This document shows positions 1 to 23,519 of a stretch of DNA of 23,519 nucleotides, in pieces; positions within the stretch are counted from its first letter, which is position 1; each line of letters opens with the position of its first letter. The stretch spans positions 1 to 23,519 of IMG/VR virus record IMGVR_UViG_3300006802_015691; one strand, given 5' to 3'. The notes under the pieces were generated by a model. The model saw nothing but the letters and a program-made list of their open reading frames with translations, did no database searches and was not told the DNA's origin. The translations under genes and the position numbers were made by a program. The stretch comes from a virus.

Positions 1-624
1 CAACCAGTTACGCCCCGCGGCCGCCTGCGGAACGTCGCCTTGTGGAGTATCAATATTTCCGATGTCGTTTAACCCTGTCGGCTTCGATTTGCTAATCCAT
101 CTCTTCGTCCAGGTCACCCTTGGTTCCCGGTAGGCTTCGATCCCTTTCTTCGAATCTTCATAAAGCTCCAGTTTCAGCGCATCCCAGCCCGTCGTGTCAG
201 GCTCCTCCACCTTTTTTCCATTTTCCGACCGCGGCGGATTTGTCGCCAGCTCCACCGCCTCCAAAACATCCTGACCCGATAGCGCATCGTATCGGTGATG
301 CGTCGAAATCGGCTCCTCACTCGTCGAGACCTCCAGAAAATACTCGTCTTCCGGCTCCCCACCGGCCCCGCCTCCGAACGAAGCCCCCGCATAAACCGCC
401 GTAATCCGGCAAATGCCATCCTGCACGATTTCAAACGAAACCTCATCAACCGTGAGAAATCCGAGCTTAGGATGCGGCGAGCCTTGCCTTGGCAAAAGCC
501 GTGCCAAATCACGTTCCGGGCAATGGTATGATTGCGTCCCCGTCCAAAGCCCCGCCCGATCCCGCCGCGCCTTAAACCCCGGCTCCGGCACCAGCCCCCC
601 CGGATGCACGATACGATTTCCCAT
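1..624 (-). CDS. Partial minor (distal) tail protein, function unassigned
   Basis: The reading frame is open from an ATG at 624 to the left edge without a stop, so at least 208 codons are present and the C-terminus is missing. It follows the tape measure gene. In lambda-like phages that position is taken by distal tail or minor tail (gpM/gpL-like) proteins, so the role is inferred from order only. The visible part is acidic to neutral, with no membrane segment and no motif I recognise. The start is supported by the late-gene context: TTGAC lies 15 nt upstream of this ATG. The frame is the same as that of the tape measure gene, separated by its TAG stop, so non-ATG starts just upstream cannot be excluded. 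Confidence 0.6.
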   Translation of the reverse strand, partial: MGNRIVHPGGLVPEPGFKARRDRAGLWTGTQSYHCPERDLARLLPRQGSPHPKLGFLTVDEVSFEIVQDGICRITAVYAGASFGGGAGGEPEDEYFLEVSTSEEPISTHHRYDALSGQDVLEAVELATNPPRSENGKKVEEPDTTGWDALKLELYEDSKKGIEAYREPRVTWTKRWISKSKPTGLNDIGNIDTPQGDVPQAAAGRNWL

Positions 625-651
625 GACCAGCCGCCGCCCGTCAATCAGTCT

Positions 652-2262
652 CTAAGCATAGCGCGCCGTATTCGCCGCCGTATTCGCCGCAATCGTCTTC
701 AGTAAAGAATTCCTCTCCCGTGACATCCTTAGTTCAGTCATCCCCCCGCGTAATCCTCCCTCTCCGCCGATCCGGCCCATGCTCGAAACCGTCGCCTTCC
801 ATGCCCGTTCCATCGGCCCCTCCACTTTCTCCTCTTCTTTCTTGATCACCGGAGCCACCGCCGCTTTCACAGCCTCCTCTTTTTTCGCCGTCTCCTTCGC
901 CAAAATCGCCGAATCAATATCAGCCAGAATCTTTTCACGCCGCGCACGCTCCTTCTCGGTCGATAGCACATCCCGCCCGTTCCCCATCTGATCCAAAAAG
1001 GCGGACTTCATCGACTCCCCGATTTCCAAAAAAACCTCGCCATATCTCCGCATCCCTTCGGATTTCAGAATCTGCAACATCCCAGCCTCCCGCATTGTCC
1101 CGGCCCGCCGCTTCCTTTCCTGAATATCCTCCTGTGAAGTTGTCGGCCGCATCGCACGCGGTAAAACCTCCAGAATCGCCAGCCCCATCGCATGACCAAT
1201 CCCCACCATGATATTTTTTAACCCCGCCCACACCTGCGGATCAAACAAAGCCGCAAACCCCGTTTTCAAAACCTCCACATAGCCCTTCACCCCTTCCCCG
1301 ATCATGCGACCGAGCCCAAGGAAAGCATTCGCCAAAAAATTTACCAACTCCTTCCCCGCAATCATCAGCGAGTCCTTCACATAATCCCCGAGCTTCCCCT
1401 GGCGAAACATCTCGATCACCATATCAAAAGCCCGCGCCAGATTCTCCGACATCGAAACCAACCAATCCCCCGAATCTTTCACAATCTCCCTGATCTTCTC
1501 AAATGATGAAGCGATGACTTTTAAGAACGGCCCACCCGCCCGCTTCATCAAATCCACCAACTCCGCCTTCAGCCGGGCAAACGCACCGCTTGCCGTCCCC
1601 GCCATCTTATCCGCCCCGCCGCGAAACTTCGCAAGCGGGCCCTCTAAATTCTGGAAAGCCTCGATCACCGTATCGGCCGAAACCTTCCCCTCGCTCACCA
1701 TCTTAATCAGCTCGCCGGTCGTGACCCCGATCTTTTGCGAAAGCACTTCAAAAATCGGAACCCCGCGTTCCGCAATTTGCTGCCGCAGTTCCTCCATCGA
1801 GGCCACTCCCTTTGCCTTAACCTGCGCCAGCGCCGATCCCAAAAGCCCCGCCTCCGCTGAACTCATGCCCAGCGTTCCCGATACATCCAGCAAGCTCCGG
1901 GTCAATTCCTTCGCATCCTCCGCGCCCATCCCGTTTGCAATGAGTCGTTTGATATTTTGCTCCATGACCCCGGTCTCCACTCCGGTCCGCTTCGACTCTT
2001 CCGCCAAATATTGCATCATCTCCGCCGCCTCCCTCGCGCTCCCCAGCATCGCCTCAAAGGCAATAGCCGACCGCTCCGCCTCCGCCGCCACCGTCAGCGA
2101 CTTAAACGCCCCCGCAGCACCCGCCACCGCACCCGTAAACGCCGAGCCAACCCCGAGATTCTTAACCGAACTCCCCAGCCCCGAAAGCATCCCCTTGGCC
2201 CGCGAAACCGCCCGCCCTAATCCCGTCGTGTCTCCCCCAACTTTAAACGTCAACGCTGCCAT
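652..2262 (-). CDS. Phage tail tape measure protein
   Basis: This 536-residue protein acts inside the growing tail tube, setting its length and probably helping DNA passage. Residues about 55-215 match the conserved N-terminal tape-measure domain of siphophages: an Ala-rich start, then EAMLGSAREAAEMM, GVETGVMEQNIKRL, MSSAEAGLLGSALAQVKAKG and EELRQQIAERGVPIFEVLSQ. The middle (about 285-360) has hydrophobic stretches and the C-terminal third is Lys/Glu-rich and probably coiled. It is short for a tape measure, predicting a short tail if it is not processed. The stop of the gene before it lies inside the TTGAC start element, which is 16 nt from this ATG. Family assignment is firm; tail length is inference. 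Confidence 0.9.
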   Translation of the reverse strand: MAALTFKVGGDTTGLGRAVSRAKGMLSGLGSSVKNLGVGSAFTGAVAGAAGAFKSLTVAAEAERSAIAFEAMLGSAREAAEMMQYLAEESKRTGVETGVMEQNIKRLIANGMGAEDAKELTRSLLDVSGTLGMSSAEAGLLGSALAQVKAKGVASMEELRQQIAERGVPIFEVLSQKIGVTTGELIKMVSEGKVSADTVIEAFQNLEGPLAKFRGGADKMAGTASGAFARLKAELVDLMKRAGGPFLKVIASSFEKIREIVKDSGDWLVSMSENLARAFDMVIEMFRQGKLGDYVKDSLMIAGKELVNFLANAFLGLGRMIGEGVKGYVEVLKTGFAALFDPQVWAGLKNIMVGIGHAMGLAILEVLPRAMRPTTSQEDIQERKRRAGTMREAGMLQILKSEGMRRYGEVFLEIGESMKSAFLDQMGNGRDVLSTEKERARREKILADIDSAILAKETAKKEEAVKAAVAPVIKKEEEKVEGPMERAWKATVSSMGRIGGEGGLRGGMTELRMSRERNSLLKTIAANTAANTARYA

Positions 2263-2279
2263 GCAACGCCCCTAGCCCG

Positions 2280-2465
2280 TCAATCCTTAACCCGGGCCCG
2301 CTTGATCTTATCAGCAATCCACGCGCTCCGCGTTTTTTCTCCCCTCACCTCATCCAGCTTCTCCCATAGCTCCGGCGGGAGATTGATTGAACTTGTCTTA
2401 ACCGTCCGACCCTTCCCGCTGCCCTTGGGGCGTCCTGCGCCCTCTCGTTTTCCTCCGTGTTTCAT
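2280..2465 (-). CDS. Small GGKREGAGRPKG-type DNA-binding protein, ribbon-helix-helix-like
   Basis: This 61-residue basic protein opens with MKHGGKREGAGRPKG, a motif common at the start of small phage and plasmid DNA-binding proteins. It continues with a beta-strand-like TVKTSSINLP and a helix pair (PELWEKLDEVRGEKTRSAWIADKIKRA) that fits a ribbon-helix-helix fold. I chose the ATG at 2465 because it gives this classic N-terminus and overlaps the upstream stop as ATGA, implying translational coupling. It is a regulator sitting between the tail chaperone and tape measure genes. Its composition is C-rich on the plus strand like the phage backbone, unlike the two genes upstream. The fold is inferred from pattern only. 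Confidence 0.65.
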   Translation of the reverse strand: MKHGGKREGAGRPKGSGKGRTVKTSSINLPPELWEKLDEVRGEKTRSAWIADKIKRARVKD

Positions 2466-2647
2466 CGTTCGCGGTAGTAATCCCAAGTGCGGCACATATC
2501 GAAAGGAGCAAGTCTGCGCTTGAGGTATCCAAGTCGATAGAGTCTAGCGACTTTTGACGAATGAACGGAATAAGCTCCAGCCGCGAACCACCGACCCACG
2601 GGGAGCCTGTTTAATTCGCTCATGTCATTGAGAGTTGCTGGTTTCAT
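2462..2647 (-). CDS. Small hypothetical protein, cassette A
   Basis: A 61-residue protein coupled by an ATGA overlap to the RHH-like gene downstream. It contains VGRWFAAGAYSVHSSKVARLY followed by RLGYLKRR, which could be a small winged-helix or HTH unit, but I cannot name a family. Base composition is less C-rich on the plus strand than in neighbouring phage genes, suggesting later acquisition. Together with its neighbours it looks like a regulatory insertion in the tail operon. Confidence 0.5.
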   Translation of the reverse strand: MKPATLNDMSELNRLPVGRWFAAGAYSVHSSKVARLYRLGYLKRRLAPFDMCRTWDYYRER

Positions 2648-2661
2648 TTTTTCAGTGGTTT

Positions 2662-2964
2662 TTAGAATTGAGCGGTAATGCCCTTGTTGAAGTTTCTGAA
2701 AAGCTCAAAGCGGCTTCTGTCGACATGGCAACCACTAAGCTCTTCGAGAAAGTGTGGAAGCGAACGACACGGAACCAACTCATCATCCACGAGCAAAAGA
2801 AACGGGGGACACCCTTTGTTTCTCTTCTGTCCTTTTCGGAGATTTCGGCAAGCTTCCTCAACTTGCTCAAGTTCCTCAAAAGTTAAGTATCCAAAAGGAA
2901 CGGAATCATTGAATCTGTAAGATCCACTTTCGGTTTTCTGAAATAGGCTTTCTGTTGTGGTCAT
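2662..2964 (-). CDS. Hypothetical protein, cassette A
   Basis: A 100-residue protein with an acidic helical segment (TFEELEQVEEACRNLRKGQKR), a hydrophobic strand (PFLLLVDDELV) and no recognised domain. It is the first gene of a lower-GC insertion between the tail chaperone and tape measure genes. The ATG at 2964 follows an AT-rich 50-bp gap containing TTGACGGGATT on the minus strand. That string resembles the late-gene start element but is too far from this start to play the same role. A competing plus-strand frame covers much of the same DNA. I prefer the minus frame because it keeps the operon direction and fills the gap neatly. Confidence 0.45.
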   Translation of the reverse strand: MTTTESLFQKTESGSYRFNDSVPFGYLTFEELEQVEEACRNLRKGQKRNKGCPPFLLLVDDELVPCRSLPHFLEELSGCHVDRSRFELFRNFNKGITAQF

Positions 2965-3017
2965 GCGCTCACTCTACCTAATATTTGAATCCCGTCAACC
3001 CCCAAAATCATCTTTTC

Positions 3018-3679
3018 TCACTTTTTTTCTTCAGTCCAACGCCTTTTCCCCCACCTCTCCTTCAGCCCTTCGAACCCGTCACGCATCGAATCACGCGCCA
3101 TCTCGCCCCCGGCGCCCAGCTCCATCGTCACCCCATTGGCCACCGCCACCGCGTGCAGATAACGCAACCCCCGCGCATACGGCAGCCCCCACAAGATAAA
3201 ATCCTCATCCTTCCCCGTCACCGGGACCAGCGCCGTCACATAAGTCGCCCACCATTCCGGGTCATCGCCCGGCGGATCCATCAAGCTTTCGAAACCCGCC
3301 GCGCCCTCTTTTTTTTTGGCACCGCCCGCGCCTGTGTAATCGCCTTCTGCTCGGCCTCCACCACCTCCCAAAATTCCATCAGCGTTTCATCCTCCAGGTC
3401 AAACCCAAACGCCCGAACCGAAATCTTCCATTCCTCCTCATCCTGACTCAACTCGGCCAACTGTTCCCCGCTCGAAATCGAAACCAAGAAAGCCTCGAAA
3501 ACATCATAACTCTCCACCGTTTCCCCCTCCTTCAGATCACCCGAAAAAAGCGCATTCCCCTTTTCCTCCAGCAACGCAATTCGCCCCGCCGTCAGCGGGT
3601 GCAATTCATATCCCCCCACCTTCGGCCGATTCGCAAACAAGGTCATCACCAACGCTTTCTTTCCCTTCGCTTTGCTCAT
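3018..3679 (-). CDS. Tail assembly chaperone fusion (gpGT-like), made by predicted -1 frameshift
   Basis: Translation starts at 3679 in the shorter chaperone frame. A fraction of ribosomes should slip back one base at A AAA AAG (3314 down to 3308) and continue in the -1 frame to a stop at 3018, giving about 220 residues: 124 from the first frame and 96 from the second. The second frame is open upstream to 3371, so it overlaps the first by about 90 nt. This is the layout of lambda G/GT and many siphophage tail chaperone pairs, which lie just before the tape measure gene as here. The T part is rich in Trp, Gly and acidic residues in its first half and ends in a basic tail. An alternative is independent initiation at the ATG at 3281 (87 residues), which overlaps the first stop as TGATG. 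Confidence 0.7.
3281..3679 (-). CDS. Tail assembly chaperone (gpG-like)
   Basis: This 132-residue acidic protein is the unshifted product. Residues about 18-50 (GYELHPLTAGRIALLEEKGNALFSG) resemble the conserved opening of siphophage tail assembly chaperones, and the C-terminal end is strongly basic around KKKRARRVSK. Such proteins bind the tape measure and recruit tail tube subunits in the cytoplasm, and are absent from finished virions. The start overlaps the upstream stop as ATGA, implying coupling. The Lys-rich tail is encoded by the nine-A run that forms the slippery site. Confidence 0.75.
   Translation of the reverse strand: MSKAKGKKALVMTLFANRPKVGGYELHPLTAGRIALLEEKGNALFSGDLKEGETVESYDVFEAFLVSISSGEQLAELSQDEEEWKISVRAFGFDLEDETLMEFWEVVEAEQKAITQARAVPKKKRARRVSKA
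3308..3314 (-). promoter_or_regulatory. Slippery heptamer for -1 ribosomal frameshift
   Basis: On the minus strand the sequence is A AAA AAG in the reading frame of the chaperone gene, within a nine-A run (3309-3317) followed by G. A AAA AAG is one of the best known bacterial -1 slip sites, used for example in dnaX. About 25-60 nt downstream there are GC-rich hairpin possibilities, including CCGGG-6 nt-CCCGG, that could stimulate slipping. The stop of the zero frame lies 25 nt downstream. Confidence 0.65.
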
Positions 3680-4131
3680 TTCCCCATCCTTCCCAGCAAA
3701 AGTTCCTGCGTTTCCAAAGAAGCATCAAGCGGCAACATCGCAATCGACTTCCCCCGACTCACCCACCCATAAGGAACCTTTTTATTGATAAAATCCAAAA
3801 GCCCCCGGTAATTTTTCACCGCCGCCATCGCATAGGCGAAGGGATGATCCGGGTTTTTCTCCACCCATTCCGCGCCCTCCGTCCAATATTTCAAAAGCTC
3901 CCGCGTCCGCCACTTCCCGCAATCGCTCATCGGCTTAAAATAAAATTGATAAGTCGCCCCGCTCAAATGCTCCCGCGTAATCACCCGGCAAGGCTCCGAC
4001 CCCACCGGCTCAATCCCCATCGCCATCAGCGCGCCGGCAAGGAGTGAATCCCGCGTATCGAAATTTGCCTCATCACACTCACCCCCCAGCGACACCACCG
4101 GCCCGCCACGATCCAATTTCTGCTCTGTCAT
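3676..4131 (-). CDS. Hypothetical protein of the tail module
   Basis: A 151-residue soluble protein between the tail tube gene and the chaperone gene. It contains YQFYFKPMSDCGKWRTRELLKYW and a HPFAYAMAAVKNYRGLLDFI helix, with no family I recognise. The frame extends back into the terminator at 4164-4213, so upstream starts are unlikely. I chose the ATG at 4131, 16 nt after the TTGAC element; the adjacent ATG at 4134 is equally possible. Its position suggests an accessory tail assembly role, which is inference. Confidence 0.6.
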   Translation of the reverse strand: MTEQKLDRGGPVVSLGGECDEANFDTRDSLLAGALMAMGIEPVGSEPCRVITREHLSGATYQFYFKPMSDCGKWRTRELLKYWTEGAEWVEKNPDHPFAYAMAAVKNYRGLLDFINKKVPYGWVSRGKSIAMLPLDASLETQELLLGRMGK

Positions 4132-4163
4132 CATCCCGCCAAATCCCGTCAACATCCGGGCAC

Positions 4164-4213
4164 AAAAAAACGGTCGCCGGGTAGAACAAAACACAAAACA
4201 CCCCGGCGACCGT
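4164..4213 (-). terminator. Strong intrinsic terminator after the tail tube gene
   Basis: A perfect 12-bp inverted repeat (ACGGTCGCCGGG, at 4170-4181 and 4202-4213) with a 20-nt loop is followed on the minus strand by seven Ts. It lies 35 bp after the stop of the tail tube gene and before the next tail gene. It would trim or attenuate transcripts so that the abundant tube protein is made in excess. Confidence 0.9.
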
Positions 4214-4247
4214 CTCTCATGCGGTCGAGAAAATTAAAACCCAGGAT

Positions 4248-4640
4248 TTAAACCTGAACGGCTGAAAGGAAAGGCTTAAACACCGCCCCCACATCAAAAC
4301 TCTTGAAAGCCCGGGACTGTGCCCCGCGCTTAATGCTGGTCGTGATCGTTTCACCCGCCGAGTCATCCGCCGCGCCGGTCACAAAATCATTGGCATCAAT
4401 CGCATTCGCCAGCGCCAGCGAAGCGCCCAAGGTGGAAGAGAAAGCCGTGCCCGAAGTCTTCACAAATCCATTCAGCGAAATCGTGCCCCCGGCATTCGAA
4501 AACGCCGCGCCCACATCATCCCCGGATTCGTCGGGAAAATAAGTCTCGTCGATAGAGTAATCCACCGAAAAATCTTGCGCATACATGCCATTCTCAGCAG
4601 TCATGCCCCACACCCCGTCACCGTAAACTTTCGCAGCCAT
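4248..4640 (-). CDS. Putative major tail (tube) protein
   Basis: A 130-residue protein starting MAAKVYGDGVWG, with a Gly/Ala/Ser/Thr-rich, beta-like body (GGTISLNGFVKTSG) and few charged residues in the second half. Such composition is typical of siphophage tail tube subunits, and the gene sits where lambda V would be, after the tail terminator and before the chaperones. The strong terminator behind it also fits a highly expressed structural protein. The start has TTGAC 15 nt upstream and GGAGCGGG before the ATG. Assignment rests on position and composition, not on a clear motif. Confidence 0.6.
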   Translation of the reverse strand: MAAKVYGDGVWGMTAENGMYAQDFSVDYSIDETYFPDESGDDVGAAFSNAGGTISLNGFVKTSGTAFSSTLGASLALANAIDANDFVTGAADDSAGETITTSIKRGAQSRAFKSFDVGAVFKPFLSAVQV

Positions 4641-4664
4641 AACCCGCTCCCCGTTGTCAACTCA

Positions 4665-5099
4665 TCAAACCGGATCCTGACCCACGATCACCGCCGAAAA
4701 CCGAATCTTCCCATTCAGCCACTTGTCTTCCTGTTCCCAGGCCCCGTCATCCGTCCGGAAATCAAAAACCTTCAACCCGTCGCCATCCAGCCCCCGCGCA
4801 TTCGTGACATCATTGATCCAATCAATCGCCCTCGCCCGCAGCGCATCATTCACCGCCGCCAGATCGTCCCGCTGTTCCGTCTCCGTAAAGTCCCGATTCC
4901 GAAACCGCAAACAAACCTCCCCCTCCAGCTCATAAACCCCATCGAGCCCCTCATGCTCCTCCGGCTCCTCCGCATCCAGAATCAAAGTCTGGGCACCCTT
5001 CGTCCCCGACCAATCCCGCAACCGGGGAACCAGCCCCAGCGCCAAATCATCATTCAAAAACTCCCCCAACGCCACCAAAAGCCGATCACTCACCAACAT
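4665..5099 (-). CDS. Putative tail terminator/neck protein (gpU-position)
   Basis: A 144-residue acidic protein with RFRNRDFTETEQRDDLAAVNDALRARAIDWINDV in the middle and a C-terminal beta-like NGKIRFSAVIVGQDP. The pattern of a short N-terminal helix, an EVCLRFRNR-type strand and a final strand is seen in tail completion proteins, and the gene directly precedes the tube gene, as lambda U precedes V. The role is inferred from order. The upstream XRE gene ends with a TGA lying inside the TTGAC start element of this gene, 15 nt from its ATG. Confidence 0.45.
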   Translation of the reverse strand: MLVSDRLLVALGEFLNDDLALGLVPRLRDWSGTKGAQTLILDAEEPEEHEGLDGVYELEGEVCLRFRNRDFTETEQRDDLAAVNDALRARAIDWINDVTNARGLDGDGLKVFDFRTDDGAWEQEDKWLNGKIRFSAVIVGQDPV

Positions 5100-5115
5100 A
5101 ATCGGCGCCGCTTCG

Positions 5116-5304
5116 TCAATCTCCCCGCGCCTTCCGCCGCCTCAAACGCTCAAGCGCGCCCTCCTTGGCAATCTCAATCGGCTCCTTGGTCCCATATTCC
5201 CACTTTTCAACCGCCGATTTCGACACCTCCAAAACCGCCGCAAGCCCGGCCTGTGACAGACCGAGCCGCAAACGCTCCGATTTTAGTTTTTCGGAAAATT
5301 TCAT
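5116..5304 (-). CDS. Small XRE-family repressor, cassette B
   Basis: A 62-residue protein that is almost entirely one helix-turn-helix domain of the Cro/C1 type: LKSERLRLGLSQAGLAAVL, then the recognition region EVSKSAVEKWEYG, then EGALERLRRRKA. It is a close paralogue of the 62-residue protein at 11957-12145, with the segment VSKSAVEKWEYG identical. I chose the ATG at 5304 because it aligns with the paralogue's start; a longer frame begins at 5385 but its extra residues look non-coding. Shared recognition residues and shared upstream operators suggest both proteins bind the arrays at 5674-5721 and 12383-12430. It sits inside the structural operon. Confidence 0.85.
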   Translation of the reverse strand: MKFSEKLKSERLRLGLSQAGLAAVLEVSKSAVEKWEYGTKEPIEIAKEGALERLRRRKARGD

Positions 5305-5357
5305 TTTGGTTTGGTTTTGTTTTCCGCGTGTAGGATGCGCGGCCCCCGTTTGGTTTT

Positions 5358-5615
5358 TTAGATCATGGACTTGGCGATAACCCATCCCTTTCTGGCTTCT
5401 TCAATAGTTTGATAGAATTTTTGAAATGGAATGCAGCCGCCCCTTCTGAGTTGGATAAGGAATGTTCCATTTTCTCGCTTGCTAGCGGTCAGGACTCCGG
5501 CGTTGCCCATGATCATGTCTTTCTGAGATCCAAACTCAAAAGTTGCGATGATCGGGTTTGCCTTTAGAAAGTCTGCTCTGGATTCTGCGGCTTGTCGTTG
5601 TTGAAATGCTGTCAT
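5358..5615 (-). CDS. Hypothetical protein, first gene of cassette B
   Basis: An 85-residue protein with TAFQQRQAAESRADFLKANP followed by a beta-rich body and a final helix, FYQTIEEARKGWVIAKSMI. I do not recognise a family. It is the first gene behind the operator array at 5674-5721 and precedes the XRE gene by 53 bp. Its base composition is distinctly less C-rich on the plus strand than the phage genes on either side, consistent with a cargo gene acquired with its own control region. It could be expressed in the lysogen, but that is inference. Confidence 0.6.
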   Translation of the reverse strand: MTAFQQRQAAESRADFLKANPIIATFEFGSQKDMIMGNAGVLTASKRENGTFLIQLRRGGCIPFQKFYQTIEEARKGWVIAKSMI

Positions 5616-5653
5616 GGTTTTGAGATTTTGGAGTTAAGGTCTTTTGGGCTTTT

Positions 5654-5730
5654 CCCTCTCGACACGCAAAGACTCGCACCATTTACGACATACCGCAAGA
5701 ACTAAATCGCACTTTTTACGATTTTTTTTC
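5654..5730 (-). promoter_or_regulatory. Tandem operator/promoter array of cassette B
   Basis: On the minus strand, two 15-bp imperfect dyads of the form TCGTA-N5-TGCGA lie at 5721-5707 and 5688-5674, separated by 18 bp (33 bp start to start). Exactly 10 bp further is GTCGAGAGG (5663-5655). The distal dyad is preceded by a run of As, and the 24 bp at 5707-5730 are identical to 12416-12439. A TTGC lies between the dyads at the same place as in the other array. I infer operators for the XRE proteins overlapping a promoter, but I cannot fix a -10 box. Confidence 0.7.
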
Positions 5731-6412
5731 AAGCCCCCCGATTCACCCTCTTCTCCGCTTTCTTCAGCTCCGACCGCATCACCCCCCGCAACTTCGTCCG
5801 CAAAGCACGCTCTTTAAATTTCATCGCTCGCTTCACCCCGCGTTCCCCCAGGACATTATTCGAAGCGACATGATCCGGCTCCGCCTTAAACGTCCACACC
5901 GCTCCGAGAATGCTCTTCCTCCGGTCACTCGATCCTTCGGATTTATGCCGCTTCACCCATTGCGCCCGAATCGACCCCAGCCGCGAAGGCATCCCCCCAA
6001 GCACCGAGCCCTTTGCCATCCCCACTTTTTTCCAGACCGTTTGCAGATACATCCGGTAAACGCTCTGAATGATTTTCTTTTTCTGACCCCGCGTTGTCCT
6101 CCCCCGACTTCCCCGGCGTGATTGGTGCCAACTCTCGGCCGCCGTGAGCGAAGTAATCACCCCGCTCCGCCCTCGTGCCGCATCCGGCACCACTTTAAAG
6201 ACCCGGGACAAATCGTAAGCAATTTGTTTTCTTCCGGCCTTCTCCGCCTTCTTCCCGGTGCCGAAAGGTTGTGCATTCCTCAACACGGTGTCCCGCGTCG
6301 CCGTCGCCGCAAGATCCGCAAATTTCACGGTCGAAAGCCCCAGCCGCTTCCGCAGCCGGTCAACCTCTTGCCGCACTTCCCGATCGCCCAGCTTTTTAAT
6401 CCGCACTCTCAC
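5729..6412 (-). CDS. Putative head-tail/minor tail component (gpZ or gp10-like position)
   Basis: A 227-residue, strongly basic protein (many Arg and Lys, with clusters near RRGSRGRTTRGQKKK and in the last 45 residues). It starts with a GTG that overlaps the stop of the upstream gene. It lies between the connector genes and the tail terminator, where lambda Z or HK97 gp10-type proteins are found, so a neck or minor tail role is the likeliest reading. I see no diagnostic motif. Its stop codon abuts the operator array of cassette B. Confidence 0.5.
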   Translation of the reverse strand: MRVRIKKLGDREVRQEVDRLRKRLGLSTVKFADLAATATRDTVLRNAQPFGTGKKAEKAGRKQIAYDLSRVFKVVPDAARGRSGVITSLTAAESWHQSRRGSRGRTTRGQKKKIIQSVYRMYLQTVWKKVGMAKGSVLGGMPSRLGSIRAQWVKRHKSEGSSDRRKSILGAVWTFKAEPDHVASNNVLGERGVKRAMKFKERALRTKLRGVMRSELKKAEKRVNRGA

Positions 6413-6660
6413 GCCCCCGCATTCTTCCCATAATTAAACCGCCAACGCTCCATCGCTTTTGAACGATCTTCATTCTTGTCTAACCACTCATTACAAGCGC
6501 GCCGAACATCGTTGAACCCGTCCATCTTCAGCCCGTCCGTTCGATTCGCGAAACCCACGAAACGCTCCCGGCCCACCTTGTAGCCGTTCCCCTTCCCGGT
6601 CTCCGGATCAAAGCGCCTTTTTTTATTCTTCCCTTTATTTTTCATCGTTGTCTTTTTCAT
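6409..6660 (-). CDS. Small basic hypothetical protein of the neck region
   Basis: An 83-residue Lys/Arg-rich protein beginning MKKTTMKNKGKNKKRRFDPETG and continuing KVGRERFVGFANRTDGLKMDGFNDVRRACNEW. The ATG at 6660 was chosen because it begins just after the upstream stop at 6665; the frame runs further back only through the preceding gene. It overlaps the next gene by 4 bp (GTGA). No family recognised. It could be a head or connector accessory protein. Confidence 0.5.
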   Translation of the reverse strand: MKKTTMKNKGKNKKRRFDPETGKGNGYKVGRERFVGFANRTDGLKMDGFNDVRRACNEWLDKNEDRSKAMERWRFNYGKNAGA

Positions 6661-6664
6661 AAAA

Positions 6665-6982
6665 TCAAACCGTCTCCAGCTCCACGCTCCACGCCACATC
6701 CCCCGGTTCAAGCAAGCATTCCTCCACCCGGTATTCCCGCCCGTCCAGCGTCACCGCCGTCTCACGCGGCAAACCCGCCGCCGGAAGATTCGCCACCCGC
6801 ACCCGCACCATCACCCGGCCTTCGTTTTCATACCCTCCCGGCTCCGCAGCCTCCACGACATCTTCCCCCGAACGCGCACAAGCAAACGTCGCCCCGTCAT
6901 AAGTCATCGACCCCGGGAATACGCTTTCAAATGCCTCCTGTGCCTTCTCCAAAAAAGCCAACCTAGATGTCGCCAAACCCAT
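6665..6982 (-). CDS. Putative head-tail connector protein (gpFII-position)
   Basis: A 105-residue protein whose second half is beta-rich (VMVRVRVANLP, AVTLDGREYRVEECLLEPGDVAWSVELETV). That resembles small phage attachment or head-closure proteins of the FII type, which follow the capsid gene. The frame is open to 7036, but upstream starts fall in the capsid terminator. The ATG at 6982 has GAGGAAGGG just upstream and TTGAC at 15 nt, the late-gene start pattern. Role inferred from order and the strand pattern. Confidence 0.5.
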   Translation of the reverse strand: MGLATSRLAFLEKAQEAFESVFPGSMTYDGATFACARSGEDVVEAAEPGGYENEGRVMVRVRVANLPAAGLPRETAVTLDGREYRVEECLLEPGDVAWSVELETV

Positions 6983-7015
6983 AAACCGCCCTTCCTCGTC
7001 AATCCACCCGACCAC

Positions 7016-7050
7016 AAAAAAGCGCCGGGAGCCCAAACCCCCGGCGCTTT
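7016..7050 (-). terminator. Intrinsic terminator after the capsid gene
   Basis: An 11-bp perfect inverted repeat (AAAGCGCCGGG, at 7019-7029 and 7040-7050) with a 10-nt loop leads into a short T run on the minus strand. It lies 28 bp behind the capsid stop and before the connector gene. It is probably leaky, so that capsid message exceeds downstream message. Confidence 0.85.
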
Positions 7051-7077
7051 GCTATGCAATCCCTTTTGGAAAGAAAA

Positions 7078-7932
7078 TTAAACCGATCCGTCAGTGATCA
7101 AGCTTCCAGCCGTCGCATCACCAACCGCAGCCCCGAGCATGACACTAATGTTCATGTAACGGGTGCGAGTGGCCAGGTCGGTCCAGCTCGAAAGATAAGC
7201 GGTCAGCCCGCCCGGAATCTCCACCGGCCCATAAAAGCTCAGTAGATCCTGAATCTCGTCATCCATCACCGGCTCACCCGATCCAATCGCCAGCGCATCG
7301 CGCGCACCGCAAAATCCAATCGTGGTGGCCTCGGCCCCGTCCCATCGGTTGTTCATCCCGATGGTATCGAAACCGTAAGCACCGGATTGACCAGGAAGGA
7401 ACGAATCCGCATTGGTCGGAAGAAGTTTGGCATAATAAGCCCCGTCCAGAATCAAGTTCTTCGTAGGGTAATCCTTACAAGCCGCCCAGATCGTCTTCAA
7501 ATCCGCCGCGTCAAAGTTTGCCGCCGTGGAATCAAGAACCGCCGCGCCATAATTGGCCTCGGTAATCGGTGCGAAAATCGCATCCCGGCAAGCGTTCCCG
7601 ATCACCTGGAGATTCTTCCGAAGAAGTGAACGCAGACGGTGCCCGCTGTTCAATTCCGCTTGAGTGACCTTAAACGAAATCGAGTGTTGATCCACCGAAA
7701 CCGCCCGAGCAATCTTGGTGGAATCGCTGTTCGTGGTGTAGCTCGATGGGTTGGTTTGCGCGGTCGCCCCCGCAGTCACCACTTCGACCTGCACCGTATT
7801 CCCCGGAGCCATCGGCGCAAGCTGCACGTCGAGCGCGAAGTTATCGACCATAGAGAGGACTGGTCCCAAAGTAGTAATGCTCTCTTGAGCAAGAGTATCG
7901 ACCGCAAGAGCAGCCGCAAATGAATTAGCCAT
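7078..7932 (-). CDS. Major capsid protein
   Basis: A 284-residue protein just behind the protease-scaffold gene and followed by a strong terminator, both typical of the major head subunit. It begins MANSFAAALAVDTLAQESITTLGPVLSMVDNF, then strands such as NTVQVEVV and SISFKVTQAELNSG, with a C-terminal ISVMLGAAVGD. This matches the general layout of HK97-fold coat proteins of the P22/phage coat type. Charged residues are sparse and codons are G-ending as in the other phage genes. The start lacks a Shine-Dalgarno sequence and the TTGAC element; the leader is AT-rich (TATTTATTATGG). No separate decoration protein gene is evident. The exact family is uncertain. Confidence 0.8.
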   Translation of the reverse strand: MANSFAAALAVDTLAQESITTLGPVLSMVDNFALDVQLAPMAPGNTVQVEVVTAGATAQTNPSSYTTNSDSTKIARAVSVDQHSISFKVTQAELNSGHRLRSLLRKNLQVIGNACRDAIFAPITEANYGAAVLDSTAANFDAADLKTIWAACKDYPTKNLILDGAYYAKLLPTNADSFLPGQSGAYGFDTIGMNNRWDGAEATTIGFCGARDALAIGSGEPVMDDEIQDLLSFYGPVEIPGGLTAYLSSWTDLATRTRYMNISVMLGAAVGDATAGSLITDGSV

Positions 7933-7968
7933 AATAAATAGAAGTAATAAGTTTGTCGTACTTTGCCC

Positions 7969-9105
7969 TTATCCCTTGGCTTGCAGCCGCTCAATTTCCT
8001 TGCGATTATCCACAAGGAATCTACGGCGCTCCTCCCCCGGCTCCATCGCCAGGTAGGTTTCCAGGACATTGCCCACGCTTCGGGCATTCGGTGCCGGTAA
8101 ATCGCCCGCCTCCGCGAAGTCAAAGCCGCATTCAATCAGCTTCGATTCCACCGTGAGCGCCGCTTTTTCCAGCTCCTTCTTTTGTGCCGTCATCGTTTCC
8201 AGTTCATTCCGGAGCGATTCCAGCTCATCAACCTTTGCCGTCAAATCGGCTTCCAGTCGATTGGCACGGGCAAGAGCCGCTTTCGCGCTCGATTCCCCGC
8301 CACCACCAGCGCGCTTGTCACCCGACAGCGCCGCTAAAATTCTTCCCCAGGCCGAAAGCTCAGCATCCGCGACTTCCTCCTGCAATTCTTCTTGCAAGCC
8401 CTCCTCGTCCGCTTCCGCCTGCTCATCCTCCGCCGCTTCCGCAGCTTCCACTTCTTCGACTTCTTCCTCCAAAGCCAGCACCTCGGCCGGCACGTTTTCA
8501 AATTTGCCCACCAGTGACTCCACATCCACACAAGCCGCCACTTTCACCGGCTCAATGACTCGCGTTGCAAAACCATTCGCCACCGCATCTTCCCCGTTCA
8601 TCCAGGTTTCCGCCGCCATCATTTCCACGATCTCCTCCCGGTCTTTCCCGGTCGCCTCCGCGTAAAAATCCGTGACGTCATCCTGAAGTTTCCTCATCAG
8701 TGCCGCCATGCTTTCCAACTCATCAGCCTCACCGAAGGCCCCGCCGCTCACATTGTGAATCATGACATAGCCATTTTTTGGCACCTCGATCTCATCGCAA
8801 CTCATCAGCACAACCGACCCCATACTTGCAGCGAGCCCTTCAACCCTTCCGCGAACATGCGCCGGGTGATTTTTCAAACCGTTGGCAATCGCCCAACCAT
8901 CCAGCACCGATCCCCCGGGCGAATGAATCCGCAAATCAATCGAATCGACATCTCCAAGGTTTTTCAACTCCCGCAAAAACTCCGCGCCCGAAACATCCCA
9001 GCCGCCAATCGGCCCCAGAATATCAATGCGCGCCGTATTGCCGCCCTCATTACGCGGCGAAATATCCGCACGCCCCGAAATTTTAAACCAGGAATCCTTA
9101 GCCAT
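7969..9105 (-). CDS. ClpP-like head maturation protease fused to a scaffold-like domain
   Basis: This 378-residue protein cuts or shapes the procapsid interior. Residues about 20-190 form a ClpP/SppA-type serine protease: HSPGGSV (61-67), GLAASMGS with probable catalytic Ser94, and GYVMIHN with His117. From about 195 the chain turns highly acidic (runs of Glu and Ala). Residues about 270-330 are a long coiled coil (RANRLEADLTAKVDELESLRNELETM), followed by a helical end, which is a scaffold-like layout. Lambda C/Nu3 combine the same two functions. I chose the ATG at 9105 because upstream residues are Arg-rich noise and the TTGAC element lies 15 nt before it. Confidence 0.85.
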   Translation of the reverse strand: MAKDSWFKISGRADISPRNEGGNTARIDILGPIGGWDVSGAEFLRELKNLGDVDSIDLRIHSPGGSVLDGWAIANGLKNHPAHVRGRVEGLAASMGSVVLMSCDEIEVPKNGYVMIHNVSGGAFGEADELESMAALMRKLQDDVTDFYAEATGKDREEIVEMMAAETWMNGEDAVANGFATRVIEPVKVAACVDVESLVGKFENVPAEVLALEEEVEEVEAAEAAEDEQAEADEEGLQEELQEEVADAELSAWGRILAALSGDKRAGGGGESSAKAALARANRLEADLTAKVDELESLRNELETMTAQKKELEKAALTVESKLIECGFDFAEAGDLPAPNARSVGNVLETYLAMEPGEERRRFLVDNRKEIERLQAKG

Positions 9106-9121
9106 GCCCCGCCGGATCGTG

Positions 9122-9841
9122 TCAACCCTCCATGCCCATCTGCGACGGCATCTTCTCATTAATCGCCTCCGAAAAGAAATCCATCTGTGAAGTCTCATTC
9201 TCGATCCTCTCACAAGCCGCCTCGAAATAGTCCGGATCAATCTCACAAGCCGTCAAATGGTGCCCCGCATAATGGCATGCAATGGCGATACTTCCGCTTC
9301 CCATGTGCGTATCTAGGATGCGGTCTCCGGGCTTGGCATAGTTTTCCAGAACCCACCGATACAGAAACACGGGCTTTTGCGTCGGGTGAATCGCGCTGTC
9401 CACATCGGCGGTCAGAAATCCGTGATGCTGGAGAGTCACCTTTTTGAGGTTGCGGTCGTAGCTTGTCCACGCCAGTTCGCCATCGGAAAAGTTGTCCACA
9501 TGCTTGCGTTTGTCCCAGAAAATCCATCCACGGCTGTCCGGAAGCTTGCTCGCGTAGTAGTTTCCGCCCCAGACAATCTGCCGCTTGGAGACTCGCATCA
9601 GCTCATCAAAGTAAGACTGGTCGGGAGTCTTTCTGTCCCACGGTTTCGGGTTATATGTCTTTACGTTCTTACTGCAATACTTCTTCACGGCCCCCGCATT
9701 GATCCCGTAGGGCGGATCGACAATGGCCAAATCGAAGTGATTGTCGGGCGTGTCCCGCATCAAGTCCATGCAATCCGCCAACCGAAGATCCAAAAAATCG
9801 GAACTCGGATGCGCCACCGGCTTTGTAAAACTTTCCCCCAT
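9122..9841 (-). CDS. Phage DNA methyltransferase, N6-adenine/N4-cytosine type
   Basis: A 239-residue class beta amino-methyltransferase that would transfer a methyl group from SAM to adenine N6 or cytosine N4. The catalytic motif DPPY is at residues 42-45, HPTQKP at 152-157, and the SAM-binding motif DTHMGSGS (variant of FxGxG) at 177-184; this order defines the beta class. The target domain lies between them, around 60-140. No restriction partner is adjacent, so it is an orphan enzyme, probably protecting phage DNA or affecting regulation. It sits between portal and protease genes, an unusual place, and ends 16 bp before the protease start. The target sequence cannot be read from the protein. 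Confidence 0.9.
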   Translation of the reverse strand: MGESFTKPVAHPSSDFLDLRLADCMDLMRDTPDNHFDLAIVDPPYGINAGAVKKYCSKNVKTYNPKPWDRKTPDQSYFDELMRVSKRQIVWGGNYYASKLPDSRGWIFWDKRKHVDNFSDGELAWTSYDRNLKKVTLQHHGFLTADVDSAIHPTQKPVFLYRWVLENYAKPGDRILDTHMGSGSIAIACHYAGHHLTACEIDPDYFEAACERIENETSQMDFFSEAINEKMPSQMGMEG

Positions 9842-9859
9842 AAACTTAAAAACCCAACC

Positions 9860-9883
9860 TACTCCACTGCTCCGCTGCTCCGC
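9860..9883. repeat. Three tandem 8-bp units between portal and methyltransferase genes
   Basis: The units TACTCCAC, TGCTCCGC and TGCTCCGC follow one another. On the minus strand they give GGAG-containing repeats (GCGGAGCA twice, then GTGGAGTA) shortly before the methyltransferase start at 9841. They could act as spare ribosome binding sites, or be simple replication slippage. Confidence 0.6.
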
Positions 9884-9889
9884 GTGAGA

Positions 9890-11449
9890 TTACTCACCCA
9901 CCCCGGCCAGCCCCGCCGCTTCGCGTTGCTCGCGGATCCAAGCCTCCTCCCGGATCACTTTTGCTTCCTCGGTCTTCCAATCCTTCCCTTGGCGCGCCCA
10001 CCATTCCTCCCGGGTCATCAAGCCATCAGCCATTAAAGCTTGGTCCAACTTCCCATCTCTCCCCCGGTCAATCGTCAAATCTGCCTGCGGAATCCAGCTC
10101 GCCCGATACCACGTCCCCGACAGCTCAGCCGGAATCACCAGGTTCCCCCGTTGCGCCTCCTTCGCCGCAAAATACATCCACAGCTTTTGGCAATCCCGGC
10201 GCATTCGCTCTTGCTCATCCGCCACAAAGCGCCGCGTTTCCGCCATCACAAAACGCATCCCCGGCCCGTTCATCGACGACGCATCCCAAAGCACCTCCGG
10301 CGAAAGCCCGCCATGCGGCAGCCCCCACGCCATGTCCTGAATCAACCACGACAAAAGCCCCAAGACATTCGGATGCGGCCGGGAATCATTCATTGTTTTC
10401 ATCGTCCGACCCGGCGCAAACTCCTGAAAGCGGCCTCCCTGCACCACATCTTCAACCGACAAAATGTTGCCATCTGGTAAGGTCTCCCCCTCGGCCAAAC
10501 CTTCCACCTCCGCCAGCTCCGCCGTCTCTCCGGCCGCCTGCAAAAACCCGCGCAAGTCCTCGCCCGGATCCTCCCCGGTCTCCGCATTCGCCGACTGCTC
10601 GATCCAGGCGCCCCACAAAGCCGCGACCTTCACCGCGTGCTTGGTATCCGCCAGAATTTCCACCATATCCAAAAAATTCGCCACCGCATGAGCCAGACCC
10701 GAAACCGATCGCACCCGCCCGGCCCGCCCGCCGATGGAATGATAAATGGCCCGATCCCTCGGCACCACCCGCCCCGGCTTCCCGTCCTCATCCAAAAGCT
10801 GGAACCCGGCGCGACCCCCGAACCGATCCAGAAAAACCCCATCGTAGAGATTCCCAGGTTTATCCTTCCGCCCCATCCCGTCTCCGATTTGCGTGCCCTC
10901 GTAACACATCACCCGCGCCGCCCCGTCGGGACCTTCCGCCAGCACCGTCAGACAATCGCCGCTTCGAATTTTCGACTCACGAACCCAAGCCTGCCAATCG
11001 TTAAAATCAAACGTGCCCGCCGCATCAAAGGCCCTCGGGTGACGAAACCGCGCCCCCACCTTCTCCTCGATCTCCGCCTCGAAATCGGCATTCCCCGCCA
11101 ACGATTGCGGAAGCAAATTCCCCACCAAGCGCGCCGGTCCCTCAATCGCCCTTTTGACAAAACCGACATTCTGCTCCGCCGCCTCAACCTTCCGGGCAAT
11201 CTCCAGTCGCTCCGTCGGAGAAAGCCGTTTTTTCGGATTGAGCGATGGCATCACCACCCGCCCCCTCCGCTCCGATTTGCGCGCCGCGTCCCAGCTCGAA
11301 ATCATTTTCACCAGGTCTCCCCGATCCATCCCCGCGAAAGTTTTCTTTCCCGCCTCGGCACCAGCCCCGCCGGCATCCGCCACCTTCCGCGCTTGAACTT
11401 TTTTCCCGGCCCGAGAACCGCGCCGCACCTTTCGCCCCTGATTTGCCAT
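9890..11449 (-). CDS. Portal protein, lambda family
   Basis: A 519-residue protein forming the dodecameric DNA gate at the capsid vertex. The layout fits lambda-type portals: a basic N-terminus, a central region with WVRESKIRSGDCLTVLAEG, GTQIGDG, YDGVFLDRFG and AIYHSIGGRAGRVRSVSGLAHAV, then helix-rich NFLDMVEILADTKHAVKVAA and a C-terminal QDMAWGLPHGGLSPEVLWDASSMNGPGMRFVMAET segment. The order (large terminase, gpW-position gene, portal, protease) agrees with lambda. I chose the ATG at 11449, with GGGCGGG 2 nt upstream and TTGAC at 15 nt; an in-frame ATG at 11479 lies before the element. No truncation seen. Confidence 0.88.
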   Translation of the reverse strand: MANQGRKVRRGSRAGKKVQARKVADAGGAGAEAGKKTFAGMDRGDLVKMISSWDAARKSERRGRVVMPSLNPKKRLSPTERLEIARKVEAAEQNVGFVKRAIEGPARLVGNLLPQSLAGNADFEAEIEEKVGARFRHPRAFDAAGTFDFNDWQAWVRESKIRSGDCLTVLAEGPDGAARVMCYEGTQIGDGMGRKDKPGNLYDGVFLDRFGGRAGFQLLDEDGKPGRVVPRDRAIYHSIGGRAGRVRSVSGLAHAVANFLDMVEILADTKHAVKVAALWGAWIEQSANAETGEDPGEDLRGFLQAAGETAELAEVEGLAEGETLPDGNILSVEDVVQGGRFQEFAPGRTMKTMNDSRPHPNVLGLLSWLIQDMAWGLPHGGLSPEVLWDASSMNGPGMRFVMAETRRFVADEQERMRRDCQKLWMYFAAKEAQRGNLVIPAELSGTWYRASWIPQADLTIDRGRDGKLDQALMADGLMTREEWWARQGKDWKTEEAKVIREEAWIREQREAAGLAGVGE

Positions 11450-11575
11450 ATCCCGCCCTATTTCGTCAACTCGCACCACCCCCCAAAAAAGCTCGACAAA
11501 AATTCCCCATCATTAAAATCGATCCCCGGGAGTTAACCCAACAAGGGGGAAAACAGGGGGATGCACACAGACGGG
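11450..11575. other. Intergenic gap between portal and cassette C
   Basis: No gene seen. The gap contains the TTGAC start element of the portal gene, a poly-G tract on the minus strand, and part of the short hairpin at 11572-11584. No clear T-run terminator is present. Confidence 0.5.
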
Positions 11576-11584
11576 CTACGCCCG
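11572..11584. repeat. Short palindrome at the downstream end of cassette C
   Basis: CGGGC-TAC-GCCCG overlaps the stop codon of the 106-residue gene. A sister palindrome with swapped arms lies at 12480-12494, on the other side of the cassette. It could be a weak terminator, although no T run follows. Confidence 0.5.
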
Positions 11585-11896
11585 CAGGTGATCCTCGCTG
11601 TTAGGCTCATAAATTTCGACATAGTAATCAACATCATCAACTTGTCTTCCAACCGCATTCCCGCAATCGTCGATAATATCGCCGTCCTCGTTGAGACTTC
11701 CTGCGTGAAATTCCCATCCAACGCGCAACCTTAACGCGAATAATCGCCGCGTCTCATACCCCGCAAGAACCATATAAGATCCGCCAGCGACATCCGCCAA
11801 AGGGTGACGCGAAGCATTAACCCAGCCTAACAAGCCGCTGGATTCGACGCCCTCGGCGTCCTTCGGTTCGGGGGATTCGTTTTGATTTTCTGGCAT
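11576..11896 (-). CDS. Hypothetical acidic protein, cassette C
   Basis: A 106-residue protein with a Pro/Glu-rich opening (MPENQNESPEPKD), then SSGLLGWVNASRHPLADVAGGSYMVLAGYETRRLFALRLRVGW and an Asp-rich C-terminal half (NEDGDIIDDCGNAVGRQVDDVDYYVEIYE). No family recognised. An upstream in-frame ATG at 11935 would add 13 residues. I prefer 11896 because an 18-codon reading frame that overlaps the XRE stop ends 4 nt before it, suggesting coupling. It is the last gene of a low-GC cassette inserted between the gpW-position gene and the portal gene. Confidence 0.55.
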   Translation of the reverse strand: MPENQNESPEPKDAEGVESSGLLGWVNASRHPLADVAGGSYMVLAGYETRRLFALRLRVGWEFHAGSLNEDGDIIDDCGNAVGRQVDDVDYYVEIYEPNSEDHLRA

Positions 11897-11956
11897 CGTT
11901 TTATGTGGTTGAGTCTTTTGGTTTTGGTCGCGCATCAGCTTTGACGTTCTGTGCCT

Positions 11957-12145
11957 TCATTTCGCGCGCTTCTTGGTTTTTCGTAGCCGTGCCAGCGCAC
12001 CCTCTTGAGCAATCGGGATCGGCGTTTTCTTTCCGTATTCCCACTTCTCGACGGCTGATTTCGAGACATTCAACAACGCGGCCAGCTCGGCCTGCGATAG
12101 ACCGAGCCGGGAGCGTTCCGATTTAAGTTGATCGGCGAAGCTCAT
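11957..12145 (-). CDS. Small XRE-family repressor, cassette C
   Basis: A 62-residue single-domain Cro/C1-type HTH protein (LKSERSRLGLSQAELAALL, NVSKSAVEKWEYG, EGALARLRKTKK), the same length as the cassette B repressor at 5116-5304 and with identical VSKSAVEKWEYG. The ATG at 12145 overlaps the upstream stop as ATGA and aligns with the paralogue; the frame extends to 12193 but only through the neighbour. Its plus-strand composition is less C-rich than the cassette B copy, suggesting a different history. It probably controls its own array at 12383-12430 and may cross-regulate cassette B. Confidence 0.85.
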   Translation of the reverse strand: MSFADQLKSERSRLGLSQAELAALLNVSKSAVEKWEYGKKTPIPIAQEGALARLRKTKKRAK

Positions 12146-12333
12146 GCTTCGATTTCCTTGGCTTCGTCGTTTTCGATCAGGCCGTCCGAACATCCAAAGG
12201 CTGGGCTATATGTCCATCCGAAGTCGTTGCTCCCGTAAGTTTCTTCCGCGACGCGCTCGCAGGCTTCGTTGGTTTCTCCGGTGACGGTGGCGGCGTGCTG
12301 GTTGCTTTCGAGTGAGTAGATATACAGTTTCAT
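12142..12333 (-). CDS. Hypothetical small protein, first gene of cassette C
   Basis: A 63-residue acidic protein, MKLYIYSLESNQHAATVTGE and onward, ending NDEAKEIEA. The frame is open upstream, and an ATG at 12363 would add 10 residues, but that start sits directly on the GTCGAGAGG box. It is the first gene after the operator array and is coupled by ATGA to the XRE gene. The opening strand followed by a TNEACERVAEETYG helix is seen in many small phage proteins of unknown function; I cannot assign it. Confidence 0.55.
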   Translation of the reverse strand: MKLYIYSLESNQHAATVTGETNEACERVAEETYGSNDFGWTYSPAFGCSDGLIENDEAKEIEA

Positions 12334-12363
12334 GGTCTTGGTTGGTTTGGCGTCGGGGGTCAT

Positions 12364-12439
12364 CCTCTCGACGTTTTTAGATTCGCACCTTTTACGATTC
12401 ATTGCAACTCTTTTTTCGCACTTTTTACGATTTTTTTTC
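12364..12439 (-). promoter_or_regulatory. Tandem operator/promoter array of cassette C
   Basis: This matches the array of cassette B in layout. Two TCGTA-N5-TGCGA dyads lie at 12430-12416 and 12397-12383 with an 18-bp spacer, and GTCGAGAGG is at 12372-12364, exactly 10 bp beyond the second dyad. A TTGC lies inside the spacer. The distal 24 bp (12416-12439) are identical to 5707-5730. The rest of the surrounding sequence differs, so the conserved parts look selected. Confidence 0.7.
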
Positions 12440-12479
12440 GGGAGCGTCTAATCGGCACAGAACAAGACGCTGGAGATCA

Positions 12480-12494
12480 ACGCCCTACGGGCGT
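12480..12494. repeat. Short palindrome at the upstream end of cassette C
   Basis: ACGCCC-TAC-GGGCGT forms a perfect hairpin with a 3-nt loop, 21 bp behind the stop of the gpW-position gene. No T run follows. It mirrors the palindrome at 11572-11584, so the two may mark the ends of an inserted block. Confidence 0.5.
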
Positions 12495-12514
12495 GACTCA
12501 GCTTGGTCGTTCAT

Positions 12515-12829
12515 CTAAAACCCCCAGACCCTATGCCGGAAATTTACATGATTCATCCGCCGATTCGGCCCGCCATTCGTCGCCCCTGCATCCAGGCGCT
12601 TCCGCAGACTCAGCGCCGCCTCATACGTCCGCACCTTCAAATCAAGCCGCCCCGTGCGATATTCCCCGGTCGTCCCGCTTTCCTTCATATTCGCGCCGGT
12701 CACCACCACGTCCGCGCTCATCGCCTCTTCCAGCTCTGCCGTCGCGCAATCCAATTTCTCTTCCAGCTCCGCCACATTATGCAGCCGCGCCAAACTTCTC
12801 ACCATTGCCCGGTTTACCGTTAAACTCAT
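12515..12829 (-). CDS. Putative head-tail joining protein (gpW-position)
   Basis: A 104-residue protein, helical at first (RAMVRSLARLHNVAELEEKLDCATAELEEAMS), followed by a Gly/Thr-rich turn and a second helix TYEAALSLRKRLDAGA. The gene lies between the large terminase and portal genes, where lambda has the head-tail joining gene W; in this phage cassette C separates it from the portal gene. Lambda gpW is 68 residues, so this one is longer. I chose the ATG at 12829, which has GGGCGGG at 2 nt and TTGAC at 15 nt. Function rests on position. Confidence 0.5.
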   Translation of the reverse strand: MSLTVNRAMVRSLARLHNVAELEEKLDCATAELEEAMSADVVVTGANMKESGTTGEYRTGRLDLKVRTYEAALSLRKRLDAGATNGGPNRRMNHVNFRHRVWGF

Positions 12830-12849
12830 AACCCGCCCGCATTCGTCAA

Positions 12850-14709
12850 TCACACACCCTTCCGGCACCAAACATCCCGCCCAATCACACTCATTTTCAC
12901 CGCGTCCCCAAAGTCATTCCCCGGCTCATGGTCCCAAGCCCACTTACCCGCCCTCCGCACCTGGTATTCCCGGCAAAGCTCCAGTAAAAAATCATCCTCC
13001 CGCAGCGCATCCACCGGGAAACTCAATTCCCCCCAGCGCTCAATCTTCTCCCCGTCCTCATCCAGCTTGTCCCGGTCCAAAATCAAATCCCGGTAAAGCA
13101 AGCGGCGGTATGAATCATCATCGTAGTGAAGCACCTTCACCAACCGCATCCCCTCCTTGTCCGTCTTAAAAACCCGCGACTTCGACCATCTCAAAAGATC
13201 CCCGCCCCGTTGCCTCACCTGCATCCCGCCAATCCCCTTCGAAGGATTAAAAACCGGAACCAGCTTTGAGCAATTCTTCCTCACCTCATAAGTCCGGTGC
13301 CCTCCCTCATCCGTCAAATTACACCGCACCGGCACCCGCACCCCGTTAAACAAAATCCCCTCCCGACCCCAGGCCACCAGATTCTTCCACGTCAGGAAAG
13401 CCCCCCAATCCGAAACCATCACATCCCCTTCCGCCGAAAACGCCACCTTCACCGCCTTCCAGGAATCATCCTGCGTATCCGCAAACAACCCGCACAGCAC
13501 CGGCTTCTTCGGCACCGTCCCCCGCTCATAATTTCCACACATCGCCCGCAAGTCATCCAGCTTAACTCGCCGCGTGCTTCCTTCCTTCCAGGCTTCCCCG
13601 AGCCGATCTTGCAAAAACCCTTTCAGCTTCACCGGCTCCCGCCCGGCCGCGTGCTTCTCAACCGCCAGGTTCCCCCACCGCGAATTTTCCCACAGCGCAT
13701 ACAAATCCGAATGATAAAAACTCATCCGCTTAGGCAACCACCCCGGCATTTCCTCCTTCGACCCTTCCTCACCCTTCTCGACAAAATTCGTCGGCCTCAC
13801 CTCGCCATTCATCAGCATTTCGCGCTTGTCCTCCTCCGCGTGCATCCCCCCGCAAACCTCGCATTCATATTCCGCGCACTTCACCACTTTCTCCAAATCC
13901 AGATCCCCAAACTTGTCTCGCAAATGCTGGTATCTCACCTGCTTCATTTTCAACCACTGAAACGCCCCGCAGTGCTTGCACGGCACAAAATCCCGGTGCC
14001 CGCTCCCCGTCGTGACAAGCTGCCAAATCTGCCCCTCCTCAACCGTCGGCTTCGAAAAGCCCAAAATCTTCCCCGTCACCGTCGCCTTCCCCCGTTGCGA
14101 AAACAAGTGCACCGTTGATCCGTCCACCTTGGTCTCCTTGTGTGTGTCGATCTCATCGATAATCACCAACACCACCCCCGGCTTCGAAGCCGCTTGCCCC
14201 ACCGAGCCCGCCCCCACGAAGTAAACTTTCATCCCCGGGAGCGTAATGACATCCCCCTTGGTGTAGCTCTCCGGTAAAGTCTTCACGGTCGATCCCATCG
14301 AAGCCGAACTTTTCAAAAACTCCACATACCTCTCCGCCACCGATCCCGCATTCTTTTGCGCATCAATTCCATAAACAATATTCCCCGGCGCATAATCCGC
14401 CCGCCTCACCATCTCCATCAGCGCATGAGCCGTCACCGCCGCCTGTGATCCTTTCGTCCCGAAACATTCCCGCCAACGCTCCCCACCTCCCCCATCAAAA
14501 AACTCTTCCAGAAACCTCGAAACCGAAGGCGTCATTTCCCGCGAATACGGCCCCGCGTAATCCGCATTCTCCGAAGATTTAAGAATGATATTCTCCTCGC
14601 AATAATCCCCAAACGCCAACCGCGCCCGAGGAATCCAAACCCGCTTCTCAACCTCGCGACAATACCCCGCGACCTCAACCCCGCACCCTTCTAAAAACTC
14701 GCTTTTCAT
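12850..14709 (-). CDS. Terminase large subunit, GpA family
   Basis: A 619-residue ATP-driven DNA packaging motor and nuclease. The ATPase part includes an N-terminal nucleotide-binding region GTKGSQAAVT (84-93) and Walker B VVLVIIDEID with D185/E186, followed by FSKPTVEEG as the coupling motif. A Cys-rich segment (CKHCG, then CAEYECEVCGG) is typical of the GpA family. The nuclease part starts at LFADTQDDSW, with Asp residues fitting the metal site. The Walker A loop is deviant: the usual G-K-T is replaced by A-V-T, leaving Lys86 before the loop, reminiscent of lambda gpA, which also has a variant loop. It follows the small terminase gene by 14 bp. Confidence 0.92.
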   Translation of the reverse strand: MKSEFLEGCGVEVAGYCREVEKRVWIPRARLAFGDYCEENIILKSSENADYAGPYSREMTPSVSRFLEEFFDGGGGERWRECFGTKGSQAAVTAHALMEMVRRADYAPGNIVYGIDAQKNAGSVAERYVEFLKSSASMGSTVKTLPESYTKGDVITLPGMKVYFVGAGSVGQAASKPGVVLVIIDEIDTHKETKVDGSTVHLFSQRGKATVTGKILGFSKPTVEEGQIWQLVTTGSGHRDFVPCKHCGAFQWLKMKQVRYQHLRDKFGDLDLEKVVKCAEYECEVCGGMHAEEDKREMLMNGEVRPTNFVEKGEEGSKEEMPGWLPKRMSFYHSDLYALWENSRWGNLAVEKHAAGREPVKLKGFLQDRLGEAWKEGSTRRVKLDDLRAMCGNYERGTVPKKPVLCGLFADTQDDSWKAVKVAFSAEGDVMVSDWGAFLTWKNLVAWGREGILFNGVRVPVRCNLTDEGGHRTYEVRKNCSKLVPVFNPSKGIGGMQVRQRGGDLLRWSKSRVFKTDKEGMRLVKVLHYDDDSYRRLLYRDLILDRDKLDEDGEKIERWGELSFPVDALREDDFLLELCREYQVRRAGKWAWDHEPGNDFGDAVKMSVIGRDVWCRKGV

Positions 14710-14723
14710 CTTTTATCAATTCC

Positions 14724-15380
14724 CTACTTCCCCGCCAGCACCTTTTCCAATTCCCGGTCCCAAACCCGCTCCCATTCCTTCTCCGTGCTCGTCTCCCGCA
14801 GCGCCTCCCGCGCTTGCCGGCCCAGCACCTCTCCCGAAATCATCTTACGCCGCTCCCGCTCCATCGGCTCCCATTCCTTCAGCACCCATTCCCGCAACAA
14901 CTCCCGCGCCACCAAAACCGCATCCTCCCCCTTCTGTGCCGCCCGCTTCATCTCGCTGGCTTCTTTCCAAATCCTCCGCGCCTCCACCGTGCTCGCACCG
15001 TCCTTCCGAAGCTGCCAATACAACGCCGCCGCCCGCTCTTCCTCCTCCACGATCCGCGCATAACTCAGCGACATCCCCACCCGCTCAAGCGCCTTCTGAA
15101 TCACCTCAATCGGCCCCAGGTCAATCGTCACTTCCTGCACCGCTTCCAGCCCGGCCTCAATCCGGAGCTCCTTCGCCCGCGCCTCCACATCACCCTTTGG
15201 CGCCTTGCCGAACACATCGCGATACCACTCGATCAAATCCGCCGGATCCTCCGCATCAAAAGGCGGCGCCGCCCCCACCGCTTCCCCTTTCTTGATCCAA
15301 TTCTGCACCGTCCGCAGCGTCACCTTCCAACGCCGCGACCATAGCCGCTCCGGATTCGTCGTCTCTTTCAATTCGTGCAT
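14724..15380 (-). CDS. Terminase small subunit, Nu1-like
   Basis: A 218-residue DNA-recognition subunit. The N-terminal HTH (WKVTLRTVQNWIKKGEAVGAAPPFDAEDPADLIEWYRDVF) has the winged-helix-like pattern of Nu1-type terminases, and the long, highly charged helical C-terminal half (RELLREWVLKEWEPMERERRKM) fits oligomerisation and binding of the large subunit. The start has AGGAG just before the ATG. Only 3 bp separate it from the primase gene, so replication and packaging genes appear to share one transcript, unlike lambda, where late genes have their own promoter region. No cos or pac site was identified. Confidence 0.8.
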   Translation of the reverse strand: MHELKETTNPERLWSRRWKVTLRTVQNWIKKGEAVGAAPPFDAEDPADLIEWYRDVFGKAPKGDVEARAKELRIEAGLEAVQEVTIDLGPIEVIQKALERVGMSLSYARIVEEEERAAALYWQLRKDGASTVEARRIWKEASEMKRAAQKGEDAVLVARELLREWVLKEWEPMERERRKMISGEVLGRQAREALRETSTEKEWERVWDRELEKVLAGK

Positions 15381-15383
15381 CTC

Positions 15384-17825
15384 CTAAATATCCACCGTTT
15401 CAACCGCAGGAACCTGCGATTCGTTAATCTGCAAACCATAAACCCGGGTATCCCGAATTTCCGAATTCACCCATTCCCTTTTCTTGCGTTCCCGCCATTG
15501 CGGTTTCTTCGTGAAAAGCTCCCGGGCGAAAGGCCCCTTTTCCTTGTAGAATGGAACCACATCCTCACGCGCCGCCCATTCAATATACTGATCGTAAATA
15601 TCCTCCATCCAGCAGCAAATCCGCGTGACCTCGCCCTTCACCAAGTACGGGCTTTCCTCAATGATCCCCGCTTTCAGGAAGCTCTCGACCTGTGCCCGGT
15701 GCTTCTTGAAATCCTCAGTCGCTTGCAAACTCCTTTGCGTATGCTCAAACCTTCCGCGCTCCACCAACCGCTTATACCCCGCCAAGGCCCAATTCAAAAT
15801 CCCCGACATCTCCGCCTTGAACCGCGATTGATAGTCAAATTCCATCGAACCCCGCTCAATCTGCTTGTCAAAATTCACCTGGATGAACCGTCTAGCAAAC
15901 CCGTCCGAATTGTCATTCGAAAACGGCAACACGTTTGACTCCATCACGACCCGGCACTTCGGCCGAAAATCAAAACCAATCCCATATTTCACATCGACCG
16001 AAATTGGATCCCCCGAGACAATCGCCTTGATCAAGCCAATATGTTTCAAGGAATTTTGCGTCAGTTCCTTGCACAGCGCCAGGGACTTCCCGACCAATTG
16101 CGAGCGCATAAACGGATTATCTAACTCGGTCAGCTCAATCGAAACCTTGTTATCATCCCCCACCAGCCATTCCAAGACATCCACACAAGTCGATTTCCCC
16201 GTTCCCCCTTCGCCGTAGATAAAGAAGAACGAATGAAAGTTGATATGAGTGGCCAGGCAATATCCGAAAATCTCCTGAATCTGGTCCCGCGTTTCCTGAT
16301 CGTCCTGCCGATCCTCCAGCCACTTCAACCACTCCGGGCACTCCGCCCCCGGCGCGTATCGGTGGGGAATCTGCACCGTCGTAAAGTTCCCCGCCCGATG
16401 AGGCATCAGCCGCCCCTTCTCGACATCGAGCAAGCCATTCCGAAGCGCGAAATGCCCTTTCCGATGACTGTTCAAATCCTCCGGAAACATCACCCGCTCC
16501 GACATCGCCAGCCGCACCACCGACGCCACCACATTCGCGGTAATCGCCGAGCCGCCGCCCGCTTCCCGGATCCGGCGCCTCACCTGTCTTTCGATCCAGG
16601 TTTTTTCGCGGCGCTTCTCCCAAATCCCGATCTTCCCATTCCATTGCCAGAACGAATCCGCGCAATGAATCAAATTCTCAACCCGCACCAAAACCCGTGC
16701 AAGCCGGTCCTGATCAATCGCCAAACCGCCCCGCGGTCCCTCGCTCACACAAGCCGCGAACAGGTCCAACTCATCCACTCCGGCCTCTTCGGCCTTCCGG
16801 TTTAAAACCTCGTATTGCTCCTCAATCGTCACCCCAATTTCCCATTCACGCGTTAGCCAATCGGAAACATCATCCCCCGGCTTCGCCTTCTTGTCCAAAT
16901 CCTCCAGGTGAAGAATCCCCACCCGATCCGCCACCTCGAAAAGCTCACGCGCCACCACCTCGGCCCCATCAAGCCCGGGCTGGTCAAAGTCCGGAATGAT
17001 CACCACCCAGCGACCCCGAAAATACTGTGCGTATTCCTCGCGCCACTTCCCCGCCCCCATCGGCAAACACGTTGCCCGCACCTCCCGGTCATCGGTCGAT
17101 AGCGCCTCCAAATTCTCGACATCCTTCTCACCCTCCACCAAGAAAATCGGCTCTTTCTTCGGCGTCGCCAATAGTTCCGGCAATCGGTAAGGCACCACCC
17201 GCGAATCTTTCAGGCTCCAAACCCAACCCTTCCGCCGGGCTTCCTCATCGTCGCCCTTCGTCGCCGGGCGCCGTTGCCGAAACCCCTTCGGCTCCATCCG
17301 AAGAGTCTGGTGTAAAAGTTCCCCGTTCTCGTCCTGGTAGTCGTATTCCTTAACGATCTTTCCAAATCCACCCCCGCCGCCTTCGCGCTTCTTCTTCGGC
17401 ACCTCCACCCCTTTCAGCCGATCCGAAAGTTTCTTTTCCGGCTTCACCGGCCCCGATGGCTTCGCCACCTTCGCCGCCTTGCGGGTACGAGACCCGCCCG
17501 ACTTCCCGCCCTCATTCGTCTCCCACTCCACCCCCGCGAGCTCACAATAAAGCCGCATCGCCTCTTTCGTCGAAAGCCCCCGCGCCGCCTCAATCAGCTT
17601 GATTTCATCGCCCTTCTCATCGGTCCCGTGATCCTTCCAAAAACCAACCCCGTCCCGCGTAAACACCGAGAACGAAGGCGAATTGTCCTCCCGCAAAGGC
17701 GAGCAAATCTTAGCCTCACCACCCCCGCCGCCCCAGGCCTGCACCTTATCCGCCCCCCGCAGCCCCAAGGCCCCAAAGAGTTCCCAAATCGGCAACCGTC
17801 TCCGGCAATCGTCCATATCAGCCAT
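15384..17825 (-). CDS. Primase-helicase (TOPRIM plus SF3/D5-type helicase)
   Basis: An 813-residue replication enzyme combining RNA primer synthesis and DNA unwinding. Residues about 40-100 are a CHC2-like primase region with CSPLREDNSPSFSVF and DHGTDEKGDEIKLIE, but most zinc ligands of the classical finger are absent. TOPRIM motifs are VEGEKD near 228 and PDFDQPG near 276. After a linker, a D5-N-like region leads to the SF3 ATPase with P-loop GEGGTGKST near 536-544, the LCKEL segment near 582 and a sensor region VMESNVLPF. The C-terminus is basic and less conserved. It overlaps the acetyltransferase stop as ATGA and abuts the terminase genes. Confidence 0.9.
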   Translation of the reverse strand: MADMDDCRRRLPIWELFGALGLRGADKVQAWGGGGGEAKICSPLREDNSPSFSVFTRDGVGFWKDHGTDEKGDEIKLIEAARGLSTKEAMRLYCELAGVEWETNEGGKSGGSRTRKAAKVAKPSGPVKPEKKLSDRLKGVEVPKKKREGGGGGFGKIVKEYDYQDENGELLHQTLRMEPKGFRQRRPATKGDDEEARRKGWVWSLKDSRVVPYRLPELLATPKKEPIFLVEGEKDVENLEALSTDDREVRATCLPMGAGKWREEYAQYFRGRWVVIIPDFDQPGLDGAEVVARELFEVADRVGILHLEDLDKKAKPGDDVSDWLTREWEIGVTIEEQYEVLNRKAEEAGVDELDLFAACVSEGPRGGLAIDQDRLARVLVRVENLIHCADSFWQWNGKIGIWEKRREKTWIERQVRRRIREAGGGSAITANVVASVVRLAMSERVMFPEDLNSHRKGHFALRNGLLDVEKGRLMPHRAGNFTTVQIPHRYAPGAECPEWLKWLEDRQDDQETRDQIQEIFGYCLATHINFHSFFFIYGEGGTGKSTCVDVLEWLVGDDNKVSIELTELDNPFMRSQLVGKSLALCKELTQNSLKHIGLIKAIVSGDPISVDVKYGIGFDFRPKCRVVMESNVLPFSNDNSDGFARRFIQVNFDKQIERGSMEFDYQSRFKAEMSGILNWALAGYKRLVERGRFEHTQRSLQATEDFKKHRAQVESFLKAGIIEESPYLVKGEVTRICCWMEDIYDQYIEWAAREDVVPFYKEKGPFARELFTKKPQWRERKKREWVNSEIRDTRVYGLQINESQVPAVETVDI

Positions 17826-18238
17826 TACTCAGCCCCTCCTTTTTTCCGTTGCTCAAAAGCCAAAATATCGCCTTCCTGCTCGATCTCGCGCATCATCACG
17901 AGACTCCCGAGGGGCGGAGAAAACTCGCTTCCCTCGATCTCCTGAAAACCGACACTCTTAAAAAACAGAATCGCCGTTTCCCGCATCCCCGCCGGATCGA
18001 TCAGGACGAAGGCCCGATGGCACCCCGCGTTCCGCAGCTCCATCAACCCGGCGCGCACCAAGGCCCGCCCGATCCCATCGCGCCGCCAGCCCGCCGAAAC
18101 AAAAAGCCGCGCCAAAGTCCCATGCCCCGAAACCCGGCAAAGCTTTGCCGAAATCGTCCCAACTAACTCCCGGTATTCCCGCAAGTTAATCAAAACCTCC
18201 CGCCCCGCCCCGGTCGTAATCAAAAGCTCCTCGATCAT
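17825..18238 (-). CDS. GNAT-family N-acetyltransferase
   Basis: A 137-residue protein with the GNAT core. The acetyl-CoA pyrophosphate loop is WRRDGIGRAL (51-60, fitting R/Q-x-x-G-x-G/A) after the strand LARLFVSAG, and the late motif FFKSVGFQE is at 92-100. GNAT enzymes move an acetyl group from acetyl-CoA to an amine. The substrate cannot be told from the sequence and could be a protein, nucleotide or small molecule. It is translationally coupled to the primase (ATGA) and follows the ParB-type gene by 64 bp. GGGAGG lies upstream of the ATG. An acetyltransferase inside a replication operon is unusual. Confidence 0.85.
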   Translation of the reverse strand: MIEELLITTGAGREVLINLREYRELVGTISAKLCRVSGHGTLARLFVSAGWRRDGIGRALVRAGLMELRNAGCHRAFVLIDPAGMRETAILFFKSVGFQEIEGSEFSPPLGSLVMMREIEQEGDILAFEQRKKGGAE

Positions 18239-18302
18239 TTCGACACCTCCCGATTTCTACGGAAGCACAAAAACAGCACCACCGCGCAAGTGATACAAAA
18301 GC

Positions 18303-19664
18303 CTAACATCCTACCATCCTTTCCATCCAGAATTCCCGAGCCCCCAAGAGCACCGCCAACCGCCTTCCGCGTAAATCCTCCGGGCTCAACCCGTGCAGCA
18401 CCCACCAAACCACCAAGTCACCTTCCTCAACTCCCTCAATCGACTCAGCGCAAGCCGCCGCCGCATTCTCGCGCCACAACTCGGTTTCAGAATCCAAAAC
18501 CTCTTTGACCAACGCCTTGCGATTTTCATATTCGTCATCATACCAAACCGCTTCCGAGAGGCACCAGGGATTCCAGGCACTTTCCCGAGTGACCAGATCA
18601 CCCTCACCCGAAAACACTTTCGGCGCCTCCGGCTCAATCGACTCCACCGGCTCCGCCGATTTCGGCGCCTCGTGATCCTCACCCGACTTCACCCGCCGGG
18701 CTCCCAGCGTAAACGCTTGCCCGGCCGCCTTCGCCGCCTTCTCGGCCGACTCCACCACCGAACGATCCACCAACTCAACCGCGGTAATTTCTCCGCCACG
18801 AACTCCCCCCACCGGAACAAGCTTGCGCTTCACCCCGTGAGCCTTCGCCAAATCTCCCCAGGTCAATCGACTTTCCTCCGGCCTCGCCGCAAGCCCCCCG
18901 ATCTCTTCCTTGGCAAGCTTCCACTTTCCAACCCCTTCCCCGTACGGTCTGACATACTCCGCCCAGGTTCCCGGATCCTCCAAAACATCCAGCTCCTCCA
19001 AAGCCACATTCGTTTCATAACCTTCTGCGAATCTCCGCCACCGTTCCCGCGCCTCCCTCGGAACCCGGTATCTTTCCTCAACCATCGCCCGCAGCGTCGC
19101 CACCGGAACCGGCTCCTCAATCTCCAAAACCTCCTGCACGAACTCCGCGCATTCCTCCTGATCCACTTCCAACAAATCCGGCACCGACGCCAGAGAAACC
19201 CGCCCGCGCCCAACCGCATCTTGTGCAAACTCCGGGAGCTTCCCGAGATCAAGCCGCGCCTGCACCCATGCCGCCGTTTTCCCCAGCGACTTCGCCAAGA
19301 CCTCACCTTTCAAGCCCAACTCTTCCAGCTCCCGAACCCCCGCCAATTCCTCAACCGGCGAAAGCCCCGAGCGTTGAATGTTTTCGATAAGCTGAATTTT
19401 CCCCACCGCCTCATCGGTCAACTCCCGCACCCGGCAAGGAATGCGCTTGTGCCCCAAAGCCCGGGCCGCCCGAAACCGCCGCTCACCCGCCACGATTTCA
19501 TAATTCGACCCCACCGGCCGAACCAGCAAGTACGATAAAACCCCGACCGAGCGAATCGACTCCATCAATTCGAATTGCTCACCATCTTCAAATTTTTTCC
19601 GCGGATTGGAAGCCGAAGGCAAAAGCCGCTCCACCGGAATTTCCCAAATTTCGTCGTTCATCAT
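18303..19664 (-). CDS. ParB-type partition/DNA-binding protein
   Basis: A 453-residue protein with a full ParB N-terminal domain: VERLLPSASNPRKKF, EIVAGERRFRAARALG (GERRFRA, the CTP/phosphate-binding box, at 60-66) and IQLIENIQRSGLSPVEELAG. It is followed by the central HTH (GEVLAKSLGKTAAWVQARLDLGKLPEF, about 119-145). The C-terminal half is long, acidic and unlike chromosomal ParB. No ParA ATPase is nearby, so a partition system would be incomplete; phage ParB-like proteins may serve as replication or gene regulators. The start has no Shine-Dalgarno sequence and shares a 19-bp start context with the gene at 20474. Confidence 0.85.
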   Translation of the reverse strand: MMNDEIWEIPVERLLPSASNPRKKFEDGEQFELMESIRSVGVLSYLLVRPVGSNYEIVAGERRFRAARALGHKRIPCRVRELTDEAVGKIQLIENIQRSGLSPVEELAGVRELEELGLKGEVLAKSLGKTAAWVQARLDLGKLPEFAQDAVGRGRVSLASVPDLLEVDQEECAEFVQEVLEIEEPVPVATLRAMVEERYRVPREARERWRRFAEGYETNVALEELDVLEDPGTWAEYVRPYGEGVGKWKLAKEEIGGLAARPEESRLTWGDLAKAHGVKRKLVPVGGVRGGEITAVELVDRSVVESAEKAAKAAGQAFTLGARRVKSGEDHEAPKSAEPVESIEPEAPKVFSGEGDLVTRESAWNPWCLSEAVWYDDEYENRKALVKEVLDSETELWRENAAAACAESIEGVEEGDLVVWWVLHGLSPEDLRGRRLAVLLGAREFWMERMVGC

Positions 19665-19688
19665 TTTGTGTTTTCGTTTAAATTTTCT

Positions 19689-20474
19689 TTAAGCCACCTC
19701 CGGAAATTTTTCCGAACCCTTACCAAGCCCCGACCACCTTAAAATTTTACAAGCCTTCCCCTCTCTTCGGAAATTCCAGGCTTTAATCAACAATGCAAAA
19801 ACCTCGATCCTGTTGAGTTTTTTCGCCGCAAAGCGATTCACCATAAGCCGCTCCCGCAAAATATAAACCGCATCAGACGAATCCAAACCCACCCCGGAAA
19901 TCAAATCCCTGACAAACATTTCCGCCGCCTCCGGGTCTTTTTCCGCAAACAAATAATGAGCAGCCCCAAGCACCGAAGGAGCCACCAGATTATGAGTGGC
20001 ATGGCAAAGCGGGAAAGAATCCCGAGCATCAGGATACTTTCCCAGCAACTCCAAAACCTCTGTGTTGCGGTAACCAATTTTTGTTAAAACCTTTCCCGTA
20101 TGATAGCGCTCGAGAAGCATTAACGAACTAGCGAGAGGGCTAGCGTATTTTTCACCAACCGCCCCCAGGGTATCCGAAGCACTACGACGGGAGCCCACAT
20201 CTTTAGTTGGAAACAATCCATCCTCCAAATCCTCAACCACTAGAGTTTCCACAGCAACGCCCGCCGCAACAATCGCGCTCAACCGATGCTGCCCATCAAT
20301 CAAACCAAATTCATCAAAGCAAATCGTGTCGCCATTCAACCGCCAACGCCCCTCCAAAATCTCTTTTTTTAGATGCTCAGCTTCCCTGGGCTTAAACTTT
20401 CGATTGCCAGCATTTCGCTTCAGCATTTCCTTAGCTATCGCCGGAGTGATTTTCATTTTTTGCACTTTCATCAT
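19689..20474 (-). CDS. DGQHR-type ParB-fold protein
   Basis: A 261-residue protein with the N-terminal motif set KFKPREAEHLKKEILEGRWRLNGDTICFDEFGLIDGQHRLSAI; the DGQHRL signature is at residues 60-65. This signature marks a ParB/sulfiredoxin-like nucleotide-binding fold found in phage proteins and distantly in DndB. The remainder is helical, with KKLNRIEVFALLIKAWNFRREGK near the end. The function in phage is not established; DNA-binding or regulatory roles are plausible. It overlaps the upstream stop by ATGA and lies next to a second ParB-fold gene, 24 bp downstream. Confidence 0.7.
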   Translation of the reverse strand: MMKVQKMKITPAIAKEMLKRNAGNRKFKPREAEHLKKEILEGRWRLNGDTICFDEFGLIDGQHRLSAIVAAGVAVETLVVEDLEDGLFPTKDVGSRRSASDTLGAVGEKYASPLASSLMLLERYHTGKVLTKIGYRNTEVLELLGKYPDARDSFPLCHATHNLVAPSVLGAAHYLFAEKDPEAAEMFVRDLISGVGLDSSDAVYILRERLMVNRFAAKKLNRIEVFALLIKAWNFRREGKACKILRWSGLGKGSEKFPEVA

Positions 20475-21145
20475 TTTGTATTTTCTTCGTTGTTTTTCGC
20501 CGCCGATTCTTTCGACCGCTGAAAGCTTTTCACCCGAGCCGCCCGGCTCTTTTCCCGTTGCCCTTGCCCCTGTTGCCAGGTCGCCTTGACCCGCCCGCCG
20601 CTCGCCTCAATCGGCGCGTTGCATTCCTTCCTCACCCGCTTTGCCGTCCAGGTCCTCGACTCCCCGAACGCCTTGGCAAGCTGCCGCACCGTCCATCCCT
20701 CTAATTCCGCATGATTGAAAAACCGCCCGATTGCCAAAACCCGCTTGCCCAATTCCTCGCCTTCCGCGCCATCCCAAAACCAAGAATCCAGCACCCGCAC
20801 CGCCGTTTCCTTCGCCGCCCAACCGCCGCAAAGCTTCACCGCCCCGTGCATCGGCAAAACCCCCTTACCTCCGCAATGACCCCAAGCAGAAGCAAGCCCG
20901 CGCACCTTTTCCCCCACCTTGGACAAATCGCATTCCCGCGACCATCCATCCAAGACCAGATCCAACATCACCCCGAGAATCACGCCCCGCGCCACCCCTT
21001 CCGGCACCTCGCCCGCCTCCATGCGCTCCACGATCTCCGCCGGATCCATCCGCCCCGCGCCAAATGCCGCCCACGACGACTCCCCGCCGTGATTGGCATA
21101 AGCCGCATCCAAAACTTCCGCTTCAATCGTGTCTTTCCTGCTCAT
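20471..21145 (-). CDS. Hypothetical replication-module protein with C-terminal HTH
   Basis: A 224-residue protein. The first 150 residues are helical, with ESSWAAFGAG, VARGVILGVMLDLVLDGWSRE and RVLAIGRFFNHAELEGW. Next comes a helix-turn-helix (WTVRQLAKAFGESRTWTAKRVRKECN, about 157-182) and a polar basic tail. It could be a replication initiator-like or regulatory protein, but I recognise no family. It is coupled by ATGA at both ends to the DnaA-like and DGQHR genes. Confidence 0.65.
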   Translation of the reverse strand: MSRKDTIEAEVLDAAYANHGGESSWAAFGAGRMDPAEIVERMEAGEVPEGVARGVILGVMLDLVLDGWSRECDLSKVGEKVRGLASAWGHCGGKGVLPMHGAVKLCGGWAAKETAVRVLDSWFWDGAEGEELGKRVLAIGRFFNHAELEGWTVRQLAKAFGESRTWTAKRVRKECNAPIEASGGRVKATWQQGQGQREKSRAARVKSFQRSKESAAKNNEENTK

Positions 21146-21528
21146 GCCTGCATCCTTTTTTTCGCCGTGACGTAAACCAGCCGCACTTCATCCGCCCGCA
21201 GCCCGTCCTTCCGCATCGCCTTCTCCACCTGACCCCGGGCCCAATAGACCGTCGCATAGTGGCGCCCCCCATAAAGATCCCCCACCGCTGCCGCCGACAG
21301 GAGCCCGTATTGGTAAGTCAAAGCCATTGCCACCTGCCTGGGCCATGCAATCCGCCCCAACCGCCGGGAACCGTCCAGCTCATCGGAAGTCACCTGGTAA
21401 AGTTCCTCCACCACTTCCCGAACCACTTCCTCCCAAGGCCCGGAACCCGGCGCCCGGAGCTTGGTATCATTCAAAGCTTGCAGACTGGTCCCAGTCCGCT
21501 TAAAGCTGCTAGAATAGTAAACTTTCAT
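21142..21528 (-). CDS. Stand-alone DnaA domain IV-like protein
   Basis: A 128-residue protein whose residues about 46-105 align well with the DNA-binding domain IV of DnaA: SRRLGRIAWPRQVAMALTYQ corresponds to the RPRQMAM helix region, and LYGGRHYATVYWA to the signature GGRDHTTVLHA. Domains I-III, including the AAA+ ATPase, are absent, so this is a DNA binder only. At the base-contacting signature, H90, Y91 and A92 replace Asp, His and Thr, while T93 is kept, predicting a changed or relaxed box. The ATG at 21528 overlaps the upstream stop as ATGA. Candidate targets are the DnaA-box-like repeats at 22886-23161. It may act as initiator, recruiter or competitor of host DnaA. Confidence 0.8.
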   Translation of the reverse strand: MKVYYSSSFKRTGTSLQALNDTKLRAPGSGPWEEVVREVVEELYQVTSDELDGSRRLGRIAWPRQVAMALTYQYGLLSAAAVGDLYGGRHYATVYWARGQVEKAMRKDGLRADEVRLVYVTAKKRMQA

Positions 21529-21788
21529 TTCGCCGCCCTCCATTTCTTAAAGCTTCCAGCCTCGATCAAAACCCGCCCCGTTCCCGGCACCCGCTTAAAC
21601 GTCCCGGCCCCAACCATGCGCCGAACCTGCGTATCGGAAATTTTCCCCCGCCGGGCGCACTCCTCAACCGTCAAAGGATCCTCTGACTCATCCGCCGCCA
21701 CCAGCAAACCTTCCTTCTTGGCCGCCTCAATAATCGCCGGCACCAACAAAGCCACCGCCTCTTCGCCTAACTCAACCGCAAGTCTCAT
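21525..21788 (-). CDS. Excisionase/MerR-like HTH protein
   Basis: An 87-residue protein. The N-terminal helix (LVPAIIEAAKKEGLLVA) is followed by a winged-helix HTH unit: LTVEECARRGKISDTQVRRMVGAGTFKRVPGTGRVLIEAGSFKKW (about 39-83). This pattern is shared by excisionases and small phage regulators. With no integrase in the window, a control role in the early operon is as likely as excision. It starts on the stop of the upstream gene (TAATG) and overlaps the DnaA-like gene. Confidence 0.7.
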   Translation of the reverse strand: MRLAVELGEEAVALLVPAIIEAAKKEGLLVAADESEDPLTVEECARRGKISDTQVRRMVGAGTFKRVPGTGRVLIEAGSFKKWRAAK

Positions 21789-21961
21789 TATGCTGCCTCC
21801 CTTTCGAGCTTCTCAATCTCGGCCTGAATGGCCACCTCACGCTCCGCAATCACCAAAGCCCGCAAAGCGTCATCCTTGGCCCGCCGCCGAAGCATCTGAA
21901 GGCTTTCCAACTCCAACCGGAGAACCTCCCTCAAAATCGTTTCCTTAACCGTTGTTTTCAT
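21788..21961 (-). CDS. Small coiled-coil leader protein of the early operon
   Basis: A 57-residue protein, MKTTVKETILREVLRLELES and onward to KLEREAA. It is rich in Leu, Glu and Arg with heptad spacing, so it is probably a single helix or coiled coil. It is the first gene of the leftward operon, behind the control region at 21962-22043. Its stop overlaps the next start as TAATG, which supports real translation. Function unknown; it could be an anti-repressor or an assembly partner of the following HTH protein, but this is a guess. Confidence 0.6.
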   Translation of the reverse strand: MKTTVKETILREVLRLELESLQMLRRRAKDDALRALVIAEREVAIQAEIEKLEREAA

Positions 21962-22043
21962 TTACGAAACATTTTCTAGAATAGAAATAAACGGTCCGCA
22001 AGAGAAATGTTGCTTTTTTTTAAATTGTTGTCAAAATAGAAAC
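21962..22043. promoter_or_regulatory. Divergent control region between repressor and early operon
   Basis: This AT-rich 82-bp gap separates divergent genes. On the minus strand TTGACA (22034-22029) is followed after 17 nt by AACATT (22011-22006), a plausible leftward promoter. The octamer AATAGAAA occurs twice (21980-21987 and 22035-22042). The second copy overlaps the TTGACA box and ends against the repressor start at 22044, so these are candidate operators. A rightward promoter is less clear, and the repressor message may have a very short leader. Confidence 0.55.
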
Positions 22044-22460
22044 ATGAGCCACGTCACGATAACCCTAGAAACCATCATTGAACGTTCTTTCGATGGAAAA
22101 CAAAGAGCCCTAGCAACCGCCTCCGGAATCACTCCCGGCCAGGTTTCCAAATTCCTGAAAGGCACCCAGCCCCTCACGCATTCAACCCTCGAAACTCTTT
22201 GCAATCATCTCGACAAAAAAGACTGCCAGGCCTTGTGCCTCGCCGCAGCCCGCGACCTTCTCCCCCCGGACATTGCAGAAGCGATCACCCTTGAAACGCC
22301 CACCCAAACCCTGCACGAGCCAACCACATTTAACGACCTTGACCCCAAGACCGAGGAAATTTTCGCCAAGCTCCGCGCCCTCGTCCGCAAAGATCCCGAA
22401 ACCCGCGACTGGATCCACCACCTCGCCACCTGGATCTTTCCAAACTCAAACCAAGACTAA
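22044..22460 (+). CDS. Phage repressor-like HTH protein
   Basis: A 138-residue protein transcribed away from the early operon, the place of a lysogeny repressor. Residues about 5-60 form an XRE-like HTH: RSFDGKQRALATASGITPGQVSKFLKGTQPLTHSTLETLCNHL. A helical C-terminal part (DLDPKTEEIFAKLRALVRKDPETRDWIHHLATWIF) may mediate oligomerisation. There is no LexA-like Ser/Lys peptidase, so induction by RecA cleavage is not expected. Codons end mostly in C, matching the C-rich plus strand. The partner gene at 22464 starts 3 bp later. Confidence 0.75.
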   Translation: MSHVTITLETIIERSFDGKQRALATASGITPGQVSKFLKGTQPLTHSTLETLCNHLDKKDCQALCLAAARDLLPPDIAEAITLETPTQTLHEPTTFNDLDPKTEEIFAKLRALVRKDPETRDWIHHLATWIFPNSNQD

Positions 22461-22463
22461 GCC

Positions 22464-22847
22464 ATGAAAAACCCAAAACGCGCCCGTTGCCTGATTTTCG
22501 ACTATGACACCACATGGGACGAAATCAGCGCGCCCGACATCGCCCGCCTTCTCAACACCTCACAAGCCAAGGTGAAAGAATGGAAGAAAAACGGCATGAC
22601 CAAACAGGAGGCCGACCGTTACGAAAAATTCAGCAACGCCGCCCGAAACGAAGCCGCCCGATTTGAGGATTCAAAAACACCCTCAAACCACTCCGGGAAA
22701 TTCACCAAAGACGAAGTTCACCGGATCCAAAAGTTTGCAGAAATGCTTTTCCGGAAAAAAAAGGAACTCGCCAGACGAGAAGAGGAAATCGAAGCCGAAC
22801 ACCGGGAGCGACAAAAACTTTACCTGGAACGCCTGAAAAACCAGTAA
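22464..22847 (+). CDS. Hypothetical repressor partner protein
   Basis: A 127-residue charged protein. Residues about 18-55 (TWDEISAPDIARLLNTSQAKVKEWKKNGMTKQEADRYEKF) look like a divergent HTH. The last 45 residues are a Lys/Glu/Arg-rich coiled coil. It directly follows the repressor gene and shares the terminator behind it, so it is likely co-expressed in the lysogen. It could be a co-regulator; no family is recognised. Confidence 0.6.
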   Translation: MKNPKRARCLIFDYDTTWDEISAPDIARLLNTSQAKVKEWKKNGMTKQEADRYEKFSNAARNEAARFEDSKTPSNHSGKFTKDEVHRIQKFAEMLFRKKKELARREEEIEAEHRERQKLYLERLKNQ

Positions 22848-22852
22848 CAAAC

Positions 22853-22879
22853 AAGCTCGCCGATCACGCGGGCTTTTTT
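22853..22879 (+). terminator. Intrinsic terminator of the rightward operon
   Basis: AAGCTCGC (22853-22860) pairs with GCGGGCTT (22868-22875), including one G-T wobble, across a 7-nt loop. It is followed by a six-T run, starting 5 bp behind the stop of the partner gene. Confidence 0.8.
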
Positions 22880-23213
22880 GTGGATTTGTCCACCGTCCAC
22901 CCGCATTTCCAAAACCGGTTCCTTATTGGCTAGAAACGCATATTTTTGCGCTCTATCTTTACAGTATAGGGTTTACCTAAAACCCTTGGTTGAGTGGACA
23001 AGTAGTAAGCAAGTAGCTAAACAACAACACTTTAGAACGTCCAACGAAGGATTTTAACACAGTGGACAAAAAACACGGTGGATGGACAAATCACCAAAAC
23101 CCGTGTTCGATTGAGCACCCGCATTTGTCCAACGTGTCGAATTTGTCCACCCATTGTCCACCCAACCTTAGCGAGTAGTAGCCACTCGCGCGGATATTGG
23201 CTAAAGTCCCCCC
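22880..23213. repeat. Non-coding region with DnaA-box-like repeats (possible origin)
   Basis: No gene fits here. The heptamer TTGTCCA occurs seven times: plus orientation at 22886, 23125, 23143 and 23154; minus orientation at 22994-23001, 23062-23069 and 23083-23089. Most copies extend to TTGTCCAC plus C or T. TTGTCCACA is the DnaA box of some high-GC bacteria and TTATCCACA that of E. coli. The blocks 23062-23091 and 23123-23150 form an imperfect inverted repeat. A stretch at 22920-22985 is richer in A and T, as an unwinding element would be. This could be an origin, or binding sites for the phage DnaA-like or ParB-type protein. Confidence 0.6.
23171..23189. repeat. Hairpin upstream of the Pmp3-like gene
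   Basis: GCGAGT and ACTCGC pair across a 7-nt loop, 25 bp before the start of the Pmp3-like gene. No T run follows, so it is more likely a leader structure or operator than a terminator. Confidence 0.4.
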
Positions 23214-23444
23214 ATGAGATACTTCATCGCCCTCATCCTCCCGCCGCTCGCCGTCCTCCTCACCGGCCGCCTGGTCCAGCTCCTCCTCAACATCCTCCTG
23301 TGCTTTCTCTTCTGGATCCCCGGTATCGTCCACGCCCTCCTCATCGTCTCTGACTCGAAGGCCAAAGCCCGGAACGCCGCCCAACTCAAACAGCTCCGAA
23401 AGCTCCACAAGAAAGGGATTTCCCCACCCCCGATCCCCAAATAA
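23214..23444 (+). CDS. Pmp3/YqaE-family small membrane protein
   Basis: A 76-residue protein with two hydrophobic segments, residues about 3-16 and 20-46. The motif LPPLAVLLTGRL followed by LLNILLCFLFWIPGIVHALLIV is the hallmark of the Pmp3/UPF0057 family of stress-linked plasma membrane proteins. The C-terminal tail is basic and Pro-rich (KGISPPPIPK). It is not a usual phage gene, so it may be host DNA that marks the right edge of the prophage, or a cargo gene. Codons are strongly C-ending. Confidence 0.85.
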   Translation: MRYFIALILPPLAVLLTGRLVQLLLNILLCFLFWIPGIVHALLIVSDSKAKARNAAQLKQLRKLHKKGISPPPIPK

Positions 23445-23519
23445 TCGCCATATCTAACCACAGAAACCAGAAAACCAAAATCCCCCCCCCAAATCCGAAT
23501 CCATAATGCGGACGCACAC
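23445..23519. other. Right-end non-coding tail of the window
   Basis: No gene is seen. It contains a run of nine Cs (23482-23490) in an otherwise A-rich stretch. The tract lies outside any reading frame I can support. Confidence 0.5.

Follow-up and report, generated by a model that had tools for sequence, protein, structure and literature searches.

Phage morons are extra transcription units that lie between genes adjacent in related phages, and CALINs are by definition devoid of an integrase. Qi et al. 2023 (PMC9892861) reported such integrase-less attC clusters in phages, along with phage-borne examples of complete integrons, the gene-capturing arrays of bacteria, that carry an integrase. 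In acr-aca operons (Aca1-Aca10), one or more small and diverse genes are located upstream of a terminal gene for a single-HTH protein of 60-65 aa. Known Acas mostly conform to this size and domain content and act as repressors in all families tested, and their promoters exhibit one or two inverted repeats, one of which resides within the core promoter (PMC9410906). The Aca10 promoter, for example, reads TTGCAA-N16-TATTCT (PMC9410906, PMC9410881, PMC8434428).

Herein we describe two cassettes, A and B, in a 23,519-nt stretch of viral DNA (hereafter, the window). We judge, with a probability of roughly 0.72, that each cassette is an acr-aca-like self-repressing operon in which a sigma-70-type promoter with two operators controls a cargo gene and a 62-aa XRE gene, and that cassette B is of integron type. 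Two features of the acr-aca layout are present, namely the small upstream gene with a terminal single-HTH protein, and the inverted repeat inside the core promoter accompanied by a second repeat. However, the units differ from acr-aca operons in their fixed 33-bp two-operator format and exchangeable operator sequence, and some members of the family bear integron cassette ends. XRE B yielded no significant match to the solved Acas (best hit Aca10, 7XI5, E 0.24), and by these tests it appears to fall outside the known Aca families, as judged against solved representatives.

As in phage CALINs (PMC9892861), cassettes bounded by attC-like sites occur in a contig where no integrase was found, but the present cassettes carry an operator-controlled promoter and a repressor, and they reside in a late operon. 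Integron cassettes with internal promoters, including toxin-antitoxin (TA) modules, likewise bring a promoter of their own, separate from the one that the integron provides for its cassettes (PMC8876359). Unlike those cassettes, the units described here include no toxin family, have a dedicated XRE with two operators, and in the wider family place one to four cargo genes with each repressor. They resemble morons in being inserted between genes that are neighbours in relatives, but every unit comes with a repressor dedicated to it and with two paired operators. Clusters of attC sites in phages have been described before, as have Aca repressors. What looks new is a set of XRE cassettes that would repress themselves, have interchangeable operator specificities and move as integron cassettes in phages.

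Predicted promoter/operator arrays and the genes they precede

The two arrays first noticed in a sequence-only reading of the window are each 76 bp long and are located on the minus strand with identical geometry (A, 5655..5730; B, 12364..12439). In array A, an A-tract (5722-5730) is followed by dyad 1 (5707-5721), a -35 element TTGCGG (5693-5698), dyad 2 (5674-5688), an extended -10 TGC-GAGTCT (-10 at 5670-5675) and the leader GTCGAGAGG (5655-5663). The corresponding elements of array B are the A-tract (12431-12439), dyad 1 (12416-12430), TTGCAA (12402-12407), dyad 2 (12383-12397), TGC-GAATCT (-10 at 12379-12384) and GTCGAGAGG (12364-12372). The dyads are imperfect, with TCGTA and TGCGA complementary at 4/5 positions, and all four exact TCGTAN5TGCGA matches in the window lie within the arrays. 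The composite dyad-N18-dyad-N10-GTCGAGAGG matches the window exactly twice, compared with no matches in 100 shuffles. The first 24 bp of the arrays are identical, as are 56/76 positions overall, and the operators and geometry are retained while the cargo genes and spacers are entirely different.

In each array the -35 element lies between the two dyads, dyad 2 occupies the -35/-10 spacer, and the right half of dyad 2 supplies the extended -10, although the hexamers GAGTCT and GAATCT are weak. In an alignment of 17 units, most promoters of the TCGNA type have TTGnnn and GAnnnT separated by 16-17 bp, and each has an A-rich stretch upstream. Arrays A and B are, on these sequence characteristics, promoters with embedded predicted operators. 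The construction of the dyads into a promoter, the acr-aca-like layout and the integron-cassette boundaries of cassette B are all features beyond those noted in the sequence-only reading.

As had been proposed, a different small gene and then a 62-aa XRE gene follow each array. Cassette A encodes an 85-aa cargo protein without a known family (5358..5615, minus strand) and XRE A (5116..5304, minus strand), and cassette B encodes a 63-aa cargo protein (12142..12333, minus strand) whose stop codon overlaps the start of XRE B (ATGA; 11957..12145, minus strand). The two XREs, both predicted autorepressors, are 71% identical and have the stretch VSKSAVEKWEYG in common. Each consists of a single HTH matching HTH_3/HTH_31, and the closest solved sequences include the 434 and P22 repressors (PDB 1r69, 2r1j). 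Unlike those repressors, XRE A and XRE B have no C-terminal dimerisation or cleavage domain and no divergent immunity region. Given that the recognition helix is identical in both proteins and dyad 1 is identical in both arrays, cross-regulation between A and B is plausible.

Comparison with Pfam, NCBIfam and PHROGs assigned none of the cargos to a family, and single-sequence structure models of cargos A and B are poor (pLDDT 55 and 61). No relative of cargo A was found in viral or phage collections. A close-relative search of the viral collection likewise returned nothing for cargo B, and its relatives are found in Pseudaeromonas phage KLEP7 and on Aeromonas plasmids.

Insertion sites and recurrence of the layout

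Cassette A (5100..5730, minus strand) lies between the genes at 4665-5099 and 5729-6412. In related contigs, whose terminases are 64-84% identical, the corresponding junction measures approximately 28 nt in all six that reach it, and the junction for cassette B is only a few tens of nucleotides in 11/11. This agrees with the earlier proposal that both cassettes interrupt the structural operon. They are absent from these relatives, which retain the whole gene order, and are best described as insertions into tight late-operon junctions. As with morons, an extra unit is missing from syntenic relatives and has, by its sequence, its own promoter. The host of the virus is probably a member of the Verrucomicrobia.

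Alternatively, the cassettes might be ordinary accessory genes of the moron kind whose autorepressed promoter acts in the prophage, for lysogenic conversion or superinfection control. One relative carries a tyrosine integrase, and the group therefore includes temperate phages in which low, repressed expression could persist in lysogens. However, the 23.5-kb contig yielded no integrase, the promoter is laid out in a way better suited to a pulse in a naive cell, and no connection was seen between the cargo and immunity or a changed surface, which leaves this explanation unlikely. The sequence-only reading had suggested possible expression in lysogens, either to control superinfection or to benefit the host; this gained no support, and an autorepressed promoter fits an early burst followed by shut-off equally well or better. 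The idea, in the same reading, of a mobile cargo unit that represses itself has good support from the empty sites, the promoter-embedded operators and the two lines of evidence described below, recurrence and the co-variation of operators with XREs.

The sequence-only reading would have been contradicted by a lack of other genomes with the paired layout, but eight other viral contigs exhibit the same dyads and the same N18 spacing, followed by small ORFs and a 62-aa XRE. At no fewer than 13 further loci the layout precedes an XRE of approximately 60 aa, with dyad centres 32-35 bp (mostly 33 bp) apart. Other dyad sequences also occur 32-35 bp apart before XREs of this size, and the distribution of dyad spacings upstream of short XRE ORFs peaks at 33 bp. 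Between one and four cargo genes, which differ from unit to unit, separate the same promoter from the XRE. Mapping operator class onto the XRE tree requires two changes compared with 8.0 in shuffles, indicating that operator sequence tracks repressor phylogeny. Isolate phages produced generic XRE matches only, and no clear new member emerged when 289 genomes were scanned across the phylum, around a Verrucomicrobia centre.

Integron-type boundaries of cassette B

Three attC-like sites were recognized on the minus strand around cassette B. The first, upstream of the cassette (12457..12515), comprises R'' GATGAAC, L'' AGCTGAG, L' CTC(C)AGC with an extrahelical C, and R' GTTCTGT. The site belonging to cassette B itself (11825..11952) has R'' ACAGAAC, AGCTGAT paired with ATC(C)AGC, and R' GTTAGGC. 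The ORF of the next cassette, which encodes 106 aa (11576..11896, minus strand), begins within this second site. The third site (11548..11606) has R'' GCCTAAC, a GGATCAC/GTG(C)ATCC stem, and R' GTTTTCC or, alternatively, GTTGGGT at 11542. Cassette B follows the integron cassette rule, in that its start, GTTCTGT, is exactly complementary to the R'' of its own attC, ACAGAAC. The same exact complementarity holds for the next cassette (GTTAGGC/GCCTAAC).

Exact R'/R'' matches occur in 5/18 units compared with 0.41 expected, and the neighbouring cassette of the window is additional to these. The L' motif CCAGCGNCTTGTT was observed seven times, compared with zero to one in controls. Other cassettes that keep the rule lie in a Verrucomicrobia genome, in another phage contig that bears a terminase gene, and in a circular phage-like genome of 39 kb that also encodes an integron integrase. 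Verrucomicrobia are not named in the main text of Qi et al. 2023 (PMC9892861). A chained attC array accompanies a TIGR02249 integrase in the circular contig G297, and one circular phage-like genome with an integron integrase contains three consecutive units of three specificities in an attC array.

The integron evidence was restricted to R'/R'' complementarity and the L' motif. A simple attC pattern scan was rejected for lack of specificity (349 matches in real DNA compared with 300 in shuffled DNA). The first and third sites fit attC folding through their AGCTGAG/CTC(C)AGC and GGATCAC/GTG(C)ATCC stems, but the second folds weakly, and consequently a fold filter yields no attC chain in the window, where a fold-based scan did not exceed shuffles. 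Because of its shortness, the 15-mer AACGNCCAAGCTGAG carries little information, with at least 119 matches in the viral collection, and the count of a related 5' motif hardly exceeds that in Markov sequences (seven versus zero to four). No Rfam family matched. Cassette A exhibits neither an attC site nor R'/R'' complementarity, no attC was found for most phage units, and the 23.5-kb contig, which may be incomplete, has no TIGR02249 or PF00589 match.

Another history, in which a duplication inside this phage gave rise to A and B, the shared bases reflect nothing but common descent and integrons played no part, would account for the fact that XRE A and XRE B are mutual nearest relatives in the tree (support 91/93). 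It is nonetheless an improbable explanation given that operators and geometry persist while cargo and spacers are wholly different, that the same bases occur in unrelated phages, and that cassette B and its neighbour satisfy the R'/R'' rule. An old duplication followed by cargo exchange is possible for cassette A.

Proposed operation of the cassettes

According to the self-repressing operon model, the naked promoter would fire upon phage entry, using the A-tract, the -35 between the dyads and the extended -10 from the right half of dyad 2. Transcription would proceed through the small cargo gene to the terminal repressor gene. As the XRE accumulates, dimers would occupy dyad 2, inside the promoter, and dyad 1, which sits 33 bp (about three helical turns) upstream on the same face, and the unit would be switched off. 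Cargo would then be made as an early pulse that leaves late-operon transcription undisturbed. Because A and B share the operator and the recognition helix, either repressor probably silences both. Given that the operon is predicted to work like acr-aca loci, the cargo is most likely an anti-defence protein or another early host-takeover protein. Cassette B is probably one of two or more gene cassettes of integron type that came into the late operon, and cassette A may have lost its attC or come in otherwise. Phages and integrons thus appear to swap ready-made self-silencing genes.

A toxin-first TA module, with the small gene as toxin and the XRE as autoregulating antitoxin, would have the same gene order and could have the same stop/start overlap. 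TA cassettes with their own promoters are known in integrons (PMC8876359), where such pairs are the classical promoter-bearing cassettes and stabilize arrays, and antitoxin models of the Y4mF/HipB and MqsA types give the XREs scores that stay below cut-off. We nevertheless consider this quite improbable: one to four different cargos accompany the same promoter and a near-identical XRE, which a co-evolved pair would forbid, a 62-aa single HTH leaves little space for a toxin-binding part, and no cargo matches a toxin family. Neither the fixed pair nor the recognisable toxin or antitoxin family of type II systems was found. Cro/CI and restriction-modification control proteins are also small, XRE-like and served by two operators, and the 434 and P22 repressors are the nearest solved sequences, but a phage-wide switch of the Cro or C-protein type, with the small genes incidental, is very improbable given that exact dyads are confined to the two arrays in the window, that gene order is whole in relatives without both cassettes, and that the units contain no restriction-modification pair.

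We see an even chance that the self-repressing cassettes represent a standard mobile format, composed of a two-operator promoter, any small cargo, a cognate repressor of about 60 aa and sometimes an attC, whose operators and repressors diversify together and whose units are exchanged between Verrucomicrobia integrons and phages. If so, the joint diversification of operator and recognition helix would permit several units per phage without cross-talk. Cassettes that bring their own off-switch could be captured anywhere, even in a late operon, with no need for a resident cassette promoter and no harm to downstream genes. Such a format would link phage accessory-gene control with the integron field. 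A -35 box flanked by two like dyads at a spacing of 33 bp, followed by small genes and an XRE of about 60 aa, gives a signature that could be used to find small early phage genes, likely anti-defence, where uncultured hosts provide no Acr or Aca baits. Two Verrucomicrobia genomes that have this XRE family also carry Cas1.

Paired-operator cassettes in a conserved late operon

Both minus-strand arrays described by the sequence-only reading were found in the window (array A, 5655-5730; array B, 12364-12439). Each is followed on the same strand by a small cargo gene, coding for 85 aa in cassette A and 63 aa in cassette B, and then by an XRE gene (5116-5304 and 11957-12145, respectively). All four exact copies of the TCGTA-N5-TGCGA dyad in the contig lie within these arrays, and the composite array pattern, present twice in the window, was absent from 100 shuffles. 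The cassettes are real and not the product of chance. The two XRE proteins are 71% identical, and neither cargo protein matched a family in Pfam, NCBIfam or PHROG. Relatives of cargo B were noted among small hypothetical genes of a Pseudaeromonas phage (OM654377.1, 51498-51665; 55% identity) and on Aeromonas plasmids (~41% identity, e.g. NZ_CP028567.2, 157562-157720).

The proposal that the cassettes interrupt the structural operon was borne out by eleven viral contigs recovered through their terminases (64-84% identical), in which the genes from primase through tape measure keep their order and the junctions at both sites are short and empty: ~28 nt at site A in all relatives whose contigs reach it, and a few tens of nt at site B. 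Two relatives, L059 and L062, carry a unit elsewhere, at a third junction that separates the large terminase gene from the gene after it. The dyad of this unit (GTNAC-N5-GTTAC, copies spaced 35 bp) is different from that of the window, and the unit further comprises small genes and an XRE of 58 aa whose recognition helix is also unlike the window's. Thus, it is the design that recurs, beyond mere sequence.

Other features of these genomes deserve mention. A 413-aa ORF in L062 (8495-9756) separates two tail-region genes that are neighbours in the window, marking a further insertion-prone junction, and the distant relative L063 has a 2.6-kb insert (6688-9294) between the primase and small terminase genes, comprising a 315-aa ORF of PAPS-reductase type, as judged by eye, and other small genes. 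A DNA methyltransferase gene in the window (N6_N4_Mtase, 9122-9841), overlapping the start of the protease ORF, may be another acquired gene, given that relatives have just ~20-320 nt there. A TTGAC motif that precedes the start of several structural genes by ~15-20 nt, both in this phage and in relatives (minus strand, upstream of 2262, 4640, 5099 and 11449 in the window; also at junctions in L057-L060) may be a late promoter element or a translation signal.

Promoter architecture and predicted autorepression

On the basis of their sequences, the arrays are predicted promoters. In an alignment of 17 units, dyad 1 is preceded by A-rich sequence and followed by a TTG box, and dyad 2 falls inside the −35/−10 spacer; the −10 of most TCGNA-type units begins at the final two bases of dyad 2. 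In relatives, TTGACT lies between the dyads, and an extended −10, TGC-GATAAT, is formed by the right end of dyad 2 together with the bases after it; the corresponding window elements are TTGCGG-N17-GAGTCT (A) and TTGCAA-N17-GAATCT (B). Protein occupying dyad 2 would block access of RNA polymerase, and dyad 1 is positioned three helical turns upstream. We assign a probability of roughly 85% to autorepression of these units.

The paired layout also occurs beyond this genome. A scan for the window's dyad pair with 8-38 bp between the copies returned 14 viral loci, eight of which have an XRE gene and exactly 18 bp between the dyads, their promoters being close relatives that represent few independent cases. 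More loci came from a TCGCA-dyad scan, and XRE relatives found by protein search have different dyads at the same spacing. Upstream of distinct short XRE ORFs, 35 dyad pairs were found, with 33 bp as the commonest spacing (11 pairs), followed by 35 and 34 bp. Operator class agrees with the XRE tree. Within one group of related phages, the number of different cargo genes between the same promoter and a near-identical XRE ranges from one to four, which favours a platform for expressing exchangeable cargo over a fixed pair.

The units appear to work like acr-aca loci. Aca proteins tested to date act as repressors. Most of those associated with acr genes measure 60-65 aa and have a single HTH; in their promoters, one inverted repeat falls within the core promoter and another is present in some cases (PMC9410906). 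Strong acr transcription disturbs downstream phage genes (PMC9410906), which would explain why a unit within a late operon needs an off-switch. However, the match of XRE B to a solved Aca (Aca10, 7XI5) is non-significant and an anti-defence role for the cargo is a tentative suggestion, so we do not class the window units as acr-aca members.

Integron-type marks at cassette B

The sequence 5′ of array B (GATGAAC-GACCA-AGCTGAG...CTC(C)AGC-GTCTT-GTTCTGT) has the attC-type order R″, L″, L′, R′, with an extrahelical base. An integron cassette begins with an R′ to which the R″ of its own attC is complementary. ACAGAAC, four bases past the XRE B stop, is the exact complement of GTTCTGT, and the next attC-like R′, GTTAGGC, is again matched exactly by GCCTAAC near the end of the following gene. 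Five of 18 units gave exact R′/R″ matches versus 0.41 expected (window B, Verrucomicrobia locus L105, two units of viral contig L026 and one of L090, a terminase-bearing contig), a supportive rather than strict figure given that the choice of downstream search window (and, in the case of one L026 unit, of upstream window) was made after seeing these loci. Seven copies of the L′ motif CCAGCGNCTTGTT were counted in the 1.39 Mb of DNA retrieved, versus 0-1 in Markov sequences.

We consider it probable that cassette B is an integron cassette. A fold-based attC scan of the window gave no excess over shuffles and no chain, the latter owing to poor folding of attC2; no integron integrase was found in the window, and no attC at cassette A. 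With these caveats, integron origin is likely for B and its neighbouring cassette, and unproven for A.

The strongest case for the integron link is the L026 contig (IMGVR_UViG_3300017707_001960, also L187/L188), a circular phage-like genome of 39,099 bp with 123-bp terminal repeats, a DnaB helicase, a weak terminase match and an integron integrase scoring 355 bits against a curated cut-off of 265. Its attC chain spans the contig ends and terminal repeat, with every site obeying the complementarity rule and none in shuffles. The array holds at least five cassettes, of which three in succession are predicted self-repressing units that differ from one another in dyad and XRE. The integrase gene (8805-9911) adjoins the weakly terminase-like gene. 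An ORF after cassette 3 of this array, like window ORF 11576-11896, starts inside an attC and reads in the same frame through the R′ junction (ESS-G/A-LL), so N-termini could be swapped by cassette exchange.

Phage-borne attC clusters and integrons are already known (PMC9892861), and no description of self-repressing XRE cassettes of this kind was found in the open-licence literature; the window units appear to be a new combination of two known kinds.

Probable host

The host is probably, not certainly, a verrucomicrobium, since a collection of 84,980 bacterial and archaeal genomes yielded two clear matches, both in uncultured Verrucomicrobia (E = 6e-19 and 8e-18, against 7e-8 for the hit ranked after them). 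Both genomes have paired operators upstream, Cas1 and integron integrases scoring over the cut-off.

Follow-up and report, generated by a model that had tools for sequence, protein, structure and literature searches.

In P4, a winged-helix domain of the alpha protein binds the origin repeats, after which the protein unwinds the DNA and primes it (PMC4234260). In SCCmec elements, the C-terminal domain of Cch2 binds direct repeats downstream of its own gene, and SaPI Rep does likewise (PMC7581432). The P4 record annotates the type-1 repeats of ori and crr, which read TGTTCACC and lie in mixed orientation. Replication origins of Verrucomicrobiales phages are, to our knowledge, little known, and here we describe a candidate origin and a candidate initiator for a phage lineage linked to this order. 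The locus is a cluster of short boxes around an AT-rich stretch, most likely an origin of the iteron type and thus a known kind of origin, found here in a new phage lineage. Judging from sequence and analogy, we give a probability of about 0.64 to the reading that the cluster is the origin of a temperate phage, at which a primase-helicase of the D5/P4-alpha type would bind to the boxes before melting the AT-rich stretch and priming. The unusual conserved component beside this known kind of origin is a standalone DnaA domain IV, and its pairing with the D5 helicase is the most interesting part of the system.

The window, meaning the whole stretch of DNA that was analyzed, is a virus contig of 23,519 bases, and the record comes without host contigs. 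It encodes a tape measure protein, capsid protease, portal and terminase, together with a D5_N/DUF5906 primase-helicase, a ParB-like protein and the standalone DnaA domain IV, as well as an excisionase-like HTH protein and, divergent from it, a Cro/CI-like repressor; a Pmp3-like membrane protein is encoded at the right end (Table 1). The gene order is common to the window and its relatives L005, L006, L007, L008, and L009. The phage is probably temperate, since the contig of L009 carries at its other end a tyrosine-recombinase-like frame, as read from its sequence. Another relative, L135, sits in a metagenome-assembled genome of Verrucomicrobiales (terminase 63% identical, by terminase profile search), so that the host is probably a member of Verrucomicrobiales and the phage probably infects Verrucomicrobia. 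The terminase profile alone reached a host genome; no relative was found by the primase profile in the genome scan or by the p261 protein query in the scan of viral contigs. Three further genes are noted in passing. The ParB-like protein of this temperate phage (18303-19664, minus strand) stands in a window in which no ParA was seen; a phrog_5931 protein (19689-20474, minus strand) has no known function and was not found in L005 to L009; and the Pmp3-family small membrane protein (23214-23444, plus strand) lies at the phage end, where L007 has a different small frame.

Table 1. Positions of the features discussed, in window coordinates
Feature	Position	Strand	Basis or proposed role
Primase-helicase (CHC2 Zn ribbon weak, D5_N, DUF5906)	15384..17825	-	Proposed box-binding initiator
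Standalone DnaA domain IV (Bac_DnaA_C), 133 aa	21142..21543	-	Accessory or rival box-binder
HTH_17 excisionase-like gene	21525..21788	-	Divergent from repressor
HTH repressor-like gene, Cro/CI-type	22044..22460	+	Adjoins candidate origin; kept in L005, L008, L009
Terminator-like hairpin	22853..22875	+	Consensus match only; would close repressor operon ahead of box 1
Box 1, TTGTCCACC	22886..22894	+	Motif count
Weaker box core, CC-GTCCA-CC	22895..22899	+	GTCCA core search
AT-rich stretch, candidate DNA-unwinding element	22911..23060		Between box groups, overlaps box 2
Box 2, TTGTCCACT	22993..23001	-	GTCCA core kept in register by every relative (alignment column 605)
Weaker box core, AC-GTCCA-AC	23039..23043	+	GTCCA core search
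Box 3, TTGTCCACT	23061..23069	-	Motif count
Box 4, TTGTCCATC	23081..23089	-	Motif count
Box 5, TTGTCCAAC	23125..23133	+	Motif count
Box 6, TTGTCCACC	23143..23151	+	Motif count
Box 7, TTGTCCACC	23154..23162	+	Motif count
End of phage form, probable att site	23470..23519		Related contigs stop at homologous point

We count seven copies of TTGTCCA in 275 bp (22886-23160), starting at 22886 (+), 22995 (-), 23063 (-), 23083 (-), 23125 (+), 23143 (+), and 23154 (+). This agrees with the initial annotation, which had reported seven copies within 276 bp, their orientation as plus, three minus and three plus, and a distance of 11 bp between the final two. The motif count across the window, a check named beforehand, upholds the excess in the cluster (7 copies against 4 elsewhere) and corrects the outside copies from about three to four (9463, 9492, 16891, and 20920). 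By dinucleotide shuffles, 2.2 copies are expected per whole window, and 400 window simulations under an order-2 Markov model never placed more than 2 copies in a 276-bp stretch. When any heptamer was allowed, the largest cluster in 40 simulations held 4 copies versus the 7 observed, and local order-1 simulations of the 366-bp region reached a maximum of 3 copies in 20,000. The full box is asymmetric, TTGTCCA(C/A)(C/T), and occurs as TTGTCCACC (three times), TTGTCCACT (twice), TTGTCCAAC (once), and TTGTCCATC (once). Boxes fall into two groups, one made of box 1 and the weak copy at 22895, the other of boxes 2 to 7 (22995-23160). The count of terminator-like sites in the window, to which the hairpin ahead of box 1 belongs, is no higher than chance. 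Elsewhere, three YTGTCCAC copies lie in 105 bp (9396-9500) inside a DNA-methylase-like frame (9122-9841, minus strand); they may form a second box group resembling P4 crr, or be due to chance.

The AT-richer stretch that had been noticed alongside the boxes has a GC content of 38.7%, against 56.1% for the window, and the equivalent stretches of L009, L008, and L007 have 27.7%, 35.5%, and 44%, respectively. The most AT-rich stretch of the window is not the cluster's; it lies at 21931-22011 (27.5% GC), where the xis-like and repressor-like genes diverge, and holds no boxes. The large inverted repeat of the initial annotation is present, its arms sharing GTGGACAAA..ACACG..TGGACAAAT (the 23061-side arm versus the reverse complement of the 23130-side arm), but it consists mostly of boxes, aligns only with gaps (box spacing, 20 versus 18 bp), and is absent from the relatives. 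It probably reflects the multiplicity of boxes, and a cruciform reading was dropped because the repeat is not conserved.

What is conserved is the arrangement of boxes. In L005, L009, L008, and L007, GTCCA(A/C)C boxes in mixed orientation surround an AT-rich stretch at the same place, and the consensus over four phages reads YYGTCCAMC. Two GTCCA cores are in register in 4/4 distinct aligned rows and two more in 3/4. Among gap-free columns, 25/53 are invariant in boxes and 45/204 outside, which is a mild test because a box column was defined from the same rows, as one lying within a box in any row. In addition, the contig of L135 ends inside the region with three box-like copies and the AT-rich stretch, and a partial box cluster is found at the contig end of L137/L138 in a Verrucomicrobiales genome. 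The contigs of L005, L007, L008, and L009 all stop within approximately 10 bp of one homologous point, which is GTGGGTCTCGCA-like and is probably the attachment site. Position, together with the mixed boxes and AT-rich core of the relatives, thus lends support to the suggestion, made at the outset, of an origin or iteron array, as do the linked replication module and the presence in unrelated viruses of these boxes next to D5-type helicase genes.

The primase-helicase is encoded within the same element as the cluster and matches PDB 7ola (entry name “DNA primase”) in sequence. In its C-terminal region it can be aligned with other D5 primases (hhalign 92%, E 5e-7), including the primase of L134, whose C terminus is Pox_D5/RFX-like by Pfam; a comparison with the C-terminal region of P4 alpha gave no direct match. 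The AlphaFold model of the primase (pLDDT 41) was too poor to use. The cluster is not directly downstream of the primase gene and lies approximately 5 kb from it, beyond the repressor, and because of this distance we do not claim membership in the SaPI type. We infer that the primase-helicase binds the boxes and that the segment acts as an origin.

The primase (25% identity) is all that L134 has in common with the window; L134 carries nine GTCCAC boxes just 3' of its primase gene, with no DnaA_C in the 62-kb contig. Viral contigs were also scanned blind for close pairs of TTTGTCCA, then of TTGTCCACC/TGTCCACC, and screened for D5 helicases, with two scans for reversed motifs as controls. We observe seven TGTCCACC boxes in L045, five in L071, and five TTTGTCCA boxes in L069, each set starting 16 to 70 bp downstream of a DUF5906 helicase gene. 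The enrichment downstream of helicases consists of these three loci; in the controls, 0/119 and 0/127 loci had such placement. DnaA_C was not found in the records of L045, L071, and L069, while L002 and L003 have DnaA_C, lack DUF5906, and show no box cluster. From this contrast, in a small sample, the boxes appear to follow the D5 helicase and not DnaA domain IV. The motif also occurs without D5 helicases and so is not specific to them: TTGTCCAC clusters are present in L099, L072, L054, and L041, which lack both DUF5906 and DnaA_C. In L099 (9634-9950), fifteen GTCCA boxes, twelve of them TTGTCCA, lie directly 3' of an AAA_25 helicase-like gene, and other initiators may therefore read the same motif. 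Among twelve annotated phages whose D5 primases are distant, heptamer counting revealed no iteron in common; several of the heptamer clusters there are coding repeats, and AcaML1 has a small GTTTCCACC cluster.

That the cluster is an origin whose boxes are instead read by the phage DnaA domain IV protein or by host DnaA, which would recruit the helicase-primase, seems unlikely to us, even though Pfam (1.7e-12), the sequence match to Escherichia coli PDB 1j1v (2e-7), and the predicted fold (TM 0.90, rmsd 1.3 A to 1j1v) all identify the protein as a DnaA domain IV, which is kept next to the replication genes in each relative whose sequence extends over this locus. No PHROG family matches it. Its base-reading signature GGRDHTTV is altered to GGRHYATV in the window and to GGRHYSWV or GRTHVTA in relatives, and the change from DHTT to HYAT/HYSW could suit an altered box end; the minor-groove arginine and the RQ pair, which we take to be the equivalents of DnaA Arg399 and Arg407-Gln408, are retained. 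DnaA boxes are of the TTATCCACA type, or TTGTCCACA in actinobacteria. Neither occurs in exact form inside the cluster, where every box differs at its 3' end, which is C or T (TTGTCCACC/T, AAC, ATC) and never the CACA of a DnaA box. The initial annotation had called the repeats DnaA-box-like, and the resemblance of TTGTCCAC to a DnaA box holds, but the box end, the helicase association, and the single-position difference from the annotated P4 origin repeat make the label doubtful. Against a DnaA-read origin, moreover, stand the boxes that accompany D5 helicases without DnaA_C in L134, L069, L045, and L071, the converse case of L002 and L003, and the lack in the domain IV protein of the AAA+ domain needed for DNA melting; we found no full-length AAA+ DnaA in the window. 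A match to host DnaA is unsupported: 38 genomes of the host order contain essentially no tandem TTATCCAC or TTGTCCACA pairs, counts of tandem-box patterns in them gave no clear host box, and the host dnaA region of G008 has no DnaA-box cluster. Host DnaA could still act on the cluster. The phage domain IV may be a co-binder, a regulator, or an agent against host DnaA. It is rather doubtful that the D5-type primase-helicase reads the origin jointly with a detached DnaA domain IV that has rebuilt base-reading residues; if true, the phage captured the DNA-binding module of DnaA as a factor for origin specificity or licensing.

Readings other than an origin fare worse. The cluster lies just 3' of the repressor-like operon and ahead of the small membrane-protein gene, with several HTH proteins encoded nearby, so its boxes might be operators of phage regulators (repressor, HTH, p224 protein) for the rightward gene and the repressor operon. 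We consider this very unlikely: no box occurs in the divergent control region (21789-22043), the expected site of the repressor and early promoters, the boxes are kept though the right-hand gene differs (L007) or was not found (L005, L008, and L009), and nine boxes in approximately 275 bp around an AT-rich core would be unusual for an operator. It is highly improbable that the boxes are arm-type sites for integrase/excisionase, as the probable attachment end some 360 bp away might suggest, or a centromere for the ParB-like protein (ParB_N 1.1e-24). The integrase-side end sequence of the relative G001 has no TTGTCCA box; ParB sites are usually palindromes, and the boxes are not; the window shows no ParA gene; and the same boxes adjoin D5 helicase genes in unrelated viruses.

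On the preferred reading of an origin served by the primase-helicase, several units of this protein would bind the boxes through the C-terminal domain, assemble there and melt the AT-rich stretch, after which the protein would load itself and prime replication. The standalone DnaA domain IV would, at a guess, be an accessory that modulates initiation here or acts on host DnaA sites. Comparison supports the origin reading well and the DnaA-box label less so. We suggest as a rule of thumb that TGTCCAC-type repeats around an AT-rich stretch mark the origins of many viruses with D5 helicases, and that such repeats can pass wrongly for DnaA boxes. Given the conserved pairing of DnaA domain IV with D5, one may ask why a phage that has an initiator of its own would keep the DNA-binding module of DnaA.

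Among known systems, bacterial oriC resembles the locus in its DnaA-box-like TTGTCCAC motif, in the AT-rich element alongside, and in that a DnaA domain IV is encoded; it differs in that TTATCCACA ends in CACA, as no window box does, that the window has no AAA+ DnaA, and that the box clusters of other viruses come without a DnaA-like protein. SaPI5 Rep and SCCmec Cch2 share with the window a helicase of the D5_N class and multiple short repeats as the putative origin, a likeness that extends to the 7ola match of the window primase. However, their iterons are downstream of the helicase gene, unlike the distant window repeats, and the Cch2 repeat AAGTG differs from the window box. P4 is a satellite, whereas the window phage has its own head and tail genes. 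P4 also lacks a DnaA domain IV, and next to its primase gene lies a second repeat region that is essential, crr, of which no counterpart is seen in the window, and the C-terminal domains of the two primases have no detectable sequence likeness. Yet P4 shares with the window a TOPRIM-type primase fused to a helicase, an origin that is separated from the primase gene and lies past the repressor/xis genes, ori repeats in both orientations, and a repeat core (TGTTCACC in P4, TGTCCACC in the window) that differs at one position.
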